Assembly: GCF_021272345.1 (NCBI RefSeq)
Contig: NZ_JAJSDQ010000004.1
Location: 62,001-126,000 of the forward strand
Direction: 5' to 3'
DNA length: 64,000 nt
Source: Ornithinimicrobium sediminis
GTDB lineage: Bacteria > Actinomycetota > Actinomycetes > Actinomycetales > Dermatophilaceae
The notes beneath the pieces are model-generated. The model had not been told where the DNA came from, ran no database searches, and saw only the letters and a list, made by a program, of their open reading frames with translations. Made by a program: the position numbers and the translations under genes. Shown here in pieces: positions 1 to 64,000 of this stretch (position 1 is its first letter; each line of letters opens with the position of its first letter).

Positions 1-101
1 ATCGACAAAGAACACAACAGTCCGCCGCGAGAACGTCGGCACTCGCCTCGACAGGGATGACTGGATCTACCGTCGCGGACGTCGGCGCATCCGGAGCCCG
101 G

Positions 102-107
102 TAGCGT
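102..107 (+). promoter_or_regulatory. -10 box of a probable leaderless promoter
   Basis: TAGCGT lies 6 nt before the ATG at 114 and no purine-rich Shine-Dalgarno sequence is present. This spacing is the usual arrangement of leaderless mRNAs in actinobacteria. Transcription would begin at or very near the start codon. Confidence 0.55.
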
Positions 108-113
108 GCCACG

Positions 114-1130
114 ATGACAGGGCTGCACCTCACGCGCGAGCAGATCCTCGCTTTCCGCCGACACGTGGGCGTGCTGGACCGGCGGCTCCCGGCAGGGGCG
201 TCATCATTGCGTCGGGTCGCGTGGGCTGGATTACAGGACAGTGTGCCGCGCGCGGCGCTGTTGTCGATCCATGCCCGGGTGCGTGAGGCCTCGCCAACGA
301 TCTGGGCCCACGAGTCGCTGGTGCAGGTGTGGGGTCCGAGGTTCAGCGCCTACGTGGTGCCCGAGAAGGACCGTGCGGTCTTCACGGTGGGCAGGCTGCC
401 GGTGGACCCGGTGCGCCGCCGGTTCGCCGAGGACCTCGCCGACCGGCTGGAGACGCTCCTGGATGGTCGACGCCTGTCCTACCGCGACGCCGGTCAGGCC
501 CTCGGCATCGACCTCAACCAGCTGCGGTATGCCGCCCCCACCGGGCGCGTCCTGCTCCGGTGGGAAGGGGCCGGTCGACCGCAGGTCTGGACGGTGCCAC
601 GGCCAGACACCGATCCCGACCAGGCCCGCCTCGAGCTGGCACGGCGCTACCTCCACATGTTCGCGCCAGGCACACCCGAGGGCTTCGAGAAGTGGGCAGG
701 GTTGGCCTCGGGTCGCGCCACACCGACCTTCGACACCCTGCGGGACTCCCTGGTCCCGGTGCGGACCCCGCTGGGGCAGGGCTGGATACTCGCCCGGGAC
801 GAGCAGGACCTACGGCGACCCCCCGCCGAGCCAGCGGCCGCCCGACTGCTTCCCAGCGGCGACGCCTACTCCCTCCTGTGGGACGCCGACCGACAGCTGC
901 TGGTGCCCGACCCTGCCCACCAGGCGCAGCTGTGGACCTCCCGCGTATGGCCCGGCGCCGTCCTGGTGGACGACGAGATCGTCGGCACCTGGAGACGAGC
1001 CGCTCACACGGTCACCCTCACCCCCTGGACAGTCCTCCGCGTGCACGCACGTCACGCCCTCGAAGCCGAAGCGGCCGATCTGCCCCTACCAGCCCTCGAC
1101 CGCCCCATCGCGGTGCGTTGGGAAGACTGA
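114..1130 (+). CDS. winged helix DNA-binding domain protein (AlkZ-like)
   Basis: The 338-residue protein resembles the AlkZ-like winged-helix family (HTH_42), whose characterised members are DNA glycosylases that unhook interstrand crosslinks. The family-typical stretch around residues 65-85 (LVQVWGPRFSAYVVP) is followed by two further winged-helix-like modules. The length is normal for the short actinobacterial members. The ATG at 114 is supported by the TAGCGT box just upstream. The gene is monocistronic, and the next gene converges on it. Glycosylase activity is inferred from the family; I could not identify catalytic residues with confidence. Confidence 0.72.
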   Translation: MTGLHLTREQILAFRRHVGVLDRRLPAGASSLRRVAWAGLQDSVPRAALLSIHARVREASPTIWAHESLVQVWGPRFSAYVVPEKDRAVFTVGRLPVDPVRRRFAEDLADRLETLLDGRRLSYRDAGQALGIDLNQLRYAAPTGRVLLRWEGAGRPQVWTVPRPDTDPDQARLELARRYLHMFAPGTPEGFEKWAGLASGRATPTFDTLRDSLVPVRTPLGQGWILARDEQDLRRPPAEPAAARLLPSGDAYSLLWDADRQLLVPDPAHQAQLWTSRVWPGAVLVDDEIVGTWRRAAHTVTLTPWTVLRVHARHALEAEAADLPLPALDRPIAVRWED

Positions 1131-1217
1131 GCCGTCACGCCGCATACCCAGGGCATCGCTCCCTGCGTGAAGCACACCGGCCCACCAGACATTGCACCGG
1201 ACAGCCGGAACTGCCGC

Positions 1218-1748
1218 CTACGCGGTGAAGCGCCGGCCGAGCCAGATCGGGCGCGATGGGTCGCCCGACTCGAGAGCGACCCAGACCCCGGCACCGATGG
1301 CAGGCACCTCGTGGGTGCCCGAGGCGGGTAGGCACGCCGCGGCCCACATCGACTGGTCTCCGGTGACCTCCGGCATCTGCACGAGCAGGCGCTGCTGGAC
1401 GAGTGGGTCCGCGTTGTCGAGCACGGTCGCCCGGTACAGACCGCATGTGGCGTGGGGTGGCTCCTCGCTCTGACCGGTGTCCAGCACCACGCGCCCCTGT
1501 TGCAGAAGGACCGAGGAGTACGTTCCGGCGGACGTGTGATGCACGCCGATCGCGCTGCCGGACGGCGGTCGCTGACCGTGCACACCGTCTCCGAACTCGA
1601 TGACGCTGGCACCGTCGTCGCGACGCCTGACGCGGTAGTGGTGGTCCTGGGCGGCAGAGCCGGCGAGGTCCGTCACCTGCCGCCACGACTCTCCGTCCAC
1701 CTCCACCTCGAGCTCGGGCTGCTTCGCGGCGCCGCGGTCCGTACTCAT
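1218..1748 (-). CDS. baseplate/VgrG-like OB-fold protein, orphan
   Basis: The N-terminal half (VEVDGESWRQV, then EFGDGVHGQRPP) matches the pattern of putative baseplate-assembly proteins of contractile phage tails and extracellular injection systems. The C-terminal half (QRLLVQMPEV to GVWVALESGDPSRPIWLG) looks like the gp5/VgrG OB domain at the spike base. I chose the ATG at 1748 (MSTDRG) because upstream codons to 1850 look non-coding; the protein is then 176 aa. No sheath, tube or other baseplate gene is nearby. It may be a remnant or a domesticated carbohydrate-binding-like protein. Its function is unknown. Confidence 0.55.
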   Translation of the reverse strand: MSTDRGAAKQPELEVEVDGESWRQVTDLAGSAAQDHHYRVRRRDDGASVIEFGDGVHGQRPPSGSAIGVHHTSAGTYSSVLLQQGRVVLDTGQSEEPPHATCGLYRATVLDNADPLVQQRLLVQMPEVTGDQSMWAAACLPASGTHEVPAIGAGVWVALESGDPSRPIWLGRRFTA

Positions 1749-1866
1749 CGGCCCAGGTAGTGGCTCATGAGCGCCATTATGCGCCCGTCCACAGCTTCCC
1801 TCTAGAGGCTTGAGACAATCCTCGTCGTCACCCTTGGTGGTCTCGGCCATCCGACGAGTGGGGAGG

Positions 1867-2397
1867 TCAGGCAGGGACGTAGGTCAACCTGATGACATCC
1901 TCGCCGATCCGCTCATGGTCCATGAGCCGAAGGGGCGGCCGGGGTCCGGCGAAGTACGGCTTGCCGTGACCGAGCACCACGGGGTGCAGGTAGATGCGGT
2001 ACTCGTCGATGAGGCCAAGCTCAGTAAGGCTTTTCGCCAGGTCTGGGCCGGCGACCTCGATCTCCTCCTCACGCTCGGCCTTCAGCTCGCGGATCGCACT
2101 CTCAAGATCATCATCAACAAGGGTGGCTTTGGGGCCGACCGACCTCAGCGAGCGCGAGACGACCCATTTCGGCTGGTTCCGCCACGCCGTGGCGAACTCG
2201 AGCTCGCCGGAGTCCCGCTCAGGATGATCCTCGTCCCAGTACCGCATCACCTCATACATTCGGCGACCATACAGACAGCCCGCCTGTGCCTGAGCCTCCT
2301 CGATGAAGTGGCGGAAGAGCGTCGGGCCTGGGCCGAACGCCATGTGGTCGACGTAGCCGTCCAACGACTGGTTCATGCCGAACACGAGCTTGGCCAT
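1867..2397 (-). CDS. dihydrofolate reductase family protein (RibD C-terminal-like)
   Basis: This 176-residue protein begins MAKLVFGMNQSLDGYVDH. That is the N-terminal strand of the RibD_C/DHFR-like fold, a NADPH-dependent reductase family of mostly unassigned substrate. Further family features are the GRRMYEVM segment near residue 45 and the C-terminal VVLGHGKPYF loop. The ATG at 2397 has GGGAG five bases upstream; the in-frame start at 2409 lacks such a site. It is transcribed alone on the minus strand. True folate reductase activity is not implied, since these paralogues usually act on other substrates. Confidence 0.8.
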   Translation of the reverse strand: MAKLVFGMNQSLDGYVDHMAFGPGPTLFRHFIEEAQAQAGCLYGRRMYEVMRYWDEDHPERDSGELEFATAWRNQPKWVVSRSLRSVGPKATLVDDDLESAIRELKAEREEEIEVAGPDLAKSLTELGLIDEYRIYLHPVVLGHGKPYFAGPRPPLRLMDHERIGEDVIRLTYVPA

Positions 2398-2558
2398 GGC
2401 GACTCCCACCCTCCTACCGCCCCATCGATCTGTCCTCCACCTCCAGCAGCACCACTATGGCGCTGCTGCAGGGCGACATCTACCGCACCTCCCAGCCGTG
2501 TCAGAGGATGTCGATGCGGAGGGCGCGACACCGAAGCGGACGCCCCCTCTGCGCTCAT

Positions 2559-2690
2559 GACCACGTCGATCGACGAAGGTTGCGACTGAGGCGATGACCT
2601 GCTGAAGAGCCGACCCGGACGACTCGACATACTCCCCGAACTCCAACGAGTGGTTGACGCCATCCAGCTCGAGAACGTCGGCAGACGGAG
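2559..2690 (-). pseudogene. C-terminal remnant of a KANL3/Tex30-type alpha/beta hydrolase
   Basis: The minus strand reads ADVLELDGVNHSLEFGEY and continues to SVATFVDRRG, the typical end of a Tex30/KANL3-like hydrolase including its catalytic-histidine segment (NHSLE). No nucleophile region or start is found upstream, so only a tail remains. The rest of 2398-2799 holds nothing else I can recognise. Confidence 0.4.
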
Positions 2691-2799
2691 ACTGCGTCCA
2701 GCGCTCAGGTCGTCTGCACCACAGCCGCGTCAGTGCCCCGTCTGGTCGCCGTCGGCGCACCGAAGCTCGCGGACAGTCCAACTGCGATTGAGCAAGCGG

Positions 2800-3081
2800 T
2801 CACCCGAATGTCCCCATCGCCGCTACGGTCACGAAGGTGATGAACGCGGAGAGCACGCCGAGCAGTGCGCCGGACAGGGCCTTGCCGGGGTTGGTGGCCA
2901 GACCTTGCTCGGCACGGACGATGCCGACGGCCCCCAGCACCACGGCGGCCAGGGCCGATGGCACGGCGACGAGGTCGCCCACGATAGGGACGAAGACGAA
3001 CACCATGGCCAGCACTCCCAGGGTGAAGGCCGCATCCCCTGCGCCGTTGCGTTCAGACGAACGCCACGGGCTGTCGTCCAT
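2800..3081 (-). CDS. small DUF4190-like membrane protein
   Basis: The 93-residue protein has a short polar N-terminus. Two or three hydrophobic helices follow (AAFTLGVLAMVFVFVPIV, SALAAVVLGAVGIVRA and a C-terminal helix around ALLGVLSAFITFVTVA). This is the arrangement of DUF4190-type small membrane proteins of unknown role. The ATG at 3081 was preferred over the GTG at 3093 because the GTG is part of the GGAGGTG ribosome-binding sequence itself. It probably sits in the cytoplasmic membrane. Confidence 0.6.
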   Translation of the reverse strand: MDDSPWRSSERNGAGDAAFTLGVLAMVFVFVPIVGDLVAVPSALAAVVLGAVGIVRAEQGLATNPGKALSGALLGVLSAFITFVTVAAMGTFG

Positions 3082-3204
3082 GCCTGCTGTCACCTCCGTA
3101 GTGTGTCTCCAAGGCCCGGCCGGCGCTGTGCACGCGGCAGCACGTCGATGCCCCCGGGTCCTGCTCCTTGCAGTGCGTTGCCGGCGACGGACTGCCCGAC
3201 GTGC

Positions 3205-3247
3205 ACGACCGTGGTGGTGAGCGGTCGCTGCTCACCACCACGGTCGT
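3205..3247 (-). terminator. strong hairpin, probable terminator of the 3272-3454 gene
   Basis: An 18-bp perfect stem (3205-3222 with 3230-3247) closes a 7-nt loop. It lies 24 bases after the stop codon of the minus-strand lipoprotein gene. There is no clear T tract, which is common for actinobacterial terminators. Confidence 0.65.
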
Positions 3248-3271
3248 AGGGTCACCGGGGGCGTGGACCCG

Positions 3272-3454
3272 TCAGTCGTCCTCCTCCTGCTCGTCGTCCT
3301 CCTGTTCCTCGTCTTGCTCCTGCTGTTCTACCTGGTCGTCCTGGTCCTCACCGGTGTCACAGGATGCCGCCATGGTCAGGGGCAGGACGAGCGCGATGGC
3401 CAGACCTGTCGCGACACGGCGGAGACGACCGGGACGTAATGTCGAGCGGGACAT
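3272..3454 (-). CDS. tiny lipoprotein with a polyacidic tail
   Basis: This 60-residue protein has basic residues, then a hydrophobic segment (GLAIALVLPLTMAAS) and a cysteine at about residue 33 in a lipobox-like context (AASC). The remaining 27 residues are almost only D, E and Q. Export and lipid anchoring on the outer membrane face are predicted from this layout. The function is unknown. A purine-rich GAAAGCGAAG lies just before the ATG. The acidic tail resembles the linker that follows the lipobox of the MalE-like protein further on. Confidence 0.6.
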   Translation of the reverse strand: MSRSTLRPGRLRRVATGLAIALVLPLTMAASCDTGEDQDDQVEQQEQDEEQEDDEQEEDD

Positions 3455-3487
3455 AGGTCTTCGCTTTCTCGAGAGTGGGCTTGGGAG

Positions 3488-3763
3488 TCACCGGGAACCC
3501 GGCGTGCCCGAGGCAGGACCGTCGGTGTCGGGTCGGTCGGTGTCGGGTCGGTCGGTGTCGGGTCGGTCGGTGTCGGGTCGGTCGGACTTGATCTTGTCCA
3601 GCCCTGCCCGCGCGTGGTCACTGCCCTTGCGGATCTGGTCCTGGTAGCGACCGCCGGTGCGGGTGTTGGCGACCTCACCCAGCTTGGTGATGCCCTGGTC
3701 GATCGTGCCGCGGTGCTGGGTCGCCGTTGCGCGTGCCTTGGCGAGCATGTCCTTCAGCGCCAT
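3488..3763 (-). CDS. MT0933-like antitoxin-family protein with DRPDT repeats
   Basis: This 91-residue protein starts MALKDMLAKARATATQHRG and continues ITKLGEVANTRTGGRYQDQI, the core of the MT0933/Rv0909-like family (antitoxin domain PF14013). After residue 60 it becomes a repetitive tail with four DRPDT units. The ATG at 3763 has AAAGAGG 8 bases upstream; the longer frame to 3976 is unlikely to be translated. No toxin partner (Rv0910-like) is adjacent, so the antitoxin role is only a family label. It may instead be a general small helical stress protein. Confidence 0.72.
   Translation of the reverse strand: MALKDMLAKARATATQHRGTIDQGITKLGEVANTRTGGRYQDQIRKGSDHARAGLDKIKSDRPDTDRPDTDRPDTDRPDTDGPASGTPGSR
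3521..3580. repeat. 15-bp minisatellite, four perfect copies
   Basis: Four identical head-to-tail copies of a 15-nt unit (gtcggtgtcgggtcg) are followed by a 5-nt partial copy. Because 15 is a multiple of three, copy-number changes keep the reading frame and only lengthen or shorten the DRPDT tail of the gene at 3488-3763. Confidence 0.95.
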
Positions 3764-3797
3764 GATGTGCCTCTTTCTCTTGTGGTGTGGTGGTGGG

Positions 3798-4829
3798 TTA
3801 TCGGTAAGAGTGGTGGGTGGAGCTGGGGGATCTCCACAGGGGCTGCAGGGCCGCGTCCTCGGTCTCGGTCGCGACCCGGAACGGGGGGTCGGCCGGTGCG
3901 GGCAGTGCTTGCCGACCCTGTCCGCGGGTGGCGCCCAGGCTGGCGAGGATCGAGACGGTGATGATCGTGGCGACAACCGCCAGGGACACGGTGGTAGGGA
4001 TGTAGAAGAGGTCGATCTTGAGCAGCATCTTCATCCCGACCCAGACCAGCACCAGGGCCAGGCCGACCTTGAGGTAGACGAAGCGGTGGATCAGGTCGGC
4101 GAGCAGGAAGTACATCGCACGCAGACCCAGGATCGCAAAGGCGTTGGCGGTGAAGACCAGGAACACCTCGTCGGTCACCGCGAAGATCGCCGGGATGGAG
4201 TCCACCGCGAAGACCACGTCGGTGACCTCGACCAGGACCAGCACGGCCAGCAGCGGGGTGGCCAAAAGCACGCCGTTGCGACGCACGAGCAGCTTCTGCC
4301 CGTGGTAGGTCTGGCTCATCGGCACGAACCGGCGGAAGCTACGCAGGACCGCTGAACGCTCCGGGTCGAGGTGCTCGTTGCGTTGCCGGATCATCCGGAA
4401 CCCGGTGTAGAGCAGGAACGCAGCGAAGAAGTAGAGAACCCAGGAGAAGTGCTGGATCAACACGGCCCCCGCAGCGATGAAGATCCCACGAAACACCAAC
4501 GCCCCCAGCACTCCCAGGAACAGCACCCGGTGCTGGAACTCACGAGGGACAGCGAAGTAGCTGAAGATGATGGCCCAGACGAACACGTTGTCCACCGCCA
4601 GGGACTTCTCGATGAGGTAGCCGGCGAAGTACTGCTGCCCGAGCTCAGCGCCCCACACCCACCAGACGATGGCGCCGAACGCGACCCCGAAGGCGACCCA
4701 CACCCCAGACCAGGCGGCTGCTTCCCTCACCCCGATCACGTGGGCACGGCGGTGGGCGAAGAGGTCGATGGCCAGCATGACCACGATGAAGCCGAGCACC
4801 GAGGCCCAGACCCAGAACGGGACATCCAC
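3798..4829 (-). CDS. TerC/Alx family integral membrane protein
   Basis: This 343-residue protein with about nine hydrophobic helices belongs to the TerC family, which exports or handles metal ions such as manganese and is linked to tellurite resistance. Family motifs are visible: EKSLAVDNVFVWAI near residue 75, VEVTDVVFAVDSIPA near 205, and the acidic intramembrane residues they carry. The GTG at 4829 is chosen because GGAG lies nine bases upstream and a riboswitch ends there. The open frame to 4976 runs through that RNA and is rejected. Manganese-dependent expression follows from the leader. The C-terminal tail after residue 315 is poorly conserved. Confidence 0.9.
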   Translation of the reverse strand: MDVPFWVWASVLGFIVVMLAIDLFAHRRAHVIGVREAAAWSGVWVAFGVAFGAIVWWVWGAELGQQYFAGYLIEKSLAVDNVFVWAIIFSYFAVPREFQHRVLFLGVLGALVFRGIFIAAGAVLIQHFSWVLYFFAAFLLYTGFRMIRQRNEHLDPERSAVLRSFRRFVPMSQTYHGQKLLVRRNGVLLATPLLAVLVLVEVTDVVFAVDSIPAIFAVTDEVFLVFTANAFAILGLRAMYFLLADLIHRFVYLKVGLALVLVWVGMKMLLKIDLFYIPTTVSLAVVATIITVSILASLGATRGQGRQALPAPADPPFRVATETEDAALQPLWRSPSSTHHSYR

Positions 4830-4838
4830 GTAGAAACA

Positions 4839-4944
4839 CTCCGATCGATGATCGGAGGTCTCTCCCAGCCCTGTGACGGGCCCGCTCGCCGGAACCCTCA
4901 TGGGCCGTAGTGACGACGAAGCGTGAGTGGGGTACTCCCCTCCT
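4839..4944 (-). promoter_or_regulatory. yybP-ykoY (manganese) riboswitch with Shine-Dalgarno-sequestering hairpin
   Basis: Read on the minus strand, the leader contains GGAGGGGAGTA (4943-4933), CGTCACTACGG (about 4914-4904) and GGGAGAGACCTCC (about 4866-4854), in the order of the yybP-ykoY core. P1 pairs GGAGG (4943-4939) with CCTCC (4858-4854). A competing hairpin pairs 4857-4850 with 4846-4839, an 8-bp perfect stem with a 3-nt loop. Its 3' arm contains the GGAG of terC and its 5' arm overlaps P1. Metal binding would therefore stabilise P1 and free the ribosome site, a translational ON switch. Confidence 0.85.
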
Positions 4945-4997
4945 GTGCGACGGAGTAGAACACGCTCCCCCGACACCGGTCAAGTCCTCGTTGAACC

Positions 4998-5405
4998 ATG
5001 GCGACCTCCGGCCTGCTGAGCGGGAGCACGTGGTGCCGCGGGATCCACGAGGCCTGGCCAGGTGAGGTCGAGAAAGACGCCGTGACCAGGGTCGAGGGAC
5101 TGCGAAGCACACCGACGTCGTCCAGGAGCCCAGCGACCAGGACTACCTCTTTCGAGAGAGCGCCTTCAGCGACCCGGCCCGGACCTCATCCAGGCGAGCC
5201 GGCTCACCTCCGGGCCAACGAGCCGGGCACCTACCGCGTCACTGTGGCCGATGCCGACGAAGGCACCACCGTCGCGGTCGGTGACGACCTGCTCTGGGGC
5301 TGGGCGCCCCGGGTCGTCGCGAGCGTCGCTCTGCTCCTGGGCGGCCTGCTCGTGGGGCTGACGTTGGTGGTCGTCACTGCAGCCCGGCGCTCGGGGACGA
5401 CATGA
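4998..5405 (+). pseudogene. fragment of a membrane protein C-terminus
   Basis: Only the last third looks coding: ANEPGTYRVTVADADEGTTVAVGD, then one transmembrane helix (VVASVALLLGGLLVGLTLVVV) and a basic end. The first 75 codons read as random arginine/serine-rich sequence. I read it as the tail of a single-pass membrane protein that lost its front, possibly with frameshifts near 5130-5200. It ends about 50 bases before the ABC exporter and may once have been its accessory subunit. Confidence 0.35.
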
Positions 5406-5457
5406 ACCCGGCGCCTCCTTCGAGACCACCGCGTGTTCACCGTGAGAGTGAGGCGCC

Positions 5458-7818
5458 ATGTACGCCCGCATGATCGCCCGCGACTTCCGCCGCAACCGCA
5501 GCGTCACCCTGATCCTGGTCCTGCTGATGATGCTCTCGGTGGTCCTGGCCACCGCCAGCGCGGGGACCCTGGTCCGGCCCGTCGGCGCGTCCAGCGATCT
5601 GATGACCCAGGCTGACGCGCCGCACGTAGCCCAGCTGCATGTGGGTCCCTACGACCAGGAGCAGGTCGACGCCTGGGCGGCCGGTCGACCCGACGTGGCC
5701 CACCACCAGACCATGGTCATGCTGGGCATCAGCGGAGCCAACCTGTTCTTCGACGGCACGGCACAGACCGACAACATCCAGCAGAACTCGCTCGTCGTGC
5801 CCAACACTGAGCGGGACCTGCTCCTCGACCTCGACAACCAGCCGGTCACCGAGGTGGACGTAGGCACTGTCGTGCTGCCCGTCATCTACCAGGTGGAGGC
5901 CGACCTCGAGGTCGGCGACCCGGTGACGATCACCGGTTCTGACGGTTACGTCACCGAGCTCACCATCGCCGGCTTCGCGCGCGACTCGATCATGAACCCC
6001 GCGATCACCAGCTCCAAGCGCCTCGCGGTGTCCCCTGCCGACCTGGCGGACGTGCGTGCCCATACCGGTGAGGTCGAGCAGCTCATCGAGTTCTGGCTGC
6101 ACGACCCCGACGCGGAGAGCGCGACGTTCCAGAAGGCCTACCAGGACTCCGACCTGCCGGCAGCGGGTCAGATGGTGGACGCCGCGGCCTTCCGCATGTT
6201 CACCATGATCGGCGACGGGATGGTGGCCGCCGTCGTGATCCTGGTGGCCGCGCTCCTGCTGGTCGTCGGGATGCTGTGCCTGCGGTTCTCCTTCCTGACC
6301 GCAGCCGAGCAGGACTACCGCGAGATCGGTGTCCTGAAGGCGATCGGCGTCCCCGGACACGGTGTGAAGCAGATCTACCTCACCAAGTACGCGCTGCTGG
6401 CCGGGATCGCCACCGTGCTGGGGCTCCCCGTCGGGCTGGCGCTGACACCCCTGCTCACCCGGAACATCACGCGCTACATGGGGTCGGTCCCCAGCGTCTG
6501 GAACTGGGTGGCCCCGGTCCTGGCGGGGACCGCCGTGCTCACGGTCCTGGTGCTCTTCGTGGTCGTGCTGCTGCACCGCTTCGACAAGATCAGCGCCGTC
6601 ACCGCGCTCAGCGCGGGGACCACGGGCAGGCAGGCCCGGGCGGTGATGCGCCTGCACCGCTCACGGATGCCGGTGCAGCTCCGCCTCGGTGTGATGGACG
6701 TGGTGGGCCGGTGGCCGACCTACCTGCTGCTGTTCCTCGTCTTCGCTGTGAGCACCTTCATCATCATCGTGCCGGTCAGCTCGGCCGCCACGGCCGGCGC
6801 ACCCGCCTTCGTCAACTACATGGGCACCGGTCAGGTCGACCTGCGGATCGACCTGCGGCACGCGGACTCCACGTCAGCGACGGAGTTCGAGCAGATGGTG
6901 GCTCAGCTGGAGTCCGACCCCGACGTGACCGCCGTCGCCCCGATGGTCACCACCCGCAACGACAGCGTCGACAAGGACGGCAACACCGCCAGCCTCTACG
7001 TGGAGAACGGTGACCACACCCTGCTCCCCCTGACGTATGCGGAGGGCCGGGCCCCCACGGCCCCCACCGAGATCGCGCTGTCCCTGCTGGCGATGAACCA
7101 GGCCGGCCGCCAGGTCGGCGACACCCTTCCCGTCCAGGTCGGGGCCCAGGTCAGGGAGCTGTCGGTCGTCGGGAGCTACCAGGACATCACCAACGGTGGC
7201 AAGACGGCCAAGTCGGTCCTGCCGACCGGCGAGGACGACGTCATGTGGTACATGGCCGGGGTCGAGCTGACGCCGGGAACGGATGCCGGCGCCACGGCCT
7301 CGGTGTACGCCGAGGAGTTCGCCCCGGCGGCGGTCGCGGACATCGAGCAGTGGCGGATCCAGACCCTCGGTCCGATCGCGCAGCAGATCATGGTCACCGC
7401 TGTCGTCTCGGCCGTCGTGGCACTGGCCCTGGCGGCCCTGATGACGGCACTGTTCACGCGGATGCTCCTCGCACGCGACGCGGGCCCTATCGCCGTACAG
7501 CGGGCGGTCGGCGCCGACGACCCCGGCCTGCGACGGCAGTACCTCACGAGGGTGTTGCTCGTGCTGCTGCTGGGCGTCGTCGTCGGGACCGTCGCGGCCA
7601 ACACCCTCGGCGAAGGGCTGTTCAACCTCATGTTCGAGGGGATGTTCGGCGGCTTCGAGTCGCTCGGCCAAGGAACCAGCCGCATCGACTTCGCGGTCGA
7701 CCCCCTCCTCACCTACCTGGCCCTGCCCGCAGCGCTCCTGGCGGCCGTGGCTCTCACGACGAGCGCGAGCTCGCGCTCCATCTCCGAAGCCCGTGTCTCC
7801 ACCCTCACCACCGAATAG
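5458..7818 (+). CDS. ABC transporter permease, FtsX/MacB type
   Basis: This 786-residue permease carries two FtsX modules. A first helix at about residues 18-36 is followed by a large extracytoplasmic domain (to about 250), a three-helix block (ILVAALLLVVGMLCLRFSFL onward, about 260-370), a second helix-plus-domain half from about 415, and a final three-helix block (about 640-770). The segment YREIGVLKAIGVPGHGVKQIY is the coupling helix motif that contacts the ATPase. This type exports lipids, lipoproteins or peptides mechanically rather than importing solutes. The ATPase gene follows 9 bases later. The cargo is unknown. Confidence 0.88.
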   Translation: MYARMIARDFRRNRSVTLILVLLMMLSVVLATASAGTLVRPVGASSDLMTQADAPHVAQLHVGPYDQEQVDAWAAGRPDVAHHQTMVMLGISGANLFFDGTAQTDNIQQNSLVVPNTERDLLLDLDNQPVTEVDVGTVVLPVIYQVEADLEVGDPVTITGSDGYVTELTIAGFARDSIMNPAITSSKRLAVSPADLADVRAHTGEVEQLIEFWLHDPDAESATFQKAYQDSDLPAAGQMVDAAAFRMFTMIGDGMVAAVVILVAALLLVVGMLCLRFSFLTAAEQDYREIGVLKAIGVPGHGVKQIYLTKYALLAGIATVLGLPVGLALTPLLTRNITRYMGSVPSVWNWVAPVLAGTAVLTVLVLFVVVLLHRFDKISAVTALSAGTTGRQARAVMRLHRSRMPVQLRLGVMDVVGRWPTYLLLFLVFAVSTFIIIVPVSSAATAGAPAFVNYMGTGQVDLRIDLRHADSTSATEFEQMVAQLESDPDVTAVAPMVTTRNDSVDKDGNTASLYVENGDHTLLPLTYAEGRAPTAPTEIALSLLAMNQAGRQVGDTLPVQVGAQVRELSVVGSYQDITNGGKTAKSVLPTGEDDVMWYMAGVELTPGTDAGATASVYAEEFAPAAVADIEQWRIQTLGPIAQQIMVTAVVSAVVALALAALMTALFTRMLLARDAGPIAVQRAVGADDPGLRRQYLTRVLLVLLLGVVVGTVAANTLGEGLFNLMFEGMFGGFESLGQGTSRIDFAVDPLLTYLALPAALLAAVALTTSASSRSISEARVSTLTTE

Positions 7819-7827
7819 GTGACAGCC

Positions 7828-8592
7828 ATGACCACAGACACACCCCTTCTCGAGGCCACCGGGCTGACGAGGTCCTTCTCCGGTCACACCGTGCTGCACG
7901 GCGTCGACCTGCAGGTCCACCACGGCGAGCTCCTGTCGGTGATGGGACCGTCGGGGTCCGGCAAGTCCACCCTGCTCTACACCATCAGTGGGATGGACAC
8001 CATGAGCGCGGGCACCGTCAGGTTCGATGGGCAGGAGCTGGCTGGGCTGAACCAGAAGCAGCTGGCCCGCCTGCGGCTGACCAGCATGGGATTCATCTTC
8101 CAGCACGTCCACCTGTTGAAGAACCTGTGCCTGCTCGACAACGTCGTCCTGCCGGCATACCTGGCGGGTCTGGCACCTCGGTCAGACCTCAACGACCGGG
8201 CGCTGCAGCTGATGGAACGCACTGGTGTCGCCGCGCTTGCGGACCGGGACGTCTCCGAGGCCTCCGGCGGCCAGCTCCAGCGCATCGGCATCTGCCGGGC
8301 GCTCATCAACTCCCCGACCATCCTGTTCGGGGACGAGCCCACGGGGGCGCTCGACTCCACCGCTGCCGCCGAGATCATGGACATCCTCGCCGAGCTCAAC
8401 GCCGACGGCATGACCCTCATGCTGGTCACCCACGACCCACGAGTGGCCGCCCGCACCGAACGAGTGCTGTACATGGTCGACGGCCGCATCGTCGGCGACC
8501 GCCGTCAAGAGCGGTATGCCGGCGCCCACCTCGACCAGCGGCAGACCGAGCTGAGCCAATGGTTGATGGCCGGCGCACCGGTCCGGACCTGA
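7828..8592 (+). CDS. ABC transporter ATP-binding protein, LolD/MacB type
   Basis: This 254-residue ATPase has Walker [10 protein letters not shown] near residue 42, a Q-loop around [10 protein letters not shown], signature SGGQLQ and Walker [14 protein letters not shown], followed by the H-loop VTHDPRVA. The EPTGALDS form is typical of the LolCDE/MacB/FtsE group and fits the preceding permease. The ATG at 7828 has AGGTGA about nine bases upstream, overlapping the permease stop region; a GTG at 7819 immediately after the stop is less likely. The two genes form one operon. Confidence 0.92.
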
Positions 8593-8679
8593 CGAGGCAG
8601 ACTCGGTAGGCCTGCTGAGGACATGCTGGTCAAGCACGACCGCAGCGCGCCAGACGCTGCGGTGCGCGGGCCTCCCAAC

Positions 8680-9119
8680 GGGTGACCTGGTCGTTGGTCT
8701 GCACCGGGGCTGTCGCGCAGGTGTGTGTCGAAGAAGGCGCTGACCCTGCGACGCACATCCTGGGTGGCGTTGTCGTCGTAGCTCGTACCCGAGACGCGAG
8801 CCAGGAAGCGCAGCAGCAGTGTGGCGTCGGCGGGGTCGTGGTCGTTCATGAACCCCTGCCCGACGCCGGGGTAGATCTTCACATCGTGCGCGACGCCGGC
8901 ATCCGCCAACACCCGGTAGCGCCAGGGCGTACCCGCCACCCATGCAGAAACCGATGACCCCCACCCGACCGGGGCAGTCACCGTGGGACCCGAACCAGGC
9001 CCTCCTCGATGTCGTCGAAGCTCCTCCCCCGGCCAGGGTGGCTGCGTGTTCGGCACTGCGCAGTAGGCCGGCATCCGACCGCGCACAGTCTCGATCGTCA
9101 GGTCCGTCCCCCCAGGCAT
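8680..9119 (-). pseudogene. decayed dienelactone hydrolase
   Basis: Pieces of a dienelactone hydrolase appear in order but in different frames. The start is [20 protein letters not shown] (from 9119), then the nucleophile region [16 protein letters not shown] in another frame. The C-terminal part follows in the first frame: [22 protein letters not shown] and [11 protein letters not shown]. The middle of the protein, between the nucleophile and the last third, is missing. With at least two frame changes and an internal deletion this cannot make a working enzyme. Confidence 0.7.
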
Positions 9120-9166
9120 CGGACGTCCGCCCTTTGTTGCAGGTCGGGCTGCGCAGCACGACGGGC

Positions 9167-10501
9167 TCAGCTGCCCGGCTCGGTCGTGGTGATCACGTGG
9201 TGCACCCCGGCGAACTGTGCCCGCCAAGCGGTGACGTCAGTCGCGGTGCCGGGGTCGCCGCGTAGTCCGCGGGCGACCAGATGGGCGAGGTCCGGCATGT
9301 GTTCGGGTCCCATGCCGAGGCGCACGATCTCGGGGGTTCCCAGGCGTAGGCCGTTGACGTCGCCCGTCACCGGCTCGTCGGGCAGGCCGATGCCGCAGCT
9401 CAGGAGGTGGGCTCGGCGCAGCAGCCGGGCTGCGGCCTGTCCGCCGCCGTAGCCGTGGGCGCGAAGCGCGAGCTGGTGGGAGCGGGTGGGGCCGTGCCGG
9501 CCCTCGAACACGGGCAGGCCTTCCTCGGCCAGGGCGTGCGCGAGGTGGGCTGCGGTGATGACCATGGCCTCGGCGTATCCGCGTCCGCAGGCCTGCCAGT
9601 CCAGCAGGGTGACGGCCAGCGCCGCGGCCTTGCCCGCATCGAAGTTCGCTGTCAGCCCTGGGTAGGCGATGGCATCGAGTCGTTGCGCGATGGCGTCGTC
9701 GTTGGTCACGACAAGGCCCCCGGCGGGGCCGCCGAGGCTCTTGTAGGTGCTCATGGTCATCAGGTGTGCACCGTGGGTCAACGGGTTGGGCCAGGCGCCG
9801 CCGGCGATCAGCCCGCACACATGTGCGGCGTCGAACAGAACCAGCGCACCGACCTCGTCGGCGATCTCCCGGATCGCCTCGACGGGGTGGGGCGACAGGT
9901 TGAGGCTGGAGCCGACCGTGATCAACCGTGGCCGCTGCTCGTGGGCGAGGACGCGCAGGGCATCGACGTCGACCGTGTAACCGCCGGCATCCACCGGTGC
10001 CGGGACCGTGCGCAGCCGGTACATCCCCGCAGACCCGCCGCCGTGGTGAGTGACATGGCCGCCGATCGCCGGCGGTGGCGCGATGATCGTGTCACCCGGG
10101 TCACAGGTGGCCATGAACGCGTACAAGTTGGCGATGGCACCCGACGGCACCCGGATCTCGGCGTGCCGGGCAGCGAAGACCTCGGCTGCCAGCTCGGCCG
10201 CGAGGACCTCGACCTGCTCGATCGCCTCCAACCCCATCTCGTACTTGTCCCCCGGGTAGCCCAACGAGGGCCGCGACCCCAGGCCGGCCGACAGCATGGC
10301 CTCGGCACGCGGGTTCATGATGTTCGTGGCGGGGTTGAGGTTGATGCAGTCATGGTCGTGAATCTGATGGTTCTCCCCCACGAGACGATCCAGCTCGGCC
10401 AGGTTCTGGACCGGGGTGCGCCGCGCGGTCGCGCCGGCGACCTGGCGGACCCGCGCGTCCACGTGAGCGGGCACCCAGGAGCGGGGCTCGAGCTGCGTCA
10501 T
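9167..10501 (-). CDS. serine hydroxymethyltransferase-like PLP enzyme
   Basis: This 444-residue fold-type I PLP protein is related to GlyA. The N-terminal [18 protein letters not shown] and [18 protein letters not shown] correspond to the SHMT substrate region, [16 protein letters not shown] carries the PLP-binding Asp and His, and the Schiff-base lysine is in [13 protein letters not shown]. Canonical SHMT has TTTHKT there, so the residue before the lysine is Tyr rather than His. The substrate may therefore differ (a modified serine, threonine or glycine aldol reaction). The ATG at 10501 follows AGAAGGTC. A broken LysR gene lies upstream on the opposite strand and was probably its regulator. 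Confidence 0.8.
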
Positions 10502-10559
10502 CAGAAGGTCCTCTCGACAGGCAGTGGTGAGGTCATGACCGAGCATGACCCAGCGCCAA

Positions 10560-11046
10560 CCTCGGCTGCACCCCCTCAACCATCAGCCAGCACATCCGCA
10601 CCCTGCAACGGGAGACCGGCCTGACGCTCTTCGAGGCATCCGGCCGGGGAGTCACCCCGACCGCGGCCGGCCTCCAGCTGCCACCACCCGTCCTGGAAGG
10701 GCTCCGCCGCTACCTCCTACGAGAGGAGGAGTTCCGCGTGGTCGTGCCGCATACGCACCCAGCGGCGACCCAACCCCAGGCCGCCCTCGCCTCCCTGCCG
10801 GCGAGCGGTGCATCGACAACGACGTCGACGAAGCCCCACCGGACAGGTCGTGTCCCAGGCCCGCCGCGCTGCCGCATTCACACCCCCGGTGTCGCCCCCG
10901 TCACGCTGGTCAACCCGACGCCGCGCCGTCGCATCGTCGCCCACGTCCGCGAGAGCGTCGGGCATCTGCTGGACGGACGACACCTCGACCTGTGCGGGAG
11001 GAGCTCCTCGAGGCACGCGCCACCGGCGCCGACTGGTCGGAGATGA
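10560..11046 (+). pseudogene. degraded LysR-family regulator
   Basis: The plus strand around 10563-10680 reads LGCTPSTISQHIRTLQRETG and then LTLFEASGRGVTPTAAGLQL. That is the recognition helix, linker and wing of a LysR HTH, but no N-terminal helix or start codon precedes it. After a frame change come EGLRRYLLREEEFRVVVPHT and later TPRRRIVAHVRESVGHLLDG, pieces of the effector domain and the usual C-terminal helix. Most of the co-inducer domain is missing. Its position divergent to the SHMT-like gene fits a lost local regulator. Confidence 0.6.
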
Positions 11047-11184
11047 AGACCGACGACCCCAGGGAACCCACGGCCGGCGACGAGATCGCGGACGACGTCG
11101 CCGCGCAGCTGTTCCAGCCGCTGCACCCTGGCCAGTCGGGACGCGAGCTTGCAGGCAATGGCGCTCAGCTCGACTGTCCACGCA

Positions 11185-11419
11185 GATTGGGGTGTTCGAG
11201 CTGCTTGACTCCGGCGACATGCGGGTCCAGCAGCGAGCGGTGAAGATCCTGGGCCAGTGGCGTCTGCCGGAGGCCGTCGAACCCGTCACAGAGGTCGCGC
11301 ATCACGGCTTGCACAACGGTCGGATCGCGGCAATCGGCGTCCTGCACCGTACACAGCCGGCGTCGCGGCGGGCGACCCATCTGGTGGATCGACCAGGAGA
11401 CTGCGGTGATGATGGAGCG
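11185..11419 (+). other. HEAT-like coding fragment of unclear status
   Basis: An open frame reads VFELLDSGDMRVQQRAVKIL and then GQWRLPEAVEPVTEVAHHGL, an amphipathic helix pair resembling a HEAT repeat. It runs in frame into the DinB gene but has no credible start and is not part of that family. I think it is a relic; it could also be an N-terminal extension. Confidence 0.25.
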
Positions 11420-12151
11420 ATGACGACCTATTCCGGCACGAAGGAGTTCGAAGGCGCGACCTTTGTCCAGGCGAGCTTCAAGGGCGCCACTCTGCGGTTC
11501 TCCGATGTCAGCGGCGTGATGATGCGCAGCGTCGATGTGGACGGACTCGACATCGACAGCCACGACCTGTTCTTCGGCAGCCTTGTCGTCAACGGGGTCG
11601 ACGTGGTGCCGCTCGTGGATGCCGAGCTCAACCGGCGGTTCCCGGGCCGCGAGCTACAGAAGGCGCAGACACCCGAAGGCCTGCGCGAGGGTTGGGCCGC
11701 TGTGCAGTCCGCGTGGCAGACGACAGTGGCGGACACACCGCCGGACCTGGTGGACGCCCACGTCGAGGACGAGTGGTCCCTGGCCCAGACCCTGCGCCAC
11801 CTCATCCTGGCCACCGACGCCTGGCTGCGCGGCGGGATCCTGCGCATGCCGCAGCCGTTCCACGAGGTCGGCCAGATCTTCACCGGCGCCGACGAGATGG
11901 GCTTCGACATGTCGATCTTCCGCGCGGACCCGCCGGCCTACGACGAGGTCCTCGCGGTGCGTGCCGAACGACAGCAGATGGTGACCGACTTCCTGGCCAC
12001 GGCCACGCCGGAGCTGCTCGCGGAGGAACGCGAGAACCCGTGGGGCGGCGATGACTGGCATCCCAGCGTCGGTGACTGCATCCGCGTGATCCTCGAAGAG
12101 GAGTGGGCGCACCTGCGCTACATACGACGGGATCTCGCTCGTCTGCGGTGA
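11420..12151 (+). CDS. pentapeptide-repeat/DinB family protein
   Basis: This 243-residue protein has two parts. Residues about 6-55 form pentapeptide-like quintets (FEGATFVQASFKGATLRFSD, then VDVDGLDI), a right-handed beta-helix. Residues about 85-243 are a DinB-like four-helix bundle: EDEWSLAQTLRHLILATDAW and, near the end, RVILEEEWAHLRYIRRDL supply the histidines of the usual metal site. DinB-fold proteins include thiol (mycothiol/bacillithiol) transferases, which is possible in a mycothiol producer but not shown. The ATG at 11420 is the only good in-frame start; GGAG lies two bases upstream, rather close. Confidence 0.75.
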   Translation: MTTYSGTKEFEGATFVQASFKGATLRFSDVSGVMMRSVDVDGLDIDSHDLFFGSLVVNGVDVVPLVDAELNRRFPGRELQKAQTPEGLREGWAAVQSAWQTTVADTPPDLVDAHVEDEWSLAQTLRHLILATDAWLRGGILRMPQPFHEVGQIFTGADEMGFDMSIFRADPPAYDEVLAVRAERQQMVTDFLATATPELLAEERENPWGGDDWHPSVGDCIRVILEEEWAHLRYIRRDLARLR

Positions 12152-12532
12152 GGTCCCCGGCTGTGGACGCCACGGCGCCGGCGGCACGCGCTGCTCTCGA
12201 ACCGTGTGGTTCCTGACGAGGTTGCGCGCCCGGTTCGCCAACCGTCCTGCCGCAGTGAAGACCCCGGAGTCGACACCTCTCTCGGGCTCCTACCGCTGGC
12301 CGGCCCTTGAGGCTGAGCGTGGGTCCGGGCCACCTCGGGGTTCCGGCTCCCACGGCGGCATGAACGGTGCCACGGCGCTCGGGATGCACAACACCCACAG
12401 CAGGTCACGGAGAGGCAGCAGGAGCAGGCTCCTGAACTGATCCAGTGGCGGGAACGCGAAGCGGCGATGTGGGCCGGCCACGGTCGTCACGGTGGTCCCT
12501 ACAGACGGGCCCCGCTCAGCCTTTCGGATCCT
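12152..12532. other. gene-poor gap
   Basis: No confident gene. A minus-strand stretch about 12310-12430 reads DQFRSLLLLPLRDLLWVLCI, a possible transmembrane segment, but it has no recognisable start, family or ribosome site. I leave it unannotated. Confidence 0.4.
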
Positions 12533-12538
12533 TAGGCT
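12533..12538 (+). promoter_or_regulatory. -10 box of a probable leaderless promoter
   Basis: TAGGCT lies exactly 6 nt before the ATG at 12545, with no Shine-Dalgarno sequence. Confidence 0.6.
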
Positions 12539-12544
12539 GGCTGG

Positions 12545-12913
12545 ATGCAGGTTGTGATCGTTGACGGGGCCAATGTCGTGGGCAGCCGCCCCGACGGTTG
12601 GTGGCGTGACCGTGCGGGCGCGGCCCGGAGGCTTCATGACCACCTCGTGGCCACCGACGTGGTCGGCGAGATCGTGCTGGTCCTGGAGGGCGACGCGAGG
12701 CGTGGTCGCCACGTCGGGCAGGAGGGGCATGTGCAGACCGTGCACGCCGCAAGGTCAGGCGACGACGCGATCGTTGACGAGGTGAGGAGCCAGGTCGCGT
12801 TCGGCGACAGGCGTGGTGTCACCGTGGTGACCGCCGACCGGGACCTGCGCGACCGGGTCGAGGCGGTGGGCGCCAGCACGAGGAGCCCGCGGTGGCTTCT
12901 CGACCAACTGTGA
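12545..12913 (+). CDS. NYN-domain (PIN-like) protein
   Basis: This 122-residue protein starts MQVVIVDGANVVGSRPDGWW, the first strand and acidic residue of the NYN/PIN nuclease fold. Further acidic positions of such a site follow at SGDDAIVDEV (about 77) and VVTADRDLRDRV (about 99). These small actinobacterial proteins are often labelled NTP pyrophosphohydrolase or YacP-like; RNA cleavage is the usual inference. The length is complete for the group. The gene stands alone between two plus-strand genes and probably makes a leaderless transcript. Confidence 0.72.
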   Translation: MQVVIVDGANVVGSRPDGWWRDRAGAARRLHDHLVATDVVGEIVLVLEGDARRGRHVGQEGHVQTVHAARSGDDAIVDEVRSQVAFGDRRGVTVVTADRDLRDRVEAVGASTRSPRWLLDQL

Positions 12914-13142
12914 TCGGGCAGACGAGCGGAGCAGTCCGCGGCCTGGCCGACCAGACGACGACCACCAGTGGCTGATCGACCCACGGTCGTCCTCTGCCTG
13001 GCACCAGGACACGACTGACTTCGTAGAGGGAGGGCTCCTGCACCAAGGCTTCATCAGCGAAGACGCAGCCCGAGCGGTGGTGCCACCCGCCGAGACGGTG
13101 TGACGATGTAGGGACAACACCCTGGGCAGGGAGGAAGAGCCC

Positions 13143-14027
13143 ATGACTGTCGAGGCCAGCACCCGCTCTCTGGAGACCCCCGGCGCCACCATCGTCTACG
13201 ACGTCCGCAGCGCGCAGCACACCCCTGACGACCGGCCCCCGCTGCTGATGATCGGCCAGCCGATGGACGCGACCGGCTTCACGGCCCTCGCGTCGCACTT
13301 CCCGGACCGGACGGTGGTCACCTACGACCCTCGCGGCCTGGGGCGCAGCGCCCGCAGCGACGGCCGTACCGACAACGACCCCCAGCAGCACGCCGGCGAC
13401 CTGCACCGCCTGGTGGCGGCCCTGAGCGCCGGTCCCGTGGAAGTCTTCGGCAGCAGCGGTGGTGCCGTGGACGGGCTCGCTCTCGTCGCGACGCACCCCG
13501 AGGACGTCCGCGTGCTCGTCGCCCACGAGCCGCCCCTGACCCACCTGCTGCCCGACGCCGACGCCGTACGCCGTGCCGAGCAGGACGTCAGCTGTGCCTA
13601 CGAAGAAACCGGCTTCGGGCACGGCATGGCCCGGTTCATCGCCTACACCTCCTGGGAGGGCGAGCTCACCCAGGAGTTCTTCGACCGTCCCCCTCCGGAC
13701 CCCGCGGGTTTCGGCCTCCCGACCCAGGACGAAGGCTCCCGCGACGACCCGTTGCTGTCGGGGGCCTCGGACAGCGTCACCGCGTGGACGCCGGACTTCG
13801 ACGCCCTCGCAGCGTCGGGGGTCAGGCTCGTCGTGGCAGCCGGGGCGGAGTCGGCCCGGCAGGTCACAGGGCGGTCGGCCGTGGCCGTGGCGAAGCGGCT
13901 GGGTCTGCCGCTGACGATGTTCCCGAGCCACCACGGCGGGTTCCTGGGGCCAGAGCTCGGGTGGCCTGGACAGCCGGAAGCCTTCGCTGCCCGCCTGCGG
14001 GAGGTCCTGGACTCACCAGAGGGCTGA
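13143..14027 (+). CDS. alpha/beta hydrolase
   Basis: This 294-residue protein has the alpha/beta hydrolase layout: oxyanion region LLMIGQPMDATGF (about 36), TYDPRGLGRSAR, and nucleophile elbow EVFGSSGGAVDGL with Ser about 105. A late catalytic His sits in MFPSHHGGFLG (about 264), and the acid is probably near VRLVVAAGAE. GGGAGGAAGAG precedes the ATG. The substrate is unknown. The last 20 codons and the sequence after the stop reappear in diverged form at 25.0-25.16 kb inside the integrated element. The element boundary is 82 bp past the stop codon. Confidence 0.87.
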   Translation: MTVEASTRSLETPGATIVYDVRSAQHTPDDRPPLLMIGQPMDATGFTALASHFPDRTVVTYDPRGLGRSARSDGRTDNDPQQHAGDLHRLVAALSAGPVEVFGSSGGAVDGLALVATHPEDVRVLVAHEPPLTHLLPDADAVRRAEQDVSCAYEETGFGHGMARFIAYTSWEGELTQEFFDRPPPDPAGFGLPTQDEGSRDDPLLSGASDSVTAWTPDFDALAASGVRLVVAAGAESARQVTGRSAVAVAKRLGLPLTMFPSHHGGFLGPELGWPGQPEAFAARLREVLDSPEG

Positions 14028-14109
14028 GCACGCCGGACCACTCATCAGCGTCGTCCGTGGTGCGAGCGTGTCGCTTGGGCGAGTCAGGGACATCAGCACG
14101 CGGGAGAGC

Positions 14110-14169
14110 GCTGTTCAGGAGGAGAGCTGGCGAGCGGACTCGAACCCCTGATCACCTGCTTGCAGGACA
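14110..14169. repeat. left attachment-site repeat with degenerate tRNA-Thr 3' half
   Basis: It aligns without gaps to 30271-30330. The first 25 nt are identical, then ggactcgaacccct is shared, with six mismatches overall. One mismatch (14135) breaks a T-stem pair and the anticodon region is changed, so this copy cannot be a functional tRNA. Confidence 0.8.
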
Positions 14170-14225
14170 TCCGGGCAAAGCGCTCTGACCTGGACCTACT
14201 GCACGCAACAGTGCCGTCACGACCG

Positions 14226-14245
14226 TTTCGTGCAACATACGTGCA
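14226..14245. repeat. integrase arm-type site candidate, left
   Basis: The 20-nt sequence tttcgtgcaacatacgtgca occurs here and, identically and in the same orientation, at 30155-30174. Both copies lie just inside the island ends, as expected for arm sites of a tyrosine integrase. Confidence 0.65.
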
Positions 14246-14426
14246 TCAGTGGTGGCCACCTACGTCCGGGTCTGACCGTACGGCGGGGACGCGACGCGGT
14301 TCGCCGAAACCCGGTGGGCCCCCTCGCAGGGTGCGCATCCGGAACGAGGAGACCCGAAGACGGGGCAAGCCGTTTCACTCTCATGCCGCTGACATACAGG
14401 TCGGGTGAGGCTTGGTCAGAAGCAGC

Positions 14427-15431
14427 TCAGGGCACCAGCGGTAGGCGGGTTTGGCAGTCGATCGGGGTATATCGGCGGCCTTGGTCGTCGACGTAGGCTC
14501 CACCGACGTAAGCACGGCAGCCGGTGTAACCGGCTCCCGGCCGTGGTGCTGGTTGCGCGGGGTGGGGAGCGGGCTGCGCGGGGGCTGGTTGGCGAGTCAC
14601 CTGCCGTTCAGCCTCCGCCTTCTCAGCGGCCTCGCGTGCTTCCTGGCGACGCTCCTGCTCCTGGGCGTCCTGCCGGGCCTTCACTGCGGAGTAGTGCAGG
14701 TCCTCGGCTCGTGAGCGCATGTCCTCTGTGGTGCTGCGCAGATCCGCGAGCTGCTGGGCAGACATGCCGGCGGCCCCGAGTGTCCCCGGGTCAACCTCGT
14801 TGATCAGTGCCAGCAGCACCGTCGCCTCTTCCACAGCTGCCTCGGCCGGGGCCTCCGACTGCTGCACATCCGTGTCTGCGACTCGTTGGACCTCGGCAAC
14901 ACGGTCGGCAAGGCCCTCGGATCGGCTGGCGAAGGTGCACTCCTGAGAAGGGTCAAACACGCCCCGCCCCTGGCTGCGCGCTTCCTCAAACGCCTCCGCG
15001 ACCTCGTCGTAGAAGCGCTCGTTCGGCTCGAACAGGACGGGGACGCCGAGCCCGGCCCGGGCGATCTCCGCGTTCACCAGGACGTCGTCCTTCACCACCC
15101 CCGCCAGGTCGCGGCCGTAACGGTCCACGGGGTCCTCGTCGTAGCGCAGGACCACCTCAGAGCCGACAGGCAGTTGCCCAGCGAGGAAGTCGGCTGCCTC
15201 CGGCCCAAGGCACTCCACTGCTCGGAGGGGGTGCTTCGTTTCAGGTGTGTCGACATTGAGCAGGCGCACCGTGACCGCTTCGCCGTCGCGAAGGACCTCG
15301 ATGGTGTCGCCGTCGACGATCCGCTGGACCACGACGGCCTCCTGCCCCATTGACTGAGCTACCGCCCCGACACCGACAACTCCAACGGCTCCGAACGCCG
15401 CGGTGCCCAGCAACCACTTCAGCACTGCCAC
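14427..15431 (-). CDS. exported thermonuclease-like (SNase) protein
   Basis: About 334 residues. An N-terminal hydrophobic segment (WLLGTAAFGAVGVVGVGAVA) suggests export or anchoring. It is followed by an SNase domain: VQRIVDGDTIEVL, RLLNVDTPETKH and DRYGRDLAGVV supply the Arg and acidic residues of the staphylococcal-nuclease site. Residues about 170-265 are an alpha-helical charged region, then a Pro/Ala-rich linker and a small cysteine-containing tail (GYTGCRAYVGGAYVDDQGRR). An AGGAGT site supports a GTG start near 15431 (15425 is also possible). It is an extracellular nuclease by inference and is island cargo. Confidence 0.8.
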   Translation of the reverse strand: MAVLKWLLGTAAFGAVGVVGVGAVAQSMGQEAVVVQRIVDGDTIEVLRDGEAVTVRLLNVDTPETKHPLRAVECLGPEAADFLAGQLPVGSEVVLRYDEDPVDRYGRDLAGVVKDDVLVNAEIARAGLGVPVLFEPNERFYDEVAEAFEEARSQGRGVFDPSQECTFASRSEGLADRVAEVQRVADTDVQQSEAPAEAAVEEATVLLALINEVDPGTLGAAGMSAQQLADLRSTTEDMRSRAEDLHYSAVKARQDAQEQERRQEAREAAEKAEAERQVTRQPAPAQPAPHPAQPAPRPGAGYTGCRAYVGGAYVDDQGRRYTPIDCQTRLPLVP

Positions 15432-15498
15432 ATCACTCCTACTGCACTGCACCAATTGCGCCGCTCCGCCACGGCGTGTGCGTGCTACGCGGATCCGG

Positions 15499-16953
15499 TC
15501 ACCGGGAACTGACCGACCGTGCGCTGATGGGCGCTCGCTCTTCCCCCGTCAGACCGAACCATAGTGCCCAAACGTCGGGTGAGGATGGCAGGTACCTCAA
15601 GGTCCCTGACGAAGATCCCAAACTGGTTCCCCTCTGTGTCAAGGGCCACGGTTCCGTCGCTATTCGGGGTGCGCCACCGCTGGTCGCCGTCAAGGCCGTT
15701 CGTCCGGTGGGGCGCTGCACCTTGACGGCTCCGGCGCGCCGGCGCGGACTGGCCGCTGCGGGGACCGGGAGGGGGTTGGGCCTGGGTGGGGACGGCGGTA
15801 GCGTCGGGTGTGCGGGTCCGGGAAGTGGCTGATCCGAAGTGCCGATGTGCGGGGGCAGGTCGGCCGCGCTGGATATGTCAGACGCCCCGCAGTGCCCTCC
15901 CGGACCCGCGCCGTCGACGATGTTGTCCTGCTGGGCTGCGGCGTCGGCGACGAGCTGGCGGTACACCACGTCGGACAGCCGGCGCTTCAGCGCGCGCAGC
16001 GCTTCCATCGGCGTCTTGTGGGTCGCGACCTTGCGGTCGTAGTAGGCCCTGCCCTCGGTGTCGTTGCGCAGCTGGACCACCGCGGCGATGTGCAGCACGT
16101 GGTTCATCCGGCGGTTCCCGGCCCGGGACAGCCGGTGCCGGACCTGCTCCCCGGACGAGGCGTCCAACGGGGCCGTGCCGGTCCAGGACGCAAACCTCGC
16201 CCTGGTCGGGAAGCGGGCGACGTCACCGGTGTCGGCCAGGATCCGGGCCGCGCCGGCCGGGCCGATCCCGTGGATGTCCATCAGGTGCGAACCCCTCGCC
16301 AGCACGGCGGCTTTCAGCTCGGCCTTCAGCGCCTTCAGCTTGGCGTCGACGGCGACCAGGTCGGCCAGCTCCTCTACGGCCATCCGCCGCCTCGTCTTGC
16401 CCGCGATATCGCGCGGGCGGACGCTGGCCAGCATCTTCTTGGCCTGCAACGCTGACAGGTCCTTCTTCCGCTTGCCGGGGACAAGCTCGCTGAGCAGCCG
16501 TTGCAGCCGGTTGACCGTCTGTACCCGCAGCCGGGACAGCTCATCACGGCGGTCCGCCAGCATCCGCAACGCCTCCAGCTCCCCGTCGCGGTGCACCACC
16601 CGCAGGCCCGGGGTGCGGACCGCGACGACGGCGATCGAGTGCGCGTCCAGGGCGTCGGTCTTACGGTTGTGCCCGGTGTCGAACAACCGCACTCGCGCGG
16701 CCAGCTTGGCCGGGACGTCCACGACACGTTCACCGTCCTCGACCAGGCGCTGCGCCAGCGGGCGGCCGGTGCCGTTGGCGCCCTCGACCACCCACAACCG
16801 GTGCGGGAACGTCTTCGCGTAGGACCGCATCGCGGTGTACCCGCGCTGGTCGGTGCCGAACCGGCCGGTCACGACCCGCCGCTCCTGCCGGTCCACGATC
16901 TCGATCGTCGCGGACAGCTTGTGGGGATCGACCCCGATGATCACCTCTGCCAT
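15499..16953 (-). CDS. IS110-family transposase with long C-terminal extension
   Basis: MAEVIIGVDPHKLSATIEIV at the start is the DEDD RuvC-like domain of IS110 transposases. RKTDALDAHSIAV near residue 105 carries a further acidic residue. MDIHGIGPAGAARILADTGD and FASWTGTAPLDASSGEQVRH form the C-terminal Tnp_20 domain with its catalytic serine. The normal protein would end near residue 400. Here the frame continues about 85 low-complexity residues (from about 15750 to 15499) and may run out of the element. It is otherwise intact and probably active. Confidence 0.9.
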   Translation of the reverse strand: MAEVIIGVDPHKLSATIEIVDRQERRVVTGRFGTDQRGYTAMRSYAKTFPHRLWVVEGANGTGRPLAQRLVEDGERVVDVPAKLAARVRLFDTGHNRKTDALDAHSIAVVAVRTPGLRVVHRDGELEALRMLADRRDELSRLRVQTVNRLQRLLSELVPGKRKKDLSALQAKKMLASVRPRDIAGKTRRRMAVEELADLVAVDAKLKALKAELKAAVLARGSHLMDIHGIGPAGAARILADTGDVARFPTRARFASWTGTAPLDASSGEQVRHRLSRAGNRRMNHVLHIAAVVQLRNDTEGRAYYDRKVATHKTPMEALRALKRRLSDVVYRQLVADAAAQQDNIVDGAGPGGHCGASDISSAADLPPHIGTSDQPLPGPAHPTLPPSPPRPNPLPVPAAASPRRRAGAVKVQRPTGRTALTATSGGAPRIATEPWPLTQRGTSLGSSSGTLRYLPSSPDVWALWFGLTGEERAPISARSVSSR

Positions 16954-17100
16954 GCTCCTCGCCTCCAAAGGGCGCCTCGAACCAATCTGGGAACGGCGAG
17001 GTGGGCAGTGCTACTACGAGCAGGGCAGTCCCCTCTTGAGCCACGCCTCGTCAGCGGTGCCCGACGAGGCACAGTCCAGTTGAGAGCCACACCCGAGAGT
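16954..17100 (-). ncRNA. candidate IS110 bridge RNA region
   Basis: IS110 elements carry a structured noncoding RNA in the end upstream of the transposase. The 147 bases before the transposase start hold a hairpin with an 8-bp stem (17045-17052 with 17063-17070) and a 10-nt loop, which could be a guide loop. The outer IS end was not determined. The call rests on position and one hairpin. Confidence 0.35.
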
Positions 17101-17264
17101 GGGCAGCCGCGATAGGGAGCGTCCCGCCGGGCACCTAAGACCGAGTCTGGCCCGACCCGATCATGACGCCCAGTCTCCTAGTAGCCGCGCTCCGTGTGTA
17201 CCTTTCGGGCCGCCATCCGCTGTCGCCGGGCGAGATCGAGGAGAGGTCCCGGGCGCGGGCCTTG

Positions 17265-17957
17265 TCAGGGTGCCTGGAGAGTGAAGAAGAGGAAGCACAC
17301 GAAGGCGGTCCGCTCGCGCGCGTTGGCCGGCAGGAGCTCGGTGGGTGTATCCGGTGACCACGAGGGTTCGCTCACCGCCGCGATGCTGAACCCGGCCTCG
17401 GTGAAGGCGTCGGTCATGGCATGCAGTGGACGGTGCCAGTAGGTCAGGACGGCACTCTCATCCCCGAACTCAAACTCCTCGGAGTACTGCGTGACGGAGA
17501 AGTAGTCCTGGTCCTGGTAGTTGAACAGGTACACGAACGGGTGAGGCACCGAGACGACGAGCCGCCCGCCGGGCCGCAGGACGCGCCGCAGCTCGGTCAG
17601 CGGGGCGGTCCAGTCCTGCAGGTAGTGCAGCGCCAGCGAGCACACGACGACGTCGAAAGTGTCGTCGTCGTAGGGCAGGCGCTCACCCAGGTCGGCAACT
17701 CTCAGGTCCGTCTGCTCACCCAGCCGGTCGCGAGCCAGGGCGACCATGCCAGAGCTCACATCGAAACCGCTCACGAGCGCGCCCCGATCCCGCAGCGCAG
17801 CGGCCAAGGGACCCGAGCCGCAGCCGGCATCCAGAACGCGGTGCCCCTGCACCTCACCCGCCAACTGGACCATTGCCGGTCGCTCGTACCAGGCGTTCAG
17901 CAAGTTCGCCTCGTTCGCGTGGGAGTAAGCCCTCGCAAAGCCGTCGTAGTCAGTCAT
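17265..17957 (-). CDS. class I SAM-dependent methyltransferase
   Basis: This 230-residue Methyltransf_11-type enzyme has motif I VLDAGCGSGPLAAALRD near residue 42, the acidic motif II VSGFDVSSGMV, motif III around RVADLGERLPYDDDTFDVVV and the post-motif RRVLRPGGRLVVSVPHPF. It starts MTDYDGFARAYS at 17957. The closest style is small-molecule methyltransferases of the UbiE/COQ5 group, but the substrate cannot be told. It stands alone on the minus strand between an IS110 element and a coiled-coil gene, as island cargo. No regulatory site was recognised. Confidence 0.88.
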   Translation of the reverse strand: MTDYDGFARAYSHANEANLLNAWYERPAMVQLAGEVQGHRVLDAGCGSGPLAAALRDRGALVSGFDVSSGMVALARDRLGEQTDLRVADLGERLPYDDDTFDVVVCSLALHYLQDWTAPLTELRRVLRPGGRLVVSVPHPFVYLFNYQDQDYFSVTQYSEEFEFGDESAVLTYWHRPLHAMTDAFTEAGFSIAAVSEPSWSPDTPTELLPANARERTAFVCFLFFTLQAP

Positions 17958-18179
17958 GCCGGCAACTCTCCGCCCCGCGAGGTGTCACAGTGGTCAGGCG
18001 TGACCGTACCCCGCGCAGGCGCGCCGAGGGGCCGCGGCGAAACACCCTGTCCTGCCGCCACGGGAGGCCGGAACTACTCGGTGGACGCGCCGGGGCCGGC
18101 GAAGCCGCATGACCTGTCACGCAGCTGTCGGGCGGCCGCCCGAACGGCTTCGGGCGGCTTGCCGTGGCACACCTAGGCC

Positions 18180-18539
18180 TCACCCTTCATGCACGCCGTG
18201 TTCCGCTTCAGCCTCCTTCGTCAGCGCAACACGGTCGTCCTGAGACGTCTCGCGATCCTGCTTAGCGTGCTCCCGGTCGAGACCGGCGTTTCGGCGTTCG
18301 GGCCAGTCGCCGCCATAGCCACGGTCGTCCTGCGGGGCCAGGAACTGTGTCCGATCCAGGTCGCTCTCCCGACTGTCGGCCGCGTCATCGCGGGCGTCGG
18401 CCGTGGCATCGCGCGCGTCAGCGGCGTCCAAGATCGCCTGGGCTGCCCGCATACGGTCGGCAAGCGCAGCCTCCCGCGCCGCCACGGCAGTCTCGCGTCG
18501 TCTCAGGTCAGCCTCACGCTTCGCCCTACCCACAGCCAT
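18180..18539 (-). CDS. charged coiled-coil protein of unknown function
   Basis: This 119-residue protein begins MAVGRAKREADLRRRETAVA and continues as one long helix rich in Ala, Arg, Asp and Glu. Near-heptad repeats occur around residues 39-62 (DAADARDATADARDDAADSR). No membrane segment or enzymatic motif is visible. The ATG at 18539 was chosen because the frame upstream looks non-coding. Similar Ala/Arg/Asp-rich coiled-coil proteins occur in actinobacteria. The function is unknown. Confidence 0.55.
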   Translation of the reverse strand: MAVGRAKREADLRRRETAVAAREAALADRMRAAQAILDAADARDATADARDDAADSRESDLDRTQFLAPQDDRGYGGDWPERRNAGLDREHAKQDRETSQDDRVALTKEAEAEHGVHEG

Positions 18540-18657
18540 GCTTCCAGTGAACCACCAGCAGACGCCCGTGACACGCGGTGGGCCGAGCAGCTGAGGTTGA
18601 CCTCGTTGGGTGGACATCCTGACCGGCCAGGTGCGTCTGGCAGGAGAGGATGCCCTG

Positions 18658-19081
18658 ATGGGTGCCAAGAGAAGAGGTACACCCCGGCGTAGCGTCGTGA
18701 CGCTGCTCATCTGGTGATCGACACCGGTCGCACCATCGCTGAGGTCGCCCATGAGATCGGGGGCGCAGTTGCTGGGTCGGTGGGTCGCAACCGAGCGGGC
18801 CCAGATGGATGACCCGCCGGTGCGCTGGATCTCGACGAGCGGGCCGAGCTCCATGATGGCAGTCTCGGGGTGAACGGGGCACCCAGGATCACCGCGGACC
18901 TGCGTGATGACGGGGAGGTCGTCTCAACCAAGACGGTCGCCAAGCTCATGCACCCCGACGGTCTGCAGGGCATCAGCCCCCGGCCCCGGCGGCCGGTGAC
19001 CACGCTGGCCGACCAGGTTCCGCACACCATCCCCGACCGGGTCGGGCGGGCCTTCGACCGCGGCGCACTGAACGTGGTGGT
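18658..19081 (+). pseudogene. IS3-family transposase remnant (orfA and orfB pieces)
   Basis: OrfA pieces occur in shifting frames: MGAKRRGTPRRS, LVIDTGRTIAEVAHEIGG, then QLLGRWVATERAQMDD. The orfB N-terminal region follows from about 18868: NGAPRITADLRDDGEVVSTK, KTVAKLMHPDGLQGISPRPR and TIPDRVGRAFDRGALNVV. Homology stops at about 19081, before the DDE catalytic domain. At least three frame disruptions and a missing 3' half show it is dead. Confidence 0.8.
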
Positions 19082-19177
19082 GTGGCACCCTCACAGTCCC
19101 ACACCGCCGCGGCGTTCTCACATGGTTTTGGGTGGTCATCCTCGCCCACCCGACACGCTTCGTGCAACCACGGCCTG

Positions 19178-20560
19178 TCATCTGGGCATTTCGTCTTCTT
19201 GATGGTCATTGTTGCGCATGCTCTCAGGAGCGTGTGGTCGCGAAGCTTTGAGATGGTATGTCTCCATGGGGCCTTTCCCCTTCACCTTGGTCGTTCCCCG
19301 GGGCCCGACGTCGAAGTCTTTGCCGAGGGCGGCCGCGACACGCGTGGTGATGTGGATCTCTCCGGGCAGGGCGTGGGACTGCATGCGGCTGGCGGTGTTG
19401 ACGGTGTCACCCCACAGGTCGTAGATGAACTTGCGGCGCCCGATCACCCCTGCCACGACCGGGCCGGTGTCGATCCCTATCCGGACAGCGAGCCACGTCT
19501 CCCCCGTGTCTGCGGCGATGACGGCGATGTCCTCCCTCATTCCCAAGGCCATCCTGGCGATCGACTGGACATGTCGAGGCCCCGCCTCCGGAACCCCGCC
19601 GGCCACCATGTAGGCATCCCCGATGGTCTTGATCTTCTCCACACCCTCGACACCGGCGCGGTGATCAAAGGCGGTGAAGATGCGGTCCAGGAGCGCCACC
19701 AGGTGCTCTGGCGCCATGACGAGTGCCTGCTCAGTGAATCCGACCAGGTCGGCGAAGAGCACGGTGACACTGTCGTGACGTTCGGCAATGACCTCCGTTC
19801 CGTCCTTGAGGCGGGCGGCGATCGGCTCAGGCAGCACGTTCAACAGCAGTTCCTCGGACCGTGCCCGCTCGATCTCGAGAGCGCGGTGCACCTGAGCCCG
19901 CTGCTCCACGAAGTACCCGAGCATCACGTACGCGCTCACGGTGACACCTGCGACGTTGAGGACGAAGAACCCGACGACGACTCCTTGCGGCAGGTTGGCC
20001 GCAGACTGCGAGAGGAGCGGGTCGAGCACCGCCAGCAGCGCCACCTCACCGAGGAACGCCACCAGCCACACCATCGACCGCCGTAGACCAAGAAGAGCGA
20101 GGGCCGCGAGCGGCACGAACAGGGCCCACAACACCATGCCGCTGGAGGCGACGAAGCCACCGAGCGAGGCCTGAAGCAACGCCGGCAGGATCAGCATCAT
20201 GAGTAGCTGGGATGTGCGGAACACGTCGAACCGCCGTGTCCGCGTCAGAACGACCAGCCCGATGACAGTGACGAGCTGGTACAGCGCCGGGATCGCCGCC
20301 GACCTGGCATACCCGAAGGACAGATAGGTACTCACCCAGACCACCGAGAGCAGGGCGATCAGCACGGACGCGACGATGAGGGTGCCCGCGCGGAGTCGCT
20401 CGTCGCGGGAGTCGCCCGGGCGCCCACCGAGGTCCGCCAAGCGGGTGACCAGGCCCACAACCCGCGGTCTCAGCTCCGGTCGCACGGGAGCACCGACGGG
20501 CCGAGAGGTCGACACCCGGTCAAGCCTCTGAGCGAGCACGGTCGCGAAAGGTGCTGGCAC
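19178..20560 (-). CDS. membrane adenylyl cyclase (class III), six-helix type
   Basis: About 460 residues. Six hydrophobic helices (about 60-225) are followed by a short coiled linker (ALEIERARSEELLLNVLP) and a class III cyclase domain. The metal-binding aspartates are in SVTVLFADLVGFT and KIKTIGDAYMVAGG. The adenine-selecting Lys (in IKTIGD) and Asp (in YDLWGD) are present, as are the transition-state Asn and Arg (NTASRM), so ATP to cAMP is predicted. Such proteins work as homodimers. The start at 20560 is a GTG; a later GTG at about residue 16 is possible. It is one of two cyclases in the island. Confidence 0.88.
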   Translation of the reverse strand: MPAPFATVLAQRLDRVSTSRPVGAPVRPELRPRVVGLVTRLADLGGRPGDSRDERLRAGTLIVASVLIALLSVVWVSTYLSFGYARSAAIPALYQLVTVIGLVVLTRTRRFDVFRTSQLLMMLILPALLQASLGGFVASSGMVLWALFVPLAALALLGLRRSMVWLVAFLGEVALLAVLDPLLSQSAANLPQGVVVGFFVLNVAGVTVSAYVMLGYFVEQRAQVHRALEIERARSEELLLNVLPEPIAARLKDGTEVIAERHDSVTVLFADLVGFTEQALVMAPEHLVALLDRIFTAFDHRAGVEGVEKIKTIGDAYMVAGGVPEAGPRHVQSIARMALGMREDIAVIAADTGETWLAVRIGIDTGPVVAGVIGRRKFIYDLWGDTVNTASRMQSHALPGEIHITTRVAAALGKDFDVGPRGTTKVKGKGPMETYHLKASRPHAPESMRNNDHQEDEMPR

Positions 20561-20887
20561 CAGCCGCCGCCGCGCTGGGCCACGTGCCAGCGCTCGTGGT
20601 GGTCCCGGTGGGGCGTCCGGTATGCCGTGGAGGTGAGGACCTCGTCGTCGTGCTCGAGGTCAGTGTGCTGGGCTTGCAGGTAGTTCATGATCCCCGTCGT
20701 GGGCACCGCGGCAGGGAACCTGTCGAATGTGCCGCCCATGTATGACGTCCGCAGTGTGTGAGCAGGTCCTTGAACCGCTGGAGGTGCGGCGCGGCCTTCG
20801 AGCACACCCGCCTGGTGTCTGCCCAGTGGCCCGGCGTGTCAGGTTGGGACGGCCCGACAACACAGGGCCCTGTAGCCCGCTGCAAGC
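20561..20887. other. gap without a confident gene
   Basis: A minus-strand frame at about 20610-20740 gives FDRFPAAVPTTGIMNYLQAQ, which looks protein-like but has no recognisable family, start or ribosome site. It may be a decayed gene. Confidence 0.35.
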
Positions 20888-21118
20888 TCAGAACCCGCTG
20901 CCGTACGGGTAGCGTGACTGCACCCCGGCGATGTGCTGCTCAGTCGGCCCACGCCCTCCCGGGTCGCGTCGGGCGTCGATCCCTGCAAGCGCGTACATCC
21001 CCGCCACCACGGCGAGCCCAAGCAGAAGCAGCAGCGGCAGTGCGCTCGGCCTGGCGAAGATCCACCCGACAAGGGCCAACGCCATCAGCGGGTACACAGA
21101 CTTGACGCGCGCCCTCAC
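20888..21118 (-). CDS. small two-helix membrane protein
   Basis: This 76-residue protein starts VRARVKSVYPLMALALVGWI, has a second helix PLLLLLGLAVVAGMYALAGI and a polar tail ending RYPYGSGF. The GTG at 21118 has GAGGAGG five bases upstream, which decides the start; the longer frame to 21214 is rejected. I recognise no family. Confidence 0.55.
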   Translation of the reverse strand: MRARVKSVYPLMALALVGWIFARPSALPLLLLLGLAVVAGMYALAGIDARRDPGGRGPTEQHIAGVQSRYPYGSGF

Positions 21119-21338
21119 GACGACCTCCTCAACCCCGAGACCTTCCAGCGTAGCCCTCGCACGCCCGCACGCACAGACCTCAGGGACCACGGCGGACCCG
21201 GCAACAGCGTGCACGCTGAGCGACCCCCTTCCACTCCGAGTGCGTCAGGAACACCGTGGCAAGAGGGGGCTCGTGACGACACCATCGCCCGACCATCCCT
21301 TCCCAGGAAGGGGTCCTCGCCATGAGGACCTACGTTGC

Positions 21339-21497
21339 ATGCTGGGCCTACACCAGTGGCGCAAACGGCAGATCGAGGGCAGCCAGTACCTCGCGTGCGG
21401 CCGCTGCGACACGGAGCGCGACACCGTCACCTCCGGCACCCCGCCTGGTGGACTTTGCGCACAACCAACAGCCAGAGCGCCAAGGATCTCTGCGTAG
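21339..21497 (+). CDS. short CxxC protein, possibly truncated
   Basis: The frame gives MLGLHQWRKRQIEGSQYLAC and then GRCDTERDT. It resembles small actinobacterial proteins of the pattern CLLGxHxW...Y..C.RC that bind zinc. The natural start would be a few codons upstream (MRTLRCML-like), but there the ATG at 21322 is in another frame, so a single-base frameshift near 21335 is likely. The tail after residue 30 looks non-coding. Confidence 0.35.
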   Translation: MLGLHQWRKRQIEGSQYLACGRCDTERDTVTSGTPPGGLCAQPTARAPRISA

Positions 21498-21625
21498 CAC
21501 CAAGACGTTCCGCACGTCTTAACATCCTGGCCGAGCTCGACCCCGTTCCGTGAGCGCGAGCGCCCACGCCACCTGGAGGTGGCGATACCGCCGGAAAAGG
21601 TACTGACATCGGCCGTCGAGGGGCC

Positions 21626-21631
21626 TAGTCT
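21626..21631 (+). promoter_or_regulatory. -10 box of a probable leaderless promoter
   Basis: TAGTCT lies 6 nt before the ATG at 21638, without a Shine-Dalgarno sequence. Confidence 0.55.
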
Positions 21632-21637
21632 CGAACT

Positions 21638-23335
21638 ATGGCCGGCATGCCTTGGGCTGAGCGACCGCTGCTGCTCGCGGTCGACGGGGACGCGAGCATC
21701 TTGGGCCAGATCGAGAGCGAGCTCACCCGCGCCTTCGGCAGTGACTTCCGGGTGCGCTGCGAGCTCAGCCCCGCCGATGCGCTCACCACGCTGCGCAGCA
21801 CCCACCAGCGGGGCGAGCCCGTCGCCGTCGTGTTGCTCGACGAGTCGTTCAGCGACGCGGAGCGGGCCGAGATCTTCTCGACCGCCCGCTCGCTCCACCC
21901 CGCTGCCCGCCGTGCCCTGCTGCTGCCCTGGGGCGCCTGGGCGGATAAAAGCTCGGCGGCCAAGGTGCTCCACGCGATGGCGGTCGGCGACGTCGACTAC
22001 TACGTGCTCAGGCCCTGGACGCCGCGCGACGAGCTCTTCCGAAGGGTCGTCGCAGAGTTCATCCAGGACTGGTCGCGCAAGGACCCCGCCAACCTGCGCG
22101 AGGTCGTCGTCGTAGCCGACAAGCACTCCGGGCGCGCCTTCTCCGTCAGCGACCTGCTCAACCGCAACCAGATCCCTTTCGCCTTCCGCGAGCGCGGCTC
22201 CGAGCTCGGGGCGGACGTGCTGGCCCAGACCGGTCACCCCGAAGGCGAGGTCATCGTCTGGATGCCCGCCCTCGGTGGGACCTGCCTGGTCGACCCGACG
22301 GACGTCGAGATCGTGGAGGCATGGGGCTTCCACACCGACCTCGACGACGACTCACGCGAGGTCGACCTCCTCGTCATCGGGGCAGGGCCGGCGGGGCTCG
22401 CCGCTGCTGTATACGGTGCCTCGGAGGGCCTTCGCACGCTCGTGGTGGAGCGAGAGGCGATCGGCGGGCAGGCGGGCACCAGCTCCCTCATCCGCAACTA
22501 CATGGGCTTCTCCCGCGGGTTGAGCGGCGCAGAGCTGGCCCAGCGCGGCTACCAGCAGGCCTGGGTCTTCGGAGCCCAGTTCCTGCTGATGCGCGAGGTC
22601 AGACGCATCGAGACCCTGGGCGAGCAGTTCGTCGTCCATATCCCCGGCGCAGGCGAGGTGACCGCCCGGGCGGTCCTCCTGACCACCGGCGTCTCCTACC
22701 GCAGGCTGGGCGTGCCAACGCTGGAGGCTCTCACCGGCAAGGGCGTCTACTACGGCGCGAGCGTGTCCGCAGCGCACTCCCTCAGCGGCCTCAACGCCGC
22801 AGTGGTCGGCGGTGGCAACTCGGCAGGGCAGGCCGTCCTGCACCTGGCCCGATACTGCAAGGAGGTGCACCTGGTCGTGCGCACCGCCGACCTGCGCGAA
22901 GGCATGTCGGCTTACCTCGTCGACGCGATTGCCGCCGAGCCTGTCATCACCGTCCACCTCGACACCGAGGTGGAAGACGGCCGCGGCGACGGACGTCTCG
23001 AGGTCGTCACCCTGCGCACCCGGACCACCGGCGAGGGCCGCGACATCGAGGTCGACGGCCTGTTCGTGATGATCGGCGCGCAGCCCCGCACGGACTGGCT
23101 GCCTCCCCAGGTGAAGCGGGACCGGTTCGGCTTCCTGCTCGTGGGCGCCGACGTCGCTGACTCCGAGGCTTGGACCGCGTCCCGGGCACCGCTGCCGTAC
23201 GAGACCTCGATCCCTGGACTCTTTGCCGCCGGGGACCTCCGCTCGGGGTCGGTGAAGCGGGTGGCCTCCGCGGTCGGCGAGGGATCCGTGGTGGTCAGCC
23301 AAGTCCACCAGTTCCTGACAACCCCCCATGGGTGA
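21638..23335 (+). CDS. fused response regulator/thioredoxin-reductase-like flavoprotein
   Basis: This 565-residue protein has three parts. Residues about 10-145 are receiver-like (LLLAVDGDAS; VAVVLLDES holds a possible phospho-acceptor; the usual lysine is Arg in YYVLRPWTP). Residues about 150-240 are glutaredoxin-like (REVVVVADKHSGRAFSVSDL). Residues about 245-565 are TrxB-like, with FAD site LLVIGAGPAGLAAAVYGASE, NADPH site AAVVGGGNSAGQAVLHLARY and C-terminal GLFAAGDLRSGSVKRVASAV. The redox CxxC is absent (GVYYGASVSA), as in others of this fused family, so it cannot reduce thioredoxin conventionally. It overlaps the cyclase gene that follows by 8 bases. Its role is unknown. Confidence 0.88.
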   Translation: MAGMPWAERPLLLAVDGDASILGQIESELTRAFGSDFRVRCELSPADALTTLRSTHQRGEPVAVVLLDESFSDAERAEIFSTARSLHPAARRALLLPWGAWADKSSAAKVLHAMAVGDVDYYVLRPWTPRDELFRRVVAEFIQDWSRKDPANLREVVVVADKHSGRAFSVSDLLNRNQIPFAFRERGSELGADVLAQTGHPEGEVIVWMPALGGTCLVDPTDVEIVEAWGFHTDLDDDSREVDLLVIGAGPAGLAAAVYGASEGLRTLVVEREAIGGQAGTSSLIRNYMGFSRGLSGAELAQRGYQQAWVFGAQFLLMREVRRIETLGEQFVVHIPGAGEVTARAVLLTTGVSYRRLGVPTLEALTGKGVYYGASVSAAHSLSGLNAAVVGGGNSAGQAVLHLARYCKEVHLVVRTADLREGMSAYLVDAIAAEPVITVHLDTEVEDGRGDGRLEVVTLRTRTTGEGRDIEVDGLFVMIGAQPRTDWLPPQVKRDRFGFLLVGADVADSEAWTASRAPLPYETSIPGLFAAGDLRSGSVKRVASAVGEGSVVVSQVHQFLTTPHG

Positions 23336-24719
23336 GCCGGGCACGACCGCCTACTCTCCCCTGCGGGCAGCGGGAGCCGCCACCGCGCTCGCCCTGCCCC
23401 TCCTTGGGCTCGTCCTGCTCCTGGCCCGGCCCGAGCTCGACGTGCGTTGGGAGAACCACCCCGCCCACTTCTGGCTCGTGCTCATCACGGCCGCGCTGGC
23501 CGCCGCGCTGGCCTACGCGACCGGGGAGGCGGCGGTGCGCCGGGGCGACGCGAGGGTGCTGCACGTGTCGCTGGCCTTCCTGGCCTCTGCAGGCTTTCTC
23601 GGTCTGCACGCGCTGGCCACTCCCGGGGTGCTGCTCGAGCAGAGCAACGTCGGCTTCGCCGTGGCCACGCCGGTCGGGATCGCCGTCGGCGCCCTCTTCG
23701 CCGCGCGCTCCACGGCCGACCTCTCCGGTGACCGCGCCGTGCGTGAGGTGCGCGTCGCAAAGCAGCTGCGGTTGGCCCTTCTGGTTGCGATGGTGCTCTG
23801 GGCGGCGGTGTCGCTGGCCGAGCTGCCCCCTCTCAACAGACCACCGATCGATGCCGAGGGGCTCCCCTTTGCTCTGGGCGCGGTTGCGGTGCTCCTTTAC
23901 CTCGGCAGCGCCGCCCGCTACCTGCAGCTGTGGCGCCGCCACCGGCCGGTGATGCTGCTCGTCGTGCTCGCTGCGTTCGTGCTGCTCGCCGAGGCGATGG
24001 TCGCCATCACCTTCGCCCGCAACTGGCAGCTCTCCTGGTGGGAGTGGCACGTGCTGCTGCTCGCGGCCTTCGCCCTGGTCGCCTGGGGGGCCCGCTCCTC
24101 CTGGCACGAGGAGCGGTTCGCCGACCTCTACCTGGACGACACGAGCGCGGGCGAGCGCGAGATGAGTGTGCTCTTCGCCGACCTGCAGGGGTTCACGTCC
24201 TGGTCCGACACCCACCGGCCCGAGGAGGTGACACAGATGCTGAGCGCCTACTTCGCTGTGGCGGTCCCCGCCGTCGTCGAGCCACACGGAGGGGACGTCG
24301 ACCGCATCATCGGCGATGCGCTCATGGTCACCTTCAACCGCCGCGGCGACCAGCCCGACCACGCGGCGCGCGCCGCGTGTGCGGCCCTGTCCCTGCAACA
24401 AGCCGTTGAGCCCGTGGCCCGAGCCCACACCGACTGGCCCGTCTTCCGGGTCGGGGTCAACTCGGGGCCGGTCTCCCTGAGCGTGTTGGGCACCGCCGGC
24501 GGTCGCACCCACACGATCGTCGGCGACACGGTCAACACTGCGTCGCGCATCGAAGGCCAGGCTCCACCGGGTGGGGTGGCCATCGGGCCCGGCACAAAGG
24601 ACCTCCTCCCGGACGCGGTGACCGTGCCGCTGGGCCCGCTGTCGCTGAAGGGTAAGAGCGAGCCGGTCCAGGCGCACCTGCTCATCGCGCTTGGCGGCAG
24701 GTCCGACCGGGGTGGCTGA
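23328..24719 (+). CDS. membrane class III nucleotide cyclase, IIIb-like
   Basis: This 463-residue protein has about eight hydrophobic helices in the first 265 residues. The cyclase domain follows: EMSVLFADLQGFTSW and VDRIIGDALMVTF give the metal aspartates and GDTVNTASRI the Asn/Arg pair. The base-selecting pair is unusual: Arg replaces Lys (RIIGD) and Thr replaces Asp (TIVGD). Thr at the second position marks class IIIb, whose members can respond to bicarbonate. cAMP production is likely but not certain. The ATG overlaps the end of the flavoprotein gene, so the two are translationally coupled. Confidence 0.85.
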   Translation: MGEPGTTAYSPLRAAGAATALALPLLGLVLLLARPELDVRWENHPAHFWLVLITAALAAALAYATGEAAVRRGDARVLHVSLAFLASAGFLGLHALATPGVLLEQSNVGFAVATPVGIAVGALFAARSTADLSGDRAVREVRVAKQLRLALLVAMVLWAAVSLAELPPLNRPPIDAEGLPFALGAVAVLLYLGSAARYLQLWRRHRPVMLLVVLAAFVLLAEAMVAITFARNWQLSWWEWHVLLLAAFALVAWGARSSWHEERFADLYLDDTSAGEREMSVLFADLQGFTSWSDTHRPEEVTQMLSAYFAVAVPAVVEPHGGDVDRIIGDALMVTFNRRGDQPDHAARAACAALSLQQAVEPVARAHTDWPVFRVGVNSGPVSLSVLGTAGGRTHTIVGDTVNTASRIEGQAPPGGVAIGPGTKDLLPDAVTVPLGPLSLKGKSEPVQAHLLIALGGRSDRGG

Positions 24720-24929
24720 GCCGCCCCCGGGACCGTCCCCGGCGAGTATGTGAGCCCGCAGGAGCGACACCGACCCGAGCGTTACATAGGGGGCAGCAGG
24801 TGCCTGATGGCCTCGACCTTGATCTCACCGACTGCCTGGCACTGCGTCCCGTGGCGCCTGGCCCACGTCCGGTGACGTCGAGTCAACCCTGTCAGGTCGG
24901 CACTTCTTGTCAGGACTGCGGGGCGGGCC

Positions 24930-25078
24930 GCTCAACACGACTACGCCACGGTGGTAGAGGCTGCCCCGAGACTCTGGGACCTGACCCTCTCCCCACGGGC
25001 GCTGGGCGGGTGGGCCGGGGCAGCGGGAAGCCTTCACCGCCCGATTCCACGAACTCCTGGACTCACCAGCACGCTGAA
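24930..25078 (+). pseudogene. 3' end of an alpha/beta hydrolase, duplicated copy
   Basis: One frame reads QREAFTARFHELLDSPAR followed by a stop, matching the end of the hydrolase at 13143-14027 (QPEAFAARLREVLDSPEG). Weaker similarity reaches back to about 24930. The sequence after the stop also matches 14028-14108. Nothing upstream of this tail is left. The rest of 24720-25090 shows no gene. Confidence 0.7.
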
Positions 25079-25090
25079 AGTGCCGAACGC

Positions 25091-25545
25091 CTATCTGCGT
25101 CGTCTGTGATGCAGCGTGTTGCTCTGGTCGGTGAAGGACATCAGCACGCGGGAGAGTGCGGGCTCGAGCGTCACAAGGTCCTCCTCGTCCATGCGGTTCG
25201 TGTTCAGTGCCCAGGTGAGGCGGTCCAGCACGTCGACCCACTCGCGCGTCGAGCGCGGAGACTGCGGGACGGGCACCGTGACTCTGCGCTCGACGACCGT
25301 CTTCTTCTCGACGACCACCTCGACCGGCCGGTCGACGACGTCCACGGCCGCCAGCCCTGCATCGGCGGCGCGCCGCTGCTCCCAGGCGCGGTGCCGGCAG
25401 GAGCTCGAGCACCACTTCGGCACCGGCCGCGGGTGGGGACGGCGACCTCGGTCCCGCACCATCCGCATCGCACCTTCTGCCCCGCCCTCCGCCGGGCGAT
25501 GGGCCCGTCCCTGCCGCTAGGGACGCTGCTCGAGCTGCCCTCCAT
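25091..25545 (-). pseudogene. CxxC zinc-finger-like protein gene, frameshifted
   Basis: The first part, from the ATG at 25545 (MEGSSSSVPSG), reaches KVRCGWCGTEVAVPTRGR in one frame. The logical continuation, VPKWCSSSCRHRAWEQRRAA followed by an acidic helical C-terminus (VLDRLTWALNTNRMDEEDLV), is in the next frame. Together they make the CxxC...CxxxC layout of actinobacterial proteins with a rearranged zinc-ribbon start. The shift lies at about 25420-25430, in GC-rich sequence. If translated from the ATG at 25468 a partial protein could still form. A homologous C-terminal fragment lies at 14040-14108. Confidence 0.65.
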
Positions 25546-25775
25546 GCGAGCCTCCGATGGCTCGTCACTGCGCTCACTTCGATTGTGCCAACGACATACC
25601 CGGACCGGCGGTGCACGAGGTGTAACGGTTTGGGACCTGGCGGTCCCTGCGCTGGCTGCTGAGAATGGGGGTGTCGTCCGGCGACGTCGGCACACACTGG
25701 TGCGGGAGAGCCCGGCCGAGGTGTATGGCGCGGGGTCCTCGGGTGCCGCTGGATTGTTGCTACGAGCACGTGGGT

Positions 25776-27171
25776 CTGTGTCCTGGCAGAGGGCCTTCCG
25801 GGCGGCGTGAGCGGCTGCGAGGGCCGCGGCCGCTGTCGCCTGGAAGGGGCGTGGTCAGGATGGAAGTGCTGTTCGAGCGGGTGGCCGGGTTGGACGTCGG
25901 TAAGGAGTCGCTCACGGTGTGCGTGCGTACCCCGGGTGCGCGGCGTGGCCGGCACACCGAGACGCGCACGTTCAAGACCACGACCGGGTCACTGCGGGTG
26001 ATGCGCGACTGGCTGGTCGAGAACGGGGTGAGCATCGCGGCGATGGAGTCGACCTCGACGTACTGGAAGCCGCCGTTCTACTGCCTGGAGGAGGTGATGG
26101 AGGTCTGGCTGCTCAACGCCGCGCACATGAAGGCCGTGCCCGGTCGCAAGACGGACGTGCGGGACGCGGAGTGGATCGCTCAGCTGCTCGAGCACGGGCT
26201 GCTGGCGCCCTCGTTCGTGCCGCCGCCGGTCATCCGCTCGTTGCGGATGCTGACCCGCTACCGGGTGCAGCTGATGGGCGACCGGACCCGGGAGATCACC
26301 CGGTTGGAGCTGATGCTGGAGGATGCCTCGATCAAGCTGTCTACCGTCGCATCCTCCCTGTCGACGGTCTCGGCGCGGGTGATCCTGACCGCGATGATCG
26401 CCGGGGAACGTGACCCGATGGTGTTGGCGGAGATGGCCAAGGGCCGGATGCGCTCGAAGATCCCTGACCTGGCCCAGGCGCTGGAGGGGCACTTCGAGGC
26501 CCGTCACGCCCGGCTGGCCCGCTCGATCCTGGACCGCCTGGACCAGGTCGAGGCGCACCTGGTCGAGCTGGACGAGACGATCCGGGAGGCCTGCGCCCCG
26601 TGGGCGCACGAGATCGAGCTGCTGCAGACCATCCCCGGCGTCGGGGAGCGCGTGGCCCAGGTCATCGTGGCCGAGACCGGTGCGGACATGTCCCGCTTCC
26701 CCTCGGCCGCGCACCTGGCCTCCTGGGCCGGGCTTGCTCCGGGGGTGTACGAGTCGGCGGGCAAGACCCGCCCGGCCGGCACCCGGCACGGCAACAAGTG
26801 GCTGTGCGCGATGCTCGTCGAAGCCGCCGGGTCGGTGGCCCGGATGCACGGCAAGAACTACCTCGCGGCGCAGCACGCCCGCCTGGCCAAACGCCGCGGC
26901 CGGGGGCGGGCCCAGGTCGCCGTCGCACACTCGATCCTGGTGTGCGCCTACCACATGCTCAGCAACGACGAGCCTTACCGCGACCTGGGAGCTGACTGGC
27001 TGTCGCGCCGCACCGAGGAGGCCCACACCCGTCGCCTCGTCGCCCAGCTCGAACGGCTCGGGCACAAGGTCGTCATCGACCCCGTCGCCTGACCGTGCTG
27101 TCCGGAACGACGTGCCGGGCTCCGCCCGGCGCGCTCACGCGCACGCCTTCGGCCGGGTTATTCACGGGTCT
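25776..27171 (+). mobile_element. IS110-family insertion sequence, provisional ends
   Basis: The transposase gene 25860-27092 is flanked by the same 10-nt word gggtctgtgt at 25772-25781 and 27166-27175. IS110 elements lack inverted repeats and recombine at a short core, often CT, so the CT within this word is a plausible junction. That would give an element of about 1.4 kb. A 7-bp hairpin (27114-27120 with 27124-27130) follows the gene. Confidence 0.5.
25860..27092 (+). CDS. IS110-family transposase
   Basis: This 410-residue protein begins MEVLFERVAGLDVGKESLTV, the DEDD domain, with the conserved Glu in AAMESTSTYWKP. MKAVPGRKTDVRDAEWIAQL supplies the later acidic residues. The second domain carries LLQTIPGVGERVAQVIVAET and FPSAAHLASWAGLAPG with its catalytic serine. 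The length and motifs are complete, so it is probably active. It differs clearly from the transposase at 15499-16953, so the two elements arrived independently. Confidence 0.93.
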   Translation: MEVLFERVAGLDVGKESLTVCVRTPGARRGRHTETRTFKTTTGSLRVMRDWLVENGVSIAAMESTSTYWKPPFYCLEEVMEVWLLNAAHMKAVPGRKTDVRDAEWIAQLLEHGLLAPSFVPPPVIRSLRMLTRYRVQLMGDRTREITRLELMLEDASIKLSTVASSLSTVSARVILTAMIAGERDPMVLAEMAKGRMRSKIPDLAQALEGHFEARHARLARSILDRLDQVEAHLVELDETIREACAPWAHEIELLQTIPGVGERVAQVIVAETGADMSRFPSAAHLASWAGLAPGVYESAGKTRPAGTRHGNKWLCAMLVEAAGSVARMHGKNYLAAQHARLAKRRGRGRAQVAVAHSILVCAYHMLSNDEPYRDLGADWLSRRTEEAHTRRLVAQLERLGHKVVIDPVA

Positions 27172-27377
27172 GTGTGGGACATGAGCGGGGCGGAAAGCGA
27201 CGGCTTCAGCGTCGGTGAGCGTGCACGGGTCGTGGCCAGCTCAGGGGTGGGCGAGCGCGCGGTCGGTGCTGGGTTCGTCAGGTCGGGTGACAGTCAGGGC
27301 TCGGTGAGTCCCTGGGGGCTGGGCTTCCGCTTTGGGTGGCGTCAGGAGACTTCCTAGGGCGTGGAGAGGTGCGAGGG

Positions 27378-27755
27378 ATGGGCAAGCAGGTGGCGAGGCA
27401 GCAGGCGCGGGCACGTGCCCGGAAAGCGCGGGCCCAGGCGCGGGAGGACCAGGCGAAGCGGGAGCAGCGGTTGACCGGGTTGGGCGAACAGGTCGTCGCC
27501 GCGGTGACGGAGCGGGACGCGGCGGTGGTCGACTGCGAACGGCGGGCAGGTCGAGCGCTGCGGTCGTTGGTCGAGGAGGGGCTGAGCACGCGGGAGGCGC
27601 TGGCGTGGTGCGGCGTCGAGCTGACGGCGCGCGAGGTGCACCGGCTGGTCCGTGACGCGGAGGTCGGTGGGGAGTCGTCGCCGGATGAGGAGGGCAAGCC
27701 ACGCCCAGCCACTCCCCCGTGCGTCTCGGGCGCGCCGGCCAAGGGCCGAGGGTAG
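27378..27755 (+). CDS. basic helical protein of unknown function
   Basis: A 125-residue protein. The first 45 residues are a strongly basic helix (MGKQVARQQARARARKARAQ). The rest has a helix-turn-helix-like stretch (LSTREALAWCGVELTAREVH) followed by a disordered tail. DNA or RNA binding is possible. The ATG at 27378 was chosen over 27336; GAGG lies upstream. It sits between an IS110 element and an amidohydrolase. I recognise no named family. Confidence 0.5.
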   Translation: MGKQVARQQARARARKARAQAREDQAKREQRLTGLGEQVVAAVTERDAAVVDCERRAGRALRSLVEEGLSTREALAWCGVELTAREVHRLVRDAEVGGESSPDEEGKPRPATPPCVSGAPAKGRG

Positions 27756-27758
27756 CGT
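27753..27758 (+). promoter_or_regulatory. -10 box of a probable leaderless promoter
   Basis: TAGCGT lies 8 nt before the ATG at 27767; its first bases overlap the stop codon of the preceding gene. Confidence 0.45.
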
Positions 27759-27766
27759 CGGCCGAC

Positions 27767-29005
27767 ATGAACCGGGTCCTCTTCAGTGGTGGTGTGCTGG
27801 TCGACGGTACGGGCGCCGAGCCGGTGCCCGGTGACGTCCTGGTGGTGGACGGCCGGGTGGCGGCCGTCGGGACCGACGTCCCGGGGTCGGTCGGCGACGC
27901 CTCGGACGATGACACGCAGGTGGTGGACTGTGCGGGCGCGTTCGTGACCCCCGGACTCTTCGATTGCCACGTGCACTTCCTGTTCGAGCAGCCCACGATG
28001 GTGCAGATCCTCCAGGCGCCGTTCTCCCTGCCCTTCTACGAGGCCATCGACCGGATGCGACGCACGGTCGCGACGGGCGTCACGTACGTGCGGGACGCCG
28101 GGGGTGCGGACCTGGGGCTGGCCGAGGCCGTGCGGCGCGGGCTGGTGCTCGGGCCGCGTATGCAGGTGGCGCTCCAGATGATCAGCCAGACCGGCGGGCA
28201 CGGCGACGACTGGCACGTATGCGGCGCGCAGGTCGGTCTCCTCGCGGATCATCCCGGCAGACCGTCCGCGGTGGTGGACGGACCCGTGGAGATGCGACGC
28301 AAGGTCCGCGAGCTGGTCCGGGCCGGTGCGGACGTGATCAAGGTCGCGACCAGCGGCGGCGTGCTCTCGCCTCGGTCCAACCCGATGCACGGCCACCTGC
28401 GCGACGACGAGGTCGCCGAGCTGGTGGCCGAGGCGACCGCCGCGGGGCTCAACGTCATGGCGCACGCGATCGCCACGGACGGGATCAAGACGGCGGTCCG
28501 CAACGGGGTCCGCTCCATCGAGCACGGGATCTACCTCGACGACGAGGCGATCGAGCTCATGCTCGAGCACGGCACCTGGCTGGTGCCCACCCTCAGCGCG
28601 CCCCGGGCGGTGTTGGCCCAGGCCGACGCGGGTGCGGCGATGTCCGACGCCGTGGTCGCCAAGGCCCGCATGGTCGCCGCCGTGCACGATGCGTCGGTGC
28701 GGCGGGCGATCGAGGCCGGCGTGAAGGTGGCGATGGGCACCGACTGCGGGGTGGGCGTGCACGGCACCAACCTCGACGAGCTCGGGCATCTCGCCGCCCT
28801 CGGTATGGCGCCCGCCCGGGTCTGGGCCGCCGCGTCCGGTGTCGCCGCAGAGCTGCTCGGTGTCGAGGCCGACCACGGAACCCTCGAGACGGGCAAGGTC
28901 GGCGACGTGGTCGTGGTCGACGGTGCCTACGACGACCTGACCGGGCTGCGCGAGCGGGTCCGGGAGGTCTGGATGGCCGGCGAGCGGGTCACCTCCCGCG
29001 AGTAG
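27767..29005 (+). CDS. amidohydrolase (prolidase/imidazolonepropionase-like)
   Basis: This 412-residue metal-dependent hydrolase has the first metal pair in LFDCHVHFLFE (about 67), the bridging lysine region ADVIKVATSGG (about 190), a histidine in VMAHAIATDG (about 230), another in SIEHGIYLDD (about 255) and the catalytic Asp in AMGTDCGVG (about 327). The N- and C-terminal beta-sandwich strands (VLVVDGRVAAVG; GKVGDVVVVDG) are complete. The family includes Xaa-Pro dipeptidases and other amide hydrolases, and the substrate cannot be assigned. It converges on the integrase with a 12-bp gap. Confidence 0.88.
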   Translation: MNRVLFSGGVLVDGTGAEPVPGDVLVVDGRVAAVGTDVPGSVGDASDDDTQVVDCAGAFVTPGLFDCHVHFLFEQPTMVQILQAPFSLPFYEAIDRMRRTVATGVTYVRDAGGADLGLAEAVRRGLVLGPRMQVALQMISQTGGHGDDWHVCGAQVGLLADHPGRPSAVVDGPVEMRRKVRELVRAGADVIKVATSGGVLSPRSNPMHGHLRDDEVAELVAEATAAGLNVMAHAIATDGIKTAVRNGVRSIEHGIYLDDEAIELMLEHGTWLVPTLSAPRAVLAQADAGAAMSDAVVAKARMVAAVHDASVRRAIEAGVKVAMGTDCGVGVHGTNLDELGHLAALGMAPARVWAAASGVAAELLGVEADHGTLETGKVGDVVVVDGAYDDLTGLRERVREVWMAGERVTSRE

Positions 29006-29017
29006 ACGCCGCGGTGC

Positions 29018-30143
29018 TCAGGACTGCGGTCTACGGGCCAGGTCCGAGAGCTTGGCGGCGATCTCGGCGTCACGGCCCTGGGCAGCGTGCTGGTAGCGCA
29101 GCGCGGCAGCGACCGTCGAGTGGCCGAGCCGGGCCTGCAGCTCGGCCAGGGTCGCGCCGGTCATCGCGACCATGGTGGCGCCGGTGTGCCGCAGGTCGTG
29201 GATCCTCAGGTCCTCGCGCCGGGCGGCCGCTCGCGCCTTGCACCAGGCGGTGTGCAGGACCGTCGGCTGCAGGTGCCGCTGCCGGTCGCGCACCGACGGG
29301 AACAGCAGTGCGTCAGCTCCAGGCCGCACGTGCGTCTCGAGGTGCTGCTGCAGCGCGGGGACGATGTGCGGCGGCACGCTGACCTCGCGGGTGCCGGCGG
29401 CCGACTTCGGGGTGCCGACGACCGGCTGGCCCCGGACCCAGGACACCGCCCGGGTCACCTTGACGACACCGTGGTCCAGGTCGAGGTCGCGCCGCCGCAG
29501 CTCGAGCACCTCCCCCCACCCGCAGGGCGCACCAGGCGCACAGCAGGACGACCGCCCCCAGGTGGTCCGGCATCTCCTCCACGAGCACGTCGAGCTCGGC
29601 CAGGGTGGCCGGGTGGATCTCCTTCTTCGTCGGAGGGTTGGAGGCGGCTCGGACGCGGCACGGGTTGCTGGCGACAAGCTCGTCTGTGACGGCGGTGGTC
29701 AGGATGGCCCGCAGCAACGCGTAGGCGCGGGCGTTGACTGTCGGGTGCTCCGGGGACAGGCCGGCCCACCACCGGCGCACGAGGGCCGGCGTGAGGTCGG
29801 TGACGAGCAGGTCGCCGAACTCCGGCTCGAGGTAGCGCCGTAGCAAGTGGTCGTAGCCCTCGCGGGTCCGGGGCTTGAGGGACCGGTCGGTCAGCCACTG
29901 GTGGGCGTACTCATCGAAGGTGGGTGGTGCCAGCCGCTCGGCGATCTCCGCCCGCCGCTTCGGAGCGACCCAGTCGTCGCGACTCGCCAGCGCACGCTCG
30001 TGGGCCAGCCAGGCCTCGGCGTCAGCCTTGGAGGCGAAGGTGTACGGAGCAGCGTACCTCCCCAGATCCGGACCGGTGTAGCTCGCCTGCCACCGCTTCG
30101 ACGGCAGCCGCCGCAGTGCGCCGAAGCCCCGTCTCGTTGCCAT
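29018..30143 (-). pseudogene. int: tyrosine integrase, frameshifted
   Basis: The N-terminal part, from the ATG at 30143 (MATRRGFGALRRLPSKRWQA), has the AP2-like arm-binding domain and the SAM-like core-binding domain (FDEYAHQWLTDRSLKPRTRE). At about 29515-29527 the frame is lost: LLCAWCALR should be followed by WGEVLELRRRDLDLDHG, which is one base out of register beside a run of six G. The downstream frame holds the catalytic HDLRHTGATM, LGHST and tyrosine ALRYQHAA. All catalytic boxes are intact, so one base repairs the gene. It lies 142 bp from tRNA-Thr and is transcribed away from it. Confidence 0.85.
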
Positions 30144-30154
30144 ACCGCACCCCA

Positions 30155-30174
30155 TTTCGTGCAACATACGTGCA
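30155..30174. repeat. integrase arm-type site candidate, right
   Basis: This is identical to 14226-14245. It lies just upstream of the integrase start and continues as a second GTGCAAC copy, so it may bind the integrase arm domain and affect its expression. Confidence 0.65.
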
Positions 30175-30270
30175 ACAAGAGTGCCACTTCGTGCGTTACT
30201 CCTGACAACGTGTGACCACGCCAGCTCAGGGCATGATCACGTCATTTCCGCTGGTCAGAGCGATGAAATT

Positions 30271-30330
30271 GCTGTTCAGGAGGAGAGCTGGCGAGGGGAC
30301 TCGAACCCCTAACCACCTGTTTACAAGACA
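30271..30330. repeat. right attachment-site repeat (tRNA-Thr side)
   Basis: Direct repeat of 14110-14169. It covers the 3' half of tRNA-Thr plus 15 nt beyond its 3' end. The tRNA side is intact, as expected when an element integrates into a tRNA 3' end. Confidence 0.8.
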
Positions 30331-30358
30331 GGTGCGCTACCGATTGCGCCACGCCAGC
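30286..30358 (-). tRNA. tRNA-Thr (anticodon TGT)
   Basis: The minus strand folds as a complete cloverleaf: acceptor GCTGGCG/CGCCAGC with discriminator T, D-arm GCGC...GCGC, anticodon stem CCTGT/ACAGG around loop CTTGTAA, and T-arm AGGGG-TTCGAGT-CCCCT. The CCA is not encoded. It is the integration site of the island. Confidence 0.95.
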
Positions 30359-30417
30359 CGGTCCGGCCGCCCGAGGGCACCCGGCCAGGGGCCGATGTTA
30401 CAGGCTCCTCGGTGACC

Positions 30418-31737
30418 TCAGACCGGCGTCGAGGACAGCACGCTGGAGCCGATGTAGCGGCCGTCGCCGATCTTGAGCCACCCGTTGACCCAGGTGCCGG
30501 TCACAGCCGTGCCGCGGGTCTCGGTGCCGACGACGCGGTAGCCGGTGCCGGGGCCGGAGCGCACGTAGGCAGCGCTGCTGGCACTGACGTAGCGGGTGAC
30601 CTCACCCGAGGACGGAGGCGGGGTCGAGGGGGCCGTCGAGCCGCCGATCGGCGTCGAGGACAGCACCGAGGGGCCGATGTAGCGGCCGTCGCCGATCTTG
30701 AGCCACCCGTTGACCCAGGTGCCGGTCACGGTAGTGCCGCGGGCGACCGTGCCCACGACCCCGTAGCCGGAGCCGGGGCCGGAGCGCACGTAGGCGGCGG
30801 TGCTCGCGCTCACGTAGCGGGTCACCTCCCCGGAGGCCGGGGGCGCAGGTGTCGAGCTGCCCCCGGTGACGGGCGTCGTGGAGATCACGGTCGGGCCCAG
30901 GAAGCGGCCGGAGGCCATCTGCAGCCAGCCGCCGGCGACCAGCGTGCCGGTGACCTCGGCGCCCCGCTCGGCCTGGCCGACCACCGCATACCCCATGCCC
31001 GGGCCGGACCGCACGTTGGCGGAGTCGCTCGCACTCACGTAGCGCGTCACCGTGCCGGGCGCGGGAGCCGGTGCGGGGGCGCTGCCACCGGTCACCGGCG
31101 TGGTCGACAGGACTCCGGGGCCGAGGAACTTCCCGGTGCCGATCTGCAGCCATCCCCCGCCGACCAGCGTGCCGGTCACCTGGGTGCCCCGGGCCGCCTG
31201 CCCGATGACCGAGTAGCCCGTGCCCGGGCCGGACCGGATGTTGGCGGAGTCGGTCGCGCTCACGTAGCGGGTGACCGTGACGCCCGACGCAGTCCCCGGC
31301 GCCACCGGGTTGGTGACGGGCTGTGCGTTGGGGTCAGCGCCGCCGTTGGTGCGCGTCAGGCCCGCCCGCACCGAGCAGACCGGCCAGGCGCCCGGCCCTT
31401 GCCCGTGGAGCACCCGTCGCGCGATGGCGATCTGCTGGGCCTTGGTCGCCTGGTGCGCGAAGGCCGCGAAGGTCTGGCCGCCGTAGCCCCTCCACGTCGG
31501 CTGGTAGAACTGCAGCCCGCCGTAGTAGCCGTTGCCGGTGTTGATGTCCCACCGGCCGCTGGACTCGCAGTCGGCGACCCCGTCCCACACCGTCTCGTCG
31601 TACTGCGCCTGCGCGGCAGGGGCCGCCATCGTGAAGGCGCCCACCGCCGTGGCGCCCGCCGCGGTGACCGTGGTCATCCGGCGCAGGGCCGTCGTGCCTG
31701 ACGTGTGGGACGCGCGGGGCGATGCGTCGGAAACCAT
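30418..31737 (-). CDS. Rpf-like transglycosylase with four SH3-type repeats
   Basis: This 439-residue secreted protein has a signal peptide ending in PAAQA (about residue 45). A resuscitation-promoting-factor/transglycosylase domain follows, with catalytic Glu in VADCESSGRWDINTGNGYYG and the QFYQPTWRGYGG segment. After a Pro-rich linker come four SH3b repeats of about 65 residues (TRYVSATDSANIRSGPGTGY and near copies), which should bind the cell wall. It cleaves peptidoglycan and may aid resuscitation from dormancy. The ATG at 31737 has CGGAGG eight bases upstream. The last two repeats are nearly identical. Confidence 0.9.
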   Translation of the reverse strand: MVSDASPRASHTSGTTALRRMTTVTAAGATAVGAFTMAAPAAQAQYDETVWDGVADCESSGRWDINTGNGYYGGLQFYQPTWRGYGGQTFAAFAHQATKAQQIAIARRVLHGQGPGAWPVCSVRAGLTRTNGGADPNAQPVTNPVAPGTASGVTVTRYVSATDSANIRSGPGTGYSVIGQAARGTQVTGTLVGGGWLQIGTGKFLGPGVLSTTPVTGGSAPAPAPAPGTVTRYVSASDSANVRSGPGMGYAVVGQAERGAEVTGTLVAGGWLQMASGRFLGPTVISTTPVTGGSSTPAPPASGEVTRYVSASTAAYVRSGPGSGYGVVGTVARGTTVTGTWVNGWLKIGDGRYIGPSVLSSTPIGGSTAPSTPPPSSGEVTRYVSASSAAYVRSGPGTGYRVVGTETRGTAVTGTWVNGWLKIGDGRYIGSSVLSSTPV

Positions 31738-31773
31738 GAACCGAACCTCCGTAGGCGGATACCAGATTCGACT

Positions 31774-31801
31774 ACGGTACGGGTGAATTGACACGCGTCA
31801 A
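31774..31801 (-). promoter_or_regulatory. promoter of the Rpf-like gene
   Basis: On the minus strand TTGACG (31801-31796) and TACCGT (31779-31774) are separated by 16 nt, 36 nt before the ATG. The -35 lies in the perfect inverted repeat TTGAC-GCGT-GTCAA. An 8-bp palindrome (ACAATTGT) lies just upstream. Confidence 0.55.
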
Positions 31802-31816
31802 CCCCTGTCACAATTG

Positions 31817-33610
31817 TCACTCCAGTCTCGTCCACCCCAGGAACTCGACGAGCGGCGGTTCTCCGCCGGGGTTGGGCCACCACGACACGTCCTGACCCTC
31901 GAGCGCGGCCCACACCCCGAGGCCGAGCGCGCCGACGCTCAGCAGGCTCACGACGACCTGGGTGACCACCCCTGCCGGCAGCACCGCACGCACGATCGTG
32001 CGTGACCCGCGGCGCAGCGAGATGCCGCCGGGACCCCACCACGTCGTGAGCGCTCCGAGCAGCGAGCCGACCCCGATCGCGACGGGGTGCTCGATCCCGA
32101 TGTCCACCACCCCCGCCATGGCGAGACCGTATGACGTGAGCGCTGCGGCGACGACAGCGAAGGCGACCGGCAGCAGCAGGCTCAGCCCGGCCCCCAGCAC
32201 CGCACCCACCAGGTGCCAGGGTGCGGCCAGCATCATCATCGGCAGGTCGCTGCCGCGAGGGCCGGCCTCGTGGCGCCGCAGCACCAGCCCGGTCATGGTG
32301 CGGTCCACCCAGCGGCCCAGCACCGACCACAGCGCGAGCACACCCCAGGCGAGCAGCGGCACGACGGCGGACACCGCCACGAAGAGGAGCAGCAGCGCCG
32401 CGAGGGTGCCGGTGCGCATCGGCCGGCCGATCCGGGGGTCGCCCGGGCGGGCGGGATAGGCCGGCGACGCCCCACCACCGGTCGGGCCCGGCTGGGCAGG
32501 CCCGAGCCGTGGGTCGTGCGGTGGACCGTAGGGCGACCCGTTCGGCGGCGGAAGCGGGTAGGGACCGGGCTGCGGCCCACGGGGGGGAGGCTGGGGCGGG
32601 CGCTGCACGGGTTGCACGCGGGTGTGCGCGACGGGCTGGACCACCGTGGGGTCGACGACCTCCTGGGCCCCCGTCCGTGCCGTCCGGTCGGAGGCCCAGG
32701 GCTGGTCCGGCGTCGTGGGACGCGAGGTCGTGTGGTCCGCCGAGGGCACGTGCCGCGTGAGCACCTCCTCGACAGGCCGGCGCTCGGCATACGCCTGCAG
32801 CGCCTCCAGCACGACGTCCGCCCCCGGCCGGTGCGCCGGGTCCGGGTGCAGGGCCGCCAGGAGCAGCGGCCTGAGGTCGGGGTCCACCTCGACCAGCTGG
32901 GTGCGGCCACGGATGACCCGGTCGAGCACGACGCTCATCGGCCCTCGCCCGAACGGCGGCTGGCCGCTCGCGGCGAACGACAGCGTGGCCGCCCACCCCC
33001 ACCAGTCGGTGGCCTCGGTCACCGAGCCGCCCTCCACGACCTCCGGCGACAGGTAGCCCGGGGTGCCCATCACCATCCCGGTCATGGTGAGCCTGACGTC
33101 CTCGCTGACCTGGGCGATGCCGAAGTCGATGACGACCGGGTCGTCCCCCACCATGAGCACGTTGCCCGGCTTGAGGTCCCGGTGCACGATGCCGACGGCA
33201 TGGATGGCCTCCAGCGCCTCGTAGAGCCCCTGCCCGAGCCGCGCGAGCGCCTCGGGAGGCAGCGGGCCCTGCTCGGCCACGACCACGTCCAGCGGCGCCC
33301 CGGGGACGTACTCCGTGACCAGGTAGGGCGAGGGCCCGTCCACGTCGGCGTCCAGCACCGCGGCGACGTTGGGATGGTGCACCCGCTCCAGGGTCGCGAC
33401 CTCGCGGCGCAGCCGGGCGCGGGCGCCCTCGTCGTGGGCGATGTGCGGCCGCAGCACCTTGATGGCACAGTCCCGGCCGTCGGGCATGAAGGCCCGGTAG
33501 ACGATGCCCATGCCCCCCTCGCCGATCCGGGGGCCGAGCTCGTAGGGGCCAAGGCGGCGCGGCGCCTCGGCCTCCTCGGTGCGGGGCAGCTCGGTGGTCA
33601 CGGAGTCCAC
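31817..33610 (-). CDS. Ser/Thr protein kinase, membrane-anchored
   Basis: This 597-residue Hanks-type kinase has the P-loop IGEGGMGIVYRA, VAIK-like CAIKVLRP, catalytic loop VHRDLKPGNVLM, DFG in VVIDFGIAQVS and an activation segment with threonines (LTMTGMVMGTPGYLSPE). A Pro-rich juxtamembrane region (about 300-395) precedes four or five hydrophobic helices (400-570) and a short exposed end. No PASTA domains are present, so it is not PknB. It may share regulation with the Rpf-like gene that follows 79 bp downstream, suggesting a cell-wall or growth role. The start is GTG at 33610; GTG at 33601 is possible. Confidence 0.9.
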   Translation of the reverse strand: MDSVTTELPRTEEAEAPRRLGPYELGPRIGEGGMGIVYRAFMPDGRDCAIKVLRPHIAHDEGARARLRREVATLERVHHPNVAAVLDADVDGPSPYLVTEYVPGAPLDVVVAEQGPLPPEALARLGQGLYEALEAIHAVGIVHRDLKPGNVLMVGDDPVVIDFGIAQVSEDVRLTMTGMVMGTPGYLSPEVVEGGSVTEATDWWGWAATLSFAASGQPPFGRGPMSVVLDRVIRGRTQLVEVDPDLRPLLLAALHPDPAHRPGADVVLEALQAYAERRPVEEVLTRHVPSADHTTSRPTTPDQPWASDRTARTGAQEVVDPTVVQPVAHTRVQPVQRPPQPPPRGPQPGPYPLPPPNGSPYGPPHDPRLGPAQPGPTGGGASPAYPARPGDPRIGRPMRTGTLAALLLLFVAVSAVVPLLAWGVLALWSVLGRWVDRTMTGLVLRRHEAGPRGSDLPMMMLAAPWHLVGAVLGAGLSLLLPVAFAVVAAALTSYGLAMAGVVDIGIEHPVAIGVGSLLGALTTWWGPGGISLRRGSRTIVRAVLPAGVVTQVVVSLLSVGALGLGVWAALEGQDVSWWPNPGGEPPLVEFLGWTRLE

Positions 33611-33753
33611 GGTATGCGGTCAGCCCTGGGACGCGCCTGCACGCCCCGGTCCTGACGGGTCGCGGACGACCGGGAGCCGGCGCCGTGGCACCAGCAGCCG
33701 CGGCGCCGGCGGGGCTGGCCTAGGCTGGCGGCTCGAGCAACGAGGGAGGTCTC

Positions 33754-35205
33754 ATGTCGCCCAGCGGACGCACCGTCGACTTCGTCGTCGCCGCCAACAG
33801 GCTGCCCGTCGACCGGGTCGTCCACCCCGACGGCAGCACCGAGTGGCGCACCAGCCCGGGGGGTCTGGTCACCGCGATGGAGTCGGTCATGACCGGCCGT
33901 GACGGCGTATGGGTGGGCTGGGCGGGCGAGCCCGGGGAGGCACCCGAGCCGTTCGAGACCGAGACCGGCCTGCAGCTGCACCCCGTGCCGCTCGACGCCA
34001 ACGAGATCCGCGACTACTACGAGGGCTTCAGCAACGACACCCTCTGGCCGATCTACCACGACGTCATCGTCGAGCCGACCTTCCATCGGCGCTGGTGGGC
34101 CACCTACCGCACGGTGAACGAGCGCTTCGCCCACGCGGTCGCCGACGTGGCGGCCGAGGGCGCCACGGTCTGGGTGCACGACTACCAGCTGCAGCTCGTG
34201 CCCGCCCTGCTGCGCGACCTGCGACCCGACCTGCGGATCGGCTGGTTCAACCACATCCCCTTCCCGCCCGTCGAGCTCTTCGCCCAGCTCCCCTGGCGCA
34301 AGCACGTGCTGCGGGGCCTGCTCGGTGCCGACTTCCTGGGCTTCCAGCGCACGACCGACGCGGGCAACTTCGTGCGGGCCTGCCGCCAGCTGCTCGGAGC
34401 CACCAGCAAGGGTGACGTCGTGGCCTGGGAGGGCACGGACGACGACCACCCCGGCGCATCGCCGCGCCTGGTGCGTGCGGCGGCCGTGCCGATCTCCATC
34501 GACTTCGCCGGCCTCGAGGCCCTGGCCCGGACCCCGGAGGTGCGAGCCCGGGCCAAGGAGATCCGCGCCTCCCTGGGCGACCCCGACGTGGTGCTGCTCG
34601 GCGTCGACCGGCTCGACTACACCAAGGGCATCCGGCACCGCCTGCGCGCCATCAGCGAGCTGCTCGAGGACGGCGACATCGGCCCGCCCGAGGCGACCTT
34701 CGTCCAGGTGGCCACGCCCTCCCGCGAGCGCGTGGCGGCATACCGCCAGCTGCGTGCGCAGATCGAGGGCATGGTCGGGCGGATCAACGGGGACTTCTCC
34801 CACATCGGCGACGCCGCGGTGCACTACCTGCACCAGTCCTACCCGCGCGACGAGATGGCCGCGATGTTCCAGGCCGCCGACATCATGCTGGTGACCCCGC
34901 TGCGCGACGGCATGAACCTCGTCGCCAAGGAGTACGTCACCTGTCGCCACGATCTCGGCGGGGCCCTGGTGCTCAGCGAGTTCACCGGTGCGGCCCAGGA
35001 GCTCAGGCAGGCCTACAGCTGCAACCCGCACGACATCATCGGTCTCAAGCAGACCATCCTGCGGGCCATCCGCGACTCCCCCTCCGAGCGCCGCCGGCGG
35101 ATGCGGGCCCTGCGCCGTCGGGTGCGCACCAACGACGTGCAGACCTGGGCTCAGCGCTACCTGCGGGCCCTCGAGTTCGCCCCGGACAAGCCGCCCCGCC
35201 GATAG
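33754..35205 (+). CDS. otsA: trehalose-6-phosphate synthase
   Basis: This 483-residue GT20 enzyme joins UDP- or GDP-glucose to glucose-6-phosphate. Visible motifs: VVAANRLPVDR near residue 11, SPGGLVTAMES with the phosphate-binding Gly-Gly, WVHDYQLQLVP, FNHIPFPPVELF, VDRLDYTKGIRHRL with the conserved Arg/Lys pair, and TPLRDGMNLVAKEY. The start has GGGAGG 5 bases upstream and an additional TAGGCT box about 30 bases before the ATG. It is followed after 16 bases by otsB, so trehalose is made in two coupled steps for osmotic and desiccation protection. Confidence 0.96.
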   Translation: MSPSGRTVDFVVAANRLPVDRVVHPDGSTEWRTSPGGLVTAMESVMTGRDGVWVGWAGEPGEAPEPFETETGLQLHPVPLDANEIRDYYEGFSNDTLWPIYHDVIVEPTFHRRWWATYRTVNERFAHAVADVAAEGATVWVHDYQLQLVPALLRDLRPDLRIGWFNHIPFPPVELFAQLPWRKHVLRGLLGADFLGFQRTTDAGNFVRACRQLLGATSKGDVVAWEGTDDDHPGASPRLVRAAAVPISIDFAGLEALARTPEVRARAKEIRASLGDPDVVLLGVDRLDYTKGIRHRLRAISELLEDGDIGPPEATFVQVATPSRERVAAYRQLRAQIEGMVGRINGDFSHIGDAAVHYLHQSYPRDEMAAMFQAADIMLVTPLRDGMNLVAKEYVTCRHDLGGALVLSEFTGAAQELRQAYSCNPHDIIGLKQTILRAIRDSPSERRRRMRALRRRVRTNDVQTWAQRYLRALEFAPDKPPRR

Positions 35206-35221
35206 GTGCACAATACGGACC

Positions 35222-35998
35222 GTGGACGACCGACTGCGTGCTGCCCTCGACGACCTCGCCCGGCACGAGACCCTGCTCGTCGGGGTCGACTTCGACGGCA
35301 CCCTGGCACCCCTCGGCGACGAGCCGATGGACGTCGCCCCGGTGCCGGGGGCGATGCCGGTGCTGCGTGAGCTGGCGGACCTGGCCGGGGTCACCGTCGC
35401 CCTGGTGTCCGGGCGCGCCCTGGCGCCGTTGCGCCAGCTCACCGGTGCCACCGACCCGCTGGTGCTCATCGGCAGCCACGGGGCCGAGTCCTCGCTGAGC
35501 ACCGTCAGCCATGCGCTGACCGACGAGGAGCGGGCACGCTACGACGCTCTGGACGAGGCGCTGGAGGGCCTGCTGCACCGTCACCCGGAGGTGCGCGTGG
35601 AGCGCAAGCCCTCCGCCCTGGTGCTGCACACCCGCGGGGTGGGCGAGCCCGCCGCCCGCGCGGCGCTCGACGCGGGCGCCGAGCTGGCCTCCGGGCACGC
35701 AGGGGTCACGGTGACACCCGGCAAGGACGTCCTCGAGCTGGCCGTCAGTGAGGCGGGCAAGGGCCCGGCGCTGCTCGACCTCGCTGCGGCCGTCGGGGCC
35801 GAGACCATCCTGTATGCCGGCGACGACGTCACCGACGAGCGTGCCTTCGCCCACCTGCGGGCGGGTGACGTGAGCGTCAAGGTCGGCGACGGTGAGACGG
35901 CGGCTGCCCATCGCCTCGCCGACGAGCCTGCCGTCGTGGAGATGCTGGAGCACCTGCGCGACCGGCGCAGCACCCACGTGGGCGGCCGGCCCACCTGA
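35222..35998 (+). CDS. otsB: trehalose-6-phosphate phosphatase
   Basis: This 258-residue HAD-superfamily phosphatase has nucleophile motif VGVDFDGTLAPLG near residue 19, motif II VALVSGRALAPL, GSHGAE, the motif III lysine region ERKPSALVLHTRG, and motif IV ILYAGDDVTDERAF. It removes phosphate from the OtsA product. The GTG at 35222 is the first start after otsA and the length then fits the family. It converges on the LacI-type gene with an 18-bp gap and no obvious terminator hairpin. Confidence 0.94.
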   Translation: MDDRLRAALDDLARHETLLVGVDFDGTLAPLGDEPMDVAPVPGAMPVLRELADLAGVTVALVSGRALAPLRQLTGATDPLVLIGSHGAESSLSTVSHALTDEERARYDALDEALEGLLHRHPEVRVERKPSALVLHTRGVGEPAARAALDAGAELASGHAGVTVTPGKDVLELAVSEAGKGPALLDLAAAVGAETILYAGDDVTDERAFAHLRAGDVSVKVGDGETAAAHRLADEPAVVEMLEHLRDRRSTHVGGRPT

Positions 35999-36016
35999 GC
36001 GACAACGGTCGAGCGG

Positions 36017-37072
36017 TCAGGTGGCGCTCGAGAGGCCGGCCGGCGAGCTGGGCACCAGCGACGCCGCCGGCACCTGTGCGGTCGAGCGTCGCAGGATCAG
36101 CTCGGGGGCGAAGCGGTACTCCCGATGCTCCACGCGCTCCCCGGCGATCTCCTCCAGCAAGGCGGTCACCGCCGCCTCGGCCATGCCCGGCACGTCCTGC
36201 CGGATCGTGGTCAGCGGCGGGTCGGTGAAGCCCACCAGGGGGAAGTCGTCGGAGCCGATCACCGAGAGGTCCTCAGGCACGCTCAGGCCGCTCTGCCGGG
36301 CCGCCCGCACGACACCGAGCGCCATGAGGTCGGACCCGCAGACGACAGCGGTGACACCCTTGGTCAGGAGGTTGCGGGCGGCGGTGACACCACCTTCGAC
36401 CGAGAAGAGCGTGGTCTGCACCCACCGATCCAGCTCCTGCGCCCTCGCCAGGTCCGACATCGCGGCCCGGAAGCCCTCGATGCGGCGCTGCACGGGCACG
36501 TAGCGGGCCGGGCCGGTGGCGAAGCCGATGCGGGTGTGGCCCATGTCGCGCAGGTGCTGCACCGCCATCTGCATGGAGCTGAAGTCGTCGTGTGAGATGA
36601 AGTGCGCCTCGACGCCCTCACGGAACCCGTTGACCAGCACGATCGGCAGCCGTTGCTCGCGCAGCCGCACGTAGCGCTCGACGCCCGCCTTGGTGTCGGC
36701 GTGCAGCCCGGAGACGAAGATGATGCCGGCCACCCCACGGTCCAGGAGCATCTGGACGTACTCGTCCTCGTGCACTCCTCCCGGGGTCTGGGTGCACAGC
36801 ACCGGCGTGTAGCCCGCAGCGGCCAGGTGGGTCTCGAGCGTCTGCGCCATGAGCGGGAAGAAGGGGTTGGTCAGCTCGGGCGTGATCAGCCCGACGAGGC
36901 CCGCCGAGCTGCGGCGCAGCTTGCTCGGCCGCTCGTAGCCGAGCACGTCGACCGCCGTGAGCACCGCCTGCCTGGTCGCCGCCGCCACGCCCGGCTTGTC
37001 GTTGAGCACGCGGCTCACCGTCGCCTCGCTGACACCGGCGTAGGCCGCCAGCTCCGAGAGCCTGCCACTCAT
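36017..37072 (-). CDS. malR: LacI-family regulator of the maltose operon
   Basis: This 351-residue protein has the HTH and hinge at residues 1-60 (LSELAAYAGVSEATVSRVLN; KLRRSSAGLVGLITPE) and a periplasmic-binding-like sensor domain (FFPLMAQTLETHLAAAGYTP through VIGSDDFPLVGFTDPPLTTI). It lies 19 bp after the GH13 gene, the last structural gene of the maltose operon, which makes it the likely local repressor. The CTGCAA/TTGCAG palindrome upstream of malE is the probable target. The ligand would be a maltodextrin, by inference. The ATG at 37072 follows GGAGGTGC. Confidence 0.88.
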   Translation of the reverse strand: MSGRLSELAAYAGVSEATVSRVLNDKPGVAAATRQAVLTAVDVLGYERPSKLRRSSAGLVGLITPELTNPFFPLMAQTLETHLAAAGYTPVLCTQTPGGVHEDEYVQMLLDRGVAGIIFVSGLHADTKAGVERYVRLREQRLPIVLVNGFREGVEAHFISHDDFSSMQMAVQHLRDMGHTRIGFATGPARYVPVQRRIEGFRAAMSDLARAQELDRWVQTTLFSVEGGVTAARNLLTKGVTAVVCGSDLMALGVVRAARQSGLSVPEDLSVIGSDDFPLVGFTDPPLTTIRQDVPGMAEAAVTALLEEIAGERVEHREYRFAPELILRRSTAQVPAASLVPSSPAGLSSAT

Positions 37073-37091
37073 GGTGCACCTCCAGCTGTCG

Positions 37092-39008
37092 TCACGTGGC
37101 CCACTCGGGCACAGGGGGCTGCCACAGCCACACGCGCACCAGCGGACGGGAGGCGTCCAGGACCACGGCGTCGCCGGCCACGAGGGGCTCGGGGCCGATG
37201 ACCGCGGAGCCCGAGGCCAGGCCCGGGAGTGACGATAGCGGTAGCCGCACCGGCTCGTGCGCCTGCCGGGCGAGGTGCACCAGGGCCGTCTCACCCTCGG
37301 CCTCGCGCAGGAAGACCATGCAGTCCCCCTCGGCGTGGGCCCAGCGCATCCCCCCGGAGTGCAGGGCCGGGTGCTCGCGGCGGACCCCCACCAGGGCGCG
37401 GTACGCCGCATACGTCGCCTCGTCCCAGCGGCTGGGGTCCGTGTCGCGGGCCGACCACGGCATCGGCCGGCGCCCGGCCTCGCCGAAGTCGCCGGGCATG
37501 CCGACCTCGTCGCCGTAGGTGACCATCGGGATGCCCGGCATCGTGAGCAGCAGCGCAGCCGCGACCTCGCCCTGGACGGGGTCGTCCCCGACCAGGGTGC
37601 GCACCCGCGAGGTGTCGTGAGAGCCGAGGAGCGTGAGGCTGTGGGCCACGGTGCGCCACGGCACGATGGCCGCGAACTCCCGCATGGTCTCGGCGACCAG
37701 CCGCGCGTCCGCGCGGGGCACCCGCAGCGGCGACCCCAGGAACTTCGGGGAGAAGCCGGCGTGCCGCAGCCAGGTCCAGGCCGGCCGGGTGAAGCCCGAG
37801 TAGTTCATGACGCCGTGCCAGCCGTCGCCGAGCGCGTCGGAGCTGTGGTCGTGGGTGTGCTCGGCGATGAGCAGGTGCTCCTCCCCGGTCGCGGCGGCGA
37901 CCTCGTCGACCGCGCGCCGCACCCCGCGCGCCACGTCGTGCGCCACGTCGACGTCCTTGAAGCGGCCCGTCATGTTGGCCACGTCGACCCGCCACGCGTC
38001 CAGCCCCTTGCCGGGCCCCAGCCAGCGCCGGATGACCGACTGCGGCGTGCCGTAGACCGCCGCACCGACCGCCGGGTTGGTGTAGTCGAGCTTGGGCAGC
38101 GACCCCACCCCCAGCCAGCTGACCCAGCCGTCGTCGGCCTCCTGCTCGGGGTCGCGGACGTACCAGCCGGCGTGCTCGCCCTCGAGGTCGGCGACGGCGG
38201 CACGGAACCACTCGTGCGAGTCGCCGGTGTGGTTGGTGGTGACGTCACCCATGACCCGCAGTCCGCGCTGGTGCGCCTCCTCCTGCAGGCGCACCAGCGC
38301 TGCGGCGTCCCCCAGCACCGGGTCGACCTCGTCGAAGGTGGAGGCGTCGTAGCGGTGGTTGGACCGTGCCGGGAAGAAGGGGGTGAGGTAGAGCACGGTG
38401 GCGCCCAGGTCGACCAGATGGTCGAGGTGCTCACGGATGCCTTCGAGGGTGCCGCCGAAGACCTGCCGGGGCCCGGTGTCGCGGTGGATGTCGACGGGGT
38501 CGTCCCATGCGGCAGGCACGGCCCAGCCCGGGAGGTCGGTGCGTGGACCACCGGGGTCCCCCACCGGCTCCACCTCGGGGTGCCGGGCGAACCGGTCGGG
38601 GAAGACCTGGTAGACGACGGACCCGGGTGCCCACGCCGGCGGCGCCGGGAAGGTGACGATGCGGAAGTCGGCGGCGTCGGGCACGTCCCGCGGGTGCACC
38701 CCGGTGCCGTTGAGCCAGCGGTATGCCGGGGCGCCGGCCTGCTCGTCCCCGCTCAGCAGGAAGCGGTAGCCGGTCACCGGGTTGTGGCAGCGCACCTCCG
38801 CCTGCCACCACGCCTCCCGCTCGTCACGGGCGACCTCCCGTGCGGCGACGAACTCCTGCTCACCGTCCGGGACGACACGCACGTGGACGGCGCTCACCCC
38901 GGCGGCGTGCGGCACACGCACCCGGACCTGGACCGTCTGGCCCGGCCGGGGGTGCTGTGCGGAGACGTAGAGCGGGGACCCGTCGTGATGGGGGGTCAGC
39001 AGGTCCAT
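37092..39008 (-). CDS. GH13 alpha-glucosidase/maltogenic amylase-like, cytoplasmic
   Basis: This 638-residue protein has an N-terminal beta-sandwich (about 1-125) and a GH13 barrel. Conserved regions: DVTTNHTGD (region I), LDAWRVDVAN with the nucleophile Asp (II), LLIAEHTHDH with the Glu (III) and LLGSHDTSR with the third carboxylate (IV). A C-terminal sandwich follows. No signal peptide is visible, so it acts on imported maltodextrins. N-domain layout and motif forms resemble neopullulanase/cyclomaltodextrinase enzymes. It starts 5 bp after malG. Confidence 0.92.
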   Translation of the reverse strand: MDLLTPHHDGSPLYVSAQHPRPGQTVQVRVRVPHAAGVSAVHVRVVPDGEQEFVAAREVARDEREAWWQAEVRCHNPVTGYRFLLSGDEQAGAPAYRWLNGTGVHPRDVPDAADFRIVTFPAPPAWAPGSVVYQVFPDRFARHPEVEPVGDPGGPRTDLPGWAVPAAWDDPVDIHRDTGPRQVFGGTLEGIREHLDHLVDLGATVLYLTPFFPARSNHRYDASTFDEVDPVLGDAAALVRLQEEAHQRGLRVMGDVTTNHTGDSHEWFRAAVADLEGEHAGWYVRDPEQEADDGWVSWLGVGSLPKLDYTNPAVGAAVYGTPQSVIRRWLGPGKGLDAWRVDVANMTGRFKDVDVAHDVARGVRRAVDEVAAATGEEHLLIAEHTHDHSSDALGDGWHGVMNYSGFTRPAWTWLRHAGFSPKFLGSPLRVPRADARLVAETMREFAAIVPWRTVAHSLTLLGSHDTSRVRTLVGDDPVQGEVAAALLLTMPGIPMVTYGDEVGMPGDFGEAGRRPMPWSARDTDPSRWDEATYAAYRALVGVRREHPALHSGGMRWAHAEGDCMVFLREAEGETALVHLARQAHEPVRLPLSSLPGLASGSAVIGPEPLVAGDAVVLDASRPLVRVWLWQPPVPEWAT

Positions 39009-39013
39009 CTGGC

Positions 39014-39946
39014 CTACTTCACCGACCCCTGGGTGAGTCCGCCGACGAGCTGCTTCTGCAGGGCCAGGTAGACCAGCACCACAGGGATGGAGGCGATGAG
39101 CGCCCCTGCCACGAACTGGCCGAAGTAGCGGTTCTGGTCGGCCTGGCGGGTGGCGTAGAGGCCGACCGCGAGGGTCTGGTTGTCCGCGGAGGTGAGGAAG
39201 ATGCTGGCCAGCAGGAACTCGCCCCACAGCCCGACGAACGCCAGGATCGCCACGGTGGCCAGGATCGGGGTGACCAGGCGCAGGGTGATGGTGAAGAAGA
39301 TCCGCGCGTGCGAGGAGCCGTCGATCTTGGCTGCCTCGTCCAGCTCGCGGGGCACCGTGTCGAAGTATCCCTTGAGCAGCCAGATGTTGGAGCCCATGGC
39401 TCCGCCCAGGTAGACCAGCAGCAGGCCGGCCAGGGTGTTGAGGCCGATCGCCGGCAGGACGTTGCCCACGTTGGCGAAGGTGATGAAGAGTGCCACGAAG
39501 GCGAGCAGTGCCGGGAACATCTGCACCAGCAGGATGAACAGCAGGCCACCACGCCGCCCTGTCCAGCGCAGCCGCGAGAACGCGTAGGCGGCGCTGGCCC
39601 CGAGGAACAGGGTGGCCACGGTCGCGACCCCGCAGATGATGAGCGAGTTGCGGAACCACGTCCAGTAGGGCCGGGCGGAGTCGGAGAAGAGGTCGTTGAA
39701 GTTCTCCACCCCGATGTTGCTGGGCAGCAGGCTCGACGTGGACAGGGTGCCGGCGTTGTTGAAGGCCGAGGACACGATGAAGACGATCGGGAACAGCGCG
39801 AACGCGAGCGCCAGCAGTGCCAGCGCGTGCCGCCACCACACGCTGCCGCGCGGCTTGCCGGGGGTGGGGGTCCGGCCGCCCGACCCGGCCTCGAGGGGCG
39901 CGTCGGCCAGGGCGGTGTCCGTGGGGTCCTGGGGTGTCGAGCTCAT
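39014..39946 (-). CDS. malG: maltose/maltodextrin ABC permease MalG-like
   Basis: This 310-residue protein has six helices, the first at about 35-57 (HALALLALAFALFPIVFIVS). The EAA coupling loop is EAAKIDGSSHARIFFTITLR near residue 210. The segment ending QKQLVGGLTQGSVK is the typical MalG C-terminus. It starts 1 bp after the malF stop. With MalF it forms the channel energised by a shared MsmK-type ATPase, probably the product of the divergent gene at 43327. Confidence 0.94.
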   Translation of the reverse strand: MSSTPQDPTDTALADAPLEAGSGGRTPTPGKPRGSVWWRHALALLALAFALFPIVFIVSSAFNNAGTLSTSSLLPSNIGVENFNDLFSDSARPYWTWFRNSLIICGVATVATLFLGASAAYAFSRLRWTGRRGGLLFILLVQMFPALLAFVALFITFANVGNVLPAIGLNTLAGLLLVYLGGAMGSNIWLLKGYFDTVPRELDEAAKIDGSSHARIFFTITLRLVTPILATVAILAFVGLWGEFLLASIFLTSADNQTLAVGLYATRQADQNRYFGQFVAGALIASIPVVLVYLALQKQLVGGLTQGSVK

Positions 39947-39947
39947 G

Positions 39948-41564
39948 TCAGTTCACGTCCTCGAGAGCAGCGGTGCGCTTGAAGCCCTGGTAGCTGATGA
40001 GCGCGACCAGGATGAAGATGAAGACCGAGACCGCCGAGGCGAACCCGAAGTTGGGCGTCGTGCCGCCGATGGCCAGCCGGTAGGCGAGCGTGATGAGCAG
40101 GTCGGTGGACCCGATCTGGCTCTGCCCGCCCACGAACGGCCCGCCCTCGGTCATCAGGAAGATCAGCCCGAAGTTGTTGAAGTTGAAGGCGAAGGACGCG
40201 ATGAGCAGCGGGCCGACGGCCACCAGCAGCAGCGGCATGATCACCGACCAGATGGTCCGCAGCGGACCGGCGCCGTCGATGGCGGCAGCCTCCTTGACGT
40301 CGGTCGGGATGGCCTGGAGGGCACCCGTGCAGACGATGAACATGTAGGGGAAGCCCAGCCACAGGTTGGTCACCAGGATGGCCACCTTGGCCCAGAACGG
40401 GTCACCGAGCCAGTTGATCGAGAGCCCGGTGAGCTCGTTGATGAGACCGAAGTCGGTGTTGAACATCGAGGCCCACACCATTGCCGTCACGTAGATCGGC
40501 AGGGCGTAGGGCAGGATCAGCAGCGACCGGTAGAGCCCCTTGCCCCTGAGCCGTGGGTCGTTGAAGAGCAGGGCGAGGAACATCCCCAGCAGGAACGTGC
40601 TGACCACCGAGACCGCCGCGAAGACGAAGTTCCACACCAGGGTGTTGAAGAGACCGGAGCGCAGGGTGGGGTCGGTCAGGGCGCTGACGTAGTTGTCGAA
40701 CCCGACGTTGACCCGCCAGCCCTGGGCCAGGGGTCTGCCCACACCGTCCTCCGGCACGAAGTTGCCGATCTCGTCGTCCGCGACGAACACCCGGCCACTG
40801 GCCGTGTCGGTGATGGTGTCCGAGGCCTCGTCGTAGACCAGCGTCGGCTCCCCGATGAAGGCCTCGGACAGACCGATCTGCTTGATGCCGCCCTCCTCGG
40901 TGGGCACCGCGAAGTCGGCCAGGTCCTGGGAGCGCTCGTTGACCTCCGTCGCGGACAGGGTCTGGTAGCCCTCGGCCGACAGGATGCGGCCGGCCGGGTT
41001 GGTCTCGACCGTCTCCGGGTCGAGCTCGGTCGTGCCGTCCAGGTCGCCGGCCAGGAAGGTGCCCTCGGGGTCGGTCAGCAGGTAGGTCAGGTCACCGGTG
41101 GCCGGGTCCTGCCCGTCGGGGACGGCGATGTTGAGCTGGTAGCGCGCCGACCCCTCGACCTGGCGCACCGAGTTGGCCTCGACGGCGACGATCGCCTGCT
41201 CCTTGGTGCCCAGGTGGCCGCTGCCGTAGTTGGTGAACGAGATCGAGACGGTGTAGACCAGCGGCCAGATCTGCAGCGCCAGCATGAGCAGCACACCGGG
41301 GAGCAGGTACTTCAGGGGGATCAGGCCCTTGCCGGCGTAGACGACCAGGATGGCCAGGCCGACGAAGGCGGTCAGGACCACCATCAGCCAGTAGCCCTCC
41401 GCGGCCAGCCGGGTGGCGATGTAGAGCGCCGTGGCCATCACCAGGGCGATCAGGGCCCACTTGACGACGAGGACCCACAGCGGGGTGCCCTGACGGAACT
41501 CCAGCTTCTCGTCGGGGTTGAAGCTCTCGAGGGTGGCGTCGGAGTCGGACCGGGTCTGCGACAT
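39948..41564 (-). CDS. malF: maltose/maltodextrin ABC permease MalF-like
   Basis: This 538-residue permease has four helices in the first 130 residues (WALIALVMATALYIATRLA; LMVVLTAFVGLAILVVYAG). A large extracytoplasmic insert of about 180 residues (about 135-310, the MalF P2-like loop) follows, then the remaining helices. The EAA loop is EAAAIDGAGPLRTIWSVIMP. The long P2 loop is the hallmark of MalF over other sugar permeases. It is the middle gene of the malE-malF-malG operon. Confidence 0.94.
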   Translation of the reverse strand: MSQTRSDSDATLESFNPDEKLEFRQGTPLWVLVVKWALIALVMATALYIATRLAAEGYWLMVVLTAFVGLAILVVYAGKGLIPLKYLLPGVLLMLALQIWPLVYTVSISFTNYGSGHLGTKEQAIVAVEANSVRQVEGSARYQLNIAVPDGQDPATGDLTYLLTDPEGTFLAGDLDGTTELDPETVETNPAGRILSAEGYQTLSATEVNERSQDLADFAVPTEEGGIKQIGLSEAFIGEPTLVYDEASDTITDTASGRVFVADDEIGNFVPEDGVGRPLAQGWRVNVGFDNYVSALTDPTLRSGLFNTLVWNFVFAAVSVVSTFLLGMFLALLFNDPRLRGKGLYRSLLILPYALPIYVTAMVWASMFNTDFGLINELTGLSINWLGDPFWAKVAILVTNLWLGFPYMFIVCTGALQAIPTDVKEAAAIDGAGPLRTIWSVIMPLLLVAVGPLLIASFAFNFNNFGLIFLMTEGGPFVGGQSQIGSTDLLITLAYRLAIGGTTPNFGFASAVSVFIFILVALISYQGFKRTAALEDVN

Positions 41565-41674
41565 CGTTGTCTCCGGATCGTGCGAGGAGCGGCAGGGGCT
41601 GCGGTGCTGGTGGTGCGCACCCGGGCCGGTCGCGACGCGTCGCGACCGGCCCGGATGGTGCTGCGTCGAGTCGG

Positions 41675-43024
41675 TCAGCCGATGTTGGCGGTGATCTCCT
41701 CCTGCGCGGCGCTCATGCGCTCGGCCGGGTCGTCACCGTCGGCGACGTCGGCCGTGGCCTGGCCCAGCGGGCCCCAGACGGCGTTCATCGCCGGGATGTT
41801 CGGCATCGGCACGGCACCCTCGCCGGCCTCGGCCCAGGCCGCGATGTCCTCGTCCTCGGCGGAGACCTGGTCCAGCGCCTCGACGAGGGCCGGCGGCCGC
41901 TGGCCGGCCTCGAAGAGGGCCATCTGCATCTCCATGGTCGGGACGTACTGGTTGACGAACTCCTGGGCCAGGGCGGCGTTCTGTGCCTGCGAGGACACGT
42001 AGAACATCTGCACGCCGAGGAAGGGCAGCGGGTCGCCGCCGTCCTCGAACTCGGGGATCGGGGTGATCTCGTAGTTGATGCCCGCCCCCTCGACGTTGGC
42101 GACCGTCCAGGGGCCGGTCACTATGAAGGGCACGCGGCCCTCGGTGAACAGCGCCTCCATGGTGGTGGAGTCGACGCTCTTGCTGAGCGCGCCCTCCTCA
42201 CCGAGCCAGGCGACCTTCTCGGCACCCTGGACGGTCTCGTCGGAGTCCACGATCACGGTGCCGGGGTCCCATCCGCCGTCGTCGTTGGTGCCGAAGATGC
42301 CGCCGCCGTAGGCCGAGAGGTAGGGGAACGCGTGGTAGGCGTCGCCCTGCTGGCCGACGGGGGTCATCATCGGGGCCTCGGCGTCACCGGAGTCGACGAG
42401 GGCGTTGCCGGCCTCGATCATCTCCTCCATCGTGGCGGGCGCGTCGGGCACGAGGTCCACGTTGCGGATGAGCCCGAGGTTCTCGGTGGCGTAGGGCACG
42501 CCGTAGATCTGGCCGTTGTACTGCGTGGCCTCGATCGACTCCGGGGTGAACTGCTCCTGGGTCTCGGCGGACATCTGGACCGGCTCGACGCTGCCGTCCT
42601 GCACGAACTCGCCCAGCCAGTCGTGGGCACCCACGACGATGTCCGGCCCCTGGTCCACGTTGGTCGCGTTCTTGTACTGCTCGCGCACGTCGGTCGCCAC
42701 CTGCACCTGCGTGGTGATGCCGTACTCCTCGCCGAACTGCTCGGCGTACTCGGTCAGGATGGGGGCCCGGACGTCGTCGGCCCAGATCACGAGCTCGGCG
42801 TTCTGGTCACGCACGGGGGCGGCTTCCTCCTCTTCCTCCCCCTCGGCCGCTTCCTCGGTCTCCTCCGCTGCGTCGCCGGTCTCCTCCGCCGCGTCGCCGG
42901 TCTCCTCCGAGACCTCGCCGGTGTCGCCTGACCCGGTGTCGGTCTCCTCCGCGTCGCCGCCGCAGGCGGTCAGCAGCAGGGCCGCGATTCCGGTGAGTGC
43001 TACCAGACCACTGGTGCGCTTCAT
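41675..43024 (-). CDS. malE: maltose/maltodextrin-binding lipoprotein MalE-like
   Basis: A 449-residue lipoprotein: signal MKRTSGLVALTGIAALLLTA, then Cys at residue 21 (LTAC). An unusually acidic linker of about 45 residues contains two ETGDAAE units. The solute-binding fold begins ELVIWADDVRAPILTEYAEQ. YGVPYATENLGLIRN and PFIVTGPWTVANVEG are characteristic MalE segments. It captures maltodextrins outside the membrane for MalF/MalG. It is the first gene of the operon, with an operator-overlapped promoter at 43121-43160. GGAG lies about 7 bases upstream of the ATG. Confidence 0.93.
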   Translation of the reverse strand: MKRTSGLVALTGIAALLLTACGGDAEETDTGSGDTGEVSEETGDAAEETGDAAEETEEAAEGEEEEEAAPVRDQNAELVIWADDVRAPILTEYAEQFGEEYGITTQVQVATDVREQYKNATNVDQGPDIVVGAHDWLGEFVQDGSVEPVQMSAETQEQFTPESIEATQYNGQIYGVPYATENLGLIRNVDLVPDAPATMEEMIEAGNALVDSGDAEAPMMTPVGQQGDAYHAFPYLSAYGGGIFGTNDDGGWDPGTVIVDSDETVQGAEKVAWLGEEGALSKSVDSTTMEALFTEGRVPFIVTGPWTVANVEGAGINYEITPIPEFEDGGDPLPFLGVQMFYVSSQAQNAALAQEFVNQYVPTMEMQMALFEAGQRPPALVEALDQVSAEDEDIAAWAEAGEGAVPMPNIPAMNAVWGPLGQATADVADGDDPAERMSAAQEEITANIG

Positions 43025-43120
43025 GGGCCGTTCTCCTTCGAACAGATGGTGCGCCCGGGGGCGCGAGGGGGTGCTGGACCGGAGGTCAGGACTCTGGACT
43101 CCGGAGGGAAGTGATGACAC

Positions 43121-43160
43121 AGTATGAGCACTCATTGCCACCTACTGCAAGATTTTGCAG
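43121..43160 (-). promoter_or_regulatory. malE promoter and LacI-type operator
   Basis: The palindrome CTGCAA-GATT-TTGCAG spans 43145-43160. On the minus strand its second half forms a -35 (TTGCAG, 43150-43145), followed after 18 nt by CATACT (43126-43121) as -10. A repressor bound here would block malE and could also affect the divergent ATPase gene. TTGCA half sites suit a MalR-like LacI protein. Confidence 0.6.
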
Positions 43161-43326
43161 ATTGCGGTACGGTAACGAACAGTTCCTGGCAGCGTCGCCG
43201 CGGACGGTCAGGCCTTCGCCGACACCGCCCCGGAGGCGTCGTCCCGGAGCGCCCCGGAGGACGCCCGTCCACCGGGTCCTTTACAACGGATCGTCCGGCA
43301 CGTTCCTGCCGGTGAAGGAGATGGCC

Positions 43327-44406
43327 ATGGCCTCTGTGACCTTTGACCACGCGACGCGCATCTACCCCGGGGCGGACACCCCGTCGGTGGACAAGCTCAA
43401 CATCGAGATCGCCGACGGCGAGTTCCTCGTCTTCGTCGGCCCCTCCGGCTGCGGCAAGTCCACCAGCCTGCGCATGCTGGCAGGCCTGGAGGAGGTCAAC
43501 GAGGGCCGCATCCTGATCGGCGACCGCGACGTCACCTCGCTGCCCCCCAAGGACCGCGACGTGGCGATGGTCTTCCAGAACTACGCGCTCTACCCCCACA
43601 TGACGGTCGCCGACAACATGGGCTTCGCGCTCAAGATCGCCGGCAAGTCCAAGGAGGAGATCCGCACCCGCGTCGAGGAGGCCGCCAAGATCCTGGACCT
43701 GGAGGACTACCTCGACCGCAAGCCGAAGGCCCTCTCCGGTGGCCAGCGGCAGCGCGTGGCCATGGGTCGCGCGATCGTGCGCCAGCCGCAGGTCTTCCTC
43801 ATGGACGAGCCGCTGTCCAACCTCGACGCCAAGCTGCGCGTGCAGACCCGCACCCAGATCGCGTCGCTGCAGCGTCGTCTCGGCGTCACGACCGTCTACG
43901 TCACGCACGACCAGGTCGAGGCCATGACGATGGGTGACCGGGTCGCCGTGCTCAAGGACGGCCTGCTCATGCAGTGCGACTCGCCGCGCAAGCTGTACGA
44001 CCACCCGAACAACGTGTTCGTCGCCGGCTTCATCGGTTCCCCCGCCATGAACCTCATGAAGGTGCCGGTGACCGACGGTGGCATCAAGTTCGGTGACGCG
44101 GTCCACCCGGTGGAGCGCGAGTACCTCTCCCGCGCGGGCTCGGAGGTCATCGTCGGGGTCCGTCCGGAGGACGTCACCCTCGACGACTCCGGCCGTGGCC
44201 TGCCGGTGCTCATCGACGTGGTCGAGGAGCTCGGCGCCGACGCCTACATCTACGGCGAGCTGCCCGGGTCCAGGACGACCGACAAGCCGTTCATCGCCCG
44301 GGTCGACGGCCGCACGCCGCCGCGCAAGGGTGAGACGGTGCACTTCCTGCCCAAGTCCGACCACATCCACCTGTTCAAGGTGGACGACGGTGAGCGCATC
44401 AGCTGA
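43327..44406 (+). CDS. msmK: sugar ABC transporter ATP-binding protein, MsmK/UgpC type
   Basis: This 359-residue ATPase has Walker A FVGPSGCGKST near residue 38, Q-loop MVFQNYALYPHMTV, signature LSGGQRQRVAMGRA, Walker B VFLMDEPLSNLDAKLR and H-loop VYVTHDQVEAMT. A C-terminal OB-type MalK regulatory domain starts at about 240 (VIVGVRPEDVTL). AAGGAG lies six bases before the ATG at 43327; the ATG at 43321 abuts it directly and is unlikely. Actinobacteria commonly use one such ATPase for several sugar importers, so it probably serves MalFG and others. A strong terminator follows. Confidence 0.94.
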   Translation: MASVTFDHATRIYPGADTPSVDKLNIEIADGEFLVFVGPSGCGKSTSLRMLAGLEEVNEGRILIGDRDVTSLPPKDRDVAMVFQNYALYPHMTVADNMGFALKIAGKSKEEIRTRVEEAAKILDLEDYLDRKPKALSGGQRQRVAMGRAIVRQPQVFLMDEPLSNLDAKLRVQTRTQIASLQRRLGVTTVYVTHDQVEAMTMGDRVAVLKDGLLMQCDSPRKLYDHPNNVFVAGFIGSPAMNLMKVPVTDGGIKFGDAVHPVEREYLSRAGSEVIVGVRPEDVTLDDSGRGLPVLIDVVEELGADAYIYGELPGSRTTDKPFIARVDGRTPPRKGETVHFLPKSDHIHLFKVDDGERIS

Positions 44407-44420
44407 CCGAAGGTCGCAGC

Positions 44421-44465
44421 ACGAGGTATGCCGTCCGCTCCCCCGGAGCGGACGGCATACCTCGT
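44421..44465 (+). terminator. terminator after the ABC ATPase gene
   Basis: A 21-bp perfect stem (44421-44441 with 44445-44465) with a CCC loop lies 14 bases after the stop codon. Only a weak T-containing stretch follows. The stem is symmetric and could stop transcription from either side. Confidence 0.85.
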
Positions 44466-44528
44466 TGTCCGGGTCGGGACGACGCCCAGCAGCCGTGCAA
44501 ACGCTGCCACGCGTCCCGACGAGCCGAA

Positions 44529-44534
44529 TAGAGT
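44529..44534 (+). promoter_or_regulatory. -10 box of a probable leaderless promoter
   Basis: TAGAGT lies 7 nt before the ATG at 44542, and no Shine-Dalgarno sequence is present. Confidence 0.5.
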
Positions 44535-44541
44535 GGCCCCC

Positions 44542-45789
44542 ATGGCCTTGGACATCAGCGCCGCACGGCTCGACCCGGTCCTGCTCGACCTGCCGTGGGA
44601 GGTGCCGCTCGAGGAGTGGCCCGAGGACCACCTGGCCGCGCTGCCCCGGGGCATCTCGCGGCACGTCGTCCGCTTCGTCAAGCTCTCCGGAGGCGTCATC
44701 GCCGTCAAGGAGATCCACGAGCACCTCGCACGCCGTGAGTACGACACGCTCCGCCTGCTCAACCGCATCGACCAGCCCGCCGTCGAGCCGCTGGCCGTCA
44801 TCTCCGGGCGCACGACGGCGCAGGGTGAGGTGCTCGACGCGTGCCTGGTCACCCGGCACCTGCGCTTCTCCCTGCCCTACCGCGCCATCTTCAGCCAGCA
44901 CCTGCGCCCCGACACGGGCCGGCGCGTGCTCGACGCCCTCGCCGTGCTGCTGGTCCGGCTCCACCTCAACGGGGTGTTCTGGGGCGACGTGTCGCTGTCC
45001 AACACGCTGTTCCGCCGCGACGCCGGCGACTTCGCCGCCTACCTCGTGGACGCCGAGACCGCCTCGGTCTACCCCCGGCTCAGCGACGGCCAGCGCGAGC
45101 ACGACCTGTACATCGCGCACGGCAACATCGCCGGCGAGCTCATGGACCTCGAGGCCGGCGGCTTCCTCGACGAGGCCGCCGACCCGATCGAGATCGCCGA
45201 CCGCATCATGCACCGCTACAACCTGCTGTGGAAGGAGCTGACCGAGACCGAGCGCTTCGAGCGGGGCGACCGCTGGCGGGTGGAGGAGCGGGTGCGCCGG
45301 CTGAACAACCTCGGCTTCGACGTCGACGAGCTCGAGATCAGCACCGACATCGACGGCACCCAGATCCAGATCCGGCCCAAGATCGTGGACGCGGGCTACC
45401 ACTCCCGCCGGCTGATGCACCTGACCGGTCTCGACGTGGAGGAGAACCAGGCCCGCCGGCTGCTCAACGACCTCGACTCCTACCGGGCGGCGCTGCACCG
45501 GCAGAACGACGACGAGGCCCAGGTGGCGCACGACTGGCTGGCCAACATCTACGAGCCGGTGACCCGCACGGTGCCCCCGGAGCTGCGCGCCAAGGTCGAG
45601 CCGGCCGAGCTGTTCCACGAGGTGCTCGAGCACCGGTGGTACCTCTCCGAGCGGGCCGGGCACGACATGACCATCGAGGAGGCGGTCCGCGACTACGTCG
45701 ACATGGTGCTGCCCAGCAAGCCCGACGAGGCCGCCGTGCTCGGCGTCGACACCGGCGAGATCCCGATCCAGGCCGACACGACGCGCTGA
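44542..45789 (+). CDS. DUF4032 protein with kinase-like fold
   Basis: This 415-residue protein belongs to the DUF4032 family of actinobacteria. Residues about 40-190 resemble a small-molecule or lipopolysaccharide kinase. A lysine in GGVIAVKEIHEHLARREYD and the catalytic-loop-like VFWGDVSLSNTLFRR are followed by AYLVDAETAS, where an Asp stands in the DFG position. The C-terminal part (LNNLGFDVDELEISTDIDGT onward) is the family-specific domain. The activity is unknown; phosphotransfer is possible since the key acidic residues are there. It converges on the glutaminyl cyclase gene with 13 bp between. Confidence 0.85.
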   Translation: MALDISAARLDPVLLDLPWEVPLEEWPEDHLAALPRGISRHVVRFVKLSGGVIAVKEIHEHLARREYDTLRLLNRIDQPAVEPLAVISGRTTAQGEVLDACLVTRHLRFSLPYRAIFSQHLRPDTGRRVLDALAVLLVRLHLNGVFWGDVSLSNTLFRRDAGDFAAYLVDAETASVYPRLSDGQREHDLYIAHGNIAGELMDLEAGGFLDEAADPIEIADRIMHRYNLLWKELTETERFERGDRWRVEERVRRLNNLGFDVDELEISTDIDGTQIQIRPKIVDAGYHSRRLMHLTGLDVEENQARRLLNDLDSYRAALHRQNDDEAQVAHDWLANIYEPVTRTVPPELRAKVEPAELFHEVLEHRWYLSERAGHDMTIEEAVRDYVDMVLPSKPDEAAVLGVDTGEIPIQADTTR

Positions 45790-45802
45790 GGCCGGCCGAG
45801 CG

Positions 45803-46714
45803 TCAGCCGCCGGACAGGTCGACCCGGAAGATCCGGTCCCACTCCTTGCCGGTGACCAGGAAGGTGCCGTCGGCAGGGTCGTGGGCCAGCCCGTTGAGCA
45901 CGTGCTCGGGGTCGTCGGCGTCCACCTCGGCAGCGAGCTCGGACAGGTCCACCCGCTGCACGACGTCGCCGGAGCCGGGGTCGATACGCACCACCTCGTC
46001 GCTGTGCCAGATGTTGGCCCAGACGTCCCCCTCGACGCACTCCAGCTCGTTGAGCCGGGTGACCGGGGAGCCGCCGTCCTGCACCTGGACGACCTCCTGG
46101 ACCGCCAGGTCGGCCGGGGCCAGGGCCTGCAGCGTGGACGACCCGTCGGAGAGCCACAGCACCCCGCGGCCCTCGTCGTGGCACAGGCCCCAGCCCTGTC
46201 CGGGGATGCTGAGCTCGGCCGAGGCCTGCAGGTCGGGCAGCGTCCAGGTGTGCACGACCCCCGACTGCCAGGTGAGCTGGTATGCCGTGTCGCCGACCAC
46301 CGTCACACCCTCGCCGAAGTGCTCCTCCGGCAGGTCCGCAGCGACCTCGGCCTCGGTCTGCCCGAGACCGACGACCTCGATGCGGGACTCTCCGAAGCGC
46401 CCGCGGCTGTGCAGCAGCCGCCCGTCGTCGAGGACCTCCAGCCCCTGGGTGAAGCCTGCCCCCCGAGGGTAGACGGCCACCACCTCCAGCCCCTGGGTGA
46501 CGCCTGTCCCCCGGGGGTGGACGGCCACCACCTCCAGCGCGGTGTCCGGCACCGGCAGCGTCTGCGGCGCCTCGGTGGTCTCGCCGGTCCGCCCGACCGG
46601 CGAGGCGCCGTCCTCCTGTCCGTCCCCGGTGCCCGCACACCCGGCGAGGGCCACCATGACGGCCCCGGCGGCGAGCACCCTCCGCCGGCCACCACCCGCA
46701 GCGTGCGTGCTCAC
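45803..46714 (-). CDS. glutaminyl-peptide cyclotransferase, lipoprotein
   Basis: This 303-residue protein has a lipobox (VMVALAGC, Cys about residue 25), a short linker and a five-bladed beta-propeller of the plant/bacterial glutamine cyclotransferase family. [33 protein letters not shown]-like sequence, [20 protein letters not shown] and [20 protein letters not shown] are the typical blades. It converts N-terminal Gln to pyroglutamate on secreted proteins. The GTG at 46714 overlaps the rlmB stop (GTGA). A 16-residue tandem duplication lies at the start of the propeller (46436-46531). Confidence 0.88.
46436..46531. repeat. 48-bp tandem duplication
   Basis: Two adjacent 48-nt units (46436-46483 and 46484-46531) differ at only four positions. 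In frame they encode [16 protein letters not shown] and [16 protein letters not shown] inside the cyclotransferase gene. Confidence 0.9.
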
Positions 46715-47655
46715 GAGCGTCGGCGGGCGATCTCGTAGAGCGTCACGGCCGCCGCGATGCCGGCGTTGAGCGACTCGGTGACGCCGGTCATCGGGATCGA
46801 GACGATCTGGTCGCAGGTCTCGCGGACCAGGCGGGACAGGCCCTTGCCCTCGGAGCCGACGACGACCACCAGCGGCTGGTCCGCGAGCTCCAGCCCGGGC
46901 AGCGCCACGTCGCCGTCGCTGTCCAGGCCGATCACGAAGAAGCCCGCCTTGCGGTAGGCCTCGAGCGCCCGGGTGAGGTTGGTGGCCTGGGCCACCGGGA
47001 TGCGGGCCGCGGCTCCCGCCGAGGTCTTCCAGGCGGCCGCGGTCATGCCGGCCGAGCGCCGGGCCGGGACGACGACCCCGTGCCCGCCGAAGGCCCCGGC
47101 CGAGCGGATGATCGCCCCGAGGTTGCGCGGGTCGGTGATGCCGTCGAGGGCCACGATGAGCGGCGCCCCGGGCAGCTCGACGTCCATCAGGTCCTCGGGG
47201 TGGGCGTACTCGTAGGGCGGCACCTGCATGGCCAGGCCCTGGTGGACCGCACCGTCGGTGAGCCGGTCCAGCTCGCCACGCGGGGTCTCGAGCACGGCGA
47301 TGCCGCGCTCGGTGGCCAGGCTGACCGCCTCCTTGACGCGGTCGTCGGAGTCGATGCGCGAGGCGACGTAGAGGGTGCTGGCCGGCACCCACGTGCGCAG
47401 GGCCTCGAGCACCGAGTTGCGTCCGGCGACGATCTCGCTGCTGGCCCGGCCGGCCCGTCGGTCGGCTCCGCGCTGGGCGTTCTGCCGGTCGGTGCGGGCC
47501 GCGCGCCGGGCGGCCGGGTGACCGGTGCGCTCCTCCGCCTTGGGCGTGGGCCCCCGGCCGACGAGCTGCTTGCGGCGCTGGCCGCCGCTGCCGACGGTCG
47601 CACCCTTCTTGTTGGACTTGCGCACTGCGCCGCGGCGCTGTGAGTTGCCGGGCAT
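46711..47655 (-). CDS. rlmB: 23S rRNA (guanosine-2'-O-)-methyltransferase, SpoU family
   Basis: A 314-residue protein. The basic N-terminal extension (about 1-70, rich in Lys/Arg/Gly) is typical of actinobacterial RlmB/TrmH proteins. The substrate-binding domain begins [20 protein letters not shown]. The knotted SpoU domain has the three motifs [32 protein letters not shown] and [18 protein letters not shown]. It 2'-O-methylates a guanosine of 23S rRNA. It is the middle gene of cysS-rlmB-cyclotransferase, 20 bp after cysS. Confidence 0.93.
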
Positions 47656-47675
47656 GCCGGTCCCTCGTCTTCCTG

Positions 47676-49118
47676 TCAGCGGGCGAGTGCCCAGCGGGCA
47701 CCCGTCGGGGTGTCTTCGATGACGATGCCGAGCTCGGTGAGCCGGTCACGGATGGCGTCGGCGGTGGCGAAGTCGCGGGCCGCCCGTGCGGCGGCGCGGG
47801 CCTCCAGGCGCTCGGTCACCAGCCGGTCGAGCACGTCGTGCAGGCGCCCCTCGGTGCCGCCGCCGTCCCAGCGCGGGTCGAGCGGGTCGACCCCGAGCAC
47901 GTCGGTCATCCCCAGCACCTGCTCCAGCGTACGGCGTAGCCCGGGGGCGTCGGGACCGGTCACGGCGTCGAGGGCCCGGTTGCCCTCCCGGACGGCGCCG
48001 AACACCACCGCCAGCGCCTCGGGCACGTTGACGTCGTCGTCCAGCGCGGCGGCGAAGGCCTCCGGCAGGTCGACCGACGCCGCGGCCGCGCGGACCTCCT
48101 CGGCCGGCGCACCGCATACCTCCAGGGCACGGGTGAGGAAGGACTCGATGCGCTCCACGGCGGCCTCGGCCTCCGCCAGCGAGTCGTCGCCGAACTCCAC
48201 GGTCGAGCGGTAGTGCGCGGCCGTCAGGTAGTAGCGCAGCACGAGCGGCCGCACCGTCCTGGTCAGCTCGGCGACGGCGAGCGCGTTGCCCAGCGACTTG
48301 CCCATCTTGGCCCCGGACACGGTGACCCAGGCGTTGTGCAGCCAGTAGCGCGCGAAGCCCAGGCCCGCCGCGCGTGACTGGGCCTGCTCGTTCTCGTGGT
48401 GCGGGAAGCGCAGGTCGACACCGCCACCGTGGATGTCGAAGGTGTCGCCGAGGTACTTGCGGGCCATGGCCGAGCACTCCAGGTGCCAGCCGGGCCGGCC
48501 CCGGCCGTAGGTGGTCGGCCAGCTGGCGGTGTGCGGCTCGTCCTGCTTGTGGCCCTTCCACAGCGCGAAGTCACGAGGGTCCCGCTTGCCGCGGGGGTCG
48601 GCGTCGGCGGCCGGCTCCATGTCCTCGAGCCGCTGGCGCGTCAGCTCGCCGTAGGCCGGCCAGGAGCGCACGTCGAAGTACACGTCGCCGGTCGCGTCCT
48701 CGGCGGCGTAGGCGTGGCCGCGCTCGACCAGCAGGTCGATGATCTCGACCATCTCGGTGATGTGCCCGGTCGCGCGTGGCTCGTAGGTCGCGGGCAGCAC
48801 CCCGAGGGTGCCCAGGGCGTCGTCGGTGGCCCGTTCGTGCTCGTAGCTCCACGCCCACCACGGCACGTCGTGCTCGGCGGACTTGCGCAGGATCTTGTCG
48901 TCGATGTCGGTCACGTTGCGCACGAGGGTGACCTCGTAGCCGTGCCCGCGCACGAGCCAGCGTCGCAGCACGTCGAAGGACACCGCGAAGCGGACATGCC
49001 CGATGTGCGGCAGCCCCTGGGTGGTGAGCCCGCAGATGTAGATGCCGACCCGGCCCGGCTCGAGGGGCTCGAACGGGCGGACCTCGCGGGTGGCGGTGTC
49101 GTACAGGCGCAGGCTCAC
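47676..49118 (-). CDS. cysS: cysteinyl-tRNA synthetase
   Basis: This 480-residue class I synthetase has the HIGH motif in [12 protein letters not shown], zinc ligands including the Cys in GIYICGLT and [12 protein letters not shown] with HHENE, and the KMSKS-type loop [10 protein letters not shown]. The C-terminal helical domain ends [21 protein letters not shown] chose the GTG at 49118 because a TAGCCT box lies 6 nt before it, as in other leaderless genes here; the GTG at 49124 touches the box. MshC is a CysS-like paralogue, but the full-length C-terminus fits CysS. Confidence 0.94.
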
Positions 49119-49124
49119 CCGCAC

Positions 49125-49130
49125 AGGCTA
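49125..49130 (-). promoter_or_regulatory. -10 box of the cysS promoter
   Basis: TAGCCT on the minus strand lies 6 nt before the GTG at 49118, the spacing seen at other leaderless genes in this window. It supports that start over 49124. Confidence 0.5.
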
Positions 49131-49163
49131 CCTGCGAGCGAGGACCCGACGGGTGCGCTTGGC

Positions 49164-49169
49164 TAGCCT
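49164..49169 (+). promoter_or_regulatory. -10 box of a probable leaderless promoter
   Basis: TAGCCT lies 6 nt before the ATG at 49176. The divergent cysS box is about 35 bp away, so the two promoters are back to back. Confidence 0.55.
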
Positions 49170-49175
49170 GGCCCG

Positions 49176-51437
49176 ATGCAGACCGTGCACCGCAGCGAGC
49201 ATGCCCGCATCTCCGTCCTGACCCCGCACCTGGTGCGCCTGGAGTGGTCGCCCGGCGGGTCCTTCGAGGACCGTCCCACCCTGATGGTCGTGGACCGCGA
49301 CCTGGGGCCGGTCGAGGTGCAGGTCAGCGAGCACGCGCACGGCGTCGAGGTGGTCACCGAGGGCTTCCACCTCAGCTACGACGACCGCCCGTTCAGCCCC
49401 TCCGGCCTGTCCCTGCAGGTGCGCGGCGGGGTGAGCAACTACCGCTCGGTGTGGCGCTACGGCGAGGAGCACGACCCCCTCCCCGGCACCGCACGCACCC
49501 TGGACGAGGCCGACGGGGCTATCCCGCTGGAGCCCGGCATCGTGTCGCGCAACGGCTTCGCCGACCTCGACGACTCGGCCGGGCTGGTGCGCGGCGACGA
49601 CGGCACCCTGCACCAACGGCCGGAGGGCACCGTGGACGTCTACGTCTTCACGCACGGCCGGGACTACCGGGCGGCCCTGCAGGACTTCCACCGGCTGACC
49701 GGCCCCGTGCCCCTGGTGCCCCGCTTCGCCCTGGGCAACTGGTGGAGCCGCTACCACCCCTACTCGGCCGACGAGTACACCGCGCTGCTCGACCGGTTCG
49801 CCGCCGAGGGGATGCCGTTCTCGGTGGCGGTCCTCGACATGGACTGGCACCTCGTGGACGTCGATTCCCGCCACGGCAGCGGGTGGACCGGCTACACCTG
49901 GAACCGCGACCTCTTCCCGGACCCACCGGCGTTCCTGGCCGACCTGCACCAGCGCGGCCTGCGGGTCACGCTCAACGACCATCCGGCCGACGGGGTGCGG
50001 GCCTTCGAGGACGCCTACCCCGCGATGGCCGAGGCGCTCGGCGTGGACCCGGCCACCGAGGCACCGCTCACCTTCGACGTGACCGACGAGGCCTACCTGC
50101 AGGCCTTCTTCGCGCACGTGGCGCACCCGATGGAGGACGACGGCGTCGACTTCTGGTGGGTCGACTGGCAGCAGGGCCCGCACTCCCGGCTGCCGGGCCT
50201 GGACCCCCTCTGGGCGCTCAACGAGCGGCACTTCGCCGAGCTGGAGAGCACCGGGCGCCGACCCATGGTGTTCTCGCGGTATGCCGGTCCGGGCAGCCAC
50301 CGCTACCCGGTCGGCTTCTCGGGGGACACGATCATCAGCTGGGAGTCGCTGGCCTTCCAGCCCGAGTTCACCGCGAGCGCGGCCAACATCGGCTACGGCT
50401 GGTGGAGCCACGACATCGGCGGTCACATGCTCGGGGTCAACGACGACGAGCTGGCGGTCCGGTGGGTGCAGGCGGGGGTGTGGTCACCGGTCCTGCGCCT
50501 GCACTCCGCCGCCAGCCCCTTCCAGACCAAGGAGCCGTGGCGCTACGGCAGGACAGCCGCCCGCGTCATGACCGAGCAGCTGCGCCTGCGACACCGGCTG
50601 GTGCCCTACCTCTACACGATGGCCGAGCGCGCGACCCACGGCATACCGCTGGTCGAGCCGGTCTACCACCGGCACCCGCACGAGGAGGCGGCGTACGCCC
50701 ACCGGGCCACCTTCTTCTTCGGCAGCGAGCTGCTCGTCGCTCCAGTGGTCAGCCCCATGGACCGGCGTGCACAGGTGGCGCGGGCCGACCTGTGGCTGCC
50801 CTCCGGCACGTGGTTCGACCTCGAGACCGGGCTGCGCTACACGGGCGGGCGGACGCTCGCGGCCTACCGCGACCTGGAGCACACCCCGGTCCTGGCCCGG
50901 GCAGGCGCGATCCTGCCCCTGGTCGCCGAGGACGAGGTCGGCAACGGCACACCGGCGCCGCAGCACCTGCACCTGCGGGTGTTCGCGGGTGCCGACGGCG
51001 AGCTGGTGCTCTACGAGGACGACGGTGCGCCGCAGGCCTCCGTGCGGGCCGCGCGGACCCCGCTGCGCCTGGACTGGTCGGCCCGCACGCTCACGGTCGG
51101 CCCGGTCGAGGGCGCGGCCGACGTCGTGCCGCCACGGCGGACCTGGACCGTGGAGGTCGTGGGGTCGACGGGCACGACGCCGGTCGTCCTGGCCGACCGA
51201 GCGGTGACCGACGCGGTGACCGTGCAGCTGCCCGCCGACGACCTCGCCGACAACCCGGTGCGCGAGCTCGTGTTCCGCTTCCTGGACGCGGCGCACATCG
51301 AGTTCGCGACCAAGGACGCGGTCTGGGACGTCGTGACCTCCGGGGCGCCGACCCCGGTCGTCGTGTCCGAGCTGCAGGCGATGGACCTCGGCGGCGCGGT
51401 CCTCGGCCGGCTGACCGAGCTGCTGACCGCGACCTAG
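49176..51437 (+). CDS. GH31 glycosidase (alpha-glucosidase/xylosidase type)
   Basis: This 753-residue cytoplasmic enzyme has an N-terminal sandwich (1-180), a barrel with the nucleophile Asp in DFWWVDWQQGPH and the acid/base Asp in VGFSGDTIISWESL, and distal beta domains. LDMDWHLVDVD and GYGWWSHDIGGHML are conserved GH31 segments. It probably releases alpha-linked glucose or xylose from oligosaccharides, and no signal peptide is seen. It is a single gene inserted between cysS and the mscR pair, converging on the MBL gene with 13 bp between stops. Confidence 0.9.
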   Translation: MQTVHRSEHARISVLTPHLVRLEWSPGGSFEDRPTLMVVDRDLGPVEVQVSEHAHGVEVVTEGFHLSYDDRPFSPSGLSLQVRGGVSNYRSVWRYGEEHDPLPGTARTLDEADGAIPLEPGIVSRNGFADLDDSAGLVRGDDGTLHQRPEGTVDVYVFTHGRDYRAALQDFHRLTGPVPLVPRFALGNWWSRYHPYSADEYTALLDRFAAEGMPFSVAVLDMDWHLVDVDSRHGSGWTGYTWNRDLFPDPPAFLADLHQRGLRVTLNDHPADGVRAFEDAYPAMAEALGVDPATEAPLTFDVTDEAYLQAFFAHVAHPMEDDGVDFWWVDWQQGPHSRLPGLDPLWALNERHFAELESTGRRPMVFSRYAGPGSHRYPVGFSGDTIISWESLAFQPEFTASAANIGYGWWSHDIGGHMLGVNDDELAVRWVQAGVWSPVLRLHSAASPFQTKEPWRYGRTAARVMTEQLRLRHRLVPYLYTMAERATHGIPLVEPVYHRHPHEEAAYAHRATFFFGSELLVAPVVSPMDRRAQVARADLWLPSGTWFDLETGLRYTGGRTLAAYRDLEHTPVLARAGAILPLVAEDEVGNGTPAPQHLHLRVFAGADGELVLYEDDGAPQASVRAARTPLRLDWSARTLTVGPVEGAADVVPPRRTWTVEVVGSTGTTPVVLADRAVTDAVTVQLPADDLADNPVRELVFRFLDAAHIEFATKDAVWDVVTSGAPTPVVVSELQAMDLGGAVLGRLTELLTAT

Positions 51438-51450
51438 CCTGCGTGGGCCC

Positions 51451-52080
51451 TCAGGCCTGGTGCTGGTCGACCCACTCCTGACGGTGGGGCGCCTCGTCCC
51501 CGATCGTCGTCGAGTCGCCGTGCCCCGTGCGCACCTCGGTGTCCGGCGGCAGGGTGAGCAGCCGGTCGGTGATGGAGGCGACGATCGTGTCGAAGTCGCT
51601 GAACGACCGTCCCGTGGCGCCCGGGCCACCGTGGAACAGCGTGTCTCCCGTGAAGACCGTCTCCAGGTCGGGGGCGTGGAAGCAGCAGGAGCCCGGGGAG
51701 TGCCCCGGGGTGTGCAGCACCTCCAGGGTGACCCCGGCGACGTCGAAGGTCATGCCGTCGGCCAGGGAGTGCGCCGGAGGCGTGTCGTGCACGCGGTCCC
51801 ACAGCATCCGGTCCTCGGGGTGGAGGTAGGTCGGGGCGCCCGTCTGCCGGGCCAGCTCGGCCGCGGCGTCGATGTGGTCGTCGTGGGCGTGCGTGAGCAG
51901 GATCGCCCGCACCGTGCGGTGCCCCACGACCCGCAGGATGGCTGCCGCGTCGTGCGCCGCGTCGACCACCACGCACTCGGCGTCGTCGCCCACCACCCAG
52001 ACGTTGTTGTCGACCTCCCAGGTGCCACCGTCCAGGCTGAAGGTGCCGGAGGTCACCGCACGCTCGATCATCGCGGTCAT
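51451..52080 (-). CDS. MBL-fold hydrolase, glyoxalase II-like
   Basis: This 209-residue metallo-beta-lactamase-fold protein has metal motif [16 protein letters not shown] near residue 62, His in [13 protein letters not shown], Asp in [11 protein letters not shown] and a final His in [12 protein letters not shown]. Its ATG overlaps the mscR stop by 4 bases (ATGA), so the two are co-translated. Next to a mycothiol-dependent formaldehyde dehydrogenase it probably hydrolyses the S-formylmycothiol product, by analogy with S-formylglutathione hydrolase. That role is inferred from context. Confidence 0.88.
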
Positions 52081-53168
52081 CGGCCCATCACCACCACGGA
52101 ACGCAGCACGTCTCCATGATGCATCTTCTCGAACGCCGCCTCGACCTCGTCGAGCCCGATCCGCTCGGACACGAAGGCGTCGAGGTCGAACCGGCCCTGG
52201 CGGTAGAGGTCGACGAGCATCGGGAAGTCACGCGAGGGCAGGCAGTCGCCGTACCAGCTCGACTTCAGCGCACCGCCCCGACCGAACACGTCCAGCAGCG
52301 GCAGCTCGACCGTCATCTCCGGCGTCGGCACCCCGACCAGCACCACCGTGCCTGCGAGGTCACGGGCGTAGAACGCCTGCCGGTAGGTCTCCGGGCGGCC
52401 GACGGCGTCGACCACGACGTCGGCGCCGTGCCCACCGGTGAGCTCCCGCACGGCCTCGACCACGTCCTGCCTGCCGGCGTCGACCGTGTGGGTCGCGCCC
52501 AGGCCCCGGGCTGCCGAGAGCTTGCGCTCGTCGAGGTCGACGGCGATGACCGTCGTCGCTCCCGCCAGGGCCGCGCCGGCGACCGCGGCGCTGCCGACGC
52601 CGCCGCAGCCGATGACGGCGACCGAGTCGCCGCGTCGGACCCCACCGGTGTTGACGGCGGCGCCGAACCCCGCCATCACGCCGCAGCCGAGCAGGCCGAC
52701 GGCCGCGGCGGAGGCCTCGGGGTCGACCCTGGTGCACTGCCCGGCGTGGACCAGGGTCTTCTGGGCGAAGGCGCCGATGCCCAGGGCGGGCGTCAGCTCG
52801 GTGCCGTCGGTGAGCGTCATCTTCTGGGCGGCGTTGTGGGTGTCGAAGCAGTACCACGGCTCGCCCTTGGCGCAGGCGCGGCAGGTGCCGCAGACCGCAC
52901 GCCAGTTGAGGACGACGAAGTCCCCCGGCGCGACGTCCGTGACCCCCTCGCCGACGGCCTCGACCGTGCCCGCGGCCTCGTGGCCGAGCAGGAACGGGAA
53001 GTCGTCGGTGATGCCGCCCTGGCGGTAGTGCAGGTCGGTGTGGCACACCCCGCAGGCCTCGACCGTGACCACGGCCTCACCGGGGCCCGGGTCGGGGACG
53101 ACCACCTCGACGATCTCGACCTCGGCGTCCTTGCTGCGGGCGATGACGCCCTTGACGGTGCTCGGCAT
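52077..53168 (-). CDS. mscR: S-(hydroxymethyl)mycothiol dehydrogenase (formaldehyde detoxification)
   Basis: This 363-residue zinc alcohol dehydrogenase has catalytic zinc ligands in [14 protein letters not shown] and [12 protein letters not shown], structural zinc cysteines at [15 protein letters not shown] (fewer than in plant ADH), and Rossmann motif [19 protein letters not shown] with VDLDERK. The form [20 protein letters not shown] is characteristic of mycothiol-dependent formaldehyde dehydrogenase/nitrosomycothiol reductase. GAGGAGG precedes the ATG at 53168. It oxidises the formaldehyde-mycothiol adduct, matching the mshA gene at 60879. Confidence 0.9.
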
Positions 53169-53244
53169 GCTGGTCCTCCTCGGGATGGTCAGTGCTCCTG
53201 GGCACACGGTATGCCGTGCGCACCGGACAGGGGAGGCCGCCTGC

Positions 53245-53724
53245 TCAGGTGGGGAGGACCAGCGCGGTGGCGACCGCGGCGACACCCTCGCCCCGGCCGG
53301 TGAGCCCCAGACCGTCGGTCGTCGTCGCCGACACCGACACGGGGGCTCCGCCCAGGGCCGCCGACATGGCCGCAGCAGCCTCCTCACGCCGGGGACCGAC
53401 CTTGGGGCGGTTGCCGACGACCTGCACCGAGACGTTGCCGACCGCCCAGCCGCCCTCGGCGAGCAGCCGAGCCACCTCGGCCAGCATCGCCGCACCCGAG
53501 GCCCCGGCCATCTCGGGCCGGTCGGTGCCGAACACGCTGCCCAGGTCGCCCAGCGACGCCGCCGACAGGAGCGCGTCGCACGCCGCGTGCGCGGCGACGT
53601 CGCCGTCGGAGTGCCCCTCGATGCCCTGCTCCCCCGGCCACTCCAGGCAGGCGAGGCGCAGCGGCCGGTCGTCCGCGGCATACCGGTGGACGTCGGTGCC
53701 GATGCCGACGCGCGGTGCGCTCAC
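53245..53724 (-). CDS. ispF: 2-C-methyl-D-erythritol 2,4-cyclodiphosphate synthase
   Basis: This 159-residue MEP-pathway enzyme cyclises CDP-ME-phosphate to MEcPP for isoprenoid synthesis. Metal-binding Asp and His are in [10 protein letters not shown] and the third ligand His in [27 protein letters not shown] and [20 protein letters not shown] are conserved. The GTG at 53724 overlaps the ispD stop by 4 bases (GTGA), marking translational coupling in the carD-ispD-ispF operon. Confidence 0.95.
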
Positions 53725-54434
53725 GGCGACACCCCTCGCGGGCCCAGCCACAGCGAGGCCACCTCGAGGTCGTGCGGCGTCGTGATCTTCATGGCGCGTG
53801 GGTCGCCGTCGACGACGTGCACCCACCCGCCCACCTGCTCCACCATGCCGGCGTCGTCGGTCGCGGCGTCGGTGGCGTCGGCGTGCGCCCTCTCCAGGGT
53901 GGCCCGCAGGAAGCCCTGCGGGGTCTGCACCGCGCGCAGGGACGCCCGGGGCAGGGTGCTGGTCACCAGCAGCTCGCCGCGGTCGTCGGCAGCGACCGTC
54001 TTGACGGTGTCGGTCACGGGCAGCCCTGGCACGACCGCCATGTGGCCCGACCGCACCGCGTGGACGACACGCTCGAACACCTCGGGGGGCACCAGTGCAC
54101 GTGCGGCGTCGTGGACGAGCACGATGCCGGCCTCCTGGGGCAGGGACCGCAGCCCTCGCGCCACCGACGCGGCGCGGTCGGCCCCTCCGGGCACCACCTG
54201 CACCGGGCAGGAGGCCCCGGACGCAGCGAGGGCACCCGCCGAGAGTGCGTCGAGCTCGTCGACGCACCCCGGGGGTGCCACCACCACCACACTGCTGAGG
54301 CCCGGGCATGCCAGGACCCCGCGCAGCGCGTGGGTCACGATCGGCTCGCCGTGCAGCGGCACGAGAGCCTTGGGTCGGTCTGCTCCCAGTCGGGTGCCCT
54401 GGCCGGCTGCGACCAGGATGACACCGACGCTCAG
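53721..54434 (-). CDS. ispD: 2-C-methyl-D-erythritol 4-phosphate cytidylyltransferase, CTG start
   Basis: The full enzyme needs the nucleotide-binding start [20 protein letters not shown], which is encoded upstream of the first ATG/GTG (54362). In that frame no ATG, GTG or TTG exists back past the carD stop. The codon in the normal position is CTG at 54434, overlapping the carD TGA as CTGA. I therefore annotate 237 residues from CTG. Other motifs: [33 protein letters not shown] and [12 protein letters not shown]. It makes CDP-ME from CTP and MEP. A GTG-to-CTG change is the simplest explanation. Confidence 0.88.
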
Positions 54435-54913
54435 GAGGCGAGCACCTCGTCGAGGGTGGCCTCCGCCTTGTCCTCGTTGGTCTTCTCGGCGAGGGCGAGC
54501 TCGCTGACCAGGATCTGGCGAGCCTTGTTGAGCAGGCGCTTCTCGCCGGTGGAGAGCCCGCGGTCCTTGTCACGACGCCACAGGTCGCGGACGACCTCGG
54601 CCACCTTGACCACGTCGCCGGAGGCGAGCTTCTCGAGGTTGGCCTTGTAGCGGCGGGACCAGTTGGTGGGCTCCTCCGTGTGCTCGGCCCGCAGGACCTG
54701 GAAGACCTTGTCCAGACCCTCCTTGCCGACCACGTCACGGACACCGACAAGATCGCAGTTGTCGGCGGGGACCTCGATGGTCAGATCTCCCTGGGCCACC
54801 TTCAGCTTGAGATAGATCTTCTCCTCGCCCTTGATGGTGCGCGTCTTCATTTCTTCGATGAGTGCCGCCCCGTGATGCGGGTACACGACAGTCTCGCCGA
54901 CCTTGAACGTCAT
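54431..54913 (-). CDS. carD: CarD-family RNA polymerase-binding regulator
   Basis: This 160-residue essential actinobacterial transcription factor stabilises open promoter complexes, mainly at rRNA promoters. The N-terminal RNAP-interaction domain ([20 protein letters not shown]) and the C-terminal DNA-binding helices are complete, including the wedge Trp in [15 protein letters not shown]. It is the first gene of the carD-ispD-ispF operon, as in most actinobacteria. AGGGG lies 11 bases before the ATG. Confidence 0.96.
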
Positions 54914-55030
54914 CTTCAGTTAGCCCCTTTCGCGGACCCCCAGGATACCACGAGTGTTGTAGGTCACTCAATGACACCGTTGACATTCCCGCAGGTCAGG
55001 GACCTGCCTACAGAGAGACTTCTCACCCGC

Positions 55031-55036
55031 TAGGCT
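55031..55036 (+). promoter_or_regulatory. -10 box of a probable leaderless promoter
   Basis: TAGGCT lies 6 nt before the GTG at 55043. Confidence 0.55.
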
Positions 55037-55042
55037 ACCGCT

Positions 55043-55567
55043 GTGACCTCACGACCTGCTGCCCCGACCCCTCGGCGCCGTCTCGGCGTCGCCGCCGCCG
55101 CCCTGGTCGCCGCCCTCGGGCTGAGCGCGTGCCAGGTCGCCTCACCGGCCACGACGACCTACCAGTACGACCCCGCCGACGGGGTGTCGGTGCAGGTGGG
55201 CGACGTGCGCGTGCTCGACCTGCTCGTCGTCAGCGAGGGCGCCGGCGCCCCCGGCGTCGTCTCCGGCTCGGTCGTCAACACCGCTCGGGAGGAGGTCGAG
55301 GTGACGATGGCGGTGCAGACCGCCGACGGGCGCACCGACCTCAGCCCGACCCTCGCCGTCCCGCCCACGACCTCGGTCCGGGCCGACGGCGACGGGGAGA
55401 ACGGGTCGGGTGAGCCCGTGCGCATCGACGCGGTCGAGGTCCGTGCCGGCCAGATGGTCACCGTGCGCGTCAGCACGTCGACCGGCGAGACCGAGTCACG
55501 GCGTGTGCCGGTGCTGCTGCCCGAGGGCAGCTACGCGCCGTACGCGGAGGTGCTCGGCGGCGAGTGA
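55043..55567 (+). CDS. lipoprotein of unknown function
   Basis: This 174-residue protein has an N-terminal basic region, a hydrophobic segment VAAAALVAALGLSAC with lipobox LSAC (Cys about residue 30), and a single beta-sandwich-like domain (VQVGDVRVLDLLVVSEG; VVSGSVVNTAREEVEVTMAV). It resembles small actinobacterial lipoproteins of the copper-chaperone-like or DUF461 style, but the Met/His copper ligands are not evident. A bidirectional terminator separates it from phoU. Confidence 0.75.
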   Translation: MTSRPAAPTPRRRLGVAAAALVAALGLSACQVASPATTTYQYDPADGVSVQVGDVRVLDLLVVSEGAGAPGVVSGSVVNTAREEVEVTMAVQTADGRTDLSPTLAVPPTTSVRADGDGENGSGEPVRIDAVEVRAGQMVTVRVSTSTGETESRRVPVLLPEGSYAPYAEVLGGE

Positions 55568-55584
55568 GCCGGGCTGTCCGGCCC

Positions 55585-55634
55585 GACGAGACAGGCCCCC
55601 GCCAACCACCGAGGTGGGGCGGGGGCCTCTCGTC
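55585..55634. terminator. bidirectional terminator between lipoprotein gene and phoU
   Basis: The stem is 7 bp plus 10 bp (55585-55591 with 55628-55634; 55594-55603 with 55618-55627), with a two-base bulge on one side and a 14-nt loop. It lies between the converging stops. Confidence 0.8.
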
Positions 55635-55652
55635 TGCGGCCGGCCGCGCGGC

Positions 55653-56369
55653 TCAGTCGCGGACAGGCGCGGTGCCTCGGGCGCTGTCGGCGGTGCGCTG
55701 CTCGAGCGCCTCGTCGAGGTCGACCTCGTCGTACCACTCCCCGGTGACCAGGTAGACGACACGGTGGGCCACCGAGACGGCGTGGTCGCCGAAGCGCTCG
55801 TAGTAGCGGCTGAGCAGGGTGGCGTCCACCGCTGCCTCGATGCCGCCGTCCCAGTCGTCGGAGAGCAGGATCTTGAAGACGTCGCGGTGGAGCTGGTCCA
55901 TCCGGTCGTCGTCGTCCTTGAGGTGGGCCGCCCCCTGGAGGTCCTTGTTGGCGATGATGGAGCCGGTCTTGATGACCATCTGCTCCGCGATGCGCCCCAT
56001 CTCGGAGAAGGTCGCGCGCAGCCGGGCAGGGATCGCCGTCTCCGGGTAGCGCAGCCGGGTGACCTTGGCGACGTGGCGCGCGAGGTCACCCATGCGCTCC
56101 AGGTCCGAGCTCATCCGCATCGAGGTCACCAGGATCCGCAGGTCGGTGGCGACCGGCTGCTGGCGGGCCAGGATGTCGACCGCGCGGTTGTCGAGGTCGC
56201 GCCGGATGGCGTCGATGTGCTCGTCGGCGGTGATGACGCTCTCCGCGAGCTCCAGGTCGGCGTCCATCAGCGCCTGGGTCGCGCGGTTGAGCGCCGAGGC
56301 GGTCAGCCTCGTCATCTCGACCAGCTGGTCGGAGACGTGGGCCAGCTCCTCGTGGAATGCGGTGCGCAT
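55653..56369 (-). CDS. phoU: phosphate signalling protein PhoU
   Basis: This 238-residue protein forms two similar three-helix bundles. ELAHVSDQLVEMTRLTASAL opens the first and MGRIAEQMVIKTGSIIANKD the second. RMSSDLERMGDLARHVAKVT and YYERFGDHAVSVAHRVVYLV are the conserved metal-contacting helices. PhoU links the phosphate transporter to the sensor kinase and keeps the Pho response off when phosphate is plentiful. It diverges from senX3 and shares the intergenic Pho-box-like repeats with it. Confidence 0.95.
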   Translation of the reverse strand: MRTAFHEELAHVSDQLVEMTRLTASALNRATQALMDADLELAESVITADEHIDAIRRDLDNRAVDILARQQPVATDLRILVTSMRMSSDLERMGDLARHVAKVTRLRYPETAIPARLRATFSEMGRIAEQMVIKTGSIIANKDLQGAAHLKDDDDRMDQLHRDVFKILLSDDWDGGIEAAVDATLLSRYYERFGDHAVSVAHRVVYLVTGEWYDEVDLDEALEQRTADSARGTAPVRD

Positions 56370-56414
56370 AGGTGCTCCCTCCGGGTGTCGTCGCAGGCAC
56401 CGTGTCAGCCGTGT

Positions 56415-56442
56415 GTGAACGCGATACTGACGTCAAGTGAAC
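56415..56442. promoter_or_regulatory. Pho/RegX3-box-like direct repeat
   Basis: GTGAAC occurs at 56415-56420 and 56437-56442 (GTTCAC on the minus strand), exactly 22 bp apart, which is two 11-bp steps. Actinobacterial Pho boxes are GTTCA-type repeats with 11-bp spacing. The site lies between phoU and senX3. Confidence 0.55.
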
Positions 56443-56502
56443 ACTGGGCCACCGTGGAACACCAGTTCGGCCGAATGGGACGGGGTGGTCCCCACGGCGT
56501 TC

Positions 56503-56508
56503 TACTGT
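56503..56508 (+). promoter_or_regulatory. -10 box of the senX3 promoter
   Basis: TACTGT lies 6 nt before the ATG at 56515, without a Shine-Dalgarno sequence. Confidence 0.55.
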
Positions 56509-56514
56509 GGACGC

Positions 56515-57813
56515 ATGAGCCCATGGACCGCCCTCGCCCTCGGGGTGACGCTCGGTCTCGTCGTGGGCTGTGTCCTCATGCTGCTGCTGTGGGGGCGCCC
56601 CGACGGCGCCGCCGCCGAGCCCGCCGAACGGCCCGACCTGCCGCTCGGGGTCGCCGAGGTGCTGGGGGCCCTGCGCACGGGCGGGCTCGTCGTGGACCGC
56701 ACCGGCCGGGTGGTGCGCGCCACCTCGGCCGCCCCGGCCTTCGGGCTGGTCCGCGGCTCGGAGCTCGTCGACCCCGAGCTGCGCCGCCTCGCCGCCCGCG
56801 TGCTGCAGGACCGGGTCATCCGGGAGACCGAGCTCGACCTCACCACCGGGCCCTTCGGCACGGGACGGATGCTGCTCGGGGTGCGGGTCGGTGCGATCCG
56901 CGACGACCTGGTGCTCATGCTCATCGAGGACCGCACCCAGGCCCGACGGGTCGAGGAGGTGCGCCGCGACTTCGTGGTCAACGTGAGCCACGAGCTGAAG
57001 ACACCGGTGGGTGGCCTGTCGCTGCTGGCCGAGGCCGTCGAGGACGCGGCCGACGACCCGGTCGCCGTGCGCCGCTTCGCCCGGCGCATGCAGGTCGAGA
57101 CGCACCGGCTCTCGCGGCTGGTGAGCGAGATCGTCGACCTGTCCCGGCTCCAGGCGACCGACCTGATGACCGAGCTCGTCGTGGTGGACGTGGCCGCCTG
57201 CTCGCAGGAGGCGGTGGAGCACACCAGGCTGGTGGCCGGCCATCGCCGGGTCACGGCGTCCACGACCACCCCGCGCGAGGGCCTGCGGGTCTACGGCGAG
57301 CCCGAGCTCATCACCACGGCCATCCGCAACCTGGTCGCCAACGCCATCGCCTACTCCGAGGACGGCACCTCGGTCTCGGTGGTGACGCGTCGCACCGGCG
57401 ACGTCGTGGAGGTCGCCGTGACCGACCAGGGCCAGGGCATCCCGCCCGCGGACCGTGAGCGCATCTTCGAGCGCTTCTACCGGGTCGACCCCGCCCGCTC
57501 ACGGGCCACCGGCGGCACCGGGCTCGGGCTGTCCATCGTCAAGCACGTCTGCGTCAACCACGGCGGCGAGGTGACGGTCTGGAGCCACGAGGGCCACGGG
57601 TCCACGTTCACGGTCCGGCTGCCCGCCATGGTGGAGGACGACCGTCCGGTCGGCTCCCCGGCGCCCCCGACGCACCGCAGACCGGCGCCCCTGACCGACC
57701 CCGAGAGTGCGGCCTCGCTCCGCGCCGAGAGCATGTCCCCGCCCCCGCCGCACCCTGACCGACCCGCACCGGCGACGGGTCGACCCGACGACACACGAGA
57801 GGTGGCCCGATGA
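56515..57813 (+). CDS. senX3: phosphate-sensing histidine kinase
   Basis: This 432-residue kinase has one N-terminal helix (ALALGVTLGLVVGCVLMLLL), a PAS-like domain (about 45-145) and HisKA with the phospho-His in VNVSHELKTPVGGLSLL. The ATPase domain has the N box IRNLVANAIAYSEDG, G1 VTDQGQGIPP and G2 GGTGLGLSIVKH. The C-terminal 55 residues are Pro-rich and disordered. With a single helix it probably senses phosphate through PhoU/Pst rather than directly. It overlaps regX3 by 4 bases (ATGA). Confidence 0.95.
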   Translation: MSPWTALALGVTLGLVVGCVLMLLLWGRPDGAAAEPAERPDLPLGVAEVLGALRTGGLVVDRTGRVVRATSAAPAFGLVRGSELVDPELRRLAARVLQDRVIRETELDLTTGPFGTGRMLLGVRVGAIRDDLVLMLIEDRTQARRVEEVRRDFVVNVSHELKTPVGGLSLLAEAVEDAADDPVAVRRFARRMQVETHRLSRLVSEIVDLSRLQATDLMTELVVVDVAACSQEAVEHTRLVAGHRRVTASTTTPREGLRVYGEPELITTAIRNLVANAIAYSEDGTSVSVVTRRTGDVVEVAVTDQGQGIPPADRERIFERFYRVDPARSRATGGTGLGLSIVKHVCVNHGGEVTVWSHEGHGSTFTVRLPAMVEDDRPVGSPAPPTHRRPAPLTDPESAASLRAESMSPPPPHPDRPAPATGRPDDTREVAR

Positions 57814-58511
57814 CGCGGATCCTGCTGGTCGAGGACGAGGAGTCCCTGTCCGACCCGCTGTCCTACCTGCTGGACAAGGAGGGCTACGAGGTGGCCGTGG
57901 CAGCCACCGGGCCCGACGGGCTCGCGGAGTTCGACCGCGGGGGGGCCGACCTGGTGCTGCTCGACCTCATGCTCCCGGGGATGAGCGGCATCGACGTCTG
58001 CCGCCAGCTAAGGCAGCGCTCCTCCGTGCCGGTCATCATGCTCACCGCCAAGGACAGCGAGGTGGACAAGGTGGTCGGGCTGGAGATCGGCGCCGACGAC
58101 TACGTCACCAAGCCCTACTCCGCCCGAGAGCTGCTCGCCCGGATCAAGGCGGTGCTGCGCCGCCAGGCGGAGCCGGAGGACCTGGTGCCCGCCACCGTCG
58201 AGGCCGGCCCCGTCCGCATGGACGTGGAGCGCCACCACGTCACGGTCGGGGGCTCCGCGGTGTCGCTGCCGCTGAAGGAGTTCGAGCTGCTGGAGATGCT
58301 GCTGCGCAACGCCGGCAGGGTGCTGACGCGCGGTCAGCTCATCGACCGGGTCTGGGGGTCGGACTACGTCGGCGACACCAAGACCCTGGACGTCCACGTG
58401 AAGCGGCTGCGCGCCAAGGTCGAGCCGGACCCCTCCGTGCCGCGGCACATCGTCACGGTGCGGGGCCTGGGCTACAAGTTCGAGGTGGACAGGCCCAGCA
58501 CGGACTCGTAG
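57810..58511 (+). CDS. regX3: response regulator RegX3, OmpR type
   Basis: This 233-residue protein has a receiver domain with acidic pair LLVEDEESL, phospho-acceptor Asp in LVLLDLMLPGMSG and Lys in YVTKPYSAREL. The winged-helix output domain follows (VSLPLKEFELLEMLLRNAGR; TLDVHVKRLRAKVEPD; VRGLGYKFE). It activates phosphate-starvation genes. Its end overlaps the convergent glycosyltransferase gene by 40 bases, so the two transcripts are partly antisense. Confidence 0.96.
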   Translation: MTRILLVEDEESLSDPLSYLLDKEGYEVAVAATGPDGLAEFDRGGADLVLLDLMLPGMSGIDVCRQLRQRSSVPVIMLTAKDSEVDKVVGLEIGADDYVTKPYSARELLARIKAVLRRQAEPEDLVPATVEAGPVRMDVERHHVTVGGSAVSLPLKEFELLEMLLRNAGRVLTRGQLIDRVWGSDYVGDTKTLDVHVKRLRAKVEPDPSVPRHIVTVRGLGYKFEVDRPSTDS

Positions 58512-59575
58512 GTCCGGCGGTGCTCCGCCGCGACCCGGCGCCTCTCCTCGGCCCGCGCCTCGGGGTCGGCCCGCCAGGGCAGCGTGGCGGCGTGGGCCGC
58601 GCGCACCCCCGCCCCGATCGACGCGCCCCGCTGCGGCCCCTCCGCCCGGAAGACCAGACAGTCCTGCTGCTCGGCATAGAAGCCGCAGTCCGGCGCCAGC
58701 ACGCGGGTGCCCACGTCGTAGCACGCCTCCAGCCACCCGGAGTGGGTGCCGAAGCGGTAGGGCAGCACCGACAGGTCGATCGCCTGCAGGTAGGCGAAGA
58801 ACGCCTCGTCGTCGAAGAAGTCGTGCACGTGCAGCGCGAGCCGGCCCGCCTCGGCGGCCGAGCGCAGCAGCGCGGCCAGGGCCGGGTCGTGGCGGGTGAA
58901 CCCGGGTGTCATCACGTCGGTGTGGGCGTCCACCCGCAGGACGGCCCGGGGCAGGGAGGGCACGACCTCCAGCAGCGGCTCCAGCACGCCGACGGGGTCC
59001 ATGTTGGCGCGCAGGCTCTTCAGGTGCAGGCCGACCACGAACTCCGCGCGCCGGGGCCGGGGGCGTCGCAGCACCGCGTCCTCCGCGACGTGCGGGTGCG
59101 GCACGACCCGCGCCTCCCGGCCCCAGCGGCGCCGGATCTCGGCCGCGGCGCCGGGGGTCAGGGTGACCAGCGCGTCGGCGGCCGGCACCAGCACGTCCAG
59201 CTGGGCGCTGTGCAGCGTCGGGTCGTCGTGGTGCGGGTTGCTGAGGTCGTGGACCGTGTAGGCCAGCGGGCGACCGCTGTCACGCAGCGCGCCCACCAGG
59301 GCCTGCAGCTGCTCCGGGGAGCGTGCGTCGAAGCCGAAGTGCACATGACACAGGTCGAACTCGCCGGCGTGCTCGCGCACCCAGCCGGCCTCCAGCGCCG
59401 GCGGAGGCCACCACCGGGCCCCCGGCGGGGCACCCGGAGGCTGCGGGTCGGGCAGACGGTCGACGGCGTCGGTGCCCGCCGGGTCGCTGAGGTGGCGCAC
59501 GTAGACGTGACCGGCGGGCACGCTCAGCACGCGCAGCCGGCCGCTCCCGGCACCCGGGGCGGGTCCCCCGTTCAC
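58472..59575 (-). CDS. glycosyltransferase-like protein (GT-B fold)
   Basis: About 367 residues. The N-terminal half contains FDLCHVHFGFDARSPEQLQA, LAYTVHDLSNPH and DALVTLTPGAAAEIRRRWGR, the acceptor domain of a GT4-like enzyme. The C-terminal half has VVGLHLKSLRANMDPVGVLE, and AIDLSVLPYRFGTHSGWLEA with RVLAPDCGFYAEQ, the nucleotide-sugar side. The EX7E motif is not obvious, so the donor is uncertain. The GTG at 59575 gives the best length. It lies 37 bp downstream of gpmA in the mshA-ybjN-gpmA direction and may be co-transcribed. Confidence 0.75.
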   Translation of the reverse strand: MNGGPAPGAGSGRLRVLSVPAGHVYVRHLSDPAGTDAVDRLPDPQPPGAPPGARWWPPPALEAGWVREHAGEFDLCHVHFGFDARSPEQLQALVGALRDSGRPLAYTVHDLSNPHHDDPTLHSAQLDVLVPAADALVTLTPGAAAEIRRRWGREARVVPHPHVAEDAVLRRPRPRRAEFVVGLHLKSLRANMDPVGVLEPLLEVVPSLPRAVLRVDAHTDVMTPGFTRHDPALAALLRSAAEAGRLALHVHDFFDDEAFFAYLQAIDLSVLPYRFGTHSGWLEACYDVGTRVLAPDCGFYAEQQDCLVFRAEGPQRGASIGAGVRAAHAATLPWRADPEARAEERRRVAAEHRRTYESVLGLSTSNL

Positions 59576-59612
59576 GGGGTGGCGGTCCGGGTCACGGGAG
59601 CGGCGGACGCGG

Positions 59613-60362
59613 TCAGTGCCTGCCCTGGTTGGCGACGGCCTCGATGGCGGCCGCGGCGGCGTCGGCGTCCAGGTAGCGGCCGCCGCGCTGCAGCGGCCGG
59701 AAGTCCTCGTCGAGCTCGTAGACGAGGGGGATGCCGGTGGGGATGTTGAGGCCGACGATGTCCTCGTCGCTGATGCCGTCGAGGTGCTTGACGAGAGCTC
59801 GCAGGCTGTTGCCGTGGGCGGCGACGAGCACCACCTGGCCGTCGGCGAGGTCAGCGGTGATGCCGGACTCCCAGTAGGGCAGCATGCGGGCGATGACGTC
59901 CTTGAGGCACTCGGTGGCCGGCATCTCGTCACCGAGGTCGGCATACCGCGGGTCACCGGCCTGGGAGAACTCCGCGTCGTCCTCGATCGGCGGCGGCGGG
60001 GTGTCGAAGGAGCGGCGCCAGAGCATGAACTGCTCCTCGCCGTACTTGTCGCGGGTGGCCGCCTTGTCCAGCCCCTGGAGCGCACCGTAGTGCCGCTCGT
60101 TGAGGCGCCAGGACCGGCGCACCGGGACCCAGTGCCGGTCGGCGGCGTCCAGGGCCATGTTGGCGGTCGTGATGGCTCGGCGCAGCAGGGAGGTGTGCAG
60201 GACGTCGGGCAGCAGGCCCTCCTGGAGCAGCAGCTCGCCACCCCGTCTGGCCTCCTCGCGGCCCTTGTCCGACAGGTCCACGTCGACCCAGCCGGTGAAG
60301 AGGTTCTCGGCGTTCCACAGGCTCTCGCCGTGACGGAGCAGGATGAGGGTGTGCGTCGTCAT
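59613..60362 (-). CDS. gpmA: 2,3-bisphosphoglycerate-dependent phosphoglycerate mutase
   Basis: This 249-residue glycolytic enzyme interconverts 3- and 2-phosphoglycerate. The phospho-His is in [34 protein letters not shown] carries the catalytic Glu region, and the second His is in [17 protein letters not shown]. The ATG at 60362 has a TAGACT box 7 nt upstream, so it may have its own leaderless promoter inside the end of ybjN. mshA, ybjN, gpmA and the senX3-regX3 pair keep their usual actinobacterial neighbourhood. Confidence 0.96.
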
Positions 60363-60369
60363 GGCCGCG

Positions 60370-60375
60370 AGTCTA
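60370..60375 (-). promoter_or_regulatory. -10 box of a probable gpmA promoter
   Basis: TAGACT on the minus strand lies 7 nt before the gpmA ATG. It includes part of the ybjN stop codon. Confidence 0.45.
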
Positions 60376-60882
60376 GTCAGCGGGGCGGTCCCGCAGCAGG
60401 TGCGCGAACGCCTCGAGGTTCGCGGTCGACTCGCCACGGGTCGTGCGCCAGGCCCACTCCGTCCTCATCGCGGAGAGGAAGCCGAGGGCGAGCAGCTCGT
60501 TGAACGGCTCGTCGCAGGCCCCGAGGACCGCGCCCAGAAGGTCGTCCAGGGCCTGGGTGTCGAGCGCCGCCAGCGGGAGCTGGCCCGCAACGTACACGTC
60601 GCCGTCGGTGTCGATCGCATAGGCCAGCCCGGGCAGCCGCAGGTTGCGGCGCAGCAGGTAGGCGTACACCGCCTCGTGGTTCTCGTCGGGGTTGCGGATG
60701 ACGAAGGCGCGCACGCGCAGGGCGCGCTGGCGCACCAGCAGCGACACGACCGTGCGCAGCTTGCGCTCGCCCGGCAGCGTGGCGACGACCTCACCGGGGC
60801 GCGCGCCGTCCTCCCACGCGACCCCGAGGGTGTCCAGGTGGCTGCGCAGCAGACGCAGGACCGCCTCCCGGTCCGGGCTCAC
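60373..60882 (-). CDS. YbjN domain-containing protein
   Basis: This 169-residue protein has the type III secretion chaperone-like YbjN fold. [40 protein letters not shown] and [20 protein letters not shown] are the usual segments. Its molecular role is not established; in mycobacteria the homologue lies between mshA and gpmA, as here. The GTG at 60882 overlaps the mshA stop by 4 bases (GTGA), so it is translated with mshA. Confidence 0.88.
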
Positions 60883-62204
60883 GGGACGACGGCCGTCGGG
60901 AGGTCGCTGAGCGCCCTGGCGTCGTCGATCGCCCGGATGTCCTGCTCGCCGCAGGCGAGGGCGTAGACCGACAGCAGGTCGTCGACGGTGTGGTCCCAGC
61001 TGAACCGGGCCGCATGCTCCGGGGCCCGACGGGCGAGCTCGGCCAGCTCCTCGGGGTCGTCCAGCAGGGCGGTGAGGACCTCTGCCCAGCGCCAGGCCTC
61101 GTGGCCCTGCACCAGCACCCCTGCCTCCCCCACGGCGACGGGCAGCCCCCCGACGTCGGCCGCCACCACCGGGGTGCCGCTGGCCAGCGCCTCCACGGCG
61201 ACGAGACCGAAGGACTCGCTGTGCGAGGGCACCGTCACCAGGTCGGCCGCGCGGTACCACCGGGCCAGGTCCTCGCGGGAGACCGGAGGGGCGAACCTGA
61301 CCAGGTCCTCGACCCCCGCCCGGCGTGCCAGCTCCTGCAGGGCCTCCGGCGCCGCGAGCCCGCTGCCGGAGGGCCCGCCCAGGACGGCGACGACCAGCCG
61401 TGAGCGCAGGGAGGGGTCGCGGTGCACCATGTGCGCCGCGGCCTTGACCAGGACGTCCGGCGCCTTGAGCGGCTGGATGCGACCCACGAAGAGCAGCACC
61501 GTCGCGTCGGCCGGGAGCCCCAGCTCGGCGCGGGCACGCGAGCGGTCACCGGGGCGGAAGATGTCGAGGTCGACGCCAGGGTTGACCACGTGCACCTTCT
61601 CGGGCTCGGCACCGTAGAGGTCCACGAGCTGGGCCGCCTCCTCCTCGGTGTTCGCCACCAGGGACGCGGCCGCCTGCACGACCTGGGCCTCGCCGATCTC
61701 GCGCCCGCGCGGCTCGGGGGCGTCGCCCTCGGCGAGCTGGGCGTTCTTGACCCGCGCCATCGTGTGCATGGTGTGCACCAGGGGCACGTTCCACCGGTCG
61801 GCCGCGAGCCAGCCCACCTGGCCGGAGAGCCAGTAGTGCGAGTGGACGATGTCGTACCACCCCTCCGGACGGGCCGCCACGGTGCGCATCATGCCGGCGG
61901 CGAACGCACACAGCTGGCCGGGCAGGTCCTCCTTGGCCAGGCCCTCGAAGGGACCGGCAGGCACGTGGTGCACCAGCACCCCCTCGGCCAGCTGCACGGT
62001 CTCCGGCTGGCTGCCGTCGGTGGCGCGGGTGAAGATCTCGACCTCCGTGCCCCGCCTGGCCAGCCGCCGGGCCGTCTCCACGACATACACGTTGAGCCCA
62101 CCGGCGTCGCCGGTGCCCGGTCGCTCCAGCGGCGAGGTGTGCACGCTCAGCATGGCCACCCTGCGGGGACAGCCCACCACCCGTCCGTTGCTCACCGTGC
62201 TCAC
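60879..62204 (-). CDS. mshA: D-inositol-3-phosphate glycosyltransferase (mycothiol synthesis)
   Basis: This 441-residue GT4 enzyme transfers GlcNAc from UDP-GlcNAc to inositol-3-phosphate, the first step of mycothiol synthesis. [20 protein letters not shown] and [12 protein letters not shown] are the MshA signature start. [37 protein letters not shown] and the EX7E segment [20 protein letters not shown] follow. The GTG at 62204 gives a typical N-terminus. It heads the mshA-ybjN-gpmA cluster and is the key evidence for mycothiol in this organism. Confidence 0.95.
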
Positions 62205-62300
62205 CCGGTCAGTTTCGCACGGCTCCGCGGCCGGCCGGCGTGCGATCCGTGCTCGCCGCGGACGGGCCAGCGGAACGGCGCGCACCGGCCCGGCAGGAGC

Positions 62301-62855
62301 TCACGTGCGGCCGGCCGGCGGTCGTGTCCCGCTGAGCAGGGCACCGAGCACCCCGCCGAGCGTGTTGGCGAGCACGTCGTCGACGTCCGCCACCCGATGG
62401 GCGCAGTCGTAGAGGAACCACACCCCGGTGAGCTGGGTGAGCTCGATGCCCAGGGAGGCCAGCGCTGCCACGCCCGCGACCGCGGCCGGGGTCAGACCCC
62501 ACCAGTGCCGCAGCAGCACGCCCAACGGCACGAACAGCGCCACGTTGAGCCCCACCTGGAGGAGCACCTCCCCCGCAGCCCCCGTCGCCCCCACCCGGGA
62601 GAGGAACGCCAGCGGCACCAGCTGCAGCCACCCGCCGCCGGAAGGACACTCCTGCGCCCCGGGAGCGGGCAGCGGCACCAGGGTCGCCGCCGCCACCGCC
62701 GCGACGTAGCCGGTGACGACCGACCAGCGCAGCACCCTGCGCCCGGCCCCCTCGTCGGCCCTGGGGTGCAGGGCCACGAAGGGCACGAGGGTGAGCGCGA
62801 CCAGGAGGGCGACGACGACGCCGACCGTCACCGGCACCGCCAGGAGCTCGGCCAC
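62301..62855 (-). CDS. VanZ-family membrane protein
   Basis: This 184-residue protein has about five helices (VPVTVGVVVALLVALTLVPF; VTGYVAAVAAATLVPLP; LNVALFVPLGVLLRHW; AAVAGVAALASLGIELTQLT). LVPLAF, LNVALFVPLG and the acidic VADVDDVLANTLGGVLGAL are the VanZ-like signature. VanZ is linked to teicoplanin resistance in enterococci, but most relatives are of unknown function. The GTG at 62855 lies 8 bp downstream of the cupin gene, so they are likely co-transcribed. Confidence 0.82.
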   Translation of the reverse strand: MAELLAVPVTVGVVVALLVALTLVPFVALHPRADEGAGRRVLRWSVVTGYVAAVAAATLVPLPAPGAQECPSGGGWLQLVPLAFLSRVGATGAAGEVLLQVGLNVALFVPLGVLLRHWWGLTPAAVAGVAALASLGIELTQLTGVWFLYDCAHRVADVDDVLANTLGGVLGALLSGTRPPAGRT

Positions 62856-62863
62856 GATGCGTC

Positions 62864-63238
62864 TCAGCTCCGGTGGTAGTCGTCCTCGAGCCGCTCGATG
62901 TCGTCCTCGTGGAAGTCGCCGAAGGCGATCTCCAGGATGCGGCCGGGCCCGGCGCCCGAGTTGCCGATGCGGTGCACCGCACCGCAGGTGACCCACACGA
63001 GCTCCCCGGCGGCGGCCGACCAGCTGCGGTCACCGACGGTGATGTCCAGGGGCCCGTCGAGCACCTGCCAGAGCTCCGAGCGGGAGGCATGTCGCTGCAG
63101 GGAGAGCCGACGGCCCGCCTCCACCGTGATGGTCTTGACGGTCACCGGCTCGTTGAGCGTGAACTGCTGGAACCGCCCCCACGGGCGTTCCACGACGAAG
63201 ACGTCGTCGGTGCGGTCTCTGGCGAGGTGGTCGGTCAT
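62864..63238 (-). CDS. cupin protein, mannose-6-phosphate isomerase type II-like
   Basis: This 124-residue single cupin domain has VVERPWGRFQQFTLNEPVTV, then motif 1 around RRLSLQRHASRSELWQVLDG (metal His/Glu), GELVWVTCGAVHRIGNSG (second His) and a C-terminal acidic end. It matches the C-terminal cupin domain of bifunctional mannose-1-phosphate guanylyltransferase/isomerases, here as a stand-alone protein. Such proteins may isomerise sugar phosphates or only bind them. The ATG at 63238 was preferred to the frame start at 63340. Confidence 0.82.
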   Translation of the reverse strand: MTDHLARDRTDDVFVVERPWGRFQQFTLNEPVTVKTITVEAGRRLSLQRHASRSELWQVLDGPLDITVGDRSWSAAAGELVWVTCGAVHRIGNSGAGPGRILEIAFGDFHEDDIERLEDDYHRS

Positions 63239-63263
63239 CTCACGGCTCCGGTCGGTCACGGCG

Positions 63264-64000
63264 TCAGCGGGCGGGCCGGGCCGACAGGAAGTCCCCCACC
63301 AGGTCACGGACCCGGTCCCGGTGCGCCCACATGATGCCACCAGGAGGGAGCACGTGTAGGTCTGCGCTGGTCAGCGCCTCGGCGAGCTCCTCGGCTGCGG
63401 CCACCGGATGGGCCGGGTCGTCCTCCTGGGCGAGCACCAGCACCTCGGCACTCACGGCGGCCAGGGCCGACCGGTCGGCCAGCGGCACCTCGTGCGGCAC
63501 GGCCGCCAGGGCCTGCGCCACGTCGCTCGTGACGAGCCGCTGCGCCTGCTGCCGGCACCAGGTGCGCACCCCTGGGTCGGCGCGCACGACGTCCGGCTGC
63601 TCGCTCAGCAGGTGTGCACCGACCGCCTCCACGTCGCCCGCCTCCACCAGGCGCCCCAGGGCCCCGAAGCGACGCATGGCCGCGTCGTCCCGCGGCCGGT
63701 CGAGCACCGCCGGGAGCACCAGGACGACCCGGTCGAACCGGTCCGGGTCCTGCACCAGCCCGGCACACAGGGCTCCCGCCCCCATGCTCACCCCGAGCGC
63801 CCCGGTCGCACCCACGTGGTCGGCCACCGCCCACACATCGGCCGCGAGCGCACCGTATGACCAGTCCCGCGCCTGCGCGGTGCTGCGGCCGTGCCCGCGG
63901 AAGTGCAGGAAGGTGCGCGTCCCGGCCACACGCGCGGCATACGGCCGGGTCGTGGGGATCGAGCCGGCGAGGCCGTGGGCGAAGATCGAGGAGGGCGCGG
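63264..64000 (-). CDS. alpha/beta hydrolase, cut by window end
   Basis: The frame is open to the window edge, so the start is missing; an ATG at 63929 is internal. From the edge it reads SSIFAHGLAGSIPTTRPYAA and FLHFRGHGRS, an oxyanion loop. The nucleophile elbow ALGVSMGAGALCAG, late acid VLVLAQEDDPAHPV and a C-terminal segment DLHVLPPGGIMWAHRDRV follow. At least 245 residues. The catalytic His is probably the one in MWAHRDRV. The substrate is unknown. It lies 25 bp upstream of the cupin gene on the same strand. Confidence 0.85.
   Translation of the reverse strand, partial: APSSIFAHGLAGSIPTTRPYAARVAGTRTFLHFRGHGRSTAQARDWSYGALAADVWAVADHVGATGALGVSMGAGALCAGLVQDPDRFDRVVLVLPAVLDRPRDDAAMRRFGALGRLVEAGDVEAVGAHLLSEQPDVVRADPGVRTWCRQQAQRLVTSDVAQALAAVPHEVPLADRSALAAVSAEVLVLAQEDDPAHPVAAAEELAEALTSADLHVLPPGGIMWAHRDRVRDLVGDFLSARPAR

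Follow-up and report, generated by a model that had tools for sequence, protein, structure and literature searches.

The closest described relatives of the element considered here are the yybP-ykoY leaders of Escherichia coli, Lactococcus lactis and Corynebacterium glutamicum. For the E. coli alx and mntP leaders, translational riboswitch reporters rise with Mn2+, and in mntP it is translation initiation that the metal switches on (PMC9603457). The L. lactis yoaB riboswitch (4Y1I) acts by transcription termination (PMC9190785), with P1 (P1.1) as its switch helix; A41 of its L3 contacts Mn2+, and G9, U39, C40, U44 and C45 also belong to the site (PMC9190785, PMC11087558). Regarding the regulated genes, TerC proteins have roles in Mn efflux or metalation (PMC10550928), and genes of the GDT1 family (UPF0016) are reported under yybP-ykoY in 328 of 333 strains (PMC7380456). 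Actinobacterial yybP-ykoY leaders are already in print (PMC3890552, PMC8164766), and Corynebacteriaceae and Mycobacteriaceae are among the groups surveyed (PMC3766115). The terC leader of Corynebacterium glutamicum (cg2157) was given 49.13 bits to RF00080 in the 2013 Rfam (PMC3890552). A description of such a leader in actinobacteria at the level of the Shine-Dalgarno (SD) sequence was not found in the literature searched.

The DNA analyzed, referred to as the window, is a stretch of 64,000 nt from Ornithinimicrobium sediminis (contig NZ_JAJSDQ010000004.1 of assembly GCF_021272345.1, contig positions 62,001-126,000), and all coordinates are window positions. Relatives were taken as the best 80 of the 224 loci returned by a TerC protein search, one of them titled Chloroflexi MAG. 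The alignment, A1, comprises 76 rows including the window (73 distinct), and position numbers such as 7, 94 and 108 are alignment positions. A covariance model, R1, was built from 50 hand-picked rows of these 76, the window among them. The features located are collected in Table 1.

Table 1. Features of the terC leader of O. sediminis and of the gene behind it (window coordinates)
Feature	Positions	Strand	Basis or remark
yybP-ykoY-type aptamer (P1, L1, P2, P3 with L3, P4)	4853-4944	-	R1 80.2 bits and covariation, 76 rows
P1 5' strand, GGAGG	4939-4943	-	partner 4858-4854
L1 5' side, GGAGUA	4933-4938	-	G11, A13, G14, U15, A16 in 76/76 rows; G12 in 75/76
L3 metal-core pentamer, CGUCA	4911-4915	-	C34, G35, C37, A38 in 76/76 rows; U36 in 72/76
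L1 3' side, GAGA	4859-4862	-	A88, G89, A90 in 76/76 rows; G87 in 63/76
P1 3' strand, CCUCC (shared switching strand)	4854-4858	-	predicted to pair with P1 5' strand or, at 4857-4854, with SD arm
SD-sequestering hairpin, CUCCGAUC-AUC-GAUCGGAG	4839-4857	-	8-bp stem
terC Shine-Dalgarno, GGAG	4839-4842	-	end of hairpin 3' arm
terC, Alx-type TerC, 343 aa, GTG start	3798-4829	-	PF03741 185 bits; TIGR03718 R_switched_Alx 409 bits, cut-off 246
Possible promoter, TTGACC 4983-4978, 18-base spacer, TCTACT 4959-4954	4954-4983	-	by eye

The element is very probably a yybP-ykoY riboswitch that senses Mn2+ and acts through a translational ON platform in front of terC. The aptamer, both helices, their overlap and the gene are established at the level of sequence and by comparison with relatives. 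By analogy, we infer that the window leader has Mn2+ as its ligand and responds in the ON direction, because the mntP and alx reporters rise with Mn2+ and TerC has Mn roles (PMC9603457, PMC10550928). As an earlier note on this DNA had proposed, the core elements GGAGG, GGAGUA, CGUCA, GAGA and CCUCC follow one another in order on the minus strand, from 4944 to 4853. The P1-L1-P2, P3-L3 and P4 architecture is present, with five helices and 27 pairs, and the L1 (GGGGAGUA and GAGAC) and then the L3 (CGUCA) motifs stand in the family order, which is identical in alx. The aptamer precedes a Mn2+ efflux or handling gene (TerC, TIGR03718), whose GTG codon (4829-4827) lies nine bases 3' of the SD. The terC leader RNA would possibly begin near 4947, judging from the promoter picked by eye; a promoter consensus scan gave none at its threshold.

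The comparison with the E. coli leaders reveals both shared and divergent parts. The alx leader has in common with the window the L3 core UCGUCANUACG, the loops GGGGAGUA and GAGACC, and a TerC/Alx gene; its L3 stretch reads UCGUCAUUACG, where the window has UCGUCACUACG, the part of P3/L3 in which CGUCA (4915-4911) is embedded. The alx P4 is longer, with 31 bases where the R1 model has 5, and the alx start codon lies 80 bases past the aptamer with more stems in between (by eye), whereas the SD arm of the window comes directly after the aptamer. The mntP leader likewise carries GGGGAGUA and GAGACC, but its L3 is GUCAACAUACU. The leader of C. glutamicum cg2157 is also actinobacterial and upstream of terC, a likeness taken from its listing (PMC3890552). 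P1 is also the predicted switch helix of the window, as in L. lactis yoaB; unlike the yoaB terminator, however, the window platform sits at the SD (PMC9190785). The window CGUCA with A4911 (A in 76 of 76 rows) is likely the counterpart of the Mn2+-contacting L. lactis A41.

Membership in the yybP-ykoY family, also claimed earlier, is upheld by R1. The model, which covers the window (a training row) with 80.2 bits and E 3.5e-18 over model positions 1-94 of 94, recognizes E. coli alx, which is not a training row, with 39.9 bits (E 1.1e-7). Homology to a validated member is thereby found through alx, the mntP leader giving 17.4 bits at E 0.075.

The Rfam model behaves differently. The gathering score of RF00080 in Rfam 15 is 45 bits, and nothing anywhere in the window exceeds it; at a loose threshold, the stretch 4953-4794 obtains 11.5 bits (E 0.24). 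At E<=0.001 the O. sediminis genome contains no RF00080 match, and when 20 of the 80 collected terC loci were scanned, none passed the cut-off. The earlier note had accepted the lack of a significant match as refutation, and read literally this is what was obtained, but the model also misses the validated alx leader, which is not reported even at E<=5, while the mntP leader, at 41.6 bits, stays short of 45. Since both E. coli leaders fall short, the failed match says little on membership, and Rfam was dropped as sole judge of it after these yardsticks. That the element arose by chance or has decayed, without function, could draw on the low RF00080 score, but is highly improbable, as the relatives conserve the element with compensatory changes.

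This conservation is apparent from the inspection of the 80 loci. In 75 of them, GGGAGUA or a close variant stands within 220 bases 5' of the terC start, with the same core behind it; the motif is absent from that stretch at L019, L032, L057, L076 and L077. L077 has a full R1 match 163 bases upstream of the gene, slightly outside the searched stretch, and constitutes the 76th locus. R1 matches lie 1.7-1.8 kb upstream at L057 (54.9 bits) and L076 (32.9 bits), the score at L019 is no higher than 15.2 bits (E 0.27), and L032 has no listed match. L019, the contig titled Chloroflexi MAG, encodes a TerC that is 85% identical and has no significant aptamer match; the contig is perhaps misbinned actinobacterial DNA.

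The 27 aptamer pairs show clear covariation. Pairing is possible in 92.2% of the cells vs 80.7% after shuffling, 19 of 27 pairs have changed on both sides, and the covariation score is 0.365 vs 0.162 for shuffled alignments and at most 0.144 for slid partners; four of five measures were reached by none of 500 shuffles and the fifth by one. For the eight hairpin pairs, 92.9% of the cells are paired, six of the pairs have changed on both sides, and the score of 0.519 compares with 0.225 after shuffling and no more than 0.182 for slid partners. Here three of the five measures were reached by 0/500 shuffles, and the other two, reached by 224 and 160 of 500, do not go beyond shuffles. In 37 of the 73 distinct rows the hairpin lacks pair 92/110, by eye often due to a bulged A, and row L074 seems, also by eye, to be misaligned in the hairpin columns. 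Two aligned pairs, 17/86 and 45/55, are non-standard in the window itself.

The bases shared by the two helices are those 4857-4854, four in all, and since both helices need them, P1 and the SD hairpin would be mutually exclusive, in line with what the earlier note had read from the letters. The conservation of this arrangement is best followed at base 94. Of the 76 rows, 50 have G-C and 26 have A-U at P1 pair 7/94; position 108, the hairpin partner of base 94, carries G in 64 rows and A in 12 and pairs with it throughout, 14 times as G-U. Base 94 is therefore able to pair with both 7 and 108 in 76/76 aligned rows, the pair 94/108 relying mostly on G-U tolerance rather than on a second swap. 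Mapped onto a quick tree built from the 76 TerC proteins, the position 7 swap takes six changes and base 94 follows in each contrast; only three of these contrasts lie on supported branches (p 0.25). Because related rows share ancestry, the cell counts overstate the independent events. Collectively, the covariation evidence is strong in sum and modest in independent events, and the relatives preserve the predicted incompatibility of P1 with the SD hairpin, with compensatory changes in both helices. Ungapped matches to the five bases of the P1 3' strand reach at best 5/5 in 42 and 4/5 in 34 of the 76 terC leaders, vs 9% and 51%, respectively, in shuffled leaders.

In front of the aptamer of many relatives (L008-L087), the promoter region contains a palindrome, GTGAAGNNNNCTTCAC, mostly 12-21 bases 5' of the aptamer GGGAGUA. 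Its arms match at 12/12 in 17 of the 76 leaders and at no fewer than 10/12 in 39; for 60-base stretches drawn at random from the loci, the rate is 0.3%. It was not found in the window (7/12), L008 (6) or L009 (7). With up to two mismatches, the O. sediminis genome gives 76 matches, the best of those listed with one mismatch, vs 40 when the pattern is reversed, and this pattern search could not link the palindrome to a regulator. The palindrome suggests a second, putatively protein-based control of terC in relatives.

Regarding the surroundings of terC, a gene for an MT0933-like antitoxin-family protein (PF14013) with a tandem RPDT repeat (3488-3763, minus strand) starts 34 bases past the terC stop and is possibly co-transcribed with it. 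Divergent genes for an FtsX-type permease and an ABC ATPase lie upstream of terC (5458-8592, plus strand). Elsewhere in the window, an msiK RNA is found at 43269-43327 on the plus strand (55.9 bits, cut-off 33).

The proposed sequence of events starts from the hairpin. At low Mn2+, CUCCGAUC (4857-4850) would pair with GAUCGGAG (4846-4839), and the terC SD would be hidden. Once available, Mn2+ would bridge L1 and L3 and stabilize P1 (4943-4939 with 4858-4854), which would block the hairpin and allow terC to be translated; TerC would then help to export Mn2+ or to pass it to exported enzymes. A translational ON switch calls for an SD held in a helix competing with P1, and this arrangement is present in the window leader.

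The 8-bp hairpin with the SD in its 3' arm, as described before, was recovered independently by a stem scan with the same eight pairs. It may be longer than had been claimed: the minimum-energy fold prolongs it by six pairs, AGAGAC with GUUUCU, past a bulged U, so that it may span from L1 nearly to the GTG. Compared with shuffled sequences, the leader folds with z -2.28, and 4 of 200 shuffles are as good, which is weak alone. The unpaired probability of the SD is 0-0.001 in the free ensemble and 0.08-0.68 with the aptamer pairs enforced, which means that the SD is only partly free in the model. The hairpin state is predicted at -55.3 kcal/mol vs -43.4 kcal/mol for the P1 state, i.e. 11.9 lower, and the full aptamer at -38.6 kcal/mol. 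Given this gap of 11.9 kcal/mol, Mn2+, the L1-L3 tertiary contact or co-transcriptional folding must favor P1. As the P1 3' strand is made before the SD arm and the energies favor the hairpin, P1 would presumably be captured during RNA synthesis.

The same hairpin permits a different reading, and termination is the main rival: the stem 4857-4839 and the following UGUUUCUA would form an intrinsic terminator, with Mn2+-held P1 as antiterminator. A terminator scan flags exactly this hairpin (one in the window, shuffles mean 0.2), and the L. lactis yybP-ykoY switch does act on transcription (PMC9190785). The window tail fits, but most relatives do not, since at least five U within the eight bases after the arm are found in just 16 of 76 leaders, the window included; moreover, the arm itself is the SD, and only nine bases separate it from the start codon. 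Such an attenuator is thus considered quite unlikely, and translational control remains the preferred reading.

A further question is the identity of the signal. The alx reporter rises 3.5-fold from pH 8.5 alone (PMC9603457), and the window L3 is of the alx type, so that the primary signal of the leader might be pH or a metal other than Mn2+, as reported partly for alx. This is unlikely: Mn2+ activates alx too (PMC9603457), and the genes that follow the aptamer, TerC, a P-type cation ATPase and GDT1, belong to Mn2+-linked families (PMC7380456, PMC10550928). Mn2+ is kept as the probable ligand.

Beyond the window copy, R1 finds two other strong matches in the O. sediminis genome (80.2, 68 and 44.2 bits for the three) and a weak one of 22.7 bits. 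The second copy (68 bits) precedes a P-type cation ATPase and the third (44.2 bits) a second TerC. The best NCBIfam score of the ATPase is of the PMR1 type, at 735 below the cut-off of 798, while PMCA-type Ca2+ and general P-type models pass. In the ATPase copy, the P1 letters are those of the window and the hairpin is different; in front of the second TerC, P1 reads UGAGG/CCUCA. The predicted folds of both copies show the P1 3' strand paired with the SD zone. The weak fourth match (C7:434197-434298, E 0.07) lies within an ABC-transporter frame and was taken as chance.

The aptamer is widespread in the class, with R1 matches in 201 of 296 genomes (E<=0.001). RF00080 matches seven of the 296 and none over its cut-off; the ratio between the two models is approximate, because stricter filters and different first looks were involved. 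Of the seven RF00080 matches, five were compared with R1, and R1 overlaps all five (G158, G280, G320, L125 with 33.9 bits and L126 with 51.5 bits). In a sample of 29 loci skewed to high scores (L094-L122), the genes behind the aptamer encode GDT1 (17), TerC (10) and an uncharacterized protein (2).

The platform was compared by folding 32 loci, namely these 29, the two other O. sediminis copies and the window, and a start codon could be placed automatically in 26 of them. In 6/26, the P1 3' strand is predicted to pair directly with the SD zone: the window, the O. sediminis ATPase and second TerC copies, L098, L107 and L119. In this folding test such direct pairing is absent from 16 of the 17 GDT1 loci, both uncharacterized-protein loci and the TerC loci L105 and L121. 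The loci with no assigned start (L094, L095, L097, L106, L108 and L120) are all TerC; in these six, and in L105 and L121, a stretch complementary to the P1 3' strand can be seen by eye further downstream. This distribution indicates that the direct three-strand platform is proper to TerC/ATPase leaders and not to the whole family. According to these folds, the GDT1 leaders (family f38; L099-L104 and L109-L118) seem to use a two-hairpin platform, in which an intermediate arm takes up the P1 3' strand and a second hairpin contains the SD.

An uncharacterized protein of ~280 aa follows the Mn2+-type aptamer at L096, at L122 and in the genus of G290. The L122 protein, the member tested, has no match in Pfam, NCBIfam or PDB. 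All 59 genomes examined of the genus of G290 contain an R1 match, and homologues of the L122 protein are present in 26 of the 59 at E<=1e-60 and in 31 at 1e-5. In 23 of the 26 (hand count), the homologue follows a same-strand R1 match at a distance of at most ~200 bases, the exceptions being G359, G397 and G395.

Taken singly, a Mn2+ riboswitch in front of a TerC gene is nothing unusual, and the earlier view that it is worth describing holds in part: a terC yybP-ykoY leader was already listed in 2013 for C. glutamicum (PMC3890552), and GTG starts are common among the terC relatives (26/76). The shared switching strand nevertheless makes a clear, testable translational switch, and looking at the genes behind the aptamer offers a route to Mn2+ genes so far unrecognized. 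The leads are an annotation gap and an uncharacterized protein family behind the same aptamer. RF00080 overlooks this branch in most R1-positive genomes of the 296 examined, so that Mn2+ regulons are hidden. The chances are evenly balanced that a large alx-like Mn2+-riboswitch branch, barely seen by Rfam, counts among its targets, in the ~280-aa family, a new factor of Mn2+ homeostasis.
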